Source of the DNA: Campylobacter ureolyticus ACS-301-V-Sch3b
Lineage (GTDB): Bacteria; Campylobacterota; Campylobacteria; Campylobacterales; Campylobacteraceae
DNA length: 64,000 bases
Reading direction: 5' to 3'
NCBI RefSeq assembly: GCF_000413435.1
Contig: NZ_KE340328.1
Coordinates: 79,232-143,231, forward strand
How positions within the stretch are numbered: position 1 is the stretch's first letter; the number at the start of each line of letters is the position of its first letter. Shown here in pieces: positions 1 through 64,000 of the stretch. The translations under genes were made by a program, and so were the position numbers. The notes under the pieces were generated by a model. The model saw only the letters and a list, made by a program, of their open reading frames with translations. It searched no databases and was not told where the DNA came from.

Positions 1-1
1 T

Positions 2-232
2 AAATCTTTGGATAAAAAAATAGAACCAGATATTTTAATAGCTTTATTTAACAAGCTTAAGTCTGAAAAAGAAAGTGCATCTTATGCATATTTATATCTT
101 TTGTATGAGTTTGGAATGATGGAAGAGTTAAAAAATATTTTAAATTACAGCGACGAATATCCAGAGTTTGAAATTTTAATGGATTTAAGAGATCAAGGTA
201 AAAGTATCTCGGCAAATTACTTTTTTAGATAA
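2..232 (+). CDS. Hypothetical protein, 5' end probably outside window
   Basis: The reading frame is open from the first bases of the window, so the true start may lie upstream; the first in-window start codon is a TTG at position 8, which would give 74 residues. The visible part is acidic and helical, with a Tyr/Leu-rich stretch (YAYLYLLYEFGM) near residues 27-38, and no motif I recognise. It ends three bases before the dihydrouridine synthase gene, so the two are very likely co-transcribed and perhaps translationally coupled. No function can be assigned. Confidence 0.6.
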   Translation, partial: KSLDKKIEPDILIALFNKLKSEKESASYAYLYLLYEFGMMEELKNILNYSDEYPEFEILMDLRDQGKSISANYFFR

Positions 233-235
233 TAA

Positions 236-1156
236 ATGATTGATTTTTCTAAAAAACCACTTTTTTTAGCCCCTTTAGCTGGATTTTCAGACATTGCTTT
301 AAGGGGCGTTGTAAAGCGTTTTGGTTGTGATGTTACAACCAGTGAGATGATAAGTTCAAACGCACTTGCTCATAATGATAAAAAAACTCTTAAAATGCTT
401 GAGAAAAATGAGGAAGAAATTCCTTATATTGTTCAAATAGCCGGAAATAATACCGATATTGTAAAAGAGGCTATTTTAGTTTTAAACAAATTTGATTTTA
501 TCGATGGTATAGACTTAAACTGTGGATGTCCTGCTACAAAGGTGGTCAAAAATGGCTCTGGCTCTGCACTTTTAAAAGATATAGATTTATTAAAAGAAAT
601 TCTTTTAACCATAAAAGAGTATTCTAATAAAAAATATTTAAGTATTAAAATCAGACTTGGTTTTGATGAGAAAATTCCTGAAATTTTAGTTAGTGAAATA
701 GAAAAATGCGGTGTTGATTACATCGCTATTCACGGTAGAACAAAAGTTGGAGGATATAGCTCAAAGGTTGATTACGAGGCTATTTTAAGAGCTAAAAATG
801 CAACCTTTATTCCAATTATTGCAAATGGGGATATAAGTTATGAAAATGCAAAAGAAGTTTTAAACTATACAAAAGCTGATGGACTTATGATAGGTAGAGC
901 TAGCATTGGAAATCCATGGATTTTTTACGAAATAAAACATAATGAAAAAGTTAGTGATAAGATAAAAAAAGAGATTATTTTATGTCATTTTGATGAGATG
1001 ATAAAACACTATAAAAATCAAGGAATTATTATTTTTAGAAAGCACCTTCATCAATATTCAAAAGGATATGATGGAGCTAGTGAGTTTAGAAATGAGATTA
1101 ATCATATAAATGATGAAAATTTAATGAGAGAAAAAATAGAGCAGTTTTTTAGCTAA
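236..1156 (+). CDS. dus: tRNA-dihydrouridine synthase (DusB-like)
   Basis: This is an FMN-dependent flavoenzyme that reduces uridine to dihydrouridine in the D-loop of tRNA. At 306 residues it has the normal family length. Visible signatures are the N-terminal LAPLAGFSD segment (residues 11-19), the NCGCP motif at 95-99 whose second cysteine (Cys98) is the usual catalytic acid, the HGRT segment, and the FMN-phosphate region ANGDIS followed by GLMIGRASIGNPW. Overall it looks most like the DusB subgroup, but subgroup assignment from motifs alone is tentative. It follows the upstream small gene by three bases. Nothing is downstream on this strand for almost 500 bases. Confidence 0.9.
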   Translation: MIDFSKKPLFLAPLAGFSDIALRGVVKRFGCDVTTSEMISSNALAHNDKKTLKMLEKNEEEIPYIVQIAGNNTDIVKEAILVLNKFDFIDGIDLNCGCPATKVVKNGSGSALLKDIDLLKEILLTIKEYSNKKYLSIKIRLGFDEKIPEILVSEIEKCGVDYIAIHGRTKVGGYSSKVDYEAILRAKNATFIPIIANGDISYENAKEVLNYTKADGLMIGRASIGNPWIFYEIKHNEKVSDKIKKEIILCHFDEMIKHYKNQGIIIFRKHLHQYSKGYDGASEFRNEINHINDENLMREKIEQFFS

Positions 1157-1650
1157 AATTATTCGATTTAACATTTTTTGGATATTTTGCTAATTAATTA
1201 TAATAAGCGTTATATTTTAAATAAAAAATAGCTTAAAAAGACTATTGTTTTAAGAAAAAATTTTATAGTAGCCAATACTAGCAACTAAAATTTTAAAAGC
1301 TCAAAAATTTAATACTATGTCAAAATTTTCAAAAAAATGCTTGTTTTATTTATGACAAATACTCCCATAAAATTTATCACTCTTATGACAGCTGTTGCAC
1401 ATAAAGCATGTTTGCAACTTTAACAGGAGTTGAGTTTTTGATTTTAGTTGCTATAATTAAATTTCGCTTGTAGGTGCTATTTATAATAACTATAATATAG
1501 AAGTTTTAAATAAAGGCAGCAAAATAAAGGTAAAGTTATATTTTAAAACATTATAAATTATGTATTAATTTCATAGTTAATAATAAACAATATTTTTAAA
1601 TATTGCCTTAAAAAAGCTACTAAAAATTTTTTAAAAAATAAACAATATTT
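1157..1650. other. Long intergenic region, no recognised gene
   Basis: A stretch of 494 bases between dus and the 3' end of uvrB with no ORF I can support. It contains a perfect 8-bp inverted repeat (CAATATTT at 1588-1595 and AAATATTG at 1598-1605), which could terminate either neighbour. A 19-base direct repeat beginning ATAAACAATATT occurs at 1583-1601 and again at 1638-1656, the second copy overlapping the uvrB stop codon. Around 1380-1500 the composition is less AT-rich than the surroundings, so a small RNA or a decayed gene is possible, but I recognise none. Confidence 0.4.
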
Positions 1651-3627
1651 TTAAATCTCTTTCATCTTTGCTATCTCATCTCTTAGGCTTGCTGCTTTTT
1701 CAAACTCTAAATTTGATGCTGCTTCAAGCATCTGTTTTCTTAACTCTTTTATGATTTTTGCTCGCTCACTTGCTGGCATTTTTTCTAAATTTTTACTTGC
1801 TCTTAAAATTTCAGCTTCATCTTCTATTTTTAAACTATCTTCTAAGTTTCTAGTTGCTGAGTGTGGTGTTATACCATTTTTTTTGTTGTATTCATCTTGA
1901 TATTTTCTTCTTTGTGTTGTGATATCAATGGCTTCTTTCATTGAATTTGTAATTTTTTTATGAAACATTACAACTTTTCCATTTACATTTCTTGCAGCTC
2001 TTCCCATTGTTTGAATTAAGCTTGTTCGAGATCTTAAAAACCCCTCTTTATCAGCATCCATTATGGCTATTAAACTAACTTCTGGCAAATCAAGTCCTTC
2101 CCTAAGTAAGTTTATACCTATTAGCATGTCAAATTTCCCTTGTCTTAGACCTCTGATTAATTCATTTCTTTGTATTGCATCAATGTCTGAATGCATATAT
2201 TTAACTTTAATTCCAAGTTCAAGATAATATTTTGTTAGCTCTTCTGCCATTTTTTTTGTTAGAACAGTTACTAAAACACGCTCATTTTTAGCTATCACAT
2301 CTTTGGCCATATCGTATAAAATTTCAACTTGGTTATCGCTATTTTTTAAAATTATTTCAGGATCTAAAAGTCCAGTAGGGCGAAGTATTTGGTAAAATAC
2401 CTTACCTTTTGAAAGCTCTATTTCAAAATCATTTGGAGTAGCTGAAACAAATAGAAATTTTCCTTTTTTATTTATAAACTCTTCAAATTTAAGTGGTCTG
2501 TTATCAAGAGCTGATGGAAGTCTAAATCCATACTCAACAAGAGTGTCTTTTCTACTTTTATCTCCTGCATACATACCGCGAAATTGTGGCAAACTCACAT
2601 GGCTTTCATCTACAATTACTAAATAATCTTTGTTTTTTATCTCATAGTAATCAAACATAGAATATGGCGTTCCACCTGGCTTCATGCCTGTAATATATCT
2701 AGAGTAGTTTTCAACGCCTTTTGTTGAGCCAGTTGCTCTAAGCATTTCCAAATCAAACTCAACTCTTTGTTTAAGACGCTGCGCTTCAACTAACTTTCCA
2801 GCATCTTTAAAGAATTTAAGTCTTTCATCTAGTTCCATTTCTATTCCTTTTATAGCTTCTTTTAGCCTATTTTGACCAACGATAAACTGACTTGCTGGAT
2901 ATAAAATAAATTTATTTATAGTTTTAGTTCTTCTGTTTTCTAAAAAATCAAAATGATAAATTTCATCTATTTCATCACCAAAAAATTCAATTCTTACTGC
3001 TTCATCGTTAAAATAAGCTGGATAAATATCAATTACATCACCATTTACTCTAAAATTTCCTCTATCAAAAAAGTTATCATTTCTTGTATAGCCCATTTCA
3101 ACTAGTTTTATAAGCATATCTTTTTGTGAGATTTTAAAACCATTTTCTAAAAACATAACCATACCTTGATACTCAGCTGGATTACCTAAACCGTAATTTG
3201 CTGAAACAGAGGCTACTGTTATAACATCATCAAAACTTAGTAAATTTGCAGTCGTGCTAAGTCTAAGTCGCTCTAACTCATCATTTATAGAGCTGTCTTT
3301 TTCTATAAATAAATCTTGCCTTGGAATGTATGCTTCTGGCTGATAATAATCATAATAACTTATAAAATACTCAACTTTATTTTTTGGAAAAAAACCTTTA
3401 AATTCGCTATATAGTTGAGCTGCAAGACTTTTATTGTGCGTCATGATTAAAGCTGGAATATTTAAATTTTTAATAATATTTGCCATTGTAAAGGTCTTAC
3501 CACTTCCTGTAACACCTAGTAAAGTTTGATATTTGTTTCCTTTTAAAATGGAATTTACAATGCCATCAATTGCATTTTGCTGATCACTGCTTGGACTAAA
3601 TTTGCTAACTAATTCAAAATTTTTCAA
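1651..3627 (-). CDS. uvrB: UvrABC system protein B (excinuclease subunit)
   Basis: UvrB is the DNA damage-verifying ATPase of nucleotide excision repair: UvrA loads it, and it recruits UvrC for incision. The 658-residue length is standard. Walker A is GVTGSGKT at residues 38-45, and the beta-hairpin region [10 protein letters not shown] lies at 91-100, rich in the aromatic residues that insert between the DNA strands. Helicase-type motifs follow, including DESH and QTMGRAARN. The C-terminal UVR motif, which contacts UvrC, occupies roughly 620-658. It is transcribed divergently from the three small genes beginning at 3694, the same arrangement as in Campylobacter jejuni. Confidence 0.97.
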
Positions 3628-3693
3628 AAAACTCCTTTATTATTAAGCACATTTTTGATACAATCAAGCATTATAACAAAAAAAGGCATAACA

Positions 3694-3927
3694 ATGTTTG
3701 AAGAACAAAAAATAGTTCCTACTTTGGGTGATAAAATTAAAGAGCTAATTGAAAAATACAAAGAGGCTACCGATGAAAACGAAAAACTACGAAATGAAAT
3801 AGTTGCCGTTAAGGCTCAAAATGAAGCACTTACTTCAAGACTTGGAAAACTTGAAGAGGATATGGTGGTTAAAAATTTAACCGAGGATGAACTTTTTAAA
3901 GAAATTGAAAATGTTTTAGATAAATGA
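3694..3927 (+). CDS. Small coiled-coil protein, unknown function
   Basis: A 77-residue acidic protein that is predicted to be one long coiled coil: residues 10-65 show heptad-like leucine/alanine spacing (KEATDENEKLRNEI, NEALTSRLGKLEEDM). I chose the ATG at 3694 rather than an upstream in-frame codon at 3655, because coiled-coil sequence begins soon after it and the upstream extension would run towards the uvrB start. Its stop overlaps the next start in an ATGA, so translation is coupled. Size and shape recall ZapB-type division proteins, but there is no specific evidence. The same position in C. jejuni is held by an uncharacterised gene. Confidence 0.75.
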   Translation: MFEEQKIVPTLGDKIKELIEKYKEATDENEKLRNEIVAVKAQNEALTSRLGKLEEDMVVKNLTEDELFKEIENVLDK

Positions 3928-4172
3928 AAACAATAGAAGTAAATTTAACCAGTAAATCAATCTCAAGATCATATAAGATTAAAGTTGATGATGAGTTTGC
4001 TTTGGTTTTATCAAAGGAATTTGCCATGATGAGTGATGGCAATAATGATCTTGATGCAAAAGATTTATTAAGTGCTTTTGTAAAAAAAAGTTATGAAAAA
4101 TATATGCAAACAAAAGAGTTAAATAAAATACTTGAAGAATTAAAAGGAAAAGAATATGAAAAAAGGTTTTAG
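3924..4172 (+). CDS. Conserved small protein of unknown function
   Basis: This 82-residue charged protein has no membrane segment or known motif. A beta-strand-like N-terminus (EVNLTSKSISRSYKIKV) is followed by a helical, lysine- and glutamate-rich C-terminal half. It begins in the ATGA overlap with the preceding gene and itself overlaps the pseudopilin-like gene by 17 bases, so the three form one translationally coupled operon. Because the last gene encodes an exported pilin-like protein, the first two could be cytoplasmic partners, but that is only contextual. Confidence 0.75.
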   Translation: MKTIEVNLTSKSISRSYKIKVDDEFALVLSKEFAMMSDGNNDLDAKDLLSAFVKKSYEKYMQTKELNKILEELKGKEYEKRF

Positions 4173-4596
4173 TATAGGACAAATGGTTTTTTTAATAGTT
4201 GCAGCAATTGTTGTTTTTAAAGTAATTGTTCCAAAATTTATGAATAAAACTGGTGGTGGAATTGCTATTTATCAAGCTGCAAGTGAGTTAAAAACAGGAG
4301 TTGATGATATAAGAAGCTATTACTTTAGAAATGGAAAATTTACAAATATTGGCATTATGACAATATCTGCTGGGTTTGAAGATAAAGATACTTTATTTGA
4401 TTTTGACAAACCTGTAAGATATGGTGTAAATGAAAAAGGTGTTATGAATTACTGCGTAGAAGTAGTTGCAAAGCAAGAAAATGGCGGTGAGTACATCTAC
4501 GTAAACGATACTTCAAATAATAGTGATGCTTGCAAGGAATTTAGACAACACTCTATTGTGCAAGACTTAAGAAAAGTAAATTTAGCATTTAACTAA
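4156..4596 (+). CDS. Pseudopilin-like exported protein
   Basis: The 146-residue protein begins with a short basic leader and KGF followed by a hydrophobic helix (residues 9-24), the layout of type IV pilins and type II secretion pseudopilins. The body (YQAASELKTGVDDIRSYYFRNGKF) matches the helical spine and turn found after the N-terminal helix. The usual glutamate at mature position 5 is replaced by glutamine (GFSIGQ), and two cysteines near the C-terminus could form the terminal disulfide loop. A start at 4156 is supported by an AAGGA box upstream. A role in DNA uptake or secretion is inferred from fold alone; no other pilus genes are in the window. Confidence 0.7.
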   Translation: MKKGFSIGQMVFLIVAAIVVFKVIVPKFMNKTGGGIAIYQAASELKTGVDDIRSYYFRNGKFTNIGIMTISAGFEDKDTLFDFDKPVRYGVNEKGVMNYCVEVVAKQENGGEYIYVNDTSNNSDACKEFRQHSIVQDLRKVNLAFN

Positions 4597-4600
4597 AATT

Positions 4601-4623
4601 TTAGGCTCAAAAAATGAGCCTAA
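4601..4623. terminator. Bidirectional hairpin terminator
   Basis: A perfect 8-bp inverted repeat (TTAGGCTC at 4601-4608, GAGCCTAA at 4616-4623) lies between the convergent pseudopilin-like gene and pgpA, with A/T tracts on both sides, so it can serve both strands. Confidence 0.75.
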
Positions 4624-4625
4624 AA

Positions 4626-5123
4626 CTAAAATATAAATTTTTCAAAGCCAAATTTCATCATAGCTCCAATACTCATTAAAGTTAAAAGCCCTGCAAAAAA
4701 TCCAGCTAACACATCATCTAAAACAACGCCATATCCACCTTTTACTTCTCTATCAATCTTGCCAATTAAAGATGGTTTGCAAATATCAAAAAGCCTAAAA
4801 TAAATAAATGATAAAATTATAACTAAATAACTCATCCCGCCTTTTTCTAAATTTATGGCAAGTCCCATACTTAAAGTTATCCAAATTCCTATAACTTCAT
4901 CTATAACGATGCTTGAATTATCGTGCTCTCCACCATTTGCTTCATATACATTTACCTCTTTTATAGCAATTAAGCTTATTAAAATTGCAAGTAAAAAAAG
5001 AGTTGTAATTCCTAAAAAATAAGCTATTAAAACTCCTAAAATAAGACCAAAAAAACTCCCCCAAGTTCCAGGAGCTGGTCTTAAAAGTCCACTATAAAAA
5101 AATGTTAAAAAAAGTTTATTCAT
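4626..5123 (-). CDS. pgpA: Phosphatidylglycerophosphatase A
   Basis: PgpA dephosphorylates phosphatidylglycerophosphate to phosphatidylglycerol, the penultimate acidic phospholipid step, at the inner membrane. The 165-residue protein shows the family hallmarks: GLLRPAPGTWGS near residues 13-24, the acidic IVIDEVIG segment, and the GGYGVVLDDVLAG motif with paired aspartates that bind metal. Several hydrophobic spans lie between these. It starts nine bases after the Sat-like gene with an AAAGGA ribosome site in the gap, so it closes the ispDF-regulator-Sat-like-pgpA operon, whose order is also found in C. jejuni. Confidence 0.92.
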   Translation of the reverse strand: MNKLFLTFFYSGLLRPAPGTWGSFFGLILGVLIAYFLGITTLFLLAILISLIAIKEVNVYEANGGEHDNSSIVIDEVIGIWITLSMGLAINLEKGGMSYLVIILSFIYFRLFDICKPSLIGKIDREVKGGYGVVLDDVLAGFFAGLLTLMSIGAMMKFGFEKFIF

Positions 5124-5132
5124 AAATTTCCT

Positions 5133-6314
5133 TTAAGTTAAAGATCCAGTTTGATAAAGTTTAGCAAGCTCTTTATAGAAATCCTCATAAGTATGAGTTT
5201 CTAAAATTCCTGCATTAGGAAAAATTTCATCATAAATTTGCTGTAAATTTTCAAATCTATTTGGAAATAAGTCACTTAAAATAATGCTAGAAATTTCTTT
5301 TCTCATTAAAATTGGCGGTGGTAAAACTCCATTTAAAAGAAGTGTTCTTATGGTTGGACTGTGGTATTTTATATGATGATGTTGCCCGTGAGGGCATGTT
5401 TTTACACTAACTATTGTTTTGCATTCATTGCAATAAACATATTCAGGCATTACTAAAATTTCAATATCAAAGTTTTTTCTTATTTTATCAATTATAGTAT
5501 GAGCTTGATTATCATCAAAAAACATTCCAATTGAGCCGTGATTTTGTCCAATTATTATTTTATTTGCACCAAAATTATATGCAGCGATACACTCAAGCTC
5601 TGGATTTTTATGAGCTGAAAAAAGTGTTGTGTTTTCTAAATCTATTAATAAAACCTTATCTTTTGGTAAAAAGTTATTTATAAAATACTCTATTGTTTTT
5701 TTTCTAAGAGCGTGGTTTAGTCTATTTTCTCGTGTGCTTCTTAAAAGAAATATTATTAAAAAATCAGCCTTATCAATAGTTAGTCTAATAAGCCTTTCAT
5801 GGACTCTATGAAAAGGATTTGCACAAAGCATTAGTGATGTTACTTTTTTTAGATTAAGTTCTTTTTTTAAAGTTTGAATTTTGTTTTTTATCAAAGCTAT
5901 TTTATCTTCATAAATTTTTATAAGCCCACTTATGCAAAAACTTCCTACAAGCTCATCATTTGGGCTACTTGATGCATCAGCTTCAAATATTGAAAAAAAC
6001 TTCCAATACCCTTTAAATCTAAAATTATTTGTTACAATTATTTCTCCAACTATTTTTTCTTCACACTCTAAAAGTAAAGTTTGTGAAAATTGGGCATTTT
6101 TTGCGATTTTTTGATTTTCCTCTCCAGCTGGAGCAAAAATATAGGCATAAGGGATAAGCTCTTTGTTTAAATACCCACTTTGTATAACCTCATCTATTTC
6201 ATTTTCATCCATTAATTTATCAAAATTTGATAAAATTTGATTTTTTATAAGAGTTAGAGTTCCAAGGGTTTCTCTTGAAATTTTTAGAGTTTTATTTTTG
6301 TTTTTGGATGCCAT
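5133..6314 (-). CDS. ATP-sulfurylase-like protein with altered active-site motifs
   Basis: The fold is that of sulfate adenylyltransferase: an N-terminal barrel-like domain, a nucleotidyltransferase core, and a C-terminal zinc-type region (YCNEC followed by KTCPHGQ) as in prokaryotic Sat enzymes. Key catalytic positions differ from the family. The usual RNPxHxxH reads ANPFHRVH, losing the arginine, and the usual GRDHAG reads GQNHGS. The two histidines of HxxH are kept. ATP sulfurylation is therefore doubtful; another nucleotidyl transfer or a regulatory role is possible. I place the start at the ATG at 6314 (MASKNKN); a longer frame opens at 6356 but would overlap the upstream regulator gene by 65 bases. 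An uncharacterised homologue occupies the same position in C. jejuni. Confidence 0.75.
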   Translation of the reverse strand: MASKNKNKTLKISRETLGTLTLIKNQILSNFDKLMDENEIDEVIQSGYLNKELIPYAYIFAPAGEENQKIAKNAQFSQTLLLECEEKIVGEIIVTNNFRFKGYWKFFSIFEADASSSPNDELVGSFCISGLIKIYEDKIALIKNKIQTLKKELNLKKVTSLMLCANPFHRVHERLIRLTIDKADFLIIFLLRSTRENRLNHALRKKTIEYFINNFLPKDKVLLIDLENTTLFSAHKNPELECIAAYNFGANKIIIGQNHGSIGMFFDDNQAHTIIDKIRKNFDIEILVMPEYVYCNECKTIVSVKTCPHGQHHHIKYHSPTIRTLLLNGVLPPPILMRKEISSIILSDLFPNRFENLQQIYDEIFPNAGILETHTYEDFYKELAKLYQTGSLT

Positions 6315-7191
6315 ATTTTTTTCTCTTTTCCCACAAAGATTTTCTTGAAATTCCAAGTTTTTTTGCTAAATCAGTATCTGAAAAAAGCTTTTGATTTTCT
6401 TTTATTATGTATTCAAAATACTCATCAACCGATAAAATTTCACCTTGAGCTATGCTTGGTTTATTGTCCTCAATAAGTGTGATTTGATCAAAGTTACTTG
6501 TATTTTCTAAGCCCATTCCATTTATGATAACTGGTTTGTTTTGAACTATTTCAAAAAGTCTTGTTTGATCTTTTAAAAGATTAGCGTTTAAAAGATAAAT
6601 TGGCATATCAAAACTTTCATTTTCTAGTGTTAAAAGTGCATCAGACTCATTTAAAAACAGTATCTTAATACCTTTTTTTGTCCATTTTGAGTATTCATAA
6701 ACAAATTTATCTGCCATTTTTTTTGAATTTGTTTCTATAAAAAGTGGAAATTTTAAAGATTCAAAGTTAAACTCAGGTATTTTTACAGAGGCAAAACTTT
6801 TTTCAAAATAGTTCATAAAAGAGTTATTTATAATTTTTAATTTATTAAATTCTTCAAAATGATTTATTTTTCTTATCAGCTCTTCTACCATAAATGGTTT
6901 TTGAATATAATCATTTGCTCCTGCTTTTATCGGGCGAGATACTGTGTCGTTGCTGATATATGGGATTAGCAAAATTATAATGGAACTTTTAAATTTTTTA
7001 ATTATTTCATATATTTCTTCACCAAAAATACTTGTTGATAAAAGAACAGCATCTTTTTTTGAAGTATTTAATATATCTTTTATCTTTGTTAAAATCTCGC
7101 AATTATGTCCCAAAGAAGTAAGCTTATTTGCAATACTTTGAGCTAGGTATGCCTCATTTTCTACTATTAAAATATTCAAGCTTTTGTCCAA
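6292..7191 (-). CDS. Atypical response regulator (receiver plus Fis-type HTH) lacking phospho-acceptor Asp
   Basis: The first 110 or so residues have the CheY-like order: LNILIVENE with an acidic pair at the first strand, the third strand KKDAVLLST, and KPF at the last strand with the conserved lysine. Where the phospho-accepting aspartate should sit at the end of strand three there is Ser-Thr-Ser instead, so classical phosphorylation is unlikely. Residues 120-250 form an unassigned middle domain without a sigma-54 AAA core. The last 30 residues (DTDLAKKLGISRKSLWEKRKKY) are a Fis/NtrC-type DNA-binding HTH. It overlaps ispDF by 16 bases and the Sat-like gene by 23, implying coupled synthesis. 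No histidine kinase is adjacent. Confidence 0.8.
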   Translation of the reverse strand: MDKSLNILIVENEAYLAQSIANKLTSLGHNCEILTKIKDILNTSKKDAVLLSTSIFGEEIYEIIKKFKSSIIILLIPYISNDTVSRPIKAGANDYIQKPFMVEELIRKINHFEEFNKLKIINNSFMNYFEKSFASVKIPEFNFESLKFPLFIETNSKKMADKFVYEYSKWTKKGIKILFLNESDALLTLENESFDMPIYLLNANLLKDQTRLFEIVQNKPVIINGMGLENTSNFDQITLIEDNKPSIAQGEILSVDEYFEYIIKENQKLFSDTDLAKKLGISRKSLWEKRKKYGIQKQK

Positions 7192-8282
7192 TCAAAGTAT
7201 TTAACCATAACACTTGCCATTACACTAACTCCCTCATTTCTTCCAATAAATCCAAGTTTTTCTGTTGTTGTAGCTTTTATATTTACTCTATTTATACCTA
7301 AAATTTCACTCACTTTTTTTTGCATATCTTTTTTAAAAGATCCAAGTTTAGGACTTTGGGCTATGATTGTGATATCTGCATTTACTACTTCATATCCATA
7401 GCTTTTTATCTTTTTAAGTATATCTTTTAGTAAAATAACTGAACTAATATCTTTAAATTTTTCATCATTATCAGGATAAAGCTCTCCAATATCTCCAAGC
7501 CCACATGCTCCAAGTAAGGCATCAGATAATGCATGAAGTGCCACATCTCCGTCACTATGAGCAATAAAATCATACTCACAAGGCACTTTTATGCCACAAA
7601 GCATTATCCCATTTCCATTTGTAAATTTATGCACATCAAAGCCGTTGCCAACAAAAAAGTCATTTGCAGGTGCTTTTAGGCAAATTTTTTTTAAATCATC
7701 CTTATAAGTTATTTTAAGTGCTTTTTCATAACCCTTTACAAAGCCAAGTTTTCCGCCAACGCTTTTGATAGCTGCACTATCATCTGTGAAAATTTCATCT
7801 TTTAAAAGAGCTTTTTTTAATAAATTTGTTTTGCTTAATTGCGGTGTTTGGATTAATTTTATTTTTTTTCTATCTATTAAATTTATATCTAAATATGCAG
7901 TATCTACAACTTCTAAATATGGACTTATGCAGTCAAAACCTTCATCTTTTTTTGAGATTATTTTTTCTATCATCTCTATGCTAACTCCAGCTCTAGCTAC
8001 ATCACTTACTAAAACCCACTCACTATTTACCAAATTTAAAGCATTTTTAAGTGAAATTTGCCTTTCATCCCCACCTTCTACAAATTTAAAACCATCATCA
8101 AAGCTTTTCATATACTCTAAATCATCTTTATTTGAAACGATAATAATATCATCAAAATATGGCTTAAATTTATTAGCCATATACTGCCAAAGAGGTTCGT
8201 GCCCAACCCTAATCCACTGTTTTTTTACACCAAGATTAAATCTAGTTGAACCTCCAGCAGCCAAAAGTATTAAAGAAATCAA
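7176..8282 (-). CDS. ispDF: Bifunctional IspD/IspF enzyme of the MEP pathway
   Basis: This fused enzyme catalyses two non-consecutive steps of isoprenoid precursor synthesis: cytidylyl transfer to methylerythritol phosphate (IspD) and formation of the cyclodiphosphate (IspF). IspD occupies about residues 1-205, with the CTP-binding LLAAGGSTRF loop and SDVARAG. IspF occupies about 210-368, with the FDVHKF metal ligands and the HSDGDVALHALSDALLG and GDIGELYPD motifs. The 368-residue fusion is typical of Epsilonproteobacteria and Alphaproteobacteria. IspE, which acts between the two steps, is encoded in this window at 45.3-46.1 kb. Confidence 0.96.
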   Translation of the reverse strand: MISLILLAAGGSTRFNLGVKKQWIRVGHEPLWQYMANKFKPYFDDIIIVSNKDDLEYMKSFDDGFKFVEGGDERQISLKNALNLVNSEWVLVSDVARAGVSIEMIEKIISKKDEGFDCISPYLEVVDTAYLDINLIDRKKIKLIQTPQLSKTNLLKKALLKDEIFTDDSAAIKSVGGKLGFVKGYEKALKITYKDDLKKICLKAPANDFFVGNGFDVHKFTNGNGIMLCGIKVPCEYDFIAHSDGDVALHALSDALLGACGLGDIGELYPDNDEKFKDISSVILLKDILKKIKSYGYEVVNADITIIAQSPKLGSFKKDMQKKVSEILGINRVNIKATTTEKLGFIGRNEGVSVMASVMVKYFDWTKA

Positions 8283-8356
8283 ATTTTGCCTTTTATTTAT
8301 AAAGTTGTAGTATTATACATAAAAAAAGCTTTTAAATTTGTTACAAGGAAATTTAT

Positions 8357-9445
8357 ATGAATAAAAATGAAGTTTTAGAAAAACTTAAAAGTGTTATTTA
8401 TCCAGGCTTTAAAAAAAGTATTGTTGAGTTTGGATTTGTAAAAAATATTGAGATTGGAGATAGAGTTTTTATAGAAGTTGAGATAGTTTCAAGTAAACCC
8501 GAAGTTGCTCAAAAGTTAAAAAAAGATATCTCAGACATAATTCCAAATAGTGAAGTTTTAATCAAGCAACCTCAAATTCAAAAAGAAAAAAGCAATACAA
8601 TAAGCGGTAAAAATATTGCTCCTCAAATTAAACATTTTGTTATGGTAAGTAGTGGAAAAGGTGGTGTTGGAAAAAGCACAACAACTGTAAATTTAGCTAT
8701 TTCTATGGCAAAACTAGGCTTTAAAGTAGGTGTTTTAGATGCTGATATTTACGGACCAAATATTCCTAGAATGCTTGGATGCGATAAAGTAAAGCCTGTC
8801 GTTGTTGGAAATATGTTAAAGCCTATCTTAACTCATGGCGTGCAGATGATGAGTATGGGAATTTTAATTGAAAGTGGTCAAGGGCTTATGTGGAGAGGTG
8901 CGATGATAATGAAAGCAATAGAGCAACTCTTAAGAGATGTTTCTTGGGATGAGCTTGATGTGCTTTTTATCGATATGCCACCAGGAACTGGAGATGCGCA
9001 AATAACTCTTGCACAAAGTGTTCCAGTAACTGCTGGAGTTTGTGTTACAACACCACAAGTTGTAGCTATGGATGATACTGCAAGAAGTCTTGACATGTTT
9101 GAAAAACTTCATATTCCAATTGCTGGAGTTATAGAAAATATGAGTGGATTTATCTGCCCTGATAATGGCAAAGAGTATGATATTTTTGGAAAAAGTGGAA
9201 GCAGTGAACTTGTAAAAAAATACAATACTGAAATTTTAGGTGAAATTCCAATAGAAATTGCTATTAGAGAAGGTGGAGATAGCGGAAAGCCAGTAAGCTT
9301 TTATGAGCCAAATAGCATAAGTGCTAAAAGATATGAAAAAGCATCTTCTAGACTTTGGGAAATAATGCAAAATATAGATAAAGAAAACTTAGCTGGAAAT
9401 GAGGCAATTCAACCACGAACTGATGGCAAGGCAAATTGTCATTAA
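8357..9445 (+). CDS. mrp: Mrp/ApbC-family Fe-S cluster carrier ATPase
   Basis: Mrp proteins are P-loop ATPases that hold and deliver iron-sulfur clusters. Residues 1-75 form a MIP18/DUF59-type domain, and the deviant Walker A GKGGVGKS is at 100-107. Later family motifs are DADIYGPNIPRMLG and DMPPGTGDAQ. The region that usually carries the cluster-binding CXXC reads NMSGFICPDNGKEY, so only the first cysteine is present; a second Cys near the extreme C-terminus (ANCH) might contribute. It is transcribed divergently from ispDF and starts the mrp-dapD-ABC-F-thi gene run. Length (362) is normal. Confidence 0.93.
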   Translation: MNKNEVLEKLKSVIYPGFKKSIVEFGFVKNIEIGDRVFIEVEIVSSKPEVAQKLKKDISDIIPNSEVLIKQPQIQKEKSNTISGKNIAPQIKHFVMVSSGKGGVGKSTTTVNLAISMAKLGFKVGVLDADIYGPNIPRMLGCDKVKPVVVGNMLKPILTHGVQMMSMGILIESGQGLMWRGAMIMKAIEQLLRDVSWDELDVLFIDMPPGTGDAQITLAQSVPVTAGVCVTTPQVVAMDDTARSLDMFEKLHIPIAGVIENMSGFICPDNGKEYDIFGKSGSSELVKKYNTEILGEIPIEIAIREGGDSGKPVSFYEPNSISAKRYEKASSRLWEIMQNIDKENLAGNEAIQPRTDGKANCH

Positions 9446-9464
9446 AATTTAAAAAAGGAAAAAA

Positions 9465-10667
9465 ATGAATAAAATTAAAAATATAGATGAGTTTAACAAA
9501 TTTGTTGATGAAATTAAAAAAAGTAAATTTTATAAAGAGCCGATAGCTTGGGCTTTTGGAAGAGTTAATAAAGGCATTGTTGATACAAAAAAAACTTTAA
9601 GTGTTGATTATGCAGTTGTTAATTATAAAGAAAATTTAGGCTCAGCAGCAGTTGTTTTATGGGCTTTAAATGAATGCGGTGTTAAGTTAGGCTTAAATGA
9701 TAGTGAGGTTGTTTTTGAGATAGATGATAAAATTACAAAAAAAGTTTTAAGTGTATTTGAGTTTTTAAAAGATGAGGCTGAGGGAAATAAACATAAAAAT
9801 TTACAAAATTTAATGGTTATAAATGAAATTTTAACTAATAGCGAGTATGGTGATGAAAATCACTTTTGCGTTACTTTTTTATTTAGTGATGAAAAGCCAA
9901 AAAGTGTTGCAAGTGTTTATTTAAAACTATATCTTTTATCTCTTGGTAAGGTTGAGCTTAGGAGTATAAATTTAGATGGAGCTTTTGGAGTTCTTCCAAA
10001 TGTTGCTTGGGATGAGTTTGCAAAACCTGTTGAACTTGAATGGTTAAGAGAAAATGAGATATTTTTAAAGATGAGTGGTGCATATCCAGTGATTTCAAGT
10101 GTTGATAAATTTCCAAGGTTTTTAAATCATATTATTCCTGATGATAGTGTTAGAATTTTAGATGCCGCAAAAGTTAGAATGGGCGCTCAAATAGCAAATG
10201 GAACAACAGTAATGCCAGGAGCAAGTTATATAAACTTTAACGCAGGAACTACTGGAAAAGTTATGATTGAAGGAAGAGTTTCAAGCTCAGTTGTAGTTGG
10301 AGAGGGAACTGATATTGGTGGTGGAGCAAGTATTTTAGGTGTTCTTAGTGGCACAAGTGGAAATCCAATAAGTATTGGAAAAAGATGTCTTTTAGGGGCA
10401 AATTCTGTTACTGGAATTCCATTGGGAGATGATTGCATAGTTGATGGTGGAATTGCTATTTTAGAGGGCACAAAAGTTTATATTGATGAAAAAAATAGAA
10501 CTTCACTTGGCAAAATAAATCCAAATTTTGATTTTAAAAACGAAATTTATAAGGCAAAAGAGTTGGCAAATTTAAATGGACTTCATTTTAGACAAAATAG
10601 CCAAACTGGACAAATAACTGCAAGTTCAAGTAAAAAAGCAGTTAAGTTAAATAAAGATTTACATTAA
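9465..10667 (+). CDS. dapD: Tetrahydrodipicolinate N-succinyltransferase
   Basis: DapD transfers succinyl from succinyl-CoA to tetrahydrodipicolinate in the lysine and diaminopimelate pathway that feeds peptidoglycan. The 400-residue length matches the long form found in Epsilonproteobacteria. The C-terminal half shows left-handed beta-helix hexapeptide repeats (for example GTTVMPGASYINFNAGT and GEGTDIGGGASILG), with the catalytic-region sequence RVSSSVVVGEG between them. The N-terminal 200 residues are the family-specific extension. An AAAAAGGAAAAAA ribosome site precedes the ATG, and the gene lies 19 bases after mrp, as in C. jejuni. Confidence 0.93.
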   Translation: MNKIKNIDEFNKFVDEIKKSKFYKEPIAWAFGRVNKGIVDTKKTLSVDYAVVNYKENLGSAAVVLWALNECGVKLGLNDSEVVFEIDDKITKKVLSVFEFLKDEAEGNKHKNLQNLMVINEILTNSEYGDENHFCVTFLFSDEKPKSVASVYLKLYLLSLGKVELRSINLDGAFGVLPNVAWDEFAKPVELEWLRENEIFLKMSGAYPVISSVDKFPRFLNHIIPDDSVRILDAAKVRMGAQIANGTTVMPGASYINFNAGTTGKVMIEGRVSSSVVVGEGTDIGGGASILGVLSGTSGNPISIGKRCLLGANSVTGIPLGDDCIVDGGIAILEGTKVYIDEKNRTSLGKINPNFDFKNEIYKAKELANLNGLHFRQNSQTGQITASSSKKAVKLNKDLH

Positions 10668-10676
10668 GGGTGAAAT

Positions 10677-12263
10677 GTGGTTGAAGTACATGGTTTAACT
10701 ATGAGATTTGGTACTCAGTTATTGTTTGAAGATATTAATTTAAGCCTTGATAAAGGAAATAGATATGGACTTATTGGTGCAAATGGAGCTGGTAAATCAA
10801 CATTTTTAAAAATTTTAAGTGGTGAAATAGAAGCAAGCAGTGGAGAGGTTTTAATTGATAGTGGTTTAAAAGTTGGAGTTTTAGGTCAAGATCAGTTTGC
10901 TTTTGAAAATTTTACTTTAAAAGATGCGGTTTTGTATGGAAATAAACGGCTTTATGATGCAGTTAAGGAAAAAGAAAAGCTTTACTTAAGCGAGGAATTT
11001 ACAGATGAAATAAATGAGCGTTTAGGTGAGCTTGAGATGATAACAGCCGAGGAAGATCCAACTTATGAGTATGAAACAAGATGTGAAAAAATTCTCTCAT
11101 CTTTGGGGCTTAATGAGTATGATAAATTAATGAGTGAGGTTGAAAACTCAGATAAATTTAAAGTTTTATTAGCTCAAGTTTTATTTCCAAAACCAGATGT
11201 GCTTTTTTTAGATGAACCTACAAACAACCTTGACATTGAGGCAATTTCATGGCTTGAAAATGAGCTTAATCATCACGCTGGAACACTTGTTGTAATAAGT
11301 CATGATAGACACTTTTTAAACAGAGTTTGCACTGATATTTTAGATGTTGATTTTAAGCGTATTAGAGAGTTTACAGGAAATTATGATGACTGGTATATTG
11401 CCTCAAATTTGATGAATAAAAAAGCCCAAATGGAAAGAGATAAAAAGCTAAAAGAAAAAGAGGAATTAGAAAAATTTATCGCTCGTTTTAGTGCAAATGC
11501 TAGTAAGGCAAAACAAGCAACAAGCAGACAAAAAAGACTTGATAAGCTTGATATTAGTGATGTTATGACAAGTTCTAGAAGAGAGCCAAGTATTTTATTT
11601 CGCCCAAATAGGGAAATAGGAAATGAATTAATTAGTCTAAATGAAATTTCAAAAAAATTTGATAAAAAAGTAATTTTAGATAATTTTAACTTTAAACTTG
11701 AAAAGGGTGATAAGGTTGCAATAATTGGTAAAAATGGTGTTGGAAAAAGCACACTTTGTAAAATCATAATGAATGAAATTGCCCCTGATAGTGGAAATGT
11801 ACATATTGGAGCAACTATTGAGCTTGGGTACTTTGCACAAGACATAAATAATAAATTAACAAGCAATTTAAAGCTTTATGAATATCTACAAGATAATAAA
11901 AATAAAGATTTAGATGAAATTAGAAAATGTCTTGGTAGGATGCTTTTTAGCGGGGCTGAGCAAGAAAAAAGCGTAAAAGATCTAAGTGGAGGTGAAAAAC
12001 ATCGCGTAATGCTTAGTAAATTAATGCTAATAAAGCCTAATTTGCTTATTTTGGATGAGCCAAACAATCACCTTGATTTAGAGGCAATTATTGCTTTAGG
12101 TGAAGCACTTTATCAATTTAAAGGAAGTGCAATTTGCGTAAGTCACGATAGAGAGTTAATTGATGCTTTTGCAAATAGAATACTTCATCTAAAAGGTGAT
12201 GGAGAAATAGTTGATTTTAGGGGAACTTTTGAAGAGTATAGACAAAGTTTGGGTCAAGATTAA
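10677..12263 (+). CDS. ABC-F family ATPase, YbiT-type
   Basis: This is a soluble protein with two ABC ATPase domains and no membrane segments, the ABC-F architecture whose members act on ribosomes. Walker A motifs are GANGAGKS (residues 34-41) and GKNGVGKS in the second half. Both DEP(T/N)N(N/H)LD segments are present. The first signature is degenerate (MSEVENSDKFK), a trait I associate with the YbiT subgroup, while the second is intact (LSGGEKHR). The arm region between the domains is lysine-rich. The start is GTG at 10677, nine bases after dapD and following AAGGGTGA; an ATG two bases upstream is out of frame. Confidence 0.88.
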   Translation: MVEVHGLTMRFGTQLLFEDINLSLDKGNRYGLIGANGAGKSTFLKILSGEIEASSGEVLIDSGLKVGVLGQDQFAFENFTLKDAVLYGNKRLYDAVKEKEKLYLSEEFTDEINERLGELEMITAEEDPTYEYETRCEKILSSLGLNEYDKLMSEVENSDKFKVLLAQVLFPKPDVLFLDEPTNNLDIEAISWLENELNHHAGTLVVISHDRHFLNRVCTDILDVDFKRIREFTGNYDDWYIASNLMNKKAQMERDKKLKEKEELEKFIARFSANASKAKQATSRQKRLDKLDISDVMTSSRREPSILFRPNREIGNELISLNEISKKFDKKVILDNFNFKLEKGDKVAIIGKNGVGKSTLCKIIMNEIAPDSGNVHIGATIELGYFAQDINNKLTSNLKLYEYLQDNKNKDLDEIRKCLGRMLFSGAEQEKSVKDLSGGEKHRVMLSKLMLIKPNLLILDEPNNHLDLEAIIALGEALYQFKGSAICVSHDRELIDAFANRILHLKGDGEIVDFRGTFEEYRQSLGQD

Positions 12264-12447
12264 CGCTAAAGAGGTTGAGGTTAAAAATGGTACAAAATTG
12301 CTTGAAATTATAAAAGACTTTAAATTTGACATTAACCATATTGCTGTTGAAAAAAATGGCGAAATTTTAAGCAAAAATCTTTGGAAATACGATCTTTTAA
12401 GCAAAGATGATAATTATGAAATAGTTGAGTTTGTAGGTGGCGGATAG
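12211..12447 (+). CDS. thiS: ThiS sulfur-carrier protein with unclear start codon
   Basis: ThiS carries sulfur as a C-terminal thiocarboxylate for thiazole synthesis. The core (VKINAKEVEVKNGTKLLEI through to EIVEFVGGG) is a clear ubiquitin-like ThiS ending in the required Gly-Gly. There is no ATG, GTG or TTG directly before the core. The in-frame options are TTG at 12211 (with GGAG six bases upstream) and TTG at 12229 (AGGGGA four bases upstream), both within the 3' end of the ABC-F gene. Either start adds a short N-terminal tail, so production probably depends on translational coupling to the ABC-F gene. Confidence 0.85.
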   Translation: MILGELLKSIDKVWVKINAKEVEVKNGTKLLEIIKDFKFDINHIAVEKNGEILSKNLWKYDLLSKDDNYEIVEFVGGG

Positions 12448-12453
12448 TATTTT

Positions 12454-13068
12454 ATGCAAAAAAAATATTTTGAAAGTGAAATTTACAAAAGAAATGATGA
12501 GTTAGTTACAAAAAAAGTTAAAAATGCTAAAGTTGTGATTTTAGGGCTTGGTGGACTTGGTTCAAATATCGCTTCTATGCTTGCTAGAGTAGGAGTTGGA
12601 AATTTAAAACTAATTGATTTTGATAAGGTTGAATTAAGTAACTTAAATCGTCAGTTTTATAACAAAACCCATATTGGACTTTTTAAAACAGATGCCTTAA
12701 AATCCGAACTTGAGCTAATAAATCCTTATTTAAATTTTGAAATTTTAAATTTAAAAATTACAAGCCAAAATTTAAATTCCGTTTTAAAAGATGATTTTTT
12801 AATATGTGAGGCTTTTGATAATGCTGATTTAAAAGCCTTACTCATGGATTACGCTTCTAAAAATTTAGATAAATATTTTGTTTTTGGAAGTGGAATGGGC
12901 GGATATGAGAGTTCAAATTTAATGAAAGTAAAAAGATTTGGTGCAAACTGCTATATTTGTGGCGATTTTAGTTCAAAAGCATCATTAATGGCTCCAAAGG
13001 TTGTGCAATGTGCTTCAATGCAGGCAAATACAATTTTAAGAATTATTATGAATGAGTTTGAAATTTAG
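12454..13068 (+). CDS. thiF: ThiS adenylyltransferase ThiF
   Basis: ThiF adenylates the C-terminus of ThiS so that sulfur can be loaded. The 204-residue protein is the compact Rossmann form: GLGGLGSNIASML forms the ATP-binding loop (residues 31-43), and DFDKVELSNLNRQF is the conserved acidic and arginine region (56-69). A CYIC motif and a later cysteine near the C-terminus replace the full two-CXXC zinc site of longer homologues. It follows thiS by six bases. Confidence 0.9.
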   Translation: MQKKYFESEIYKRNDELVTKKVKNAKVVILGLGGLGSNIASMLARVGVGNLKLIDFDKVELSNLNRQFYNKTHIGLFKTDALKSELELINPYLNFEILNLKITSQNLNSVLKDDFLICEAFDNADLKALLMDYASKNLDKYFVFGSGMGGYESSNLMKVKRFGANCYICGDFSSKASLMAPKVVQCASMQANTILRIIMNEFEI

Positions 13069-13151
13069 CATTTAAATTTTTAAAAATTTATCATTTTATA
13101 AAACTAAAACAGTAGAATTTTATTTATTTTAATTATAAAAGGATAATTTTT

Positions 13152-13919
13152 ATGGAAAATGATAATCTAAAATTAGGCGAATATGAGTTTAAATCAAGAT
13201 TTATTTTAGGTTCAGGCAAGTTTAATCCAGAATTAATAAAAGCTTGTGTGGATGAAGCAGGGGTAGAGATTATAACATTAGCACTTAGACGAGTAAATGA
13301 AAGCCAAAATAAAAATATCCTTGATTTTATCCCTAAAAATATTACTATTTTACCAAATACAAGTGGCGCTAGAAATGCAAATGAGGCTGTAAGAATCGCA
13401 AGACTTTGCAAAGAACTTAATGTTAGCAAATTTATAAAACTTGAAGTTATAGATGACTCAAAATATCTTTTTCCAAATAATTATGAAACTTTAAAAGCAA
13501 CTGAGATTTTAGCAAAAGAAGGCTTTATAGTTATGGTTTATATGCATGCTGATTTGGGCATTGCAAGAAGTTTAGAAAGTGCAGGAGCAGCAGCTATTAT
13601 GCCTCTTGCATCTCCAATTGGCAGTAATCAGGGCTTAACTCAAAAAGAAATGATTAAAATATTAATAAATGAGATTAAAACTCCAATTATTGTTGATGCT
13701 GGCATTGGTAGACCATCACAAGCTTGTGAAGCTATGGAAATGGGATGTGACGGGGTTATGGTAAATACCGCAGTTGCAACAGCTAGAAATTTACCACAAA
13801 TGGCAAGAGCTTTTAAAAACGCTGTAATTGCAGGTCGAGATGCTTATTTAGCAGGTTTTGGAAGAGTTAAAAAAACAGCTTCGCCAAGTTCGCCATTAAC
13901 TGGATTTTTAAGAGATTAA
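13152..13919 (+). CDS. thiG: Thiazole synthase ThiG
   Basis: ThiG condenses deoxyxylulose phosphate, dehydroglycine and sulfur from ThiS thiocarboxylate to form the thiazole phosphate of thiamine. The 255-residue TIM barrel has the family sequences RFILGSGKF, TLALRRV, LPNTSGARNA, IKLEVIDD (which includes the Schiff-base lysine) and PIIVDAGIGRPS. An 83-base AT-rich gap separates it from thiF; it contains an AAAAGGA ribosome site and could hold a secondary promoter. ThiG follows ThiS and ThiF and precedes ThiH, forming the complete anaerobic-style thiazole module. Confidence 0.96.
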   Translation: MENDNLKLGEYEFKSRFILGSGKFNPELIKACVDEAGVEIITLALRRVNESQNKNILDFIPKNITILPNTSGARNANEAVRIARLCKELNVSKFIKLEVIDDSKYLFPNNYETLKATEILAKEGFIVMVYMHADLGIARSLESAGAAAIMPLASPIGSNQGLTQKEMIKILINEIKTPIIVDAGIGRPSQACEAMEMGCDGVMVNTAVATARNLPQMARAFKNAVIAGRDAYLAGFGRVKKTASPSSPLTGFLRD

Positions 13920-13923
13920 AATT

Positions 13924-15069
13924 ATGAAAAATTCTAATCCATTCGCATATCAAAACGGCATGATTGATATAAAAAGTGATATTTTAAAAATAGTTTTAGA
14001 TGAAACTTCTAAAATTGAGTATAAAAACTATACAAAAAATGATATATATAAGGCATTAAATTCTAAAATTAGAACGCAAAATGATTTAAAAGCGCTTTTA
14101 AGCATTGAAGCAGGGGAGTGTTTAGAAGAAATTGCAGAAGTTTGTAAAAATGAAACAAGAGCAAAATTTGGTAAGAATATAAATATTTTTACTCCACTTT
14201 ATATATCAAATTTTTGTGATAGTCATTGCGTTTATTGTGGATTTAATACAAAAAATAATATTAAAAGAGCAAAACTAAGTCTTGAAGCTATAAAAACTGA
14301 GCTTATAAATATAAAAAAAACAGGCTTAGAAGAAATTTTGATTTTAACAGGAGAAAGTAGAGTTAACTCAGATGTAGAATATATCGCTAAAGCATGCAAA
14401 ATGGCAAGTGGGTATTTTAAAATAGTTGGAGTTGAAATTTACCCATTAAATGTTGATGAGTATTCATTTTTACATGAAAACGGAGTTGATTATGTAAATG
14501 TCTATCAAGAAACATATAATCCTTCGAAATATCAAAAAATTCACCTACTTGGTGAAAAAATGAGTTTTATATATCGTTTTAATTCTCAAGAAAGGGCAAT
14601 TTTAGGTGGTATGCGTGGTGTTGGGTTCGGTGCACTTTTAGGTATTGATGATTTCAGAAAAGATGCTTTTGCTACTGCGCTTCATGCAAATTTAATATAT
14701 CAAAAATATCCGTTTGTTGAAATCTCACTTTCAGTTCCAAGGCTTCGTCCTGTTATAAATAACTCTCGAATAAACCCACGCGATGTTCATGAAAAAGAGC
14801 TTTTGCAAGTAGTTATGGCATATAGGCTTTTTATGCCACATGCAACTATTACGATTTCAACTAGGGAAAGAGCTGGATTTAGAGATAATGCCATTAAGAT
14901 TGCAGCCAACAAACTTTCAGCTGGAGTAAGTGTAGGAATTGGTGGTCATAGTAAAAAAATAGGCGATGAACAATTTAATATAAATGATGAAAGAAGTGTT
15001 GATGAGGTTTGCAAAAGCGTTGAAAATAGTGGATTTTATCCTTTAATGAGTGAATATATTTATGTCTAA
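13924..15069 (+). CDS. thiH: 2-iminoacetate synthase ThiH (radical SAM tyrosine lyase)
   Basis: ThiH cleaves tyrosine with SAM radical chemistry to supply dehydroglycine to ThiG; this is the oxygen-sensitive alternative to glycine oxidase ThiO. The radical SAM cluster motif CDSHCVYC gives Cys98, Cys102 and Cys105, followed by GFN. Downstream are the SAM-binding LTGESR and the RLRP, ISTRERAGFRD and GGH segments seen in the biotin/thiamine synthase-associated domain. At 381 residues it is full length. It starts four bases after the thiG stop codon. Confidence 0.96.
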   Translation: MKNSNPFAYQNGMIDIKSDILKIVLDETSKIEYKNYTKNDIYKALNSKIRTQNDLKALLSIEAGECLEEIAEVCKNETRAKFGKNINIFTPLYISNFCDSHCVYCGFNTKNNIKRAKLSLEAIKTELINIKKTGLEEILILTGESRVNSDVEYIAKACKMASGYFKIVGVEIYPLNVDEYSFLHENGVDYVNVYQETYNPSKYQKIHLLGEKMSFIYRFNSQERAILGGMRGVGFGALLGIDDFRKDAFATALHANLIYQKYPFVEISLSVPRLRPVINNSRINPRDVHEKELLQVVMAYRLFMPHATITISTRERAGFRDNAIKIAANKLSAGVSVGIGGHSKKIGDEQFNINDERSVDEVCKSVENSGFYPLMSEYIYV

Positions 15070-15646
15070 TTTAGTTGTAATTACTGATTTAAAGCTTTGC
15101 GAGGACAATATTTATAAAAGAGTTTTTAAATTTTTAAATTATGGTGCAAATGTAGTTTTAAGAGCAAAAGAACTTAGTGAAAATGAGTATTTTAAATTTG
15201 CAAATGAGGTTTTTAAATCTTGCGCTAGTTTTAAAGAGCAAATTTTTATACATAAATTTGTAAATATTGCATTGAGCTTGGAATGTAAAAATATCTGGTT
15301 ACCACTGAAAGAGCTTGAAATCTACAAAGGTGATTTAGTTAAATTTGATAAAATTGTAGCCTCAACTCATAGTGTAGATGAAGTAAAAAGTGCTTTAAAT
15401 TTAGGAGCTAGTTCAATCTGTCTAAGTCATATTTATAAAACTGATTGTAAATTTAATCTTGCCCCAAAGGGGTTAAATTTAATTAATGATGTAAGAAAAT
15501 TTTATAATGGTGAAATTTACGCACTTGGCGGGATAAATAGTTCAAATTTCAAGAATTGTTTAAACACAGGAGCTAATAAAATTTGTATAATGAGTGAAGC
15601 TATGAAATGCAAAGATGAAAGTGAGTTTGTAAAAAGTTTTTGTTAA
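15062..15646 (+). CDS. TenI-like thiazole tautomerase / ThiE-family protein
   Basis: This 194-residue TIM-barrel protein belongs to the ThiE/TenI family. The sequence HIYKTDCK followed by PKGL and YALGGINSSNF resembles TenI, the thiazole tautomerase that aromatises the ThiG product, more than thiamine-phosphate synthase; the ThiE pyrophosphate-binding sequences are not evident. I chose ATG 15062, which overlaps the thiH stop by eight bases, over an upstream ATG at 15050 that would lengthen the overlap. A tautomerase role fits a position directly after thiSFGH. Coupling of the thiazole and pyrimidine would then need a ThiE encoded elsewhere. Confidence 0.75.
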   Translation: MSNLVVITDLKLCEDNIYKRVFKFLNYGANVVLRAKELSENEYFKFANEVFKSCASFKEQIFIHKFVNIALSLECKNIWLPLKELEIYKGDLVKFDKIVASTHSVDEVKSALNLGASSICLSHIYKTDCKFNLAPKGLNLINDVRKFYNGEIYALGGINSSNFKNCLNTGANKICIMSEAMKCKDESEFVKSFC

Positions 15647-15673
15647 AAGCATAACAAGTTTTGTTGTGCTTTT
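15645..15673 (+). terminator. Terminator of the thi operon
   Basis: A 13-bp stem with one mismatch (AAAAGCATAACAA at 15645-15657, TTGTTGTGCTTTT at 15661-15673) and a very short loop begins at the tenI-like stop codon and ends in a T-rich arm. Confidence 0.75.
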
Positions 15674-15704
15674 AAAATAGGTTTAAAATTTATAATTTTT
15701 TACT

Positions 15705-15733
15705 AGAAGTAAGCCGCTTTTTGGCTTACTTCT
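15705..15733 (-). terminator. Terminator of the small minus-strand gene
   Basis: A perfect 11-bp inverted repeat (AGAAGTAAGCC at 15705-15715, GGCTTACTTCT at 15723-15733) lies immediately 3' of the gene ending at 15740. The minus-strand transcript runs from it into an AT-rich stretch containing a U-run. Confidence 0.7.
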
Positions 15734-15739
15734 TAAAAT

Positions 15740-15976
15740 TTACATTTTTTTAGCAGCAGTTTCTACAACATATAAAACTTCTGATAAGTCTGTATAGGCA
15801 ATTCTACTTTTTCCATCTGTTCCAGTGAAATTTGTAGTTAGTTCTATGCCAAGCTTGTTTGATAAAAATTCATAAAGATCAGCTCTTTGGTTATTTGCAC
15901 CATCTTTATTTGCATATTCTTTTAATGCATCTAAAACTTTTTGAATTTTATCCATTTGGTCTGTGTTTATAGCCAT
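15740..15976 (-). CDS. Small soluble protein of unknown function
   Basis: A 78-residue protein, acidic to neutral, with no signal peptide, membrane segment or cysteines. It reads as two helices (MDKIQKVLDALKEYANK and ADLYEFLSNKLGI), a short beta region (TTNFTGTDGKSRIAY), and a final helix. An AAAAGGATAAAAA ribosome site precedes the ATG, and it has its own terminator, so it is probably expressed as a single gene. I do not recognise the family. Confidence 0.75.
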   Translation of the reverse strand: MAINTDQMDKIQKVLDALKEYANKDGANNQRADLYEFLSNKLGIELTTNFTGTDGKSRIAYTDLSEVLYVVETAAKKM

Positions 15977-16073
15977 TTTTTATCCTTTTTATTAAAATTT
16001 AGATAATTATACTAAAATTTTATAAATAAAAAAACTTTACAAATTAACAATGAAGAACTTTAATATATTAAAA

Positions 16074-16832
16074 TTAAATCTTATTGTTTTTACTTATTTT
16101 ATTAATAGCATCATCGACGCTTAATACAACATTGCTATCTGGTTTTAAAAGCTTACTATCTTCTTTTCCATCATATTCAAAATTATAAAGTATAGATTTT
16201 ATTGTGTTTATGCGAGCTTTTTTCTTATCATTAGCATCTATTATCATCCATGGGTTTTCTTGTGAACTTGTTTTTATAAGCATATTGTAAATTGCAGCTG
16301 AGTAATCATCCCAAAGAGTTTGTGCTTTTTCATCAACAGTTGAAATTTTATAAGACTTTAGTGGATTGATTCTTCTGTCTTTAAATCTTTTTGCTTGAGT
16401 TTTCTTATCAATTGAAAGAAAAATTTTAAAAATTTTAATGCCCGATTTACTTAAAAGATGCTCAAACAAAGGCACATCTTCTAAAAATTCTTTTGTTTGT
16501 GAGGTGGTGCAAAATTCCATAACAGGCTCAACTACAGCTCTGTTATACCATGATCTATCAAATATCACTATTTCACCACCGCTTGGGAGATTTGCAACAT
16601 ATCTTTGAAAATACCACTGAGTTATTTCAACATCACTTGGTTTTGGTAGCGCAACTATGCGAGCACCTCTTGGGTTTAAATGTTCAGTTATTCTTTTTAT
16701 CGTACCACCTTTTCCAGCAGCATCTCTTCCTTCCATAATAATAAGAAGTTTTAAAGAGTGTTTTTTTATATGATTTTGAAGTTTTAAAAGCTCAATTTGT
16801 AACTTTACAAGCTCTTCTTTGTATAATTTCAT
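16074..16832 (-). CDS. ppk2: Polyphosphate kinase 2 family protein
   Basis: PPK2 enzymes transfer phosphate between polyphosphate and nucleotides, usually making GTP or ATP. The 252-residue single-domain protein has the P-loop GRDAAGKGG at residues 35-43, the lid-region residues near FQRYVANLP, and the Walker B-like FDRSWYNR at 91-98. These are the class I PPK2 signatures. Direction of reaction and nucleotide preference cannot be read from sequence. It is transcribed alone, divergently from dsbD. Confidence 0.92.
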   Translation of the reverse strand: MKLYKEELVKLQIELLKLQNHIKKHSLKLLIIMEGRDAAGKGGTIKRITEHLNPRGARIVALPKPSDVEITQWYFQRYVANLPSGGEIVIFDRSWYNRAVVEPVMEFCTTSQTKEFLEDVPLFEHLLSKSGIKIFKIFLSIDKKTQAKRFKDRRINPLKSYKISTVDEKAQTLWDDYSAAIYNMLIKTSSQENPWMIIDANDKKKARINTIKSILYNFEYDGKEDSKLLKPDSNVVLSVDDAINKISKNNKI

Positions 16833-16946
16833 TTTTTTAGACCTTGTGATAAATTAGTTATATTATACAGTAAAAATATAAAATTTTTATTTTATTTAGA
16901 TAAATATATTAAAATGCATCTCATGATTTTTAATAAAAGGTTAAAT

Positions 16947-18653
16947 TTGATAAGAAATATTTTTTTATTTATTCTTACGATATGTTTTTTAAACGCAGAA
17001 CCAGTAAATGTAAGTGAAGCTTTTAAAATTAATGAAAAAGCTGGTTCTTCTGGCATTAGCTTTGATATAGCTATAGATAAAAGTGTTTATCTTTATGAAG
17101 ATGAGTTTAAGGTGTTTTTAGGAAGTGAAAATATTACAAAAATTTTAGATTTACCAAAGCCTAAAAAACACAAAGAGTATTTGATTTATGATGAAAATTT
17201 TACTCTTTTTATACCATCAAATTTGATCTTAAACAATTCAACTATAACGCTTAAATTTTTAGGTTGTGCTTATGATGGATATTGCTACAATCCTCAAAAT
17301 TTAAAATTTAATCTTTCAAAAACTGAAAATGGCTTTAAAATATCAAAAATTAAAGATAAAAAAGTTAGCAATAATAATAAAAATTATGAAAATAAAATTT
17401 CATCAGATATAAAAAACAATAATTTTTTTATCACTATAATAACATTTTTTGGGTATGGACTTTTGTTGGCTTTAACGCCTTGTGTTTTTCCTATGATTCC
17501 GATTTTATCATCTATTATAGTTTCAAAATGTAAAAATAGTAAAAACAATAATAAAAAAGCTTTTCTAATAAGTTTTATTTATGTTTTTGCTATGTCGCTA
17601 GCTTATTCTATTGCTGGTATTTTGGCTACATATTTTGGCTCCAGCGTTCAAGGATTTTTACAAATTCCTTGGGTTATTATTTTATTTAGTTTAATTTTTA
17701 TAGTCTTAGCTTTTAGTATGTTTGGATTTTATGAGTTACAGCTTCCTGCTTCACTTCAAAGTAAAATTAGTAAAAAAAGTGAGAGTAAAAATGGGCTAAT
17801 TGGGGTTTTTATAATGGGTTTTTTATCAGCTTTGATAGTTGGCCCTTGTGTGGCTGCACCACTTGCTGGAGCATTAGTCTACATAGCTCAAAGCGGTAAT
17901 TTATTACTTGGTGGAAGTGCATTATTTATAATGAGTTTTGGTATGGGAATGCCACTTTTGCTGATAGGACTTGGAGCTAATAGGTTTTTACCAAAACCTG
18001 GATATTGGATGAATGAGATAAGTAAAATTTTTGGATTTATTATGTTATTTATGGCGGTTTGGATGCTCTCAAGACTAATAAGTTCAAATTTAAGCCTGCT
18101 TTTATACGGAGTTCTTGGTATATTTTTTGGTGTAAGTTTATTTCCTGTAAAAAAGGATAGTGCCATCTTTAAAAAATTCAAATTTGGATTTAGTTTAGTG
18201 GTGATAATTTACTCAGTTGTCTTAATAATTGGTTTTGCAAGCGGTTCAAATAGTCTAACTAATCCACTTAATAATACTTTTAAAAGCCAACTAAAAGAAA
18301 ATTTAAATTTTAAAAAAGTATCAAATTTAAATGAATTAAAAGAAGTCGTTAGGGGTAGTAAAAAACCAGTTTTAATTGATTTTTGGGCTACTTGGTGTGT
18401 TAACTGTAAAGAGTTAGATGATACTTTAAATTTGGCAGAAATTTCTGAAATTTTATCAAATTTTGAGCTTATAAAAGTTGATGTTACGAAAAATAGCAAG
18501 GATGATTTAGAACTGATGAAAGAATTTCAAATATTTGGACCACCTGCTTTAATATTTTTTAAAAATGGCAAAGAGCTTCAAAAATATAAAGTCATAGGCG
18601 ATATTAAAAAAATTGAACTTGCTAAAAATCTAAATAAAATTTTAAATTTATAA
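16947..18653 (+). CDS. dsbD: Thiol:disulfide interchange protein DsbD
   Basis: DsbD moves reducing power from cytoplasmic thioredoxin across the inner membrane to exported thiol proteins, including those that keep heme-attachment cysteines reduced. The order is a signal sequence, an N-terminal periplasmic domain with the CX5C pair in CAYDGYC, eight or so membrane spans with the reactive LTPCVFPM and VGPCVAAP cysteines, and a C-terminal thioredoxin domain with ATWCVNCK near the end. ATG codons at 16914 and 16923 are in frame, but the TTG at 16947 has AAAAGG six bases upstream and gives a compact signal peptide, so I prefer it. Two multiheme cytochromes in the window would depend on such a system. 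Confidence 0.93.
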   Translation: MIRNIFLFILTICFLNAEPVNVSEAFKINEKAGSSGISFDIAIDKSVYLYEDEFKVFLGSENITKILDLPKPKKHKEYLIYDENFTLFIPSNLILNNSTITLKFLGCAYDGYCYNPQNLKFNLSKTENGFKISKIKDKKVSNNNKNYENKISSDIKNNNFFITIITFFGYGLLLALTPCVFPMIPILSSIIVSKCKNSKNNNKKAFLISFIYVFAMSLAYSIAGILATYFGSSVQGFLQIPWVIILFSLIFIVLAFSMFGFYELQLPASLQSKISKKSESKNGLIGVFIMGFLSALIVGPCVAAPLAGALVYIAQSGNLLLGGSALFIMSFGMGMPLLLIGLGANRFLPKPGYWMNEISKIFGFIMLFMAVWMLSRLISSNLSLLLYGVLGIFFGVSLFPVKKDSAIFKKFKFGFSLVVIIYSVVLIIGFASGSNSLTNPLNNTFKSQLKENLNFKKVSNLNELKEVVRGSKKPVLIDFWATWCVNCKELDDTLNLAEISEILSNFELIKVDVTKNSKDDLELMKEFQIFGPPALIFFKNGKELQKYKVIGDIKKIELAKNLNKILNL

Positions 18654-18691
18654 AAAATTTATTTTTTTAATAGTATAATCAAAGTTTTTGA

Positions 18692-18765
18692 TGCCTTATA
18701 GTTTAGTGGTAGAACTGCTGACTCTGGATCAGCTAACACTGGTTCGAATCCAGTTAAGGCATCCA
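18692..18765 (+). tRNA. tRNA-Gln (anticodon CUG)
   Basis: The cloverleaf is complete: acceptor TGCCTTA at 18692-18698 pairs with TAAGGCA at 18755-18761, followed by discriminator T and an encoded CCA (18763-18765). The anticodon stem is GCTGA (18717-18721) with TCAGC (18729-18733), and the loop CTCTGGA places CTG at 18724-18726. The T arm is ACTGG/CCAGT around TTCGAAT. The weak U1-A72 pair is characteristic of glutamine tRNA. The anticodon reads CAG only, which is unexpected for the sole glutamine tRNA of an AT-rich genome. Confidence 0.93.
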
Positions 18766-19137
18766 ACGAATTACTTATAAAATCCTCTTATGTATCATAA
18801 AGTATTATTTAAGCCTTATTTTTAGGCACTTTTATTGCTCTCATTGTGTTAAGTTGTGGTATAAAATACAAAGTAATATTAAGGTATGTTAAAAGATTTT
18901 TGTGGTATTGTTGTGGAATGAAGAAAAAAATTACAAAGGAGTTCCACAAAAAATGCCAAAAATACCAAAGCTATTAAATGGTAAAGCTCATCTATCAAAA
19001 TATTTAAAAATTAGTTCACAAATATTTCCAATAATTTTTATCAATAAGGTGCATTTTATGTTTTATAAAGATATTAGAAAGATGATTATATCTGCTAATT
19101 ATGTCAATCATTTAAATGTGTTAAAAATCACTAAAAT
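18766..19137. other. Post-tRNA intergenic region with orphan ORF and TTGTGG repeats
   Basis: Downstream of the tRNA there are 372 bases before the tupC stop. A short frame (ATG 18953 to about 19141, 62 residues) has an AAAGGAG box but with wide spacing; its product is basic, has no recognised domain, and would run into the 3' end of tupC. Upstream of it, between 18850 and 18920, the hexamer TTGTGG occurs three times (GTTGTGGTATAA, TTTGTGGTATTG, GTTGTGGAATG). Position 3' of a tRNA makes a decayed integrated element conceivable, but no second copy of the tRNA end is visible. Confidence 0.35.
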
Positions 19138-20058
19138 TTAAATTATCTCAAAAGCATCATCTTCTATTTTGAAGTAAATCTCATCGCCAGTTTTTAAGTC
19201 TAGTTTCTTAGAAGTATGGCATTTTAAAAGATAATCTCCAAATTTTATTTTTACTAATAAAGTATTTTTGTTTATTAATGATATGGAGTGTAAAAGTCCT
19301 TTATAAAAGCCTTGTAATGGTGTTTTTTCAAGTCTGATTTTACTTGGATCTATAGCTACTTTTTTTGTTTCTTTAAATGGGCTTTTGTAGTTTAAATTTT
19401 GACCAAAATCTATTTTTCCATTTTTTGTTTCAAACACATTTTTATACTCAAATTTTGCAACTTTTCCATTATATAGATAAATATTTTCATCTGCTAAAAC
19501 ACTAAGCCATTTTTCATCATGACTTGCTATTATAAAGCCACAATTGTGTTTTAAATTTAGCTCTTTTATGACTTTACTAAAAAGTCTTGCGGTTTGTAAA
19601 TCAACACTATTCGTCGGCTCATCAAGTAAAATAAGCCTATTTTTTATAGCAATTATTAAAGCAAAAGCAACTCTTACAGTTTGCCCACTGCTTAATTCGT
19701 AGTATTTTTTATACAAAAAGCTTTCATCAAGTCCTGCACATTTTAAAGATTTTTTTACTCTTTTTTCAAACTCATGCATAAGCCCATTGTTTTTTAAAAC
19801 AAATTCAAAGTTTTTCCTAACACTTCTTTTTAAAAGCATTGGTTCAGGTAAAAGTATCGATATATCTTTTTTAGAAATATTTAAATCAACACTTCCAGTA
19901 GTTGGTTTTTCAATGCCAGAAATTATTCTTAAAAGTGTGCTTTTTCCACTTCCATTACTGCCTGTTAGGCCTATTATTTTTGTAGTGTCAATGTTTAAAT
20001 TTTCTATATCTAAAATAAGATGTGAATTATAAATTTTAGTTAAATATGAAATTTTCAT
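19138..20058 (-). CDS. tupC: Tungstate ABC transporter ATP-binding protein
   Basis: TupC energises import of tungstate, used by tungsten or molybdenum enzymes such as formate dehydrogenase. Residues 1-200 are an ABC ATPase with Walker A GSNGSGKS, a slightly altered signature (LSSGQTVR), LLDEPTNSVD and the switch histidine in ASHDE. Residues 235-306 form a TOBE/Mop-like oxyanion-sensing domain (HSISLINKNTLLVKI region). It overlaps tupB by four bases. Gene order and partner TupA identify it as the tungstate rather than molybdate system, as in C. jejuni. Confidence 0.9.
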   Translation of the reverse strand: MKISYLTKIYNSHLILDIENLNIDTTKIIGLTGSNGSGKSTLLRIISGIEKPTTGSVDLNISKKDISILLPEPMLLKRSVRKNFEFVLKNNGLMHEFEKRVKKSLKCAGLDESFLYKKYYELSSGQTVRVAFALIIAIKNRLILLDEPTNSVDLQTARLFSKVIKELNLKHNCGFIIASHDEKWLSVLADENIYLYNGKVAKFEYKNVFETKNGKIDFGQNLNYKSPFKETKKVAIDPSKIRLEKTPLQGFYKGLLHSISLINKNTLLVKIKFGDYLLKCHTSKKLDLKTGDEIYFKIEDDAFEII

Positions 20059-20747
20059 TTATCAAACTTTTTTAGAGCATAAATAGCTAAATTTACTAAA
20101 AATGCTATTGTTATAAGAACGCTTGCAAGGGCTATTCCCATTGCAAATTCTCCTTTATTTGTCTCAAGTGAAATAGCAGTTGTAATGGTTCTTGTGTGCC
20201 ATTTAATGTTTCCTCCTACCATCATTGCAACCCCAACTTCTGCGACAATTCTGCCGTAAGTGGTTGCTACAACCACCATTAAAGGATATCTATTTTCAAA
20301 TAAAACAGTTAAAATTTGTTTATAGCCTCTTAAATGATAGCTTTTTATAAGTCTTAGATGTTTTATTTCCATATTTTCTATCACGCTTGCAGTTAGAGAA
20401 ATTACTATTGGTAAAGACAGGCAGATTTGACCAATTATCACAGCTTTTAAAGTAAATAAAAGAGCGAAATTGCCAAGTGGACCTCTGTTTGAAAACAAAG
20501 CATATAAAATAAGTCCAATTGCAACAGTTGGCATAGCTAGGCCAGTATCGCTTAAAATTCTTAAAAATCTTTTTGAAAAAAAATTAAAATATCCTAAGCA
20601 AAATCCAAGTGGCATACCGATAATCAAGGCTATAATGATGGAAAAAAATGATGAACAAAGTGTTGTTTTAATGGCAAAATAAGTCTCTTCATCAAAAGTA
20701 ATAAGAAGTCTTAAAGCTTCATAAATTCCATCTAGTATAAAATCCAA
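20055..20747 (-). CDS. tupB: Tungstate ABC transporter permease
   Basis: This 230-residue inner membrane protein has five or so hydrophobic spans and the binding-protein-dependent permease signature (MVVVATTYGRIVAEVGVAMMVGG), with the EAA-type loop facing the ATPase. It pairs with TupC (4-base ATGA overlap) and with the divergently encoded binding protein TupA. The TupB subgroup is recognisable by the GVAMMVGGNIKWHTRTITTA segment region. Confidence 0.92.
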   Translation of the reverse strand: MDFILDGIYEALRLLITFDEETYFAIKTTLCSSFFSIIIALIIGMPLGFCLGYFNFFSKRFLRILSDTGLAMPTVAIGLILYALFSNRGPLGNFALLFTLKAVIIGQICLSLPIVISLTASVIENMEIKHLRLIKSYHLRGYKQILTVLFENRYPLMVVVATTYGRIVAEVGVAMMVGGNIKWHTRTITTAISLETNKGEFAMGIALASVLITIAFLVNLAIYALKKFDK

Positions 20748-20765
20748 GATTTCCCTTTTTTACAT

Positions 20766-20880
20766 ATTTTGAAATATTTTATAAGTTTATTTAAAATTTC
20801 TTTTATATATGCTGAAAAATTATAATTAATGTGCAAAATTTAAACATTTTAAATTAAAATATGATAAAATATTTCAAAAT
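20766..20880. promoter_or_regulatory. Divergent tup control region with symmetric 17-bp inverted repeats
   Basis: ATTTTGAAATATTTTAT at 20766-20782 recurs as its exact reverse complement at 20864-20880. The arms lie 18 and 19 bases from the tupB and tupA start codons respectively, so each gene has the same site at the same distance in the same orientation. Each arm contains the shorter palindrome AAATATTT. This geometry suggests operators for one regulator acting on both transcripts, for example a ModE-like tungstate or molybdate sensor; the regulator is not in the window. Confidence 0.6.
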
Positions 20881-20899
20881 TTATTTAAAAGGATAGAAA

Positions 20900-21727
20900 A
20901 TGCAAAATAAATTAGCTTTATTAGCACTTAGTTTTATAACTGCTTTGTCATTAAATGCAAAAGATAGTGATTTAGTTATGGCAACAACTACAAGCACTGA
21001 TAATACTGGCTTGCTAGATGCCATTGCTCCTGTGTATAAAGATAAAACTGGAGTTGAACTAAAATGGGTTGCTGTTGGAACAGGTCAAGCACTAGAAATG
21101 GGTAAAAACTGCGATGCAGATATTTTATTTGTTCACTCACCTGCAGTTGAGAAAAAATTTGTAGATGATGGTTATGGTGTTGATAGAACAGCTGTTATGT
21201 ATAATGACTTTATTTTAGTTGCTGATAAATCTTTAGCTGATAAATTTAAAGATAAAGATTTGCCTGAAATCTTTAAAATTATCAAAGATGAAAAGATTAA
21301 ATTCTTTAGTCGTGGTGATAAGAGTGGAACTCACAATAAAGAAATTTCTGTTTGGAAAAAAGTAGCTGGGGACGTGCCTGAAAAAGAGAGTTGGTATAAT
21401 CAAACAGGACAAGGAATGATAGCTACTATAAATATAGCTGCTGAGCAAAAAGGTGTAACTTTAACCGATAGAGGAACCTTTATAAAATACGAAGATGGTT
21501 TAAAAGGCAACTCAAATATGGAAATTATAAGCCAAGGTGATGAAAGTTTGAAGAATTTCTATTCAGTAATGGCTGTAAATACTAAAAACTGTCCAAAAGC
21601 TGATTATGAGAATGCAAAAGAGTTTATAAATTGGATAGTAAGCGATGAAGCTCAAAAATTTATAGCTGATTTTAAACTTATGGGAAAACCTTTATTTACT
21701 CCTGATGCAGGAAAAAGAATAGAGTAA
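20900..21727 (+). CDS. tupA: Tungstate-binding periplasmic protein
   Basis: TupA captures tungstate in the periplasm with high selectivity over molybdate. The 275-residue protein begins with a signal peptide cleaved after SLNA, then the diagnostic MATTTSTDNTGLLDAI sequence whose Thr/Ser residues bind the oxyanion. Further family segments are DADILFVHSP and FFSRGDKSGTHNKE. An AAAAGGA ribosome site precedes the ATG. It is transcribed away from tupBC and ends at a strong terminator. Confidence 0.95.
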   Translation: MQNKLALLALSFITALSLNAKDSDLVMATTTSTDNTGLLDAIAPVYKDKTGVELKWVAVGTGQALEMGKNCDADILFVHSPAVEKKFVDDGYGVDRTAVMYNDFILVADKSLADKFKDKDLPEIFKIIKDEKIKFFSRGDKSGTHNKEISVWKKVAGDVPEKESWYNQTGQGMIATINIAAEQKGVTLTDRGTFIKYEDGLKGNSNMEIISQGDESLKNFYSVMAVNTKNCPKADYENAKEFINWIVSDEAQKFIADFKLMGKPLFTPDAGKRIE

Positions 21728-21736
21728 TTATTTATT

Positions 21737-21761
21737 AAAGCTCCAAATTTTTTGGAGCTTT
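21737..21761. terminator. Bidirectional terminator between tupA and pbp1A
   Basis: A perfect 11-bp stem (AAAGCTCCAAA at 21737-21747, TTTGGAGCTTT at 21751-21761) with a three-base loop lies between the converging genes and is flanked by T-rich sequence on the plus strand and A-rich on the other. Confidence 0.8.
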
Positions 21762-21764
21762 GTC

Positions 21765-23714
21765 TTAAAATAAAAGTGAGTTTCCACCACCAGTTCCATC
21801 TTCATATCCTAAATCAAGTGGTAGTGTATCTTGATATGGAAGTGGTGAAGTTGTGGTATAAAGCTCATCTTTTCCTTTGTAAATTTTATGATAAACCCCT
21901 TCTGGAGCGTTAAAATTTCTTTTTGTTTCTGGGTGAATTGTTAAGTAGTTTTCCATAAACTTTTTAAATACAGGGGCTGAACTTCTACCACCAACTTCAA
22001 CATATCTCATAGGTTTGTAGTTGTCATTTCCATACCATATCATAACTAAAATCTCAGGCGTATATCCACAAAACCATGCATCAATATTGTTATTTGAGGT
22101 ACCTGTTTTTCCAGCTATTTCTATACCTTTAACTTTTGCGTTTCTCGCAGTTCCTTCATTTACCACATCTTTCATCATATCAACCATTAAATATGCTTGC
22201 TCTGGTTTTGTAACAGAAGCTTGCTCAGCTTTAAAAATAGTTTCAACACCACTAAAACTAGTTGCTCTCTCTATAAATTTAGGTGTTGTAGCAACCCCAC
22301 CACCAGGAAATATAGAGTAAAATTTAGAGTATTCTAAAGGTGAAATTCCATAACTTCCTAAAGAAACTGAAAGTGCGTATGGCAAATTTCTAAAACCAGC
22401 TTCTTTTAGCTTATCAATTACATTTTTAACACCAAGTGAATGCATTAAATTTACAGTTGCTAAGTTTCTTGATTTTAAAAGTGCTCTTCGCATAGTTATG
22501 TAGCCTTCATAGTTTTTACTAAAATTTTTTGGCGTCCACTCTTTGTTTGAGCCATCATTAAAGCTTCTTGGAATATCTGGTATTTCACTAGCTGGTGAAT
22601 AACCCTCATCAAGGGCAATTTGATAAATAAAAGGCTTAAAGCTTGATCCAGTTTGTCTTTGACTTTGTGTTGCACGATTAAAATTACTTTTTTGATAATC
22701 AACTCCGCCAACAAGAGCTAAAATATCACCATTTATTGGATTTGTTACAACGATTGCGCCATTTAGCACACTTTCATTTGCATCTTTATCTCTTTTTAAA
22801 ATTTCATTATATCCCCAAATAAGGGCATCTCTTGCCAAACCTTGAACTTCTAAATCAACACTTGTGTAAATTTTATATCCAGCTGTTTTTATATCAGGCA
22901 AAAATCTTGAAGCTTCTTTCATAACTTCATCTGCAACATAAGGAGCTTTGTTTTTAGTTAGGCTATCATCGTAAATAGTAGGCTCTTCATTCATAGCAAG
23001 CTCATATTCATTTCTTCCTATCCAGCCTATTTCATACATCCTCTCAACAACTCTATTTGCTCTTGATAAAGATAGATCTAAATGCCTTGTTGGATCATAG
23101 CTACTTGGTGCTTTTGGAAGTCCTACGAGTATTGCTGCTTCTTTTAGACTAAGTTCATCTAAATCTTTTCTAAAATATCCTAAAGCTGCAGTTTTAATTC
23201 CGTAATATCCATGCCCAAAATAAACTTCATTTAAATATCTTTCTAAAATTTGCTCTTTTGTTAGCTCATTTTCAAGTTTTAGAGCTAAAATTATCTCTTT
23301 TATCTTTCTATCGATTTTTTTCTCATTGCTTAAAGCTATGTTTTTTATAAGTTGCTGGGTTAAAGTAGAGGCTCCTTGTGTAAAACTCATGGTTTTTAAG
23401 TCTTTTATAATTGCTCTAAAAATAGCCTCAACATTTATCCCTTTATGTTCAAAAAAATTTGTATCTTCTATGGCGACAAGGGCTTCTATGACGCGTCCAG
23501 GAATATCATCATATTTTACATAAACTCTATTTTCTTCATCAAATACATTTGCTATGAGGTTATTGTTTCTATCATAAATTTCAGTTGTAAGTCTTGGATG
23601 ATAGTTAATGATAGCATTCATATCATGTTTTACTTCTGTATAAAAATACATAAATATCCCACCAGCTGCAAAAACGCACACCGTCATAAAACCAAAAATG
23701 AATCTAATTATCAT
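21765..23714 (-). CDS. pbpA: Class A penicillin-binding protein 1A
   Basis: A bifunctional peptidoglycan synthase. Residues 1-25 form the membrane anchor. The glycosyltransferase (about 50-230) shows EDTNFFEHKGI with the catalytic glutamate, GASTLTQQLIKN and RYLNEVYFGHGYYGI. The transpeptidase (about 310-600) shows TGSSFKPF with the active-site serine, SRNL and GKTGTSNN. Length 649 is typical of Campylobacterales PBP1A. It overlaps maf by four bases at the end of the alaS-membrane protein-maf-pbpA run, an order shared in part with C. jejuni. Confidence 0.95.
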   Translation of the reverse strand: MIIRFIFGFMTVCVFAAGGIFMYFYTEVKHDMNAIINYHPRLTTEIYDRNNNLIANVFDEENRVYVKYDDIPGRVIEALVAIEDTNFFEHKGINVEAIFRAIIKDLKTMSFTQGASTLTQQLIKNIALSNEKKIDRKIKEIILALKLENELTKEQILERYLNEVYFGHGYYGIKTAALGYFRKDLDELSLKEAAILVGLPKAPSSYDPTRHLDLSLSRANRVVERMYEIGWIGRNEYELAMNEEPTIYDDSLTKNKAPYVADEVMKEASRFLPDIKTAGYKIYTSVDLEVQGLARDALIWGYNEILKRDKDANESVLNGAIVVTNPINGDILALVGGVDYQKSNFNRATQSQRQTGSSFKPFIYQIALDEGYSPASEIPDIPRSFNDGSNKEWTPKNFSKNYEGYITMRRALLKSRNLATVNLMHSLGVKNVIDKLKEAGFRNLPYALSVSLGSYGISPLEYSKFYSIFPGGGVATTPKFIERATSFSGVETIFKAEQASVTKPEQAYLMVDMMKDVVNEGTARNAKVKGIEIAGKTGTSNNNIDAWFCGYTPEILVMIWYGNDNYKPMRYVEVGGRSSAPVFKKFMENYLTIHPETKRNFNAPEGVYHKIYKGKDELYTTTSPLPYQDTLPLDLGYEDGTGGGNSLLF

Positions 23715-24253
23715 ACATAAGCCTTTAAAATTTCAGCATTTAGTCCCATTGCTGTGCTTGTATTTCCTTTTTGTGATACAATATACTTTTTATTAAAACC
23801 TTCTATCATCATTGCTCCTGCTTTTCCAACATATTCTTTTTTATCAATATAGTTCTTTAAATCTTTTTCATCAAATTTTTTAAATCTAAAAGTTGTAATG
23901 CTTAAATTTATAAGTTTGAGTTTTTTGTTTTCATAAATCATAGCTGTTATTACGCTTGCTTCGTTGTCGCTTTGTTTTTTAAGCATATAAAAAGCATCTT
24001 CATCATTTTTTGCTTTGCCAAAAATTTCATTATCAACTACAACTGAGCTATCGGCAAAAAGTAAATTTTCCAAATTTGGATAAACTTTTTTAAATTGTAA
24101 ATATTTAGCACAAACAACATTATAGGCATAAGTTAAAGGCTCTTTTTTTATAATATAGCTTTCATCATAATTAAACAAAATTTGTTTAAAATCAAATCCA
24201 AAATCTTTTAAAATTTTTGCTCTAGTCTTTGAGCTTGAGGCTAAATTTATCAT
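23711..24253 (-). CDS. maf: Maf-like nucleotide pyrophosphatase
   Basis: Maf proteins hydrolyse non-canonical or pyrimidine nucleoside triphosphates to monophosphates and have been linked to septum inhibition. The 180-residue protein begins with LASSSKTRAKIL, the substrate-binding loop, and carries FADSSVVVDN with the catalytic aspartate. It is coupled by four-base overlaps to the preceding membrane protein gene and to pbpA, linking nucleotide housecleaning and wall synthesis in one transcript. Confidence 0.9.
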   Translation of the reverse strand: MINLASSSKTRAKILKDFGFDFKQILFNYDESYIIKKEPLTYAYNVVCAKYLQFKKVYPNLENLLFADSSVVVDNEIFGKAKNDEDAFYMLKKQSDNEASVITAMIYENKKLKLINLSITTFRFKKFDEKDLKNYIDKKEYVGKAGAMMIEGFNKKYIVSQKGNTSTAMGLNAEILKAYV

Positions 24254-24690
24254 TTAAAACTCACTATAACAACTCCTAAATATGTGCTTATAAGTAAAAG
24301 CACAATATCAAGGACTATAAAGTAATTTACAGCAATTATTAAGTGCTCGTTCATCTCATCATATTCGGCTTTTTTATAACATTCTTTTGCAAGGAAAAAT
24401 CTATAAATTATATAGCTAAAATTACAAAGCAGTAAAAAAGCAATTGCATATTTTGTATTTATAACACTTTCTATCATTGGATCTGAAAATTTAAAATCTC
24501 CATTTTGAGAGAGTAAAAAACCAGTTAATACTGTAACTCCAAATGTTATAAAAAAGGCAATTGCTAAATTTTTGCAAGATTTAAAAATAAAACTATAATT
24601 TTTTTCTAAATTTAAAAACCTAGTTATACAGATTATTAAACCTTGCAAAGTTATAAGTACTACGATAGAAACAATATGCAAAAACGGCAA
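24250..24690 (-). CDS. Four-span membrane protein, unknown function, start uncertain
   Basis: The 146-residue product has four hydrophobic segments (about residues 5-24, 42-62, 82-98 and 122-143) separated by short charged loops, including KECYKKAEYDEMNEH. The first usable codon is TTG at 24690, placed just before a membrane span. The frame stays open upstream into the end of alaS, and the translated sequence there (DSSFARIGHI) looks like protein, so the real start may be a rare codon such as ATT. Arrangement between alaS and maf suggests co-transcription. I do not recognise the family. Confidence 0.7.
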   Translation of the reverse strand: MPFLHIVSIVVLITLQGLIICITRFLNLEKNYSFIFKSCKNLAIAFFITFGVTVLTGFLLSQNGDFKFSDPMIESVINTKYAIAFLLLCNFSYIIYRFFLAKECYKKAEYDEMNEHLIIAVNYFIVLDIVLLLISTYLGVVIVSFK

Positions 24691-24731
24691 AATATGGCCT
24701 ATCCTTGCAAATGAGCTATCAATTTCGTTTG

Positions 24732-27272
24732 TTAAGATAGTTTTTCCTTTATATATTTTAGACCAAATTTCAAAGCTTCTTTGCTTTTTGAGATATCTTT
24801 TCCACCAGCTGTTGCAAAGTCATCTCGTCCGCCACCATTTCCACCGACAATTAAAGCAGTTTGTTTTACTAAATCCCCAGCTTTTATAGGAGCATTTTTA
24901 ACTCCTGCACAAAGTGTGATTTTATCATCTTTGATATTTTCAAGTAAAACTACAACCTTTTCATATCTGTTTTTAAGCTCATCAATTTTAGTTTTTATAT
25001 CGCCATCAAACTTGCTAACTATGACGCTTACTCCATTTATATTATGAATTTCAAGCTCTTTATTGTTTGAAGTTTTTTTAAGTTCGTTTTTAAGCTCTTT
25101 TATCTCATTTTTAAGCTTATCAATGGCAATAAGTGGTTCGTTTGATTTAAGCTCTGAGTTTATTGTCTCTAACTCATCTCTTAAGTGGTTTGTGTAGTTT
25201 ATCACTTCTTTACTGCAAATTGCCTCTATTCTTCTAACTCCAGCACTTACACCACTTTCTTTTGTAATTAAAAATGCTCCAATTTCAGAACTGTTTTTTA
25301 CATGTGTTCCACCGCAAAGTTCTTTGCTAAAATCACCAAAGCTTAAAACTCTTACTTTACTTGCATATTTTTCTCCAAATAAAGCAATTGCACCACTTTT
25401 TTTAGCTTCACTTAGTTCTAGAATTTCAGTTTTAGCAGGAATAGCTTTTAAGATTTCAAAATTTACCAAATTTTCAACTTCTTTAATCTCTTCAAAACTC
25501 ATAGCTTTTGGATGAGTAAAATCAAATCTTAATCTACTTGCTTCTACGCTACTTCCAGCTTGAGATATATGATCTCCTAAAACTTTTCTTAATGCTGCGT
25601 GAAGTAGGTGAGTAGCACTGTGGTTTCTTTTTATCATCTCTCTTTCGTATCCAACAACGGCTTTTATTATTTGATTTGTTTTGAAATTCTCAGCTGCTTT
25701 GACAAAAGATAAATTTAGATCAAAAAATTTCTCAGTTTTTAAAACTTCACTTTTGCTAATAGTGCCCTTATCGCCGCATTGTCCGCCACTTGTTGCATAA
25801 AATGGAGTATTATCTAGCATTATCCAGCCATTTTCACCATTTTTAAGTTCATCTATTATTTTAAAATTTTCATCTAAAATAGCTAAAATTTTAGCTTCAC
25901 ATTCTATTTTTTCATAACCAACAAAATTATTTTTACCAAATTTTTCTAAAAGATTTTTAAAGTCACCTTCTGTTTTTGCCTTATCCCCACTTCCTTTCCA
26001 ACTAGCTTTTGAGCGGAGTTTTTGTTCTTTCATAAGTTCATCAAACTTAGCCTCATCAACTTTTAAATTTGACTCTCTTAGCATATCAGCAGTTAAATCA
26101 AGTGGAAAGCCATAAGTATCATAAAGTTTAAACGCAACTTCGCCACTAAAAATATCTTTTGTGTTTTTAAGCTCTTCATTAAATAGCTCAATTCCAGATG
26201 CTATTGTTGTATAAAATCTTTCTTCTTCAAGTTTTATAAGCTCTTTTACAAACTCTTTTTTATCATTTAAGTAAGAGTAGTGTGAACCCATAACTTCACA
26301 CACAATATCTACTAATTTATACATAAATGGCTCTTTTAACCCAAGTAAATATCCATGTCTTACAGCTCTTCTTAAAATCCTTCTTAAAACATATCCGCGA
26401 CCCTCTTTATCAAAGTTTGTGCCTTGAGCTAGTAAAAACACAGTTGATCTTATATGATCTGCGATAACTCTATAACTTGCTCCTTTGTCGTATTCGTATT
26501 TAACACCTACTAAACTCTCAATTTTTTTAATTATTGGCATAAAAAGTGAGCTATCAAAGTTGCTAAAAACTCCCTCTTTTATAGCAACAACCCTTTCAAG
26601 TCCCATTCCAGTATCAATGCTTGGTTTTGGAAGTTTTGATACATTTCCTTTTTCATCTTTTTCAAATTGCATGAAAACTAAATTCCAAATTTCCAAAAAC
26701 CTATCACCATCGCCACCCATATAATCTTCATCAGAGTGAAATTTCTCACTTCCTTGATCATAGAAAATTTCACTACATGGCCCACAAGGTCCAGTTTCTC
26801 CCATGGCCCAGAAGTTATCTTTATCTCCAAATTTATAAATTCTTTCTTTATCAATGTGAGTTTGCCAAATTTCATAAGCCTCATCATCACTTTCATGAAC
26901 TGTTACATAAAGCCTATCTTTAGGAAGTTTTAAAACCTCAGTTATAAACTCCCACGCATAAGAAATAGCTTCTTTTTTAAAGTACTCTCCAAAGCTAAAA
27001 TTTCCAAGCATTTCAAAAAAAGTATGATGTCTTGCGGTGTATCCGACATTATCAAGGTCATTGTGCTTTCCACCAGCTCTTATACAAGTTTGGCAACTTG
27101 TTCGAATTGGTGGAGTAGGGCGAGGAACTTTTCCTGTAAAAATATCTTTAAACGGAACCATTCCCGCGTTTGTAAAAAGTAATGAGTCATCATTTGGTAC
27201 TAACGCGGCACTTGGAACAACCTCATGCCCTTTGCTTTTAAAAAAATCTAAATATGCCTTTCTAACATCCAT
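24732..27272 (-). CDS. alaS: Alanyl-tRNA synthetase
   Basis: AlaS charges tRNA-Ala. The 846-residue enzyme shows the class II catalytic core in the first 400 residues ([29 protein letters not shown]), then the editing domain with zinc-binding [11 protein letters not shown] and [13 protein letters not shown], and a C-terminal glycine-rich domain ([15 protein letters not shown]) that contacts the tRNA elbow. It leads a run through the membrane protein, maf and pbpA. Confidence 0.98.
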
Positions 27273-27446
27273 AAAATTTATCCTAACTTAATATAAAATT
27301 TTTAAAGCTCATTTTATCTAAAAATTATTAAATTTAAGCTTTTTGAGTTAAATTTGAAGTTTATTTAGCTAAATTTAAGGTTAGAAAACTAAATATTTAT
27401 TGAGTTAAGATATAATATATTTTAAACAAAAAACTCAAGGATTTTG

Positions 27447-28319
27447 ATGAAGAAAAAGATTTCGATAATTGGGCTTGGAAAAATCGGTAAAAAACATTTT
27501 AGCGAGCTTAGAAGATCTGATTATTTTGAACTTGTTGGAATCTGTGATAAGGATGAAAAGCTTGATAATTTTGCAAGATTTGAGTTTTTTAACGATATTG
27601 AAAATATGTTTGTAATTTCAAAGCCGCAAGCTGTAATAATAGCAACACCATCAAAAACACATAAAGAAATCATTTTAAAATCTATGAAGTATGTAAAAAA
27701 TATATTTGTTGAAAGTCCCTGTACTGAGAATTTAGAGCAAGTTAGAGAGATGCGCTATGCAGCAAATACAAGCCAAACAAAAATAGCTGTTGGATTTAAT
27801 GAAAGATTTAATCCTACTGTAATATCTCTTTTAAGGGAATTTAAAAAAGAAAATGAAGAAATATATTCTATTAGTATTATTAGATCTTGTGATTGTGGTG
27901 AAGATATAGATATAATAAACGATTTGCTTTTAAAAGATTTGGACTTAATAAGGTTTATTTTAAAAACTGAAATTAGTAATATTGATGTTAAAAAATCATC
28001 TTTTGAAAATAAAGAAGTTGTTTCATCAAATTTAAAAACTAAAAATGGAATTTTAGTTAATATAATTTCTGGATCTTTATATCCTATAGATAGAGTTTTT
28101 ATGGAAATTTCAGCTAAAAGTGGTGTTTATCTTGCTGATTTAGTAAATTTTACACTTCATAAAATTACAATGAATGGAAGAGTAAATTTAAGAGTTGAAA
28201 ATGAGGATTTTTCCATAAGAAATGAACATAAGTGTTTTTTAGATGTTTGCGAAAATAAAGAGTTTGGAAATTTAGCAAGTATGGAAGATGTGATAAAAAT
28301 AAGGGAGATTTTAAGATGA
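27447..28319 (+). CDS. Gfo/Idh/MocA-family oxidoreductase
   Basis: An NAD(P)-dependent sugar- or small-molecule oxidoreductase of the Gfo/Idh/MocA fold. The Rossmann loop is IGLGKIGKKHF near the N-terminus; ATPSKTHKEI and ESPCTENLEQ occupy the places where the family usually has ATP...H and EKP(L/F). The change from EKP to ESP removes the usual active-site lysine position, so catalytic activity is not certain. The ATG at 27447 follows AAGGA with five-base spacing and is preferred to a TTG three bases upstream. It overlaps hemH by four bases; a homologous pair exists in C. jejuni. Confidence 0.85.
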   Translation: MKKKISIIGLGKIGKKHFSELRRSDYFELVGICDKDEKLDNFARFEFFNDIENMFVISKPQAVIIATPSKTHKEIILKSMKYVKNIFVESPCTENLEQVREMRYAANTSQTKIAVGFNERFNPTVISLLREFKKENEEIYSISIIRSCDCGEDIDIINDLLLKDLDLIRFILKTEISNIDVKKSSFENKEVVSSNLKTKNGILVNIISGSLYPIDRVFMEISAKSGVYLADLVNFTLHKITMNGRVNLRVENEDFSIRNEHKCFLDVCENKEFGNLASMEDVIKIREILR

Positions 28320-29257
28320 AAAAAGTAGTTTTACTTCTAAATATGGGAGGACCAAATAATCTTGATGAGGTTAGTGTTTTTTTAAAAAATATGTTTAATG
28401 ATAAATATATTTTAAATATTAAAAATGAAAAACTAAGAGATAAAATTTCATCACTAATAGCGTTTTTAAGAAAAAAACCAGCAACTAAAAACTATGAATT
28501 AATTGGCGGAAAATCACCACTAGTTGATACTACAACTTCTTTGGTTGAAAAACTATCTAAAACAAAAGATTATGAGTTTGATTTTATTATGCGTTATACT
28601 CCGCCATTTGCAAAAGATGTGCTTGGAAAGTATAAAGGATATGATGAGATTGTGTTATTTCCTCTTTATCCACATCATTCTACTACAACTGTTGTTTCTA
28701 GTTTAGAGGATGCAAAAGATTGGATTAATAAGCTTAATATAAATGCAAATATAAAAATAATTGATGTATTTTTTAATGATTTGGAATATAATAAAATCAT
28801 AATTGAGTCAATAAAAAATGAAATTTATGGCATAAATGAAAATGAAGTTTCTGATATAACTTTGATTTTTTCAGCTCATTCTTTGCCAGAAAGCATTATA
28901 AAAAATGGTGATTTATATGAAAGAAATGTCAAAGCTCATATTGATATTTTGTCAAATTTGATTAAAAAAGAGGGCATTAACTTTAAAGATATAAAGCTGG
29001 CTTATCAATCTCGCCTTGGACCAGTAAAGTGGCTTGAGCCAAATTTGAGTTTTATTTTGCCACTTTGTGTTTCAAAAAAAGCTTTGATTTATCCACTTTC
29101 ATTTTGTATTGATAACTCAGAAACTATTTGTGAGCTTGATATAGAGTATAGAAAAATAGCAAATAAAAATGGCTTTAAATACTACAGAGTTTGTAAATGT
29201 CCAAACGATAGTGATGAATTTGTAAATTTCATAGCAAATAAAGTGCAAAATTTATAA
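28316..29257 (+). CDS. hemH: Ferrochelatase
   Basis: HemH inserts ferrous iron into protoporphyrin IX, the last step of protoheme synthesis. The 313-residue protein begins with the canonical VLLLNMGGPNNLDEV, and has MRYTPPF, LYPHHSTTTV and the metal-chelating FSAHSLPES with the essential histidine. LAYQSRLGPVKWLEP matches the conserved C-terminal segment. No C-terminal iron-sulfur cysteine set is evident. Heme from this enzyme would supply the multiheme cytochromes encoded 7 kb downstream. Confidence 0.95.
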   Translation: MKKVVLLLNMGGPNNLDEVSVFLKNMFNDKYILNIKNEKLRDKISSLIAFLRKKPATKNYELIGGKSPLVDTTTSLVEKLSKTKDYEFDFIMRYTPPFAKDVLGKYKGYDEIVLFPLYPHHSTTTVVSSLEDAKDWINKLNINANIKIIDVFFNDLEYNKIIIESIKNEIYGINENEVSDITLIFSAHSLPESIIKNGDLYERNVKAHIDILSNLIKKEGINFKDIKLAYQSRLGPVKWLEPNLSFILPLCVSKKALIYPLSFCIDNSETICELDIEYRKIANKNGFKYYRVCKCPNDSDEFVNFIANKVQNL

Positions 29258-29280
29258 GGTAAATTTCTAAATTTGCCTTA
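29255..29280. terminator. Bidirectional hairpin between hemH and ftsI
   Basis: An inverted repeat (TAAGGTAAATTT at 29255-29266, AAATTTGCCTTA at 29269-29280) with one G-U pair spans both stop codons of the convergent genes. Confidence 0.55.
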
Positions 29281-31089
29281 GTCTTTAATGCTATTTAAAA
29301 TTTCGTGATCAATTTCTTCAAAATTTTCATCTTTAAAAGGCTTTAAATAATTATCTTTTATAAGCAGATCAATTATTTCTTTAAAAACAGGAAGTGCATT
29401 TTGTGCTGCGTAGTAACTTCCTTTTTTAGGCTCTCTTACTAAAACACCTATTGTATAACTTACATTACTATCATTTGCAAAACCAAAAAATGAGCTGTTA
29501 TAAAGCCTTGTGTATTCGCCTTTTTGGGCTATTCTTGCAGTTCCTGTTTTGCCACCAATAACAAGTCCTTTTGTTATTGCCTTTCTTCCAGTGCCTTTAT
29601 TTACAGTTTCTATTAATATATGTTTTATAGCATCAGCTGTTTTTTTAGAAATTATCTCTTTTTTAAAAGGTTCATTTAAATTATAAATTTTTCCATCTTT
29701 TTGCAGGTATTTTACAACTCTTGGAGTTATCATAACGCCATCATTATTATAAATAGCAAAAGCATTTAGAATTTGCATAAAAGTTGCTTGTAAACCATAT
29801 CCATAACTAATAGTTGCTTTAATTGAATTGTTTTGTAGCATATTTAAAGTTGGTATATTTCCAGCTTGCTCATAAGGCATATCAATACCTGTTTTATTAG
29901 ATAAATTATATTTTAAAAGCCCTTCGAAAAGCTTTATATTATCTAGTTTTGAAGTGATTTCTATCATTCCTATATTTGATGATTTTACAACTACATCTGT
30001 TGCGCTTAGACTTTTTTGTGGGTTTGTGTCTTTTATAATTCTCGAGCCAAGCTTGTATGAGCCATTATGTGTGTTTATAATATCATTTAAGCCAACTTTA
30101 TTATTTTCATATACAATTGAAAAAATTATTGGCTTTATTACTGAACCTGGCTCATAAGGATATTCAGTAGCAGTTAAGTTTAAAGCATCATAATCTTTTC
30201 TTGTTATATTTGATGGATTATAACGCATAGATGTTGCAAGAGTTAAAATTTCTCCAGTTTTTGAGTTCATAATAGCTGCTACAATTTCAGTTGCATCGTA
30301 TTTTAAAGCATTTTTGCTTAGTAAAAGTTCAATTTCTTTTTGAAGCTTTAAAGGGATATTTAAAACAGCATCATAGCCATCTTCTCTAATTGATTTTATG
30401 GAGTTTTTTTCAATTATTATATTGTTTCCTATATCTCTTGGGCCTTTTAAAATTTGATCTTTTGTGGCAAAAAGATAGTAATCATAAAATTTTTCAACAC
30501 CCTTTACACCTCTTGCTCTTGTTATATCATCGACTTCAACTTTTTTTATATATCCTAAAAACGGACTCATGCTATCATCTGCTAGATAGCGCCTGTTTTC
30601 TCCACTTTCTATTATGCTCATTCCAATTGGTGGGTGAAGTTTTTCATCTTTTGTCATAAAAGAGATAAAAACTTTTTTTTGGTTTAATGTATGAGCAAGT
30701 TCTTTTAGATGAGTTGCTATTTTTGGATTGATTTTGTAAGATAAAACTACTCTTCCTTTAGTGTTTTGAATCAATTTTTTAACTCTTTTTGGGTCATCAT
30801 CTGTATAAATAGTATAAAGCTTTACAAAAAGATCAAGCTTGTCTTTATTTATACTTCTTGTATCAATTTCAACTTTATAAAGCTTTTGTGATCTTGCTAC
30901 TTTATAGCCATCAAGTGAGATTATACTTCCTCTTACTGCACTAGTTTTATCGCTACTTTGAAGTTTTGGTAAATTTCTTTGTGAGCTTGACCAATAAAAT
31001 ACAATTGTTAAAAAAATTAAAAGTATTGCAGGAGTAAGTAAAAATTTAATTATCCAGCTACTTAATTTATTGTCTTTTTTTCTTTGCAT
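29278..31089 (-). CDS. ftsI: Class B penicillin-binding protein, FtsI-type septal transpeptidase
   Basis: A division-type transpeptidase that cross-links septal peptidoglycan. One N-terminal membrane span (about residues 13-33) precedes the non-catalytic pedestal domain with VRGSIISLDG (53-62). The transpeptidase has the active-site SVIK (317-320, counted from a start three bases further upstream), SSN at 371-373 and the GGKTGTAR motif. No glycosyltransferase domain is present. The ATG at 31089 follows AGGGA. FtsI is favoured over the elongation-type PBP2 by length (603) and the domain pattern. It follows aat in the same orientation. Confidence 0.85.
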   Translation of the reverse strand: MQRKKDNKLSSWIIKFLLTPAILLIFLTIVFYWSSSQRNLPKLQSSDKTSAVRGSIISLDGYKVARSQKLYKVEIDTRSINKDKLDLFVKLYTIYTDDDPKRVKKLIQNTKGRVVLSYKINPKIATHLKELAHTLNQKKVFISFMTKDEKLHPPIGMSIIESGENRRYLADDSMSPFLGYIKKVEVDDITRARGVKGVEKFYDYYLFATKDQILKGPRDIGNNIIIEKNSIKSIREDGYDAVLNIPLKLQKEIELLLSKNALKYDATEIVAAIMNSKTGEILTLATSMRYNPSNITRKDYDALNLTATEYPYEPGSVIKPIIFSIVYENNKVGLNDIINTHNGSYKLGSRIIKDTNPQKSLSATDVVVKSSNIGMIEITSKLDNIKLFEGLLKYNLSNKTGIDMPYEQAGNIPTLNMLQNNSIKATISYGYGLQATFMQILNAFAIYNNDGVMITPRVVKYLQKDGKIYNLNEPFKKEIISKKTADAIKHILIETVNKGTGRKAITKGLVIGGKTGTARIAQKGEYTRLYNSSFFGFANDSNVSYTIGVLVREPKKGSYYAAQNALPVFKEIIDLLIKDNYLKPFKDENFEEIDHEILNSIKD

Positions 31090-31138
31090 CAAATTTCCCT
31101 AGATTAAAACTATAATTATATAAATTTAAACTTAGTTT

Positions 31139-31801
31139 TTAGTTATAAAAAGGTTTAAATTTTTTAAAATCCAAATTAGTGTTTTCATCTATAAGTTTAT
31201 AGTAAATTGTTAAAAACTCTTTTTGAGAAATTTCTTTTGCGCCCATAAATTTAAGATGAGGATTTATAACTTGAGCATCAATTAAAAAACCATATTTTTC
31301 AAGATTTTTACCTAAATTTATCAAAGCCACTTTTGAGGCTTCTTTTTTTATGCTAACCATGCTTTCTCCACAAAAAACTTTACCAAAAATAAGCCCATAA
31401 AGCCCTCCTATTAATTCATTTTCAAAATAAACTTCAACACTGTGAGCTATGCCTAAATTTGCAAGTTTTATATATGCTTTTAACATTTCATCGTTTAGCC
31501 AAGTTTCATTTTTATCTCTTGATTTATAACATAAATTTATTAAAGATGTAAAGTCATGGTCAAATTTAACTTCATATTTTTTTAAAAATGGTTTTGTTGA
31601 TTTATGTAGTTTTATTTCATCTGGAAAAAATATAGCTCTTTTTTGCGGAGAGTGCCAAATTATCGGATCTCCTGGCATAAACCAAGGAAAATATCCACTT
31701 TTATAAGCTGTTATTATTGTATTTGGTTTCAAATCCCCACCAATGCAAAAAGATGCCTCTTTTGGAAGCATGGCAGGGTTTGGAAAAATATATTGTTTCA
31801 T
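31139..31801 (-). CDS. aat: Leucyl/phenylalanyl-tRNA-protein transferase
   Basis: Aat attaches Leu or Phe from charged tRNA to proteins with N-terminal Lys or Arg, creating N-degrons read by ClpS for ClpAP. The 220-residue sequence has the family hallmarks YFPWFMPGDPIIWHSP, FKHSTKPF-like and the GGLYGLIFGKVFCGESMVS core. ClpS and ClpA are encoded in this window at 41.7-44.2 kb, so the three parts of the N-end rule pathway are within 13 kb. Confidence 0.95.
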   Translation of the reverse strand: MKQYIFPNPAMLPKEASFCIGGDLKPNTIITAYKSGYFPWFMPGDPIIWHSPQKRAIFFPDEIKLHKSTKPFLKKYEVKFDHDFTSLINLCYKSRDKNETWLNDEMLKAYIKLANLGIAHSVEVYFENELIGGLYGLIFGKVFCGESMVSIKKEASKVALINLGKNLEKYGFLIDAQVINPHLKFMGAKEISQKEFLTIYYKLIDENTNLDFKKFKPFYN

Positions 31802-31835
31802 ATTTTAATTAAAAGGACAAAAAGTCCTTTTAAAT

Positions 31836-34800
31836 TTAAAGTTTTTGTGCATCTTTTCGCTTAAAGTATGCAAGAGTTGCTAAAATAACCATAACAAGCA
31901 TACTTACCCAGATTGATTTTGGAACTGGTATTGATTCTCCACTAGCGTAGCTATGAAGTCCTGAAAGGTAAAAATTTACTCCAAAATATGTCATCATTAC
32001 GCTCCAAAACGCAAACATTGAAGCTACTGCAAACCAATATTGTGAGTTTGCACCTTTTAATAATCTCATGTGAATTACTGCTGAGTATATTAAAATAGTT
32101 ATTAGTGACCAAGTTTCTTTACTATCCCAACCCCAATATCTTCCCCAACTCTCATTTGCCCAAACTCCACCTAGGAAGTTTCCAGCTGTAAGTAAGCAAA
32201 GTCCAAAAATTAAGCTCATTTCATTTATTCTAGTTGCTTCTAAGATATTTCTTGCAAGCTCATTGTCATTACCAGGTTTTTTAATGATAAATAAAAATAG
32301 ACAAAACATTGCTAAAAGCATACTTAGTCCAAAAAATCCGTAACTTGCGGTTATAACTGAAACATGTATTGTAAGCCAATATGAGTTTAAAACTGGAACT
32401 AAAGTAGTAATTTGTGGATCTATGTGACTAAGATGAGCTACAAAAAGCGTAATTCCTGCCATTATTGATGTTAATGAAAGAGAAATTGCCGAGGTTCTTG
32501 AAAAAATTATGCCACTAAAAGACAGAGCCCAAGCTATATAAACTAGTGATTCATAAGTATTGGACCAAGGCGCGTGGCCTGAGATATACCACCTAAGACC
32601 AAGACCTGTTGTGTGAAGTAAAAAAGCTATGATATTTACTAAATAAACTGCCTTAAAGGCAAAGTTCATATTTAAATTTGGACTCATCATTCTTAAAAAT
32701 ACAAAGATTAAAAGTGCAAAGCCACCAAGCAAATAAACAGGCATTAATCTTTTAAAAATATCAAGATCGTTAAATAAAACTTCAAATTTAAGCTTGTTGT
32801 ATGATGGAACTACCTTTGCTCCTATTTTGTTTTGATATTTTTTTATAAGATCAAGTGCTTTATTAGCCTCACTCCAATTACCGCTTTTTTGAGCATCAAG
32901 AACTGACATTGTGTAGTTTTGAAGAACCATTTTAGCTCTTTTTTCTTCTGCTGCACTAAAATTTGTCATAACTCCGTAAGCTGCATACCAAGTGTGATTA
33001 GGATCATTTTCTTTTGGAATTATTTTAAAGATTGATTTCATTAAAGTTGCATAGTAGATATTAAATCTTTCGTCAACTTTTATAACTTCTTTATCAAATT
33101 TTGTTCTTGTGTTTGGAGCTTTTCTATTTGTTTGTTCTGAAATAAGACCAAGTTTATAGTATGATTTTCCATTTTCATCAGTACCAAAAAAATCTTCAAA
33201 CGAAGCATGAGTTTCATTTGGCTTTAGACCAAGAATTTTTTTAAGCTCATCATCGCCTATTTTTACAAATTTAGTATGTTGCCAACTTTCAGGATTCATA
33301 GTTATTGAAAGCATAGTTTGAACGGCATTCATTCCTTCAAAGCTTTTACCTTTATAAACTTTGCGTAAAATTTCATTTGCCATTGTATCAAATGGCTCCA
33401 TTCTTCCATCAAATCCTTGCACTACTAAAGTAGCAGCTTTTTTGGCGTGTTCTTTATCTATATTTGGTATATTATTTGCTTTTAAGTTATTTGCTGTAAA
33501 AAAGCTAAAAAATGCAACTAAGATAAGACTTAATGCTTTTTTATTTACATTATTATTTTCTTTTTTAACAGTTTTTCTATCTCTTGAACTACTTTTATCT
33601 ATAAGTCTTGCAAGCTCTAAAAATCTTGAGTTTTTGTTAAAGAAATTTAAAAACATTCCAAGCATTAAAAGAAAATATCCAATATAAGTAGGAATTTTAC
33701 CAGGGTCTTTGTTAACTGATAAAATAGTTCCTTTTTCATCTAAATCATAAGAGCTTTGGAAAAACCTAAATCCACCATAATCCAAAACGTGGTTCATATA
33801 AATTTCATAATCCATTTTAAAATCTCCATCTTCTACTACAACCTCACTGCTATATCCAGAAGGCGAATTTGAACCTGGATATCTATCAAGCTTAAAATCT
33901 TTTAGATAAATACTAAAAGGAAGTTCAATCATTTTTGGAGACCAAGCAAATTTAAACTCTTTCCCTCCAACTGTATAGATTCTTGCAAAATCCCCGAAAA
34001 AGGCAAAAACCTCTTTTGTTTCACCATTATATGTCAAATCACCAATTATGGCATTATTTCCTTTTTGAGTCATTGGAACTGATTTAACTCCAAGTTTTGC
34101 TTTTGCAAGCATTGTTGTTGGGGCGAAATTTACACCATCAATTGTGTATAATCTGTGTTTATTAAAATCAATTTCTGTATTTTTTTCAAGTTTTCCATCA
34201 GTATTATCAGACATTTGAAAGTATTTTATATCTTGATTTGTTTGCATATAAAATTTGCCATCATCTTTTAAGTAAATTTTTATAAAATTATGCTGTTTTG
34301 ACTCATTGTTAAAAGTAATATCTAAATCACCAATTGGTAAAATATCTCCACTATTTAAAGTAATTTTTCTTTTATTTTTATCATCTGAAAAAAGAATCTC
34401 TACAATAGGCTTGCCATCATCTGCTTTTATCCAGCCTAAGTCCCCATTTAAAACTAGTTCTTTATATTTAAATACAGCATCTTTTTTTCCTAAATCAAGC
34501 TTCATATCAAAGCTATTTTTCTCATCTGTTGCTATATATCTATTTACATCTTTTGAGATAGTTTTACCTTTTTCATCTTCACTAATGAGTTGGATGTAAA
34601 CTTCCCTTGTTGAGACTAAATTTGTTTTTGTATGCTCTCTTATGTGCATTGAGCCTTCTTTGCCGAAGTAGTGAGTTATCGTTGCACCTACAAAAATTAC
34701 AATAAAACTAAAATGAAATAAAAAGCCAGGTAGCTTTTTAAGTCCATAAATTTTGTATTTAATCATATTGTAAATTAAATTTATAGTAAGTAAAAGCATT

Positions 34801-34958
34801 ATAAGACCAAACCAATTACTTCTATATATAAATGCAAACGCAGCATCCGTTCCTTTTACACTCTCAACTATTGTAGCCACAGCACAGGCAAAGGCAAATA
34901 TTAAAAGTAGAGCATTCATTGCCCTAATACTTAAAAGTCCGCGCAAAAATTTTCCCAT
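31836..34958 (-). CDS. ccsBA: Fused cytochrome c biogenesis protein CcsBA (system II heme synthetase)
   Basis: System II synthetases export heme and attach it to CXXCH motifs of apocytochromes outside the membrane. The 1040-residue protein is the ResB-ResC fusion: about residues 1-450 are CcsB/ResB-like with membrane spans and a large periplasmic domain, a second periplasmic segment lies at about 490-740, and 750-1040 are CcsA/ResC-like with the heme-handling WWD-type motif (WGRYWGWDSKETW) flanked by conserved histidines. Campylobacter uses such fusions generally. Position next to the MccA-type gene makes this copy a candidate synthetase for its CX17CH site, but it may simply be the general enzyme. 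Confidence 0.93.
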   Translation of the reverse strand: MGKFLRGLLSIRAMNALLLIFAFACAVATIVESVKGTDAAFAFIYRSNWFGLIMLLLTINLIYNMIKYKIYGLKKLPGFLFHFSFIVIFVGATITHYFGKEGSMHIREHTKTNLVSTREVYIQLISEDEKGKTISKDVNRYIATDEKNSFDMKLDLGKKDAVFKYKELVLNGDLGWIKADDGKPIVEILFSDDKNKRKITLNSGDILPIGDLDITFNNESKQHNFIKIYLKDDGKFYMQTNQDIKYFQMSDNTDGKLEKNTEIDFNKHRLYTIDGVNFAPTTMLAKAKLGVKSVPMTQKGNNAIIGDLTYNGETKEVFAFFGDFARIYTVGGKEFKFAWSPKMIELPFSIYLKDFKLDRYPGSNSPSGYSSEVVVEDGDFKMDYEIYMNHVLDYGGFRFFQSSYDLDEKGTILSVNKDPGKIPTYIGYFLLMLGMFLNFFNKNSRFLELARLIDKSSSRDRKTVKKENNNVNKKALSLILVAFFSFFTANNLKANNIPNIDKEHAKKAATLVVQGFDGRMEPFDTMANEILRKVYKGKSFEGMNAVQTMLSITMNPESWQHTKFVKIGDDELKKILGLKPNETHASFEDFFGTDENGKSYYKLGLISEQTNRKAPNTRTKFDKEVIKVDERFNIYYATLMKSIFKIIPKENDPNHTWYAAYGVMTNFSAAEEKRAKMVLQNYTMSVLDAQKSGNWSEANKALDLIKKYQNKIGAKVVPSYNKLKFEVLFNDLDIFKRLMPVYLLGGFALLIFVFLRMMSPNLNMNFAFKAVYLVNIIAFLLHTTGLGLRWYISGHAPWSNTYESLVYIAWALSFSGIIFSRTSAISLSLTSIMAGITLFVAHLSHIDPQITTLVPVLNSYWLTIHVSVITASYGFFGLSMLLAMFCLFLFIIKKPGNDNELARNILEATRINEMSLIFGLCLLTAGNFLGGVWANESWGRYWGWDSKETWSLITILIYSAVIHMRLLKGANSQYWFAVASMFAFWSVMMTYFGVNFYLSGLHSYASGESIPVPKSIWVSMLVMVILATLAYFKRKDAQKL

Positions 34959-35039
34959 ATATCTTCCTTTAAGATTTTAAAATAAGCATAGATTTTATTG
35001 TAGAATTTATAACATTTGACATATAAATTTTAAACTTTA

Positions 35040-35468
35040 TTATTTAACCCTAACAGGCATAAATAAAAAGTCATAAATTCTCCATTTCGCATCTATCATA
35101 TGCAACACTATGTTTTTTTCAAAAATATGATTTTGTTTTTTGTAATTTGATGTAAGTTTTACAACTGCAATTGTAGGACTACTTTGATCTTTTAAATAAT
35201 CAAATTTAAGCTCAACAACATCATCATTTCTCTTATAGTCATAATCTATATAAAAAAGATCTTTTCCGCCATTTTTTTCTTTAAATTTATCCATATAATC
35301 AAGATTGTTTTTTGGTGCTAAGAGTTTTTCAGCTTCAGTTATTTTACCTTCTTCACACAACAGTATAAAATTATATACAACATCAACAGGGTCTTCTTCA
35401 TTTATTTTTTTAGAACATCCTGTTATAAATAAAAAAACAAATAGAGCTAAAATGAGTTTTTTATACAT
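35040..35468 (-). CDS. Predicted lipoprotein with DUF4878/NTF2-like fold
   Basis: The 142-residue product has a signal peptide ending in the lipobox FITGC, so it is predicted to be lipid-anchored. The mature part (VDVVYNFILLCEEGKITEAEKLL, then beta strands ending in WRIYDFLFMPV) resembles the small cystatin- or NTF2-like lipoproteins of the DUF4878 type. An AAAAGGAT ribosome site precedes the ATG. It lies 81 bases upstream of ccsBA on the same strand and divergently to mccA. The function is unknown. Confidence 0.75.
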   Translation of the reverse strand: MYKKLILALFVFLFITGCSKKINEEDPVDVVYNFILLCEEGKITEAEKLLAPKNNLDYMDKFKEKNGGKDLFYIDYDYKRNDDVVELKFDYLKDQSSPTIAVVKLTSNYKKQNHIFEKNIVLHMIDAKWRIYDFLFMPVRVK

Positions 35469-35939
35469 TTTTTATCCTTTTAAATTTTTAGTAAGATTTA
35501 TCTTACCTTAAATTCATAAATATTAAAATAAGCGTAAATTATCTCTTTTTATGGCTTATATTTTACTTAAAATTTTTATTTAAACAGATAATAAAATATT
35601 TATTGTTAAAATTTTATTAATATATCATAAAATATATTATATTTATAAAAAATATATATTATTTATATCAAAATATAATTATGTAATCATTTTGAAACGA
35701 AGTATTTTAGCATTTTGCACTTCATTATCAAAAATAATTATTTAAGGCTAGATATAAATAATTTATTTGCATAAATTGTTTATTTTAAAGTTAAATTCAG
35801 TAAAAATTAAATAGAATACTAACACATTGTTTGAGATATTAAACAAAAGTTAATAAATTTTATATTTTTGCTTAAATATCTTTAAAATCATTGTAAATTA
35901 TAAAAATGAGTAAATGAAAGTTTATCAAGGAGGATACTC
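35469..35939. promoter_or_regulatory. Long AT-rich divergent regulatory region upstream of mccA
   Basis: The 471-base gap between the lipoprotein and mccA contains no ORF I support. Two symmetric elements stand out: an imperfect 20-bp palindrome (halves TTGTTTGAGA and TATTAAACAA, 8 of 10 positions matching) at 35827-35846, and an inverted repeat TTGAAACGAAG (35692-35702) with CTTCATTATCAA (35720-35731). A very strong AAGGAGG ribosome site is at 35927-35933, seven bases before the mccA ATG. The strong Shine-Dalgarno and long control region indicate a highly expressed, regulated respiratory gene. Confidence 0.55.
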
Positions 35940-38030
35940 ATGAAAACAAAATGGTTTAAAAAGGCATCACTTGCCTGTTTTATGGTTTTGTTTGCAGGAA
36001 CGGCCTGTTTGCAAGCTGAAGAAAATGCTTCAATGCAGAATGTACCTGTTAAAACAGAGAAAAAAGTTAGTGAGCCAACACTTGCTGATAAATATCAAGA
36101 AGAGATGAAGCAAAATTTAAAGCTTTATCATGATGAAGACCCACTACTTCCAGGTAAGCCAAGAACATTGGAAGACTATGTAAGAGGAGCAGATACTTTT
36201 TTTGATATTTTAATCGATCAACACCCAATGTTTAAGTACGAAAAAGCAGGTAGACTTAGAGGTAAATACACAATGAGCGATAGGCAAGAGGAATTTGTTG
36301 AAATAAACAAAGGTCCTAAATTTGCTGAAAGAGCAGGGTTAGCTCATGCTGCTGTAACATATAGACTTGGAATGGAATCAATTTTGGATTATCCAAATAA
36401 ATTTGTAGGACCAAAAAAATGCGGTGAGTGTCATCCAGCTCAATATGATCAATGGCAAAGATCAAGACATGCAAAAGTTGTAAGATTTCCTGATGAAATG
36501 TCAGAAGTTGGTGGAGCAGAAGGTCTTAAAAAACCTATGTATAATTCACCTTCTACAATATTGCCTTTAGGAATTTATCCTGATGATGTTTATGCGGTTA
36601 TTGGAACCCCTAGAACAAAATATGGATTTATTGATAGATGGTTAGTTAGAGGAACATACCATGTTCAAGAGGGTAATTTAAGTGATTTAAGTGGATATTT
36701 AACAGCTGGTGGTAACCAATTCTCAAGACTTTGGTCTGAGCACATTACTCCAGATATGGCCAAAAAAATAGCTGAATTTAGTCCAGGTTTCCCAACTAAA
36801 ATGGAGGATTTTGCACATTCAAGATCAACTGTTTGGGGTACAAACTCATATGGTTCAAAATATGCTGAAACTATGATGTTTCAACCAGCTAGTTCATACT
36901 GTGAAGTTTGTCATAGCTTTAAATTTGATTTTAAATCAAAAGAAGATTTTTATAATGCAATAGGTGATGCAAAAAAACTTAGAGAACATACTATTTCGCA
37001 AGGTATTAGCTGTGAGGAGTGCCATGGAGCAGGAGCTCACCTTTATGGTGCAAGAGGTGCCGGTATGCCATCAAATTGTGAAAGATGTCACCAAAGATTT
37101 GCTTATCAAGACGATGAAAAAAATCCAAATCCAAGAAAACCATTTAACGTTTATTTCAAATCAAGCTGTCCAGCTTGTGGAACAGAGGGTTCTCAAATGT
37201 ATAGCTCACTCCACTATGATAAAGGTATGAGATGTACAACTTGTCATGATCCACATGAAGTTACAGCAAATGATTGGACAACAGAATATACAAGAGTTGG
37301 ACTTAAAAAAACTTGTCAAGATTGTCACGAAACTCAAGCAGAGTTTTTCAAAGCAATGGGTGGAATTCATGCAAAAGATAATTGTACTGGATGTCACATG
37401 CCAAATATGATGAGTTGTGAGAACTTTGCTGCTATTCAAAACCCTGATAAAGCAGGATTTGATAACGTTAGAGCAAGCCATATCTGGAAAATAGATATTC
37501 ACCCAACAAGAAAATCAATCAACCCACCTGAAGGCAAACCAAGAGACCCACTAAAAGTAAAAGGCTGGAGAATGGAAAGAGATCAAAACGGTAGATTCTT
37601 TGTTGACTTGATGTGGAGTTGTGGTAGAACAAGCTTTAGTGATCCTGATTTAGTTGAACCAGGTGCAAGTGGATGTCATAGCCCTGTTCAATCAACATTG
37701 CCAAATGACTTGAAATTTACAAATCAAGAGATGATTTATGAAAAAGTTATGGCATGGCAAACTCCTGTAAAAGAGGGATACGAAAAAATTAAACAAGGCT
37801 TAAGAGAGTTAGATAAAGCTTTAGCTAATTCTCAAGGTTTAGATATTGAGAAAAGATCAAGAGCAATATTCTTAACAAATGAGGCTAATAAAATTAAGAA
37901 AAAACTTGAAGATGATGGTGCTTGGGGTGTTCACGGACCACAATATTCAAAGAAAATTGTTGATGAGGCGTTAGTATATATAGAGCAGGCTCAAGATATA
38001 CTAAAATCAACTAAAACTACTAGAAAATAG
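35940..38030 (+). CDS. mccA: Octaheme MccA-type sulfite reductase
   Basis: MccA, known from Wolinella succinogenes, reduces sulfite to sulfide in the periplasm with eight c-type hemes and a copper site. This 696-residue exported protein has a signal peptide (residues 1-26), seven CXXCH motifs at 161, 321, 358, 380, 432, 459 and 482, and an eighth, unconventional site: Cys561 followed seventeen residues later by Cys-His (579-580). That long heme motif defines the family. Cys410, Cys413 (CPAC) and Cys493 are outside heme motifs and are candidates for copper. The C-terminal 100 residues are helical, as expected for the trimer-forming part. Full length and intact; the identification is by motif pattern, not by alignment. 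Confidence 0.88.
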   Translation: MKTKWFKKASLACFMVLFAGTACLQAEENASMQNVPVKTEKKVSEPTLADKYQEEMKQNLKLYHDEDPLLPGKPRTLEDYVRGADTFFDILIDQHPMFKYEKAGRLRGKYTMSDRQEEFVEINKGPKFAERAGLAHAAVTYRLGMESILDYPNKFVGPKKCGECHPAQYDQWQRSRHAKVVRFPDEMSEVGGAEGLKKPMYNSPSTILPLGIYPDDVYAVIGTPRTKYGFIDRWLVRGTYHVQEGNLSDLSGYLTAGGNQFSRLWSEHITPDMAKKIAEFSPGFPTKMEDFAHSRSTVWGTNSYGSKYAETMMFQPASSYCEVCHSFKFDFKSKEDFYNAIGDAKKLREHTISQGISCEECHGAGAHLYGARGAGMPSNCERCHQRFAYQDDEKNPNPRKPFNVYFKSSCPACGTEGSQMYSSLHYDKGMRCTTCHDPHEVTANDWTTEYTRVGLKKTCQDCHETQAEFFKAMGGIHAKDNCTGCHMPNMMSCENFAAIQNPDKAGFDNVRASHIWKIDIHPTRKSINPPEGKPRDPLKVKGWRMERDQNGRFFVDLMWSCGRTSFSDPDLVEPGASGCHSPVQSTLPNDLKFTNQEMIYEKVMAWQTPVKEGYEKIKQGLRELDKALANSQGLDIEKRSRAIFLTNEANKIKKKLEDDGAWGVHGPQYSKKIVDEALVYIEQAQDILKSTKTTRK

Positions 38031-38042
38031 AGTAGCCTTCTA

Positions 38043-38072
38043 AAAAGTTTGGCTTTAATTAGCCAAACTTTT
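38043..38072 (+). terminator. Intercistronic hairpin between mccA and the downstream fusion gene
   Basis: A perfect 12-bp stem (AAAAGTTTGGCT at 38043-38054, AGCCAAACTTTT at 38061-38072) with a six-base loop lies in the 63-base gap. Its T run is short, so it may be a partial terminator or an mRNA-stabilising element that favours mccA over the downstream gene. Confidence 0.65.
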
Positions 38073-38093
38073 AGGTATATTTAAGGATAAGAG

Positions 38094-40184
38094 ATGAATA
38101 AATTAATTAAAAATATATTTATTGCTACTTTTGTGGTTTTAGCTTCTATGACTATGATCCCAAAAGCTCATGCCTCTGGTGATGGAAGTATGGCTTTCGT
38201 AGATGGTGTAGTGCCTATTAGCATTTCAGAAGCAAAAGAGCTTATGAAAGATGGTGCATATATCTTTGATGCAAATGAGCTTGAAGTTAGACAAGAGTAT
38301 GGGCACATTGAAGGTGCTGTTCATATAAATGTAGATAATTGGGAGAGATTATTACCAAAAGACAAAGATGCTATCATTATAGTTCATTGTTTAAACAGAA
38401 TTTGCTTTATAGGCAGTGAAGTTGCTTTGGAGATGCAAAAACTTGGATATAAAAATGTATATGTAATGATAGAAGGAATCGAGCAGTGGATATTAAGTGG
38501 TAATCCAGTTGTAAAAGATGCAGTAGATCCAGCTGAACTTAAAAATAAATATTTAGGAAACAATAACTGGGAAAAGTCATCTAAAGTAACTGACTACACC
38601 GATACAATCCATAGACAAATTTTATTTGGTGAAATTCCTTCATGTAGAGATTGTCACGGTATAAATGTAGGAAGCGATGCAAAAAGTATCAATGTTGATT
38701 TTGCAAGTCTAAGAAAAAATGTAAATAAAAACTGTATGTCTTGTCACGATGATATTGGTGAAGAATTTAAATCAAGTATTCATAGCAGTATTGCAAATAC
38801 TAAAAAAGGACTTCCATTATGTTCTGATTGTCATAACATACATATGGGACCAGCAGTTTCAAGCATAAATATGAAAAAATTTGCTGATAAAAAATGTGGA
38901 GATTGCCACCAAAAAGAACAAGCCATGTATCATACAACTTTCCACGGTAAGGCTATGCTTTTAGAAAATCCAGGAAAGGCTATAACTGTTGCAGCTTGTT
39001 ATGATTGTCACGGAACACACAATATTTACTCTGTAGATGATGCTAGATCAACACTTTACAAAGGTGAAAAAAGAACAGAAACTTGTGCTTCTTGTCACCC
39101 TGGCGGAAATCAAAATTTCTCAGAGTTTATGGCTCATGCTGATCATACAGATGGCAAGAACTATCCAGTATTAAATTTTGCTTATAAATTTATGACAGCA
39201 CTTATTATAGTGGTATTTGGATTCTTTGGTATTCATACTTTATTGTGGTTTATAAGACTTACAATGACAAGAATGAAATATTCAAAAGAATGGAAAGAAG
39301 CTAAACATAGGGCACATTCTGATAAAGTAAAGATTAAAAGATTTACAGGATTCCATAAAGTTCAGCACTTCTTCTTAGCAGCAAGCTTTTTGGGATTAGG
39401 CTTTTCAGGTATGCCACAAAAATATCATACAGCTGATTGGGCTCAAAGTATGATTGATTTAATGGGTGGACCAATTGGTGCAACTAAGATTCACCACATT
39501 TCAGCGTTTATAATGCTAGCTGTTGTGTTTAGTCACTTCGTAGAGATAATCGTAGTTGCTTATAGAAATAGACAAGCTGTAATTAATCCAAATACTGGTA
39601 AATTTAGTTGGAAAATTTTCTGGAGAAAATTCTTTGGACCTGATTCATTAGTTCCAAATTTCCAAGACTTTAGAGATTTGAAAAACAATTTCTTATGGTT
39701 TATCGGTAAAAAAGATAAAATGCCTCAATTTGACAGATGGACATATTGGGAAAAATTTGACTATATTGCAGTTTTCTGGGGTATGTTAATCATCGGTTTA
39801 TCAGGGCTTATGCTTTGGTTCCCAGTTACATTTACAAAAGTTTTACCAGGACAAATGCTAAATCTTGCTACATTCTTACATTCAGATGAGGCGTTGCTAG
39901 CATTAGGATTTATATTTGCAGTACATTTCTTCCATACACACTTTAGGGCAAATAAATTCCCTATGGATACAGTTATTTTCTCAGGAAATTTAACTGAAGA
40001 AGAGATGAAACAAGAAAGAACTCCTTGGTATAATAGACTAAAAGAAAGTGGTAAATTTGATGAATTAATCGTTAAAGATGACAACTTTGATAAGTGGAAA
40101 TGGCTTGCTTACATAGTAGGTTATGCGATGCTTATAACAGGTATTATTTTCTTATTGATGATAATTTATTACTACATTTTCTAA
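38094..40184 (+). CDS. Rhodanese-hexaheme-cytochrome b fusion protein, probable quinol dehydrogenase for MccA
   Basis: Three modules are fused in 696 residues. After a signal peptide (1-28) comes a rhodanese-like domain (about 40-140) with candidate sulfur-accepting Cys99 in VHCLNR and the later VYVMIEGIEQWILSG strand-helix typical of rhodanese ends. Six CXXCH motifs follow at 184, 214, 243, 268, 302 and 331. From about 360 a membrane domain with five to six spans has paired histidines (HKVQHF, KIHHISA, FSHF, HFFHTHF) like the formate dehydrogenase gamma/cytochrome b561 group. It follows mccA, and I infer that it passes electrons from menaquinol to MccA. I know of no described protein with this order, and no NrfC/NrfD-type genes are nearby. 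Confidence 0.8.
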   Translation: MNKLIKNIFIATFVVLASMTMIPKAHASGDGSMAFVDGVVPISISEAKELMKDGAYIFDANELEVRQEYGHIEGAVHINVDNWERLLPKDKDAIIIVHCLNRICFIGSEVALEMQKLGYKNVYVMIEGIEQWILSGNPVVKDAVDPAELKNKYLGNNNWEKSSKVTDYTDTIHRQILFGEIPSCRDCHGINVGSDAKSINVDFASLRKNVNKNCMSCHDDIGEEFKSSIHSSIANTKKGLPLCSDCHNIHMGPAVSSINMKKFADKKCGDCHQKEQAMYHTTFHGKAMLLENPGKAITVAACYDCHGTHNIYSVDDARSTLYKGEKRTETCASCHPGGNQNFSEFMAHADHTDGKNYPVLNFAYKFMTALIIVVFGFFGIHTLLWFIRLTMTRMKYSKEWKEAKHRAHSDKVKIKRFTGFHKVQHFFLAASFLGLGFSGMPQKYHTADWAQSMIDLMGGPIGATKIHHISAFIMLAVVFSHFVEIIVVAYRNRQAVINPNTGKFSWKIFWRKFFGPDSLVPNFQDFRDLKNNFLWFIGKKDKMPQFDRWTYWEKFDYIAVFWGMLIIGLSGLMLWFPVTFTKVLPGQMLNLATFLHSDEALLALGFIFAVHFFHTHFRANKFPMDTVIFSGNLTEEEMKQERTPWYNRLKESGKFDELIVKDDNFDKWKWLAYIVGYAMLITGIIFLLMIIYYYIF

Positions 40185-40189
40185 TTTTT

Positions 40190-40217
40190 AAGCCACCTTT
40201 TTAAGGTGGCTTTTTTT
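40190..40217 (+). terminator. Strong terminator of the mcc-type operon
   Basis: A perfect 8-bp stem (AAGCCACC at 40190-40197, GGTGGCTT at 40205-40212) followed by a run of T closes the two-gene unit. Confidence 0.85.
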
Positions 40218-40347
40218 AAAAAATCTTAAATCACACAAAGTCTCATTTTTTAAAATCTTACTACTAAAAAAATAAATTTTTACTTCATTTATTAGAATTT
40301 ATAAGGTACAATTTGTATTTTATATTTTAATATAATTAAGGATAAAT

Positions 40348-41655
40348 ATGAGTAAAACTCAGCTATATTATGCTAAGCAAGGCGTTATCACAGAAGCTAT
40401 GAAATTTGTAGCCAAAAAAGAAAATCTTAGTGAAGAGATTATTAGAAACGAAATTGAAAAAGGACATCTTATAATACCTGCAAATATTAATCATACAAAT
40501 TTACAACCTATGGGTATAGGAAGTGCTTTAAAGTGCAAGGTTAATGCTAATATAGGCTCATCAGGTTTAAATAGTAGCATAGATGAAGAAATAGAAAAAT
40601 TAAATATATCTATTAAATATGGTGCAGATACTGTTATGGATCTTTCAACTGGTGGAGATTTAAACGCAATAAGAAAAGCCATTATCAATGCCTCGAGTGT
40701 TCCTATTGGCACTGTTCCAATATATCAAATGGTTCATGATATAAAAGATATAAAAATGCTTGATAAAAATACAATACTCCAGACATTAAAAACACAAGCA
40801 GAGCAGGGCGTTAGTTATTTTACAATTCATTGTGGGTTTAAGTTAGAATTTATGCCATTAGTTGCAAAGAGAAAAATGGGTATAGTAAGTAGAGGTGGTA
40901 GTTTAACAGCTTCTTGGATGATGCATCACCATAAGCAAAATCCTTTTTATGAATTATTTGATGAGATATGCGAAATTTGTGCTAAATATGATGTATCTTT
41001 ATCACTAGGAGATGGTTTAAGACCAGGATGTCTTTATGACGCAACTGATGAAGCTCAAATAAGCGAGCTTAAGGCTTTAGGCGAGTTAGCAAAAAGAGCT
41101 TATGATAATGATGTTCAAGTCATGATAGAAGGACCAGGACATATTCCTTTAAACGAAATAGAAAAAAATGTAAAATTACAGCAGAAGTTTTGCAATAATG
41201 CGCCTTTTTACGTACTTGGACCTTTGGTTACTGACATAGGTGCTGGATATGATCACATAACAAGCGCCATTGGAGGAGCTTTAGCAGCTTATCATGGTGT
41301 AAGTATGCTTTGTTACGTAACACCTAAAGAGCATCTTGGACTCCCAAATGCTAATGATGTAAGAGAGGGGCTTATAGCTCATAAAATAGCAGCTCATGCA
41401 GCTGATATAGCAAGATCTAGAATTGGAGCTATTGATAGAGACCATGCCATGAGTGATGCAAGATATAATTTTGATTGGAATAAGCAGTTTGAATTAGCAC
41501 TAGATCCTAAAAGAGCAAGGGAGTATCATGATGAGAGCTTGCCAGAAGAAAGTTTTAAAAATGCTCATTTTTGCTCAATGTGTGGACCAAAATTTTGTGC
41601 TTATAAAATAAGCAAAGAAGTAGCAGCTAAAAGTTGTGAATATTTTAAAGAGTAA
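40348..41655 (+). CDS. thiC: Phosphomethylpyrimidine synthase ThiC
   Basis: ThiC is a radical SAM enzyme that rearranges aminoimidazole ribotide to the pyrimidine of thiamine. The 435-residue protein is the short bacterial form. The C-terminal cluster motif CSMCGPKFC places cysteines at 409, 412 and 417 (CX2CX4C), and the core shows [20 protein letters not shown] and MIEGPGHIP. The 163-base upstream region has a TACAAT-like -10 at 40307-40312 but no recognisable TPP riboswitch. It is a single gene between two terminators, unlinked to the thiazole genes at 12-15.6 kb. Confidence 0.97.
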
Positions 41656-41711
41656 TTTAGTCTAATTTTAGTGATATAAAATTTTAAAGATTAATTTTTA
41701 TATTTTTTAAG

Positions 41712-41731
41712 GCTGATAAAATTTTATCAGC
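41712..41731. terminator. Bidirectional terminator between thiC and clpA
   Basis: A 20-bp perfect palindrome (GCTGATAAAA at 41712-41721 with TTTTATCAGC at 41722-41731) preceded by AAG and followed by a T run lies between the convergent genes. Confidence 0.75.
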
Positions 41732-41741
41732 TTTTTAATAT

Positions 41742-43880
41742 TTAGTCTAAAAATTCAAACTCAAGTTCATTATTTACTGCATCAACTTTAACAATTCCGC
41801 CATTTTTAAGTTTGCCAAATAAAACTTCTTTGCTTATTTCATCACTTATTTTAGAAGTTATTACTCTTTTTAAGTTTCTTGCACCAAATTCTGGACTATA
41901 TGAGATATTTATTAAAAACTCTTTTGCCTCTTTTGATAAATCTATCTTAACATTTTTAAGTTTTTCTTCTAGTTCTTTAACTACTTTATCTACGATTTTT
42001 AGTAAAATTTCATTATTTAAGACATTAAAATTTATAACTTCATCTATTCTATTTCTAAACTCAGGCGAAAAGAAATCTTTTATCGCGGCATTTATTTTAT
42101 AGCTTTCATCTTTGGTAAAGCCCATTTGAGGGGCTTCTTTTGTTCCTAAATTCGAAGTCATTATAATAATTGTATTTTTAAAGTCAGTTTTTTCGCCACT
42201 ATTATCACTTAAAACTGCATTATCAAAAATTTGTAAAAATATATTCAATAAACTTTGATTTGCTTTTTCTACTTCATCAATTAAAATTACACTATAAGGA
42301 TGTTTTTTAATGCTATTTGTAAGAAGTCCACCCTCTTCAAAACCAACATATCCAGGAGGGGAGCCAATAAGTTTTGAAACACTGTGAGATTCCATATATT
42401 CGCTCATATCAAATCTTTGAAAATTTACACCTAAATTTAGAGCAAGCTCTTTTGCTAGTTCACTTTTTCCAACACCACTACTTCCTGTAAATAAAAATAC
42501 TCCTATTGGACTGTTTTCATTTTTAAGCCCAGCGTAAGATCTAAAAAGAGCATTGCAAAGTGAATTTATAGCTTCATCTTGTCCAAAAATTCTAGTTTTT
42601 AGTTTTTCTTTTAAATTTTTCAAAACTTCTGTATTATCTTCGCTTTTTACGATATTACTTATATTTGCGTTTTTAGAAAGCGTTTCTATAATATCATCTT
42701 TTGTAACTTCATAATCTTTTTTTTCAAGTAGTGAAAATTTAGCTCCAACTTCATCTATTAAATCAATTGCACTATCAGGTAAAAATTTATCATTTTGGTA
42801 TTTTTTTACTAAATTTATAGCTGTTTTTATAATCTCATCACTAAATTTAACATTGTGATGAGCCTCATATTTACTTTTTAAGCCTTGCAAAATTTTAAAA
42901 GTATCATCAACTGATGGTTCATCGATATCGATTTTTGCAAAGCGTCTAAGAAGGGCTTTATCTTTACTAAAATTTCTAAATTCGCTATAAGTTGTAGCTC
43001 CAATGCATGAAATTTCACCCTTTGAAAGAAGTGGTTTTAAGATATTTGCCATATCAAGACTGCTATTTCCTGCATCACCAGTTCCAATAATAGTGTGAAT
43101 TTCATCTATGAATAAAATAGCATATTTATCTTTTTTTAGCTCATCCATAATATTTTTTAGACGCTCTTCAAAATCCCCTCTATATTTTGTTCCAGCTACC
43201 AAGTCAGCACTATTTAAGGCATAAATTGTTTTGTTTTTAAGCTTATTTGGAACTTCACCATTTGCTATTTTTAAAGCAATCCCTTCTACAATAGCAGTTT
43301 TTCCAACTCCAGCTTCGCCGACTAATATTGGATTATTTTTTTTTCTTCTACAAAGAGTTTGCATAGTTTGGGTTATCTCTTTTTGGCGTCCTATTAAAGG
43401 ATCGATTTTTCCATTTTTGGCAAGCTCGTTTAAATTAGATGTATATAACGCAAGTAAATTTTCTTTTTTATCATCCTTGGGTTCATTTTCTAAATTTTCA
43501 TTAAAATTAAAAATATTATGATAGTTTAAAACCTTAGCACAATCACCTTCTTTATCTTCTAGAAGTGTTTTGAAAAACTGCATAGCATCAAAATTAATAT
43601 TTGAGTTGTTTGCTTTATTTAGTATAATTTCAAGTGAGTAGCTAAGAGTTGGTGCTAGGTTTGAGCTAACTTTTGGGTTTGCTTTTGTTATAACTTCTAT
43701 ATGTTTTATTAAATCATTTAAATTTGTATTTTTGCACTCATTTTTGATGAAATTTCTAAGTCCTTCATCATATTTTAAAATTATATATAAAAGGTGCATT
43801 GTTGTTATGTATTCGTGTGAATTACTTTTTGCATAATCACTTGCTTTTTGCAAATAGTATGTAAAAGTATAATCTATCAT
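41742..43880 (-). CDS. clpA: ATP-dependent Clp protease ATP-binding subunit ClpA
   Basis: ClpA unfolds substrates for ClpP. The 712-residue protein has a double Clp N-domain (about 1-140), AAA module 1 with GEAGVGKT and DEIHTIIG, and AAA module 2 with GSSGVGKS, DEVEKAN and the sensor GARNLKR near the end. No long coiled-coil insertion is present, which separates it from ClpB. It follows clpS by 19 bases, so adaptor and unfoldase are made together. Confidence 0.96.
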   Translation of the reverse strand: MIDYTFTYYLQKASDYAKSNSHEYITTMHLLYIILKYDEGLRNFIKNECKNTNLNDLIKHIEVITKANPKVSSNLAPTLSYSLEIILNKANNSNINFDAMQFFKTLLEDKEGDCAKVLNYHNIFNFNENLENEPKDDKKENLLALYTSNLNELAKNGKIDPLIGRQKEITQTMQTLCRRKKNNPILVGEAGVGKTAIVEGIALKIANGEVPNKLKNKTIYALNSADLVAGTKYRGDFEERLKNIMDELKKDKYAILFIDEIHTIIGTGDAGNSSLDMANILKPLLSKGEISCIGATTYSEFRNFSKDKALLRRFAKIDIDEPSVDDTFKILQGLKSKYEAHHNVKFSDEIIKTAINLVKKYQNDKFLPDSAIDLIDEVGAKFSLLEKKDYEVTKDDIIETLSKNANISNIVKSEDNTEVLKNLKEKLKTRIFGQDEAINSLCNALFRSYAGLKNENSPIGVFLFTGSSGVGKSELAKELALNLGVNFQRFDMSEYMESHSVSKLIGSPPGYVGFEEGGLLTNSIKKHPYSVILIDEVEKANQSLLNIFLQIFDNAVLSDNSGEKTDFKNTIIIMTSNLGTKEAPQMGFTKDESYKINAAIKDFFSPEFRNRIDEVINFNVLNNEILLKIVDKVVKELEEKLKNVKIDLSKEAKEFLINISYSPEFGARNLKRVITSKISDEISKEVLFGKLKNGGIVKVDAVNNELEFEFLD

Positions 43881-43899
43881 TTTTCTCTCTTTTTATTTA

Positions 43900-44211
43900 T
43901 TATCTTTTTTCTTTTACTGTGCATTTTAGTGGGAAATTTGCCACTTTTGATGCCATTAAAACTTCATTTTGTTTTGTTAGGGCAATTTCTTTTGTGTATG
44001 TTCCACAAACTGCAAGTCCTTGGTTGTGAATTTTAAGCATCAAATTCACTGCCTCATCTGTGGTTTTATTAAAAATTTGCACGATGATATCAACTACAAA
44101 ATCCATTGTTGTTTTATCATCATTGTGTAAAATCACATCATATAAAGTTGGAAAAAATAGCTCTTTTTTATCTTTTGTTTCTACAACTTCATTAGTTTTT
44201 ACTTCTTGCAT
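43900..44211 (-). CDS. clpS: ClpS adaptor protein
   Basis: ClpS recognises N-degron substrates and delivers them to ClpA. The conserved core YDVILHNDDKTTMDFVVDII, MLKIHNQGLAVCGTY and the C-terminal EVLMASK-like segment are all present in about 103 residues. I place the start at the second ATG (44211; MQEVKTNEVV); a longer frame opens at 44232, and either overlaps the end of the upstream lipoprotein gene. Substrate-binding residues around DD (NDDKTT) are intact. Confidence 0.94.
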   Translation of the reverse strand: MQEVKTNEVVETKDKKELFFPTLYDVILHNDDKTTMDFVVDIIVQIFNKTTDEAVNLMLKIHNQGLAVCGTYTKEIALTKQNEVLMASKVANFPLKCTVKEKR

Positions 44212-44818
44212 TGTTAATTCTTTCAAAATCATCTTTTAAAACACTTGTGCTTATTGCACCATTGTAGTAGTATTCACCTGCTGGATTGTTGAAATTTGAT
44301 AGCTTTTCAAGCTCTCCATTTTGGTTATACATAACTTTAAATGGCACTGTTAGGCTTCTTTGATAGTTTAAATCAGATAAAATTTGATTAATTATTTCTT
44401 CATTTGGGTTTTTATCGGAATTTGCTATAAAATAATATGCATTATATTTTTTAGCAAAATTTTCCATTATATATTCATCACTTACTTCTTCAAAATGAAT
44501 TAGTCCAATCATCATAAAGTCATCTTTGTTATTTAGTTGAAAATCCATTAAATGTGGAGCTTCTGTTTGGCAAGGCTTACAAAATGTTCCAAATATATCT
44601 ATCATCAAAAGTTTATTTTCACCATCAAGCTTAAAACCTTTTTGAGTTCTTACAATGGTTACTTCTTTTCCTAAAATATTTTTTAAAGTTATTTTTTCAC
44701 CAACTTTAAAATGGCTTTTATCTTGGGATATTGAGATATTTTCTTGTTTTTGTTCTTTTTCATTTGAACAACCAAATATTAAAAATGCTGCCAGTAGTGT
44801 TAATAAATACTTTTTCAT
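44192..44818 (-). CDS. Thioredoxin-like (TlpA/ResA-type) lipoprotein
   Basis: The 208-residue product carries a lipobox (FLIFGC, Cys17) and a thioredoxin-fold domain with FGTFCKPCQ, giving redox cysteines 80 and 83; the usual tryptophan before the first is phenylalanine. Such exported thioredoxins commonly reduce apocytochrome cysteines or other exported disulfides, with DsbD as electron source. A gap of 13 bases follows smpB and the 3' end overlaps clpS, so it is part of the long minus-strand operon; C. jejuni has a comparable gene in this place. Confidence 0.85.
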   Translation of the reverse strand: MKKYLLTLLAAFLIFGCSNEKEQKQENISISQDKSHFKVGEKITLKNILGKEVTIVRTQKGFKLDGENKLLMIDIFGTFCKPCQTEAPHLMDFQLNNKDDFMMIGLIHFEEVSDEYIMENFAKKYNAYYFIANSDKNPNEEIINQILSDLNYQRSLTVPFKVMYNQNGELEKLSNFNNPAGEYYYNGAISTSVLKDDFERINNARSKN

Positions 44819-44831
44819 AATTTTTCCTTTT

Positions 44832-45296
44832 TTAAATTTTACCTTTTTTAAAATTTGCCATTGCCATTTTTGCCTCTTTATCGGCAGTTTTTCTTTTTAA
44901 GGTTTCTCTTTTATCATGCAAAGTTTTTCCTTTTGCAATAGCAATTTGAGCTTTTATTATATTTTTATTATTTAAATAAAGCAATAACGCAACTATTGTA
45001 AGCCCATCTTTTGTTACCATACCAAGAAGTTTATCAATTTGATATCTATGCATCAAAAGTTTTCTAGGGGCTTTTTCATCTGGTTTATAGTATGGATTTG
45101 TCGTATTTAAATGGCTAATATGCGCATTTAGTAAAAAAAGCTCACCTTTTATAATTCTTACAAAGCTATCTTTAAGGTTTGCTCTGCCAGCTCTTAAAGC
45201 TTTTACTTCGCTGCCTTTAAGCACAACACCAGCTTCAAATTTTTCTAAAATTTCATAGTCAAAAAAAGCTTTTTTATTTTTTGCTAATACTTTCAA
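44832..45296 (-). CDS. smpB: SsrA-binding protein SmpB
   Basis: SmpB brings tmRNA to stalled ribosomes for trans-translation. The 154-residue protein has the core [25 protein letters not shown] barrel, the HRYQIDKL loop and a basic C-terminal tail ([20 protein letters not shown] region) that enters the ribosome decoding centre. The start overlaps the ispE stop by four bases. Confidence 0.97.
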
Positions 45297-46063
45297 ATTT
45301 TCCCTTTTATTTTAAAATAACTGCTCCCACTCCCACTAAAAAACTCATTTTCTTTTAACTTAAAATTTGGGTTTATAGCTTGAAATGGAGCTAAAAGATC
45401 GTTTAGTTCATAATTTTTATATTTTTTTAAAATCTCTTTTGTTGAAAGAGTTTTTAATTTTTTGGCTAAATTTAAATCAATATTATCTATAAAATCACTT
45501 CTAAATTTAGCATAAATTTCAGGTGTTGAGGCAAAAATACTTGGTGTAAATACTTCTAAATTTGGAATATCATCATTAAAATTTTCTACTATTTCGCCAA
45601 CGCCACTTACATTTGCACTTTCAAACTCAGTTATAAAAAAAGCCACATCGCTTCCAATGTTTTTTGAAATTTCGATTAACTCTTTTTTTGAAAAGTTTAA
45701 ATTTAGAGTTTGATTTGTTAAATTTAAAAATGCCGCAGCATTTGAGCTGCCGCCCCCAAGTCCTGCACCCATCGGAATATTTTTTTCTAAAATCATCTTA
45801 TGAGTTTTAAAAAAATCAGAAATTTTATCTTTAAATTTTGTTTTTAAAAGCTCTTTAAAAGCTTTATTTATAATATTTTCTCCATTAATTTTAATATTTG
45901 ATATTATATTTAAATCTTCGCCGCTGTGTTGAAACTCTGACTTTTCAAAGTAAATTTTATCAAAAAGACTTTTATATAAGATAAAGCGCGATGAAATTTC
46001 GTGATAATTTCCTCTTGTTCCAGTTATCTTTAAAAAAATATTAAGTTTTGCATAACTTTTCAA
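45293..46063 (-). CDS. ispE: 4-diphosphocytidyl-methylerythritol kinase IspE
   Basis: IspE phosphorylates the IspD product of the MEP isoprenoid pathway; its partners IspD and IspF are the fused protein at 7.2-8.3 kb. The GHMP kinase ATP loop [17 protein letters not shown] (about residues 96-112) and the N-terminal [13 protein letters not shown] with the catalytic-region lysine are clear. At 256 residues it is near the short end of the family. It overlaps truB and smpB by four bases each. Confidence 0.95.
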
Positions 46064-46878
46064 ATTTTTATCCTATTCCAAAGATATTTTACTTGGTTAT
46101 TTTCTATTTGTACAATGGAGTAGAATTCGCCTAAATTTAGCAAATACTCACCATCATTTAAAAATTTAAAATTTTTAAAATTTAGCTTTTTACCTAAAAT
46201 CACATCGTCTAAATCGCCTAAATAAAAGTTTTCTTTCAAATTTAAATATTCAAATGGATTTAAAAACTCTTCATCTTCATATTTAAATTTTCCTTCACTT
46301 ACTCTATTTAAAGCACTTAGAGTGATATCGCATCCAAGTTTTTTACTAAAAAGCTCGGCATAGCTTCTTATATAAGCTCCTTCGCTAACACTTAAAAGAA
46401 TGGTTAAAAAAGGGTGTGAATAATTTATTATTTTAGACTCATAAATATTCATTTTACACTCTTTAAGTTCAAACTCTTCATCATTTCTAGCCATCTCATA
46501 GGCTCTTTTTCCATTAATCTTTTTAGCTGAAAACTTAGGCGGAGTATAAGTTAATTCTCCTTGTAAATTTTTTACTATTCTGTCAATAGTTGATTTATCA
46601 AATAAAGAGATATTTTTAATACTTTGTATATTTTCATTATCCAAACTTTTACTTTTTGCTCCAAGCCAAAGTGTTGCTTTATAAATTTTTGGAGTCTTAT
46701 CTAAAAATCTAAAAAATTTTGTATAATCACCAAAGGCAATTATCAAACTTCCACTTGCAAATGGATCAAGTGTGCCTGAAAAACCTGCTTTTTTAACGCC
46801 GTATTTTCTTTTTAATCTGCTAAGAAAAAAATTTGATGAAATTCCTATTGGCTTATTTGCAACAAATAAAGCATTCAT
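46060..46878 (-). CDS. truB: tRNA pseudouridine-55 synthase TruB
   Basis: TruB isomerises U55 in the T arm of tRNA. The catalytic aspartate is Asp38 in GFSGTLDPFASG, and KIYKATLWLGAKS and AYIRSYAEL-like segments follow the family. At 272 residues it has the catalytic domain without a clear PUA tail. The start overlaps the uvrD stop by four bases. Confidence 0.95.
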   Translation of the reverse strand: MNALFVANKPIGISSNFFLSRLKRKYGVKKAGFSGTLDPFASGSLIIAFGDYTKFFRFLDKTPKIYKATLWLGAKSKSLDNENIQSIKNISLFDKSTIDRIVKNLQGELTYTPPKFSAKKINGKRAYEMARNDEEFELKECKMNIYESKIINYSHPFLTILLSVSEGAYIRSYAELFSKKLGCDITLSALNRVSEGKFKYEDEEFLNPFEYLNLKENFYLGDLDDVILGKKLNFKNFKFLNDGEYLLNLGEFYSIVQIENNQVKYLWNRIKI

Positions 46879-48944
46879 ACTACTTTTTCCACAAAACTCG
46901 ATATTATATCTCTGTGAATTCCGCCAAAATTTATACTAAGTTTGAGTTCATTTTTATATTCACCAACATTTGTAACGCGACCAATTCCAAAAAGTTTATG
47001 TTTTACTAAATCGCCTTTTTTAAAACTAGTACTTTTTTCAAATACTAGTGCACTTTCACAAAGTCCAGCCTCACTTAAAAACCTACTTTTATCAAGATTT
47101 TGTCTTTTTCCTTTATAAAACCTTGAGTTAGAATAGCTTAAAGTCAGTGTTTTTTTAGCTCTTGTAATTGCTACATAAGCAAGTCTTCTTTCTTCTTCGA
47201 TATCAGTGTGATCTCCAATTAAAGGGAAAAATCCCTCTTCCATACCTATTACAAAAAGATGGTTAAACTCTAAGCCTTTGCTTGCGTGAACGCTCATTAT
47301 ACTAATGCCATCTTCACTTATGTTATCTTGCTCGCTTTGAAGACTTAGTTCGTTTAAAAACTCTTCTAGGTCAAAATTTGGTTCATTTACAAGTGCATCT
47401 TTAAGCATTGCTAAAAACTCATCGATATTGGCTATTTTATCATCACCTTCTGGGAGTTCTTTGTAAAATTCTTTAAGTTTAAAAGTTTCATCAAGGGAGT
47501 TAATAATATCATAAAAATTATCTTTTTCTTTTAGCTCTAAAATATCTTCATATAATTGTGTAAGCATTAATTGTGATTTTTTACCTAGATTTGAAGTATT
47601 ATTTAAAGTTTCAAATAGTGATAAATTTTGATCTTTTGCAATATTTTCAAGCTTTGTAAGAGAAGCTGCACCAACGCCTCTTTTTGGGCGATTTATAATC
47701 CTTCTTAGTGAAAAATCATCATTTGGATTTAAAATAAGTCTTATATAGCTTATCATATCTTTTATCTCAGCTCTTTCATAGAACTTTATTCCACCAACCA
47801 TTTTATAAGGAATTCTTGCTTTTGTTAAGCCATCTTCCAAAGCTCTTGATAAAGCATTTACTCTATATAAAACTGCGATATTTTTAAGCTCTTCGCCACT
47901 ATTTATAAGTTTTTTTATAGCATTTGAAATTTTATTTGTTTCGTAGTTTTCATCTTCGCTTTCCATTAAAGTTACTTCTTCGCCTTTTTCTTTTGTTCCG
48001 ATTAATTTTTTACCAAGGCGGTTTTGATTGCAGTCAATTAAGTTATTTGCTGTATTTAGTATATTTTGAGTAGAGCGATAGTTGTTTTCAAGTTTTATTA
48101 AAGTAACATTTTTAAACTGGTCTTTGAAATTTAAAATATTTTCAACTCTTGCACCACGCCAGCCATAAATGCTTTGATCATCATCTCCTACAACGCATAA
48201 ATTTTCATGCATTAAACAAAGTTTTTCTAAAAGTTTAAATTGTAATTCGTTTGTATCTTGATACTCATCGACCATTATATATTTATATTTTTGTGAAATT
48301 TCTTCACAAAGTTCTTTGTTTTTAGCTAAAATTTTATATGGAAGTCCAAGCAAATCATCAAAATCAACTAAATTTTCATTTTTTAATGTATCTTCATATT
48401 CTTTATAAACTTTTGCAACTTTTTGATAAAACCCACTTTCTTTTTTAGCGTAATCATTTATTAATGTTGAGTTGCTTAAAGCATCATCAACGCTTACAAG
48501 AGAGTTTTTTATCTTCGAAATTTCATTTGCTAAAATTGAAGTTGATAGATCACTTTGAAATTTTTTAATGATTTTTTTCTTATCATCTGTATCAATTATG
48601 ACAAAATTGTTTTTTCTTTTTAACTCACTCATGTAAAATTTCAAAAATAAAAGTCCAAATTTATGAAATGTGCAAAGCAAAGGATAAGCATCGAGCTTTG
48701 TTTGATTTATAAGATTTAAAGCTCTATTTCTCATCTCAAGAGCTGCTTTATTTGTAAAAGTAAGTGTTAAAGTAGAGTTTGCAGGAATGCCTTGAGATAT
48801 AAGATATGCAAGACGAGAAGTTATAGTTTTTGTTTTTCCACTTCCAGCTCCAGCTAAAATAAGCATTGCTCCATCAACGTGTGTTGCTGCTTTTTTTTGT
48901 TCCTCGTTAAGTCCTTGTAAAATACTTTGCAATGATTCCTCCAT
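46875..48944 (-). CDS. uvrD: UvrD/PcrA-like superfamily 1 DNA helicase
   Basis: A 3'-5' DNA helicase of the UvrD/Rep/PcrA group with roles in repair and replication restart. Motif I is GAGSGKT (residues 32-38), motif II MVDEYQDTN, motif III DDDQSIYGWRGA, and motif VI AITRAKKTL. The C-terminal segment ends in the PcrA-like KHKLFGIGRVTNVGE tail. At 689 residues it is standard length. A homologue precedes truB in C. jejuni. Confidence 0.93.
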   Translation of the reverse strand: MEESLQSILQGLNEEQKKAATHVDGAMLILAGAGSGKTKTITSRLAYLISQGIPANSTLTLTFTNKAALEMRNRALNLINQTKLDAYPLLCTFHKFGLLFLKFYMSELKRKNNFVIIDTDDKKKIIKKFQSDLSTSILANEISKIKNSLVSVDDALSNSTLINDYAKKESGFYQKVAKVYKEYEDTLKNENLVDFDDLLGLPYKILAKNKELCEEISQKYKYIMVDEYQDTNELQFKLLEKLCLMHENLCVVGDDDQSIYGWRGARVENILNFKDQFKNVTLIKLENNYRSTQNILNTANNLIDCNQNRLGKKLIGTKEKGEEVTLMESEDENYETNKISNAIKKLINSGEELKNIAVLYRVNALSRALEDGLTKARIPYKMVGGIKFYERAEIKDMISYIRLILNPNDDFSLRRIINRPKRGVGAASLTKLENIAKDQNLSLFETLNNTSNLGKKSQLMLTQLYEDILELKEKDNFYDIINSLDETFKLKEFYKELPEGDDKIANIDEFLAMLKDALVNEPNFDLEEFLNELSLQSEQDNISEDGISIMSVHASKGLEFNHLFVIGMEEGFFPLIGDHTDIEEERRLAYVAITRAKKTLTLSYSNSRFYKGKRQNLDKSRFLSEAGLCESALVFEKSTSFKKGDLVKHKLFGIGRVTNVGEYKNELKLSINFGGIHRDIISSFVEKVV

Positions 48945-48993
48945 ATATAAAACCTCTATTTTATCAAAAATAACTTATAATAAGGTTTTTTAT

Positions 48994-49404
48994 CTATTTG
49001 CTTGAAAATATTTTTTTTGATTTTGCTCTTTTATCCTCTTCGTTATCTTTTTTTTCTTGAATTGATAAATTTATAAAAATTGGCTGATTTTTTAAATTTA
49101 TTTGTATTATGTCGCTCAAAGGCACACTTAGAGTTGAGGCGAAATTTTCATTTCCAAAACCAGCTTCAAATATTAAAAAACCATCTTCTAAAAATGCACT
49201 TTCTAAAGTATAATTACCAAGTTCAAACATTATTAAATTTGAAAAATTATCGCTTATTTCTTTTGGCAATTCTGGGTTAAATTTAACATTTTTTAAATTT
49301 ACAACTATGTTAAATCCACGATTTCTTTCAAGCAGATATTCTAAACACTCTTTTGCATGATTTTTCATTAAATCACAAAAAACACTATCTTTTAAAATAT
49401 TCAT
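48994..49404 (-). CDS. SspB-like small protein, candidate protease adaptor
   Basis: The 136-residue protein starts with a helix (ECLEYLLERN), then beta strands containing FNIVVNLKNVKFNPELP, MFELGNYTLESAFLED and FENEN-like AGFGNENFASTLSVPLSDIIQI, ending in a charged tail (RAKSKKIF). This order of helix, barrel strands with a VPL(S) turn, and a flexible basic tail resembles SspB ClpXP adaptors. That is a pattern judgement, not an alignment. It overlaps pepF by four bases and is upstream of uvrD and, further on, smpB and clpS-clpA. C. jejuni has an uncharacterised gene here. Confidence 0.65.
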   Translation of the reverse strand: MNILKDSVFCDLMKNHAKECLEYLLERNRGFNIVVNLKNVKFNPELPKEISDNFSNLIMFELGNYTLESAFLEDGFLIFEAGFGNENFASTLSVPLSDIIQINLKNQPIFINLSIQEKKDNEEDKRAKSKKIFSSK

Positions 49405-51107
49405 TTTAGCTCCTTAAATTTTTTTACTAATTTTTCAACTTCATTTAGTCCTATTTGCCAAAACTCTTGACTATTTATATCAAGGTTAAACATCTCAACC
49501 ATTTCTTTTGGACTTTTGCTACCACCAAGAGTTAAAAATTCAGTATAAATTTCTACAAAATTTTCACATTTTTTACTTTTATAAAGTCCAAATAAAGCTA
49601 AAACTAAAAGCTGAGCGTAAGAGTAGCTGTAGCAGTAAAATGGTGTGTGGATAAAGTGTGGTATATAACTCCACCAAGATTTATAATATTCATTTAATTT
49701 TAGACTTTTTCCAAACATTTTGGCTGATTCTTCTAGCCAAATTTTATCTAATTCATCTTTGCTTAGCTCACCTTCAAAGCTATGAACTCTTCTTTCAAAA
49801 GTTGTAAAATTAATTTGCCTATAAAGTGTGGCAAAAATATCTTCAAGTTTTGAGGCAAGGAGTGAAATTTTATCATCACTTTTTTGATAAACATAGTCAA
49901 ATACAAGCATTTCGCAAAATACCGATGCTGTTTCAGCTGTGGTAAGTGGTGTGCTTGAGTTAAAATATCCGACTTTATAAGCTAAATATTGATGAATTGC
50001 ATGACCAAGCTCGTGAGCAAGGGTAAAAAGATCTCTTTTTTTGTTTGTAAAATTTAGCATTACAAAAGGATGAACGCTACTTACTGCTGAGTGAGAAAAT
50101 GCCCCGCTAGTTTTATTTTTATCAGGATAGACATCTATCCAGTTTTCATCAAAAGCTTTTTTTGCAATTTCTCCAAATTTTGGGCTAAATTCATTAAATG
50201 CTTTTAAAACTATTTTTTTAGATTCTTCAAAAGTTATTTCTTCATCACTTCTAATTGGAGCGTATCTATCATAATCATATAGTTCTTCAAATCCTAAAAT
50301 TTCACGCTTTTTTGCGTAATAATCAATAGATAAATCAAATCTTTTCTCAACTGCTTTTATTAAACTATCAACACTTTCTTTTTCAATTTGATTGTATAAA
50401 TGCATCGAGCTTTCGCTAAATTTGTAGTTTCTTAGCTCTTTTTGAATGTTTAAATCGGTTTTTATCATATTATAAATATATGTCAAAAGATGAGAATTTG
50501 CATCTAAGGTTTTGCTAAGACTAAGTGCAGCATTTTTTCTTTTATTTCTATCTTCATCGCTTAAATAGCTTAGTAAAGTTTCAATTTTTATCTTTTTATC
50601 CTCAAAATCAAAATCCAAATTTGCCATTGTTTCATCAAAAAGTCTTGCAAAAGCACTGCTTCCAACAGGTGAAGTTTTAAGCAAAACCTTTTCTTCTAAA
50701 AGAGAGAGTTGATGAGCTTTTTCTTTGTTTAAAAGCTCTAAGTGATATTTGTATTTTGGTGAGGCATTTATAAATTTATCTTTTTTAGTTTTTTCTAGGT
50801 TGTTAAACTCAATTTCAAAAAACAGTAAATTTTGTGAAATTTCATTACAAATTAGCTCACTACTTGCTAGTTCTTTTCCTTTTGTGGTGTCCTTAGCAAA
50901 TGCAAGATATCGGTAAGTTAGTGCTTTTGATATGTTTTCATTTATCTTTTCAAGAGTTTGTAAGGCATTTATAAATTCACTATTATCAAGTTTTTCTAAA
51001 TTATCTTTATATGTTTTATTAAAAATTATGGCTTCATTTTTTATTTTATCTATAAATTCATTAAACTCATCTTCGCTACTAAAAAACTCTTTTAAATTCC
51101 AATTCAT
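49401..51107 (-). CDS. pepF: Oligoendopeptidase F (M3 metallopeptidase)
   Basis: PepF hydrolyses short peptides in the cytoplasm. The zinc-binding HELGHAIHQ motif with the catalytic glutamate lies about two thirds through the 568-residue protein, and the downstream ETASVFCE segment supplies the third zinc ligand. The N-terminal half is helical, as in the family. It appears to begin the long minus-strand operon that runs to clpA. Confidence 0.95.
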   Translation of the reverse strand: MNWNLKEFFSSEDEFNEFIDKIKNEAIIFNKTYKDNLEKLDNSEFINALQTLEKINENISKALTYRYLAFAKDTTKGKELASSELICNEISQNLLFFEIEFNNLEKTKKDKFINASPKYKYHLELLNKEKAHQLSLLEEKVLLKTSPVGSSAFARLFDETMANLDFDFEDKKIKIETLLSYLSDEDRNKRKNAALSLSKTLDANSHLLTYIYNMIKTDLNIQKELRNYKFSESSMHLYNQIEKESVDSLIKAVEKRFDLSIDYYAKKREILGFEELYDYDRYAPIRSDEEITFEESKKIVLKAFNEFSPKFGEIAKKAFDENWIDVYPDKNKTSGAFSHSAVSSVHPFVMLNFTNKKRDLFTLAHELGHAIHQYLAYKVGYFNSSTPLTTAETASVFCEMLVFDYVYQKSDDKISLLASKLEDIFATLYRQINFTTFERRVHSFEGELSKDELDKIWLEESAKMFGKSLKLNEYYKSWWSYIPHFIHTPFYCYSYSYAQLLVLALFGLYKSKKCENFVEIYTEFLTLGGSKSPKEMVEMFNLDINSQEFWQIGLNEVEKLVKKFKELK

Positions 51108-51193
51108 ATATTTCCTTTTTTAAATTTTATATATTTTAATATAAATTTGTTTAAAAAAAAGTAATTGTAAAAAAGTGAGTTTAAAAATTTAAA

Positions 51194-51218
51194 ATTAGTG
51201 GTCTAAACAACCACTAAT
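51194..51218 (-). terminator. Terminator of sstT
   Basis: A perfect 9-bp stem (ATTAGTGGT at 51194-51202, ACCACTAAT at 51210-51218) lies eight bases beyond the sstT stop and is followed by a U-rich stretch in the minus transcript. Confidence 0.7.
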
Positions 51219-51225
51219 TTTTTAG

Positions 51226-52473
51226 TTAATTTTTGGTATTATTTGTAGCTTCTGAGGCAACAGCTGTAAATAAAACATCAGTTGAGCTGTTGATTGCTGT
51301 TTCAACTGAGTCTTGGATAACACCTATTATAAATCCAACTGCTATTACTTGCATAGCAATATCATTTGGTATGTTAAACAAAGATGTTGCAAGAGGAATA
51401 AGCATAAGCGAACCACCAGCTACTCCACCACATCCGCAAGCTCCAAGAGCTGAAACAAAACAAAGTAAAAGTGCAGTTCCAAAACTAACTTCAATTCCTA
51501 AAGTAAATACTGCTGAAAGTGTTAAAATGGCAATTACCACAGCAGCTCCAGCCATGTTTACATTTGCTCCAAGAGGGATTGTTATAGAGTAAAGATCTTC
51601 ATCTAAATCAAGCTTTCTACAAAGGTTTAAATTTACAGGTATGTTTGCAGCTGAGCTTCTTGTAAAAAATGCATATAAACCACTTTCTTTAAGGCAAGTA
51701 AATAAAAGTGGATAAGGGTTTTTCTTTAAAACAATTCCTGCTAGAAGTGGATTTGTTACAAAAGCAACAAAAGCCATAGCAGCAACTAAAACTATAACAA
51801 GTTTTAAATATCCCATTAAAGCTTCCCCGCCAGCAGTTGCAACGCTGTTTGCAACAAGACCCATAATACCAAAAGGAGCTAGTTGGATGATGAATTGAAC
51901 TATTTTTGTGATTGCGTCTGATAAGTCTTCAAATAAGCTTTTTGTAGCAGGGCTTGCAAATTTAAGCGCTAAACCAAAGCCAATGGCCCAAGTTAAAATT
52001 CCAACATAATTTCCTGTTGCAAGAGCATTTACAGGGTTATCAACCATTTTAAATAAAAGTCCTGATAAAACTTCTACCATGCTAGTTGGAGCTGAGCTTG
52101 CATCTACAGCTGTAACATCTAAAACTAAAGTTGTTGGAAACATGAAGCTTGCTATTACTCCAATAGCTGAGGCTAAAATAGTGCTTATAAAGTACAAAAC
52201 TAAAACGAATTTAAGCCCTTTTGTGTTGCTAAAATTTCTAGTTATAAATGAAGCGGCTATTAATATAAAAACTAAAATTGGTGCAACTGCTTTTAAAGCT
52301 CCTACAAACAAGCTTCCTAAAGTCCCTACAGCAGCAGCTAAGTTGTTTATAAAACCAGTATCGCTATCTTGAGCTAAAAAGCCAATTACCGCACCGATAA
52401 AAACACCGGTTAAAATTTTTAAAACTAAATTCTTATCTTTGTAGCTTTTTATAAGCTTTTGAAATGAAGACAT
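51226..52473 (-). CDS. sstT: Serine/threonine:sodium symporter SstT
   Basis: A dicarboxylate/amino acid:cation symporter family protein of 415 residues with about eight spans and two re-entrant loops. The serine-rich [13 protein letters not shown] segment and the later [12 protein letters not shown] correspond to the substrate and sodium sites of the family, and the [19 protein letters not shown] stretch is SstT-specific in look. Serine is a main carbon source for many campylobacters. Its own upstream region contains the tandem palindrome described separately. Confidence 0.93.
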
Positions 52474-52643
52474 AATTATTCCTTAAAGTTTAAAATTATA
52501 ACTTTGAGAATATATCTAAATTTTGATAAAATAAGAGTTAAAATTCTATTTGAATAAAAAAATATTATATTATTTTTGAATTTTTAGTAAATTTATAACT
52601 TTTTTACACCTTTTTATAATTTTAGCAATAATATTTTAGAGAT

Positions 52644-52679
52644 GAAATTGTTTAAACAATGCACTGTTTAAACAATTTC
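52644..52679. repeat. Tandem palindrome between metI and sstT
   Basis: A perfect 15-bp inverted repeat (GAAATTGTTTAAACA at 52644-52658 and TGTTTAAACAATTTC at 52665-52679) with a six-base centre. The core TGTTTAAACA of each arm is itself a palindrome, so the element is also two palindromes side by side. Neither strand has a following T run, which makes a regulatory site for sstT at least as likely as a terminator for metI. Confidence 0.6.
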
Positions 52680-52696
52680 GTATATTAAAAAGTTTG

Positions 52697-53521
52697 TTAT
52701 TTTTTAGTTTTTTTGTAAATATAGTTTCCAATCATTTGAAAAATCTGAACCATAACAATCAAAATTAATACTGTATAAAGCATAATATCATCATTAAATC
52801 TTTGAAATCCATATCTCAAAGCAACATCTCCAAGCCCACCTCCGCCAAGCGTTCCAGCCATCGCAGAAAAACCAATAACAACAATTATTGTTAGTGTAAG
52901 CACATTGATTAAAGATGGAATTGCTTCAACTAGCATAACTTTAAAAACAATTTGCATTTTACTTGCACCATAGCTTTTTGCAGCTTCTATTACGCCATTA
53001 TCAACTTCTATTAAAGCATTTTCTATAAGCCTTGCGATAAATGGTGCAGTTCCTATAGTAAGTGGAACTATAGCAGCGTTTGTACCAATACTTGTGCCTA
53101 TTATGAGTTTTACAAAAGGAAATAACACGATAATTAATATAATAAATGGAAAACTCCTAACAACATTTACTATAAAATCAAGCACAGCATAAACATATCT
53201 ATTTTCCATAAGTCCATTTTTTCTAGTAATTACTAAAATTATTGCTAGAATTAACCCAAAAATAGAAGCAAAAACTGTAGCTGTTATGCTCATATAAATA
53301 GTCTGCCACGAAGCATTTAGTAAAATGCTTATCCAAATTTGATAGTTTTTATTTCCTAAAAGTTCTTTTAAATTTTGGCTTAAATTTGTAAAAATTCCTT
53401 CAAAAAATGGACTTTCTTTAAAAAATACAGTATCAATAGTTGTAAAAATAGTATCACCGACAAAAAATGGATAGATAAAAAATAATCCTAAAAATAGTAA
53501 AAATAAAATTAATTTTTTCAT
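52697..53521 (-). CDS. metI: Methionine ABC transporter permease MetI
   Basis: A MetI-type permease with about five spans and the conserved permease loop ([21 protein letters not shown], then [17 protein letters not shown]). I place the start at the ATG at 53521, which overlaps the metN stop in an ATGA; a GTG/ATG-like extension upstream would intrude further. The N-terminus has about 55 additional residues before the first core span, longer than usual MetI. There is no MetQ-type binding protein gene downstream, unlike C. jejuni. Confidence 0.88.
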
Positions 53522-54477
53522 TCTATTATCTCCCATAAAACACCAGTTTTTTTAATAAAGTTTATAACTTTTTCTTTATCTTTTGGCTCTATATTTATAA
53601 CCAAGTGTCCAAGCACAAGTTCGCTTAATTGCTCAATTTTGCCCCAAACGATGTTGAAATTTAAGTCAAGCTCACGCGCCATTTGTGTGATAACGCACTC
53701 AAAAGCAACTTCTTTTGGAAAATAAAGAGCTATGTTTATGCCATCTTGTGGAAGGACCATTTCCTCTCCCAAAAACTCACGCATATTTTTATCAGGCTTT
53801 AAAAATAGTTCGTGAATTTCGCCTTGATTTGTAATTATGCCACTATTTAAAAGAACAGCTTTGTTAGCGATACTTTTTACAACTTCCATTTCGTGAGTAA
53901 CTAAAACTATAGTAATGCCAAATTCTTTATTAATACGCTTTAAAAGAGCTAAAATTTGTTTTGTTATACTTGGATCAAGTGCCGAAGTAGCCTCGTCTGA
54001 AAGTAAAATTTTTGGGTTTAGTGCTAAAGCTCTTGCAATGGCAACTCGTTGTTTTTGCCCACCAGAAAGTGCTGCTGGATAAAAATCTTTTTTATCGCTA
54101 AGTCCTACTATTTCTAAAAGTTCATCAACTCTTTTTTTAGTATAATTTCTATCATAACCCCAAAAATTTAGAGGCGTTGCAACATTTTCAAAAACAGTTT
54201 TTCTACTCATTAAGGCAAAATTTTGAAAAATCATACCGATTTCTTTTCTAAGTTCTCGTAATTTTTTGCCTTTTACATCTTTTATCTCTACACCACCAAC
54301 TTTTAAGCTTCCACTTTGGTAGTCTTCAAGTCCATTTATACAGCGAAGTAGGGTGCTTTTACCAGCACCACTATGTCCAACAAGACCAAAAATTTCACCT
54401 TTTTTAATGCTAAAATTTATATCTTTTAGCACAAGTGTGCTGCCGTAACTTTTGCTTAAATTTTTAACTTCTATCAT
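53518..54477 (-). CDS. metN: Methionine ABC transporter ATP-binding protein MetN
   Basis: The 319-residue ATPase shows [35 protein letters not shown] and the switch THE. Residues 245 onwards form a NIL domain ([15 protein letters not shown] region), which binds methionine and gives feedback inhibition in MetNI transporters. It starts four bases after the small membrane protein gene and is coupled to metI. Confidence 0.93.
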
Positions 54478-54481
54478 TTTT

Positions 54482-54625
54482 TTATTTTGTTATAAAATAG
54501 TAAATTACATAAATCCAGCTTAAAAAGCCATGTATTATTGCCCATAAAATACTTTTGTTTGCACTCCATGAAAGAGCTACTGCTATAACTGTTCCAAGAC
54601 TAAAACCACCAATGATACCCTGCAT
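54482..54625 (-). CDS. Small hydrophobic protein (47 residues)
   Basis: An ORF of 47 residues reads [20 protein letters not shown], then continues through [16 protein letters not shown] to end in [11 protein letters not shown]. Two membrane helices are likely (about 3-20 and 27-44), with a short polar turn. The ATG has AAAGGAG six bases upstream, the stop is four bases before the metN start, and the hydrophobicity pattern is too regular to be chance. Short hydrophobic proteins with an LxxAxxHGxxxWxYVIY pattern are widespread in bacteria, and their function is not known to me. Confidence 0.8.
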
Positions 54626-54634
54626 AATTTCTCC

Positions 54635-54686
54635 TTTATTTTTTAAATATAAAATAGACTGCCAATATAAGAAAAATAAAACCTAT
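54635..54686. repeat. 52-bp direct repeat, copy 1 (duplicated 3' end of the DMT-type gene)
   Basis: This segment matches 55367-55418 at all but one position (T54660 in place of C). In the minus strand it still encodes the last residues of the DMT-type protein (GFIFLILAVYFIFKK and stop), so it is a displaced copy of that gene's 3' end. It lies just beyond the Sel1-repeat gene. Confidence 0.85.
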
Positions 54687-54707
54687 AAAACTATCTATAA
54701 AAGATAG

Positions 54708-55328
54708 TTAGTAGCCTTTTTGATTTAGCTTTGCAAATGCATCACAACCTTGTTGATTGCCCAAGTCGCAAGCCTTGCCAAAATACTCCTTGGCCATGCT
54801 ATAGTTCTGTCTTACACCTTTACCACTCTCATATAAAACTCCAAGACCGATACAACCTGAAGATTTTTCATTGTCGCAAGCTAACTTATAGTATTTAGAG
54901 GCTTCTGTGTAGTTTTGCTCCACACCTCGACCATAGGCATACAAAATTCCAAGACCGCTACAACCTAAATACTCTCCATTATCACAAGCTAATTTAAAGT
55001 ATTTAGAGGCTTCTGTGCAGCTCTGTCTCACACCTTGACCATTATCATATAAAAATCCAAGATTGGTGCAACCTAAATACTCTCCATTATCACAAGCTAA
55101 TTTATTGTATTTAAAAGCTTCTGTGTAGCTTTGTCTCACACCTTTACCATTGGCATATAAAACTCCAAGACCGCTACAACCTGAATACTCTCCATTATCA
55201 CAAGCTAATTTAGAGTATTTAAAAGCTTTTTGATAATCTCCTGCTTTATAAGCTTTGTCAGCAGTTTCAAATTCATCTGCGACTAAAACAGCACAAACAA
55301 AAGATAGTAAAACTATAACTTTTTTCAT
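54708..55328 (-). CDS. Cysteine-rich Sel1-repeat exported protein
   Basis: The 206-residue protein has a signal peptide (about 1-17) and five 36-residue Sel1-like repeats. Each carries a cysteine pair eight residues apart (43/51, 79/87, 115/123, 151/159, 187/195), the pattern of disulfide-stapled Helicobacter Hcp proteins. Repeat units share ACDNGEY, GC and GLGxLYxxGxGVxQ. Cys104 is an extra unpaired cysteine. Such proteins act in the periplasm or outside and often mediate protein contacts. The gene sits between two 52-bp direct repeats, suggesting insertion or local duplication. Confidence 0.85.
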   Translation of the reverse strand: MKKVIVLLSFVCAVLVADEFETADKAYKAGDYQKAFKYSKLACDNGEYSGCSGLGVLYANGKGVRQSYTEAFKYNKLACDNGEYLGCTNLGFLYDNGQGVRQSCTEASKYFKLACDNGEYLGCSGLGILYAYGRGVEQNYTEASKYYKLACDNEKSSGCIGLGVLYESGKGVRQNYSMAKEYFGKACDLGNQQGCDAFAKLNQKGY

Positions 55329-55366
55329 CTTATACTCCTTTTTTTAAATTTGGTTATTTTAGCATT

Positions 55367-55418
55367 TTTATTTTTTAAATATAAAATAGACCGCCAATAT
55401 AAGAAAAATAAAACCTAT
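55367..55418. repeat. 52-bp direct repeat, copy 2 (native 3' end of the DMT-type gene)
   Basis: This is the original location, comprising the stop codon and last seventeen codons of the 55368-55736 gene. With the copy at 54635-54686 it brackets the Sel1-repeat gene and about 680 bases. Confidence 0.85.
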
Positions 55419-55736
55419 TATATGATTTAATCTTAAGGTTTCATTTTTAAAAACTAGCAGTGTAAATGCCGTAAATACAACTAGCGTGATAACTTCTTGC
55501 AAGACTTTTAGCTGCCATATATTAAACGCGCCGCCATTTTCCACAAAGCCATATCTGTTTGCAGGAATTTGAAAGCAATATTCAAAAAATGCAATTCCCC
55601 AACTAAGTAAAATTATCCAAATAAGACTAAGTGAGCTAAAAGTTGGTAATTTGCTAAGTTTTAAATGGCCATACCACGCAATTGTCATAAATATATTTGA
55701 TAAAATTAGCAAAATTATCGTGTAGTATGGTTTCAT
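55368..55736 (-). CDS. DMT-family (DUF486) membrane protein
   Basis: A 122-residue protein with four membrane spans, beginning MKPYYTIILLILSNIFMTIAWYGHL. The FFEYCFQIPANRYGF segment and the IWQLKVLQEVITLVVF helix are characteristic of the small DUF486/DMT group of unknown substrate. It starts one base after the valS stop codon, so it is translated from the valS message. Confidence 0.85.
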   Translation of the reverse strand: MKPYYTIILLILSNIFMTIAWYGHLKLSKLPTFSSLSLIWIILLSWGIAFFEYCFQIPANRYGFVENGGAFNIWQLKVLQEVITLVVFTAFTLLVFKNETLRLNHIIGFIFLILAVYFIFKK

Positions 55737-55737
55737 T

Positions 55738-58353
55738 TTAGTTCTTTAGGCTTCTTATCTCATTTTCAACTTTACTAAGTTGATCTTTTGCGTTTTTTAG
55801 TCCTTCGCGGTTGGTTTGCACAACTTCTGCCGGGGCATTTGCGATAAATTTTTCATTTTTAAGCATTCCCTCAAGTTTTAAAATCTCTTTTTCAAGCTTT
55901 GTTTTTTGTGCGTTAAGGCGTTTTAAGATTTCACTTAAATCAACTCCGCTTAAAGGCACAAAAACGCTTAAATTTTGACTTACATCAGCTACTGCGTCGG
56001 CTACTTTTTCATTTACAAATTTAACATCTTCGCATTTTGCAAGAAGTTTTATAAACTCAAGTTCATTTTCTAAATTTATATTTTCATTCAGCTTAATATA
56101 AGCAAGTGAAATTTTTGAATTTCCCAAATCAATAGTCGCTTTTGCGCGGCGGATCGCTACGATACTTTCTATAATAAGGCTAAATTTTGCCTCAATTTCG
56201 CTGTTTTGTTTAGTGGCTTTTGGATAGGGCATTATCATAATTGAGTCTGAGTTTTGCAAGCTTGTCCCGCTTAACTCATGCCACAAATATTCACTTAAAA
56301 AAGGCATAAAAGGATTTAGAAGTTTCATAGCCTCTTTAAAAATCGCACCAAGTTCTTTAACTGCACTTTTTTGGGCCTTGCTTAACTCAATTCCCCAGTC
56401 GCAAAACTCATCCCATAGGAATTTATAAATTTCATTTGCAGCATCGTTAAATCGGTATTCATCAAGGTTTTTTCTAGTTTCACTCACGCAGTTTTGAAAA
56501 CGTGAAAACATATAAGTTCCAAGCTCTGTTTTAAGCTCTAACTCGCTTAAATTTGGAAATTTGTTCTCATTTAAAAGCAGGAATTTATGAGCGTTATAAA
56601 GCTTATTTGTAAAATTTCTAACTTGAACTAACTTTTCCTCACTTAGCCTAATATCGCGCCCTTGAATGCATAAAAGTGCCAAAGTAAAGCGCAAAATATC
56701 GGCACTATACTCATCAATTTTAACGAGTGGATCAATGACATTGCCACTACTTTTGCTCATTTTTTCGCCTGTTGCAGTTTTAACAAGAGCGTGAAGATAG
56801 ATATCCTTAAATGGTAGTTTTTTTAGAGCATTTTTGCTTTGGAACATCATCCTTGCAACCCAAAAAAACAAAATATCAAAGCCAGTTATTAGCATAGTAT
56901 TTGGGTAAAACTCTTTTAGGTCCTCTTCAAACCATTTTTCGTTTTTATAGTTTTCATCATTGCCCCAACCAAGTGTTGAAAATGGCCAAAGTCCGCTACT
57001 AAACCAAGTATCAAGGACATCTGGATCTTGATAGAAATTTTTACTTTTGCATTTTGGACAACACGCTGGATTTTCATCCTCATCTGCCCATTCATGACCG
57101 CACTCATTGCAGTAAAATACAGGAATTTGATGTCCCCACCAAAGCTGTCTTGAAATACACCAGTCTTTTAACTCTCTCATCCATGCGTTAAAACTATTTA
57201 TCCAATGAGCTGGGAAAAACTGAGCTTCGCCGTTATTTACCGCTTTTATGGCATCAGTGGCTATTTCTTTTTTTACAAACCACTGCTTTGAAATGTATGG
57301 CTCAACGATATTTTTGCAGCGATAACAATATCCAACTTGATTGGTATAATCTTCTGTTTTTTCAACATTGCCGATTTCTTGGAGTTTTGCTACAACTTTT
57401 TGTCTTGCGTCTAGTCTTTCAAGCCCTTTAAACTCGCCGCACTCATCGTTTAATATACCTTTTTCATCAAAAATTGTAATAAACTCTAAGCCGTGGCGGT
57501 TGCCAACTTCATAGTCGTTTTGATCGTGAGCTGGAGTTACCTTTACCACGCCAGTTCCAAAGCTCATATCAACATGCTCATCGGCAATTATTGGAATTTC
57601 ACGACCAATTAGTGGTAAAACTACTTTTTTGCCAATTAGTTTAGTGTATCTTTCATCGTTTGGATTTACCATAACAGCTGTGTCACCAAAGTAAGTTTCA
57701 GGACGAGTTGTGGCAACTACGACAAACTCATCACTATCTTTTAAAAAATATCTTAAGTAATATAGCTTTCCAACATGCTCTTTGTGTTCAACTTCCACAT
57801 CACTTAGTGCTCCATCGTGTGTGCACCAATTTACCATATAATTTCCACGAATTATTAGACCTGAGTTATAAAGACTTACAAATGCCTTTCTAACAGCACT
57901 TTTAAGCCCATCATCCATTGTAAAACGAAGTCTTGACCAAGCAGGGGTAATGCCTAGTTTTCTCATCTGTTTTAGGATAGTGCCGCCACTTTCTTCTTTC
58001 CATTTCCAAATTTCATCAACGAATTTTTCACGTCCAAGACTCTCTTTTGTGATACCTTTTGCTAAAAGTTTTTTTTCAACAACATTTTGAGTTGCTATTC
58101 CTGCGTGATCCATACCGGGTTGATAGAGTGTTTTAAAGCCGTCCATTCTTTTGTAACGAGTCATTATATCTTGTAAGGTAAAAGTTAAAGAATGCCCGAT
58201 ATGAAGCACTCCTGTGACATTTGGTGGTGGCATCATAATACAGAATTTTTTTCCATTTTGGATATTTTTATTGCCATCAACTTCAAAATAGCCTCTGTTT
58301 TCACAAATTTGATAATATTTTTCTTCGATATCTTTTGGGTTGTAAAAATCCAC
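55738..58353 (-). CDS. valS: Valyl-tRNA synthetase
   Basis: ValS charges tRNA-Val and edits threonine. Class I signatures are PPPNVTGVLHIGHSL (HIGH) near residue 41-55 and GEKMSKSSGN (KMSKS) about residue 525. The editing domain lies between, with TTRPET. A cysteine-rich knuckle follows (CNEC...CCPKC), and the C-terminal arm has the anticodon domain and coiled-coil end. 871 residues is normal. It precedes the DMT-type gene with one-base spacing. Confidence 0.98.
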   Translation of the reverse strand: MDFYNPKDIEEKYYQICENRGYFEVDGNKNIQNGKKFCIMMPPPNVTGVLHIGHSLTFTLQDIMTRYKRMDGFKTLYQPGMDHAGIATQNVVEKKLLAKGITKESLGREKFVDEIWKWKEESGGTILKQMRKLGITPAWSRLRFTMDDGLKSAVRKAFVSLYNSGLIIRGNYMVNWCTHDGALSDVEVEHKEHVGKLYYLRYFLKDSDEFVVVATTRPETYFGDTAVMVNPNDERYTKLIGKKVVLPLIGREIPIIADEHVDMSFGTGVVKVTPAHDQNDYEVGNRHGLEFITIFDEKGILNDECGEFKGLERLDARQKVVAKLQEIGNVEKTEDYTNQVGYCYRCKNIVEPYISKQWFVKKEIATDAIKAVNNGEAQFFPAHWINSFNAWMRELKDWCISRQLWWGHQIPVFYCNECGHEWADEDENPACCPKCKSKNFYQDPDVLDTWFSSGLWPFSTLGWGNDENYKNEKWFEEDLKEFYPNTMLITGFDILFFWVARMMFQSKNALKKLPFKDIYLHALVKTATGEKMSKSSGNVIDPLVKIDEYSADILRFTLALLCIQGRDIRLSEEKLVQVRNFTNKLYNAHKFLLLNENKFPNLSELELKTELGTYMFSRFQNCVSETRKNLDEYRFNDAANEIYKFLWDEFCDWGIELSKAQKSAVKELGAIFKEAMKLLNPFMPFLSEYLWHELSGTSLQNSDSIMIMPYPKATKQNSEIEAKFSLIIESIVAIRRAKATIDLGNSKISLAYIKLNENINLENELEFIKLLAKCEDVKFVNEKVADAVADVSQNLSVFVPLSGVDLSEILKRLNAQKTKLEKEILKLEGMLKNEKFIANAPAEVVQTNREGLKNAKDQLSKVENEIRSLKN

Positions 58354-58414
58354 TTCAAACTTCCTTTTCTTATAAAAATAGCTTAATATTAGCTAAATTT
58401 GGCTTAAAATTCAT

Positions 58415-61400
58415 TTATTTAACCTTGATTTCATAAGCTTCAAGGCTATAATCATTTATCTTTTCATCATACATTGACTCAGCATTTGCTTGTGGCAGCT
58501 TGCAAGTTCCACTTAAAACTACTTTAAAAGGAGTATAAAATGTTATGCTTTCGCCGCTATAAACAGGTGGTAAAAAGTCTGTTATAGAGCCATCTTTTAT
58601 CTCTTTGTGAACCATTGAGATATCATCTTTAAGTTTTTTATCTCTTATGTTTTGGATAATTCTTTCATTGACTATCTCAAGGCAAGATGGGACTTTTTGA
58701 TAGACTAAGATGTCATTAAAGTTTTGATTGAGTTTAAGTGTAATTTTGGCAAATATCAAATCATTTATTTTTAAATTTGCCAAATCAACTAAGTTTCCAC
58801 TACTATCTACAAATTCCCTCTTTATGTTTAAACTCTTCATCTCTAAACTATTTTTAATAGACTTTGGTTTGTAGTCATAACTAATTAGCGAATAATAGGC
58901 TTTATTACTTGACTCAATAGTTAAATTTCTATCTTTTAAGTCTATGTTTAAATTTGCATTTTGGCTAAACATATAGAGATTATCGCCATTTTTTACCTTT
59001 ATTTTTAAGCTTTTGTCTTTGTCTTGTTCTTTTTCAAACTCGTTTATTGCCAAAAGAACAAAAGCTCTATCTTGGGTTGATTTAATGCTGTTTTTCAATA
59101 AAACTATCTCATTTAAAAGTTTTTGGCTTAGTTCATCATCTTTAAAATATCTTAAATTTAGATAGAGCGAAAAGCTTAAATCTCTAATTTTTGAGGCGAA
59201 ATTTAGCTCTTTATTTTGCATTTTATCTATCTTAAAAGCCTTTATCTGCTCTTTTATGCTCTCTAACTCTTTGTTTAGTCCAGCATTTTTCAAAATGGCA
59301 GCTGTTAAGAAAAGCTTAAGTAAGTCATCTTTATAAAATTTATTGTCTAAGAGTAAATTTATCTTTTCATCTAAGTTGTTTTTTGAATTTTGGCTTAAAA
59401 TATACAAGGCGTAAATACTACTTAAATTTGAGTTTATGCCTTTTTCTTTTAAGGATTTTAGGGCTTTGTTAAGTGAGATTTGTGGCACTTCAAAGCCATT
59501 TTCTTTTAAGAGTAAAAGCGCGTGAGTTGCATAGATACTAGAAAACTCATCTACATTTGAGTTAGCTCTCCAATACCCAAAGTCGCCATTTTCATTTTGT
59601 AAAGCCAAAAGATCTCTTATGCCCAAATTTATGAAATTTTCTCTGTCTATTTTACCTGCTTTGTTTGTTGGGTTTAAAAACATAAGTGCTAGAAGTTGTG
59701 AACTTTTTTGTTCGCTGCAGCCATATGGATAGTTTATGAGTTTATCCATCTCATCTACAAAAAGTGTTTGCAAATTTGATGAAATTTGAACTTTTACTTT
59801 ATCTAATTTATCAAACATAAACTCTTTTTTGCCTTTAAGTATGCCACTTTTTACATCGGTATTTAGTGAGTTTGGCTCTAAAATTTCAAAATTTAAATTT
59901 GTAGTTTTATCATCTATTGTGATATTTATATCTCCTTTTCCTAGGCTTAAAGTCTTTATTTTTACAATAAGATCATTAAAACTATTTTGTGCAATGCTTA
60001 AGTTTTTATCATAAGAAAGCTCTAAATTTTGGCTTTTTGATAGAGTAATTTTTGGCTTTAACTCTTTGTCTGTGTTGTTAAAAATTTTAAAGACTAAATT
60101 TACTTCATCGCCATTTAAAAGATAGGCAATGAGCGGGACTTTAACTAAAATATCATCTTTTATCACTACAAAAGTGCTCTCTTCACCAATTTGATTTTCA
60201 TCAATGGCAATGGCATCAAGGCGGATCTTTGTGTTGAGATTGGCTGGGATAAATTTGCTAAATTTAGCAGTGCCATTTTCATCAGCAACTGCTGTTTGCA
60301 TAAAGATAAAAGTGTCGATTTTTTTATTTTCCAATGGATCTAGATATTTTTTCATAGCAGCACTTTTTAACATCTCGCCACTTCCAAATTTAAGCACTTT
60401 TCCATCATTTATAAAGTTTGTAAGCTTGTCATAAATGTCAAAATCACTTCCTAAAACTGCTAATTTTGTCTTAAAAAACTCATAGCTTTTTGGACTTTTT
60501 TGATTAAGTAGATTTAAAATTCCCTCTTCAACTCCAAATAGGGCGATTTTGGTATTTGGTTTGGCGTGGATAGTAATTTCTAAGTTTTGATTGGATTTTA
60601 CTAAATTTGGAGCCAAAATTTGTGGCTTTAAGTTAAATTTGGAGCTGTTGTTTTCTATGTAAATTTGATCCCATGCTTTAAATGGCAAGAAAGTTGAAGG
60701 AGTATCGCTAAGCCTTAGAAGTTTGGCCTTTATATATCCGCCTTTAAAATCTTTTGGCACTTTAAAGCCTAAATTTGTCGTTTTGCCAGATAGTTTTACT
60801 ATCTTATAATCGATTAATTTATCGCTTTCAAAGCTTACTAGCATTAAAGGATCTTTTAGGGCTGAGCTAATAGTTACGGATATATTTTCATCATCATTAT
60901 AGATGAGTTTATCGGTTTTTATTGAGGCTTTGCTAAGTCTTTTTGTAGGCACTAGCTCATCACTTCCAAAGCCACTTACTTCAAAACTTACCACGCTTTT
61001 ATGAGAGCTATTTAGATCCAAAACTTCAAGTTTATAGCTTCCAAAACCTGGATTTTTAATAGTTAAAAAGTTATCTTTTATATCAAAATCTTTAAGTTTA
61101 CTGTCTTTTTTAAACCATGATAAAAAGCCCTTTTCATCGAGTGTGTAAATCCACTCTTCTTTGTATAGGCTAGCTTTTAAAGAGCTTTTTGTCTCATTTA
61201 GAGTTGCAGGGTCGATAGTTATAAAACTAGCTTTTAGATCTTGACTTTGATCTAGGATATTTTTCTCTAAATTTATGCCAACAATGCTTTTAAATGGATA
61301 AAACTTACTTTGTGAATATCCAGCTACATTTTTGCCACTGTCATTTAGTAAAAAAGTCGCTTTGATGTTTATAACTGAGTTTAGTGGGGCGTTAAATGTT

Positions 61401-63511
61401 GGCAAGATGAGAATTTTAGAGCTTGCATTTTCATCTAATAATATAGTTTTTTCATCAAAATATAAATCTTTTTCATTTAAAGAGCTATCATCAAAAGTAT
61501 AATCTTTAAACTTATCATTTTTAAAGGTGCTATTTAAAAAAGAAACACTTAAATCGCCGCTTAAATTTGATGCATTTTGTCCAAAGAGATAATTTGCACT
61601 TAAATTCAAAAGTGGTTTTTCATCTTTTGTATAAAATTCTTTGCTAAATTTCACATTTGCTTTTAAATTTTGTGGGATAAAAGACTCGATAAAAAAATCT
61701 TTTCTTGCTAAGATTTTGTTTTCAAAGATAACTTCAAGCCTTTGTTTTCCGCTTGTTTTAAAGCCATTTTCTATCTTAAAATCTAAGCTTCCAAACTCAT
61801 CTAATATAAAAGATTTTTCATAGATTTTAGAGTTTTGTGCGTCATAAACTCTAACTTTTATCGGTAAATTTTTAAGAGATTTAAAGTTTTCTTTAAGGAT
61901 GATGATGCCTGAAATTTCGCTATTTGGTCTTACAATATCGCTTGTTAAATAGACATAAGCTTTTGGTTTTTGAGTAGACTTTAGATTTTGAAACAAAGCA
62001 TCTGCACCCTTTGAGGTGCTTTCTACTGGTTCTTGAGTAGTATTTGTATTTTGAAACTCATCTAATATAAGGAAATTTCTCTCACTGTTTAAACTTGCCA
62101 AAATAGACTTTGGCTTTTTATCAATTATATTTTTTTGGCTAAACTTAAAGACACCTTTTTCATCGGTTATTCCTTTGGCAATGATTTTATTTTTATTTGA
62201 AAAAACGGTAATTTGGGCGTTTTTTACCACTTCATTGTTTGAAAGCCTATTTACAAAAACAAAAATTTCATCTTTAAAAACCTTTGCATGAAGTGCTAAA
62301 TCACTATAGTAGATAAATTTATTTATACTTTTTAATCTCTCATCCTTGTCTTTGTAAAAAATTTCAAGATTGTAAATCCCATCTTTGTCAAAATCAAATT
62401 CTAAAAGAGTTTTTATCTCTTTATTTGGCTCAAAATCAAGATGAAAATTTTGACTTTTTTCATCGCTAAAGGTATTTATGCCATCATCGAAATTTAAAAA
62501 ATATCTTAGATTTTCATCACTTATTTTTGTTAAAACAGTCTTTATCTCTTTTAAATTTATACTTTTTAGGGCGATTTTTCCTTTGCTTGAGATATAAGGT
62601 TTATCATCTAAAAACCAAATTTCAGGGGCAAAATCAGCTGTTTTTAGCCTAAATTTCAGATCTTTTTTTAAGGCTTTATAATTTTTCTCGCCAAAACCTT
62701 TTTTAAGAGTTATCTCATACTCGCTATTGTCCTTTAAATCGCTACTTACGATATCAAAATAACTTTTGGAGTTTTCATATCCACTATTTATGACTTTGAA
62801 ATTTTGCGTATCATCACAACTTACCAAAACATTGTTTAGCCATAAATAATCATCCATATAGAGCCTAAAACCAAGCATTTTATCTGGATATGAGAGTGGC
62901 TTGATAAGAGTAGTATCAAGTTCTAAAGTTTTAGAGCTTTTAAGTTCATCATCACTTTGGCCAAAACTATTTAAAATAGCGTCATTTTCTAGGAAGCTAT
63001 TTTTAGGATTTTTTACATTTTTAGAGATTTTTAAGGTATAAGAATCGCTACTTAAAACTTCTATTATTGCCTCAGATGAGCTTAAAATATGCAGTTTAAA
63101 AGGAACTATTTTTTCATCTAGGGTTATAGCTTTTATATTTTCTTTTAAATTTGTAACTTCATCATTAAAAGAGATAAAATACCTATTTTTATCCATTTTT
63201 TGAAACTTTTCTATTTGAAATTTATCGCTTTTAAAACTAATTTTTTCATCATTGTATGAGCAGTTAAAAGTAGTTGATGTTGGAAGTATTGTTTTTGAGT
63301 AAAAGGTTATAAGCTCATTACTTTCTTGATGAAAAATACCATCAATTTTTGGCTCGCAAGTTATAAAATCATCCCTAAAAACTTTACCAATTTTGGAGTT
63401 ATCAAACGTTTTACTATAAAACTCAACTCTATCTTTATAAACTTTTATCTCATCTATGGCATTAGCAAAAATAAAATTTAAAACCAGTAAAAAAACAGCT
63501 ACAAATCTCAT
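58415..63511 (-). CDS. Bacterial alpha-2-macroglobulin (thioester type)
   Basis: This 1698-residue exported protein has a signal peptide without a lipobox cysteine, so it should be soluble or peripherally bound, in contrast to lipidated E. coli YfaS. MG-type beta domains occupy the first 900 residues or so. The thioester motif is YPYGCSEQ with Cys1265 and Gln, where bacterial relatives commonly read CLEQ. An alpha-alpha toroid follows, and a C-terminal receptor-like domain. These proteins trap proteases to protect the envelope. The gene abuts a probable pbpC directly upstream, a widely conserved pair. Confidence 0.88.
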   Translation of the reverse strand: MRFVAVFLLVLNFIFANAIDEIKVYKDRVEFYSKTFDNSKIGKVFRDDFITCEPKIDGIFHQESNELITFYSKTILPTSTTFNCSYNDEKISFKSDKFQIEKFQKMDKNRYFISFNDEVTNLKENIKAITLDEKIVPFKLHILSSSEAIIEVLSSDSYTLKISKNVKNPKNSFLENDAILNSFGQSDDELKSSKTLELDTTLIKPLSYPDKMLGFRLYMDDYLWLNNVLVSCDDTQNFKVINSGYENSKSYFDIVSSDLKDNSEYEITLKKGFGEKNYKALKKDLKFRLKTADFAPEIWFLDDKPYISSKGKIALKSINLKEIKTVLTKISDENLRYFLNFDDGINTFSDEKSQNFHLDFEPNKEIKTLLEFDFDKDGIYNLEIFYKDKDERLKSINKFIYYSDLALHAKVFKDEIFVFVNRLSNNEVVKNAQITVFSNKNKIIAKGITDEKGVFKFSQKNIIDKKPKSILASLNSERNFLILDEFQNTNTTQEPVESTSKGADALFQNLKSTQKPKAYVYLTSDIVRPNSEISGIIILKENFKSLKNLPIKVRVYDAQNSKIYEKSFILDEFGSLDFKIENGFKTSGKQRLEVIFENKILARKDFFIESFIPQNLKANVKFSKEFYTKDEKPLLNLSANYLFGQNASNLSGDLSVSFLNSTFKNDKFKDYTFDDSSLNEKDLYFDEKTILLDENASSKILILPTFNAPLNSVINIKATFLLNDSGKNVAGYSQSKFYPFKSIVGINLEKNILDQSQDLKASFITIDPATLNETKSSLKASLYKEEWIYTLDEKGFLSWFKKDSKLKDFDIKDNFLTIKNPGFGSYKLEVLDLNSSHKSVVSFEVSGFGSDELVPTKRLSKASIKTDKLIYNDDENISVTISSALKDPLMLVSFESDKLIDYKIVKLSGKTTNLGFKVPKDFKGGYIKAKLLRLSDTPSTFLPFKAWDQIYIENNSSKFNLKPQILAPNLVKSNQNLEITIHAKPNTKIALFGVEEGILNLLNQKSPKSYEFFKTKLAVLGSDFDIYDKLTNFINDGKVLKFGSGEMLKSAAMKKYLDPLENKKIDTFIFMQTAVADENGTAKFSKFIPANLNTKIRLDAIAIDENQIGEESTFVVIKDDILVKVPLIAYLLNGDEVNLVFKIFNNTDKELKPKITLSKSQNLELSYDKNLSIAQNSFNDLIVKIKTLSLGKGDINITIDDKTTNLNFEILEPNSLNTDVKSGILKGKKEFMFDKLDKVKVQISSNLQTLFVDEMDKLINYPYGCSEQKSSQLLALMFLNPTNKAGKIDRENFINLGIRDLLALQNENGDFGYWRANSNVDEFSSIYATHALLLLKENGFEVPQISLNKALKSLKEKGINSNLSSIYALYILSQNSKNNLDEKINLLLDNKFYKDDLLKLFLTAAILKNAGLNKELESIKEQIKAFKIDKMQNKELNFASKIRDLSFSLYLNLRYFKDDELSQKLLNEIVLLKNSIKSTQDRAFVLLAINEFEKEQDKDKSLKIKVKNGDNLYMFSQNANLNIDLKDRNLTIESSNKAYYSLISYDYKPKSIKNSLEMKSLNIKREFVDSSGNLVDLANLKINDLIFAKITLKLNQNFNDILVYQKVPSCLEIVNERIIQNIRDKKLKDDISMVHKEIKDGSITDFLPPVYSGESITFYTPFKVVLSGTCKLPQANAESMYDEKINDYSLEAYEIKVK

Positions 63512-64000
63512 CTAAAATCCTTTTATTTCTATATTTGAAGTGGATAAATTTGAATTTTCATCTAGGCAATAAATGGTATGTTTGCCACTTTTAAGCTCAA
63601 CAAAATTATCACTTGCACTATCAACTTTTTTATAATCCTCATCATCAACTTTTATAAAAACACTTTTACCTAAAAAGCTCATACATTTTACACTAATTTT
63701 GCTTATATTTCCAATAATCACGGCATTGTTATAAGGAGTGGCTATGAGTGGAGATTTGTTTGTAAAAAGCTCTTTGCAAGGACTATTTAAGATCTCTTTT
63801 TCATCTATTATTTTGTTAATTAAGAGGTGATTTAACTGCTCATTTGTAAGGAGTTGGCAGATATCTTTAAGAGCAACATTTTCTATCAAAAAATCATCTT
63901 TATAGTTTTTGCACTCTTGAAATTTAAACTCATCAACACATCTTTTTTCTTTTATTATCCCGCTTGGCTCTTTTAAAAACTCCAGCTTTTCTCTTTTGTT
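63512..64000 (-). CDS. pbpC: C-terminal part of probable penicillin-binding protein 1C
   Basis: The frame is open from the window edge at 64000 to the stop at 63512 (about 162 residues), so this is only the 3' end. The TTG at 63889 is not needed as a start. The visible region has many cysteines and ends in a beta domain (SPLIATPYNNAVIIGN, then FIKVDDEDYKK, and a GKHTIYCLDENS strand) like the C-terminal BiPBP domain of PBP1C. PBP1C with an adjacent alpha-2-macroglobulin is a known arrangement; the assignment leans on that context. Confidence 0.55.
   Translation of the reverse strand, partial: NKREKLEFLKEPSGIIKEKRCVDEFKFQECKNYKDDFLIENVALKDICQLLTNEQLNHLLINKIIDEKEILNSPCKELFTNKSPLIATPYNNAVIIGNISKISVKCMSFLGKSVFIKVDDEDYKKVDSASDNFVELKSGKHTIYCLDENSNLSTSNIEIKGF

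Follow-up and report, generated by a model that had tools for sequence, protein, structure and literature searches.

A rhodanese-hexahaem-cytochrome b fusion protein as the likely quinol dehydrogenase of one form of the MccA sulfite reductase in Campylobacteria

The mccA locus and its fusion gene

The window analysed here, a stretch of 64,000 nucleotides of Campylobacter ureolyticus DNA, carries mccA and, starting 63 bp 3' of it on the same (plus) strand, a gene whose 696 residue product joins a rhodanese domain, a hexahaem cytochrome c domain and a cytochrome b domain (Table 1). The product of mccA is recognisable as an octahaem sulfite reductase of the MccA/SirA type by its homology, by seven CXXCH motifs with an eighth haem site of the form CX17CH at residues 561/579, and by C413 and C493, which align with the two copper-ligand cysteines of Wolinella MccA. 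We take these ligands to be Cys399 and Cys495, which agrees with the chain offset of 12 seen on alignment to 4rkm.

Table 1 Features of the mccA locus, in window positions
Feature	Position	Strand	Remarks
CcsBA-type haem lyase, divergent neighbour	31836..34958	-	membership of the unit not implied
Small lipoprotein, divergent neighbour, kept in several relatives	35040..35468	-	membership of the unit not implied
mccA, octahaem MccA/SirA-type sulfite reductase	35940..38030	+	phmmer to 4rkm (Wolinella MccA), E 9.6e-188
Stem-loop between mccA and the fusion gene, 12 pairs, loop of 6	38043..38072	+	fold z -3.5; 0/200 shuffles as good
Rhodanese-hexahaem c-cytochrome b fusion protein, 696 aa	38094..40184	+	
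Signal-like N terminus, aa 1-28, ending KAHA	38094..38177	+	boundary by eye; hydropathy peak at aa 3-23
Rhodanese domain, aa 38-141	38205..38516	+	
Active-site loop of the rhodanese, C99-LNRI-C104	38388..38405	+	
Hexahaem c domain, aa 170-345	38601..39128	+	CXXCH at aa 184, 214, 243, 268, 302, 331
Six-helix FdnI-like cytochrome b domain, aa 358-696	39165..40181	+	fold and invariant His
Terminator-like hairpin after the fusion gene	40190..40212	+	

The initial annotation had described the fusion as an exported rhodanese followed by six CXXCH sites and a histidine-rich multi-span membrane domain, an architecture that both the sequence and the predicted model bear out. The assignment of the N-terminal domain, which an alignment could have overturned, held up: it matches Pfam PF00581 above the cut-off, has a rhodanese fold and is present in 43/43 members of set A1, and a weak chance match is thereby ruled out. 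The active-loop cysteine expected of the rhodanese superfamily is Cys99 in the window protein. The membrane domain falls below the Pfam cut-off by sequence and is FdnI-like by fold comparison, with helices at residues 358-395, 419-443, 460-491, 551-575, 587-616 and 665-695 of the predicted model. The linker at residues 144-178 has a pLDDT below 50 in the predicted structure, so the placement of the rhodanese against the haems is not fixed by the model.

Proteins of this kind are common in the databases under the name 'rhodanese-like domain-containing protein'. Conservation was followed in 100 rhodanese-bearing rows, near-duplicates included, made up of 44 rows from loci (the window among them) and 56 database proteins, the latter being the top 56 among the best 120 of 1125 listed homologues. 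Every row carries the six CXXCH motifs as well as P88, G118, G128 and W132 of the rhodanese. Further histidines outside the CXXCH motifs, namely His173, His230, His250, His284 and His309 within the hexahaem domain and His348 just after it, are present in 100/100 of these rows and in 64/64 outgroup rows, and from these six invariant residues six bis-His c haems would be expected. The same invariance (100/100 and 64/64) holds for His381, His425, His467, His596, His611 and His616 of the b domain, and the candidate b-haem ligands are read from this invariance alone; their derivation from a sequence alignment to FdnI was dropped, the b domain by itself having matched no PDB entry.

The outgroup (P0057-P0120, 64 rows from the best 120 of the 1125 listed homologues) holds the nearest listed homologues without a rhodanese, which share the hexahaem and b domains at a median of 42% and 47% identity. 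N-terminal to the shared hexahaem domain there are five additional CXXCH motifs in 61/64 rows and four in 3/64, and the stretch that holds them, at the position of the rhodanese in the fusion, has a median length of 184 residues. These 10-11-haem c plus cytochrome b proteins, with their longer kin from Verrucomicrobia and other phyla (L004-L080), resemble the fusion down to the same haem ligands, as seen in P0057-P0120, whose hexahaem and b domains align with it over their whole length, but they carry four or five additional haems where the fusion has a rhodanese.

Two forms of MccA and their donor modules

Across 397 genomes of the class Campylobacteria, MccA was found in 96 and the fusion in 41. 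An MccA 64-97% identical to that of the window was present in 41 genomes, and a comparison of the two sets shows that they are the identical 41 with the fusion, whereas an MccA 47-50% identical to that of the window was present in 55 genomes and the fusion in none of these; since members of a clade inherited this division from common ancestors, the 41 and 55 genomes do not count as independent events. The co-occurrence with mccA that the initial annotation had suggested mapping is therefore an exclusive pairing with one form of MccA (41/41 genomes). In one of the 41, Ca. Helicobacter avistercoris (G227), the mccA match contains stops and the open frame is short. A survey of 153 genomes of the family, a sample that overlaps that of the class and hence is not independent of it, gave a full-length fusion in 41 genomes with a 109-aa remnant in one more (G070), and 83 MccA matches, of which 41 were 64-97% identical, 40 were 48-50% identical and two were broken fragments (G112, G113). 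The remnant in G070 is C-terminal and lies in a decayed locus (L158) with no mccA match, and the loci with the broken mccA fragments (L159, L160) have no fusion match. Genus g3 contains both forms of MccA, as does genus g1, and the two designs are therefore not merely markers of a genus.

The gene order follows the same division. In the 43 fetched loci and the window, mccA lies directly 5' of the fusion gene on the same strand, with gaps of 17-83 nt by the chosen starts. In the 17 loci examined out of the 40 genomes of the family with the other form, mccA is followed by genes for a PPIase, MccC (NrfC type), MccD (NrfD type) and CcsBA in 17/17, one of which has MccD divided between two ORFs, and the fusion occurs in none. 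A scan of 35 fusion loci together with wide flanking regions (two genomes counted twice) gave no MccC or MccD match, and the window gave no MccC, MccD or PPIase match, so that the locus does not encode MccC and MccD with MccA in the manner of MccACD; the initial annotation had likewise noted that no NrfC/NrfD-type pair is encoded here. Of 31 fusion genomes, six gave no MccD-like match, and in the other 25 the best match did not exceed 42% identity; in three genomes with the other form the best match was 69-100% identical, one of these being the query's own genome. The sole NrfD-like match of the nearest related genome is encoded together with a molybdoenzyme and an iron-sulfur protein, in a cluster that we read by eye as PsrABC/PhsABC-like.

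The two forms of MccA also differ at the eighth haem. In 61 MccA rows (60 from loci plus the window; 44 of the window form and 17 of the other), the motif is CX15CH in 17/17 rows of the other form and CX17CH in 42/44 rows of the window form, the two remaining rows, G132 and G133, having CX18CH. An additional cysteine (Cys410 in the window, within CPxCG) lies three residues before a copper-ligand position in all 44 fusion-form rows except two from Helicobacter, and the other form has GPGCG at this place. The divergence of MccA and that of the fusion core are only partially correlated (Spearman 0.68 over 44 rows). In G132 and G133 (L184, L185) MccA is 82-83% identical to the form of the window and G001 while the fusion core is only 59% identical, which suggests that mccA was exchanged there without its fusion partner.

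A stem-loop stands after mccA at the same place in most relatives, whichever gene comes next, with sequences that differ. Within the 70 nt after mccA a fold with z <= -2 was present in 34/44 fusion-form loci and 13/17 loci of the MccCD form, compared with 10/132 random 70-mers taken from fusion loci, and the structure may determine how much reductase is made relative to the donor.

As to the maturation of MccA, Wolinella needs a dedicated haem lyase for the unusual haem of the enzyme (PMC6976685). The CcsBA encoded beside mccA is unlikely to be such a dedicated lyase in the nearest related genome, since only one CcsBA was found there, and a general haem lyase may serve the CX17CH site. A single CcsBA was found in G001, G068, G063 and G132, and two were found in G087, G090, G129, G022, G055 and G004. 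In C. lari-type and Helicobacter loci (L188, L183, L002) the fusion gene is followed by genes for a thioredoxin-like lipoprotein and for a CcsBA of roughly 900 aa, both probably MccA maturation factors. In C. jejuni the thioredoxin C8J_0031 possibly serves MccA (PMC7089426).

Distribution of and constraint on the rhodanese cysteines

Residue 99 is cysteine in 51 of the 100 rows (near-duplicates included), glycine in 42, serine in 3, alanine in 2 and arginine and threonine in 1 each; in the rows from loci, window included, Cys99 is found in 17/44. Cys104 is present in 42/100 rows, every one of them with Cys99. In order to place these changes we used a tree of 91 distinct hexahaem-plus-b rows with six outgroup rows, built quickly, with no bootstrap and with some deep forks left open, on which the state of residue 99 changes at least five times, while only two changes are needed on a subset of 42 genomes. 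The deepest-branching rows carry both cysteines, and the pair is probably ancestral and changed in many relatives; Cys104 was lost with Cys99 kept in two groups. In the 19-row clade that contains the window both cysteines persist over long branches, which argues for selection there. The C. jejuni protein P0026, which is not tied to strain 81116, has Arg99, and strain 81116 of this species produces MccA (PMC5146829).

Loci without Cys99 mostly have an mccA of normal length next door, and by codon comparison their rhodanese is under purifying selection. Omega for the rhodanese domain was 0.06-0.18 within four Cys-less groups and 0.07-0.13 within four Cys99 groups; in the Cys-less groups the haem part gave 0.06-0.07 and the b part 0.04-0.07. 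These NG86 rates are near saturation in diverged groups and saturated pairs were dropped, which left 8/15 pairs for the rhodanese, 2/15 for the haem part and 9/15 for the b part in the Cys-less group of g3. Relative to the b domain the rhodanese changes more quickly, with a median dN ratio of 2.02 over 284 pairs of Cys-less rows versus 1.62 over 134 pairs of Cys99 rows. The ratio of the haem part to the b domain rises likewise (2.29 versus 1.57), and relaxation specific to the rhodanese is thus not seen in Cys-less rows. In the closest pair, the window and G001, omega is 0.13 for the rhodanese and 0.04 for the b part, and the window shares 36% of sampled 31-letter words with G001.

Constraint in the absence of Cys99 suggests that the rhodanese has some function for which this residue is dispensable. 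Electron delivery to MccA is probably independent of Cys99 as well, given that the cysteine is absent in 49/100 rows, that an mccA of normal length adjoins and that the domain stays constrained. Cys99 as the general functional centre was therefore rejected, and the initial annotation's mechanism, in which Cys99 handles sulfane sulfur, is on the same evidence not supported as a general one. In the window protein itself such chemistry is possible, since both Cys99 and Cys104 are present.

Proposed role and comparison with known systems

We consider it likely that the fusion is a membrane-bound quinol dehydrogenase for periplasmic MccA which replaces MccC/MccD, and that its rhodanese probably serves first as a cap or docking element. 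The observations behind this are the architecture, the gene order, the exclusive pairing with one form of MccA, the presence of MccCD in the examined loci of the other form and the constraint on the rhodanese without Cys99. The initial annotation had suggested a menaquinol dehydrogenase from the placement after mccA, and a quinol dehydrogenase role is well supported by this wider context. Quinol would be oxidised in the FdnI-like b domain, and electrons would then run through two putative b haems and the six expected bis-His c haems, reaching MccA by way of the rhodanese end. At this electron exit the rhodanese would cap the exit haem or act as a docking element for MccA, probably its primary role. 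Handling of sulfane sulfur by the Cys99/Cys104 pair would have been added only in lineages that keep both residues, such as that of the window, where the domain could take sulfane sulfur and release sulfite. By analogy with FdnI and CbcL the quinol site may lie near the cytoplasmic face, in which case the membrane potential could help to reduce a low-potential acceptor, and the donor type would predict differing energy coupling between the two MccA designs. A role for methylmenaquinone in serving sulfite has been proposed (PMC6682613).

The most serious alternative, to which we give appreciable though lesser credence, is that the rhodanese is purely structural or a docking element everywhere, its cysteines being a relic. 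Repeated change of Cys99 in a domain that stays constrained, with P88, G118, G128 and W132 fixed in all rows, fits well with this, but the persistence of both cysteines over the long branches of the window's clade does not.

A quinol-driven thiosulfate or persulfide reductase in the Cys99/Cys104 lineages appears unlikely to us. Cys99 would take the outer sulfur of thiosulfate, sulfite passing to MccA, Cys104 would resolve the persulfide to a disulfide and sulfide, and the haem chain would reduce the disulfide. Such a sequence would suit two cysteines in the active loop, of which Cys104 occurs only alongside Cys99, their joint presence in the deepest-branching rows and the position of the rhodanese, which takes the place of outgroup haems at the end from which electrons are expected to leave. 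By raw count, Cys99 genomes also more often carry SoxA/TsdA-type genes (PF21342), whose products could act on thiosulfate or tetrathionate (10/15 versus 6/27 of those without Cys99, Fisher p 0.008; G258, with Ala99 and no match, was left out, and G138 and the window lie outside the search). However, this link vanishes in a test that corrects for relatedness (2 independent pairs, p 1) and was dropped. Furthermore, Cys99 is kept in barely more than half of the 100 rows, having changed repeatedly at loci that mostly retain a normal-length mccA, the nearest related genome already has its PsrABC/PhsABC-like cluster, and Cys99 is seen near a haem in no structure. Slightly less probable again is the complete version for these lineages, a single molybdenum-free, quinol-driven thiosulfate/persulfide reductase whose tip splits thiosulfate and hands sulfite to MccA while the haem wire reduces the disulfide, both sulfurs leaving as sulfide.

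It is more doubtful still that the rhodanese protects MccA or recycles side products, by clearing polysulfide, or thiosulfate from sulfite plus sulfane sulfur, as many other rhodaneses in the same fold list score as high or higher. Least probable by far is that the fusion feeds a general periplasmic cytochrome pool and adjoins mccA incidentally: this would agree with the lack of any ORF with MccA as its best match above 60 bits in 76 loci of relatives outside Campylobacterota (several on short contigs, the relatives being the best 80 of at least 580 from the contig search), but not with the exclusive pairing in Campylobacteria or with G070, where only a fusion remnant is left and mccA has no match.

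With the fusion read as the quinol dehydrogenase of MccA, MccA-type sulfite respiration in Campylobacteria would exist in two designs, mutually exclusive in the genomes searched and with distinct donor modules, and in species such as C. ureolyticus, C. sputorum and C. lari a different donor would stand in for the MccCD pair of Wolinella. The new element is another donor module for MccA respiration, and the open-licence literature searched yielded no description of a rhodanese-hexahaem-cytochrome b fusion. A sulfur-transferase domain has apparently taken over the place of a module with four or five haems, and its catalytic cysteine then changed several times; the outcome is a natural series in which to test the role of a rhodanese within a respiratory chain.

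Among the closest known systems is MccACD/SirACD of Wolinella and Shewanella (PMC8076601, PMC6976685), in which an octahaem reductase of the MccA type likewise has a membrane quinol dehydrogenase dedicated to it; the window locus differs in the CX17CH rather than CX15CH site of its MccA and in a donor that is a single rhodanese-hexahaem-cytochrome b protein. In Dethiobacter, MccA/Otr-like octahaem proteins are clustered with separate rhodanese-domain proteins (PMC10376724), an independent hint that the two go together. The single-domain rhodaneses GlpE and Sud have the fold of the fusion's rhodanese and an active-loop cysteine, whereas in the fusion the domain is joined to haem and membrane domains, has a second loop cysteine and is Cys-less in many orthologues. 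FdnI, the gamma subunit of formate dehydrogenase-N, is a separate subunit with another electron donor and the opposite direction of electron flow. Compared by description only, CbcL of Geobacter, which is used for low-potential acceptors, resembles the fusion in joining a periplasmic bis-His multihaem c part to a six-helix di-haem b domain, although it has nine c haems and the part of the source available mentions no rhodanese (PMC9129911). The fusion, with its predicted six-helix b domain and putative bis-His c haems, shares the CbcL plan with six c haem sites in 100/100 rows in place of nine.
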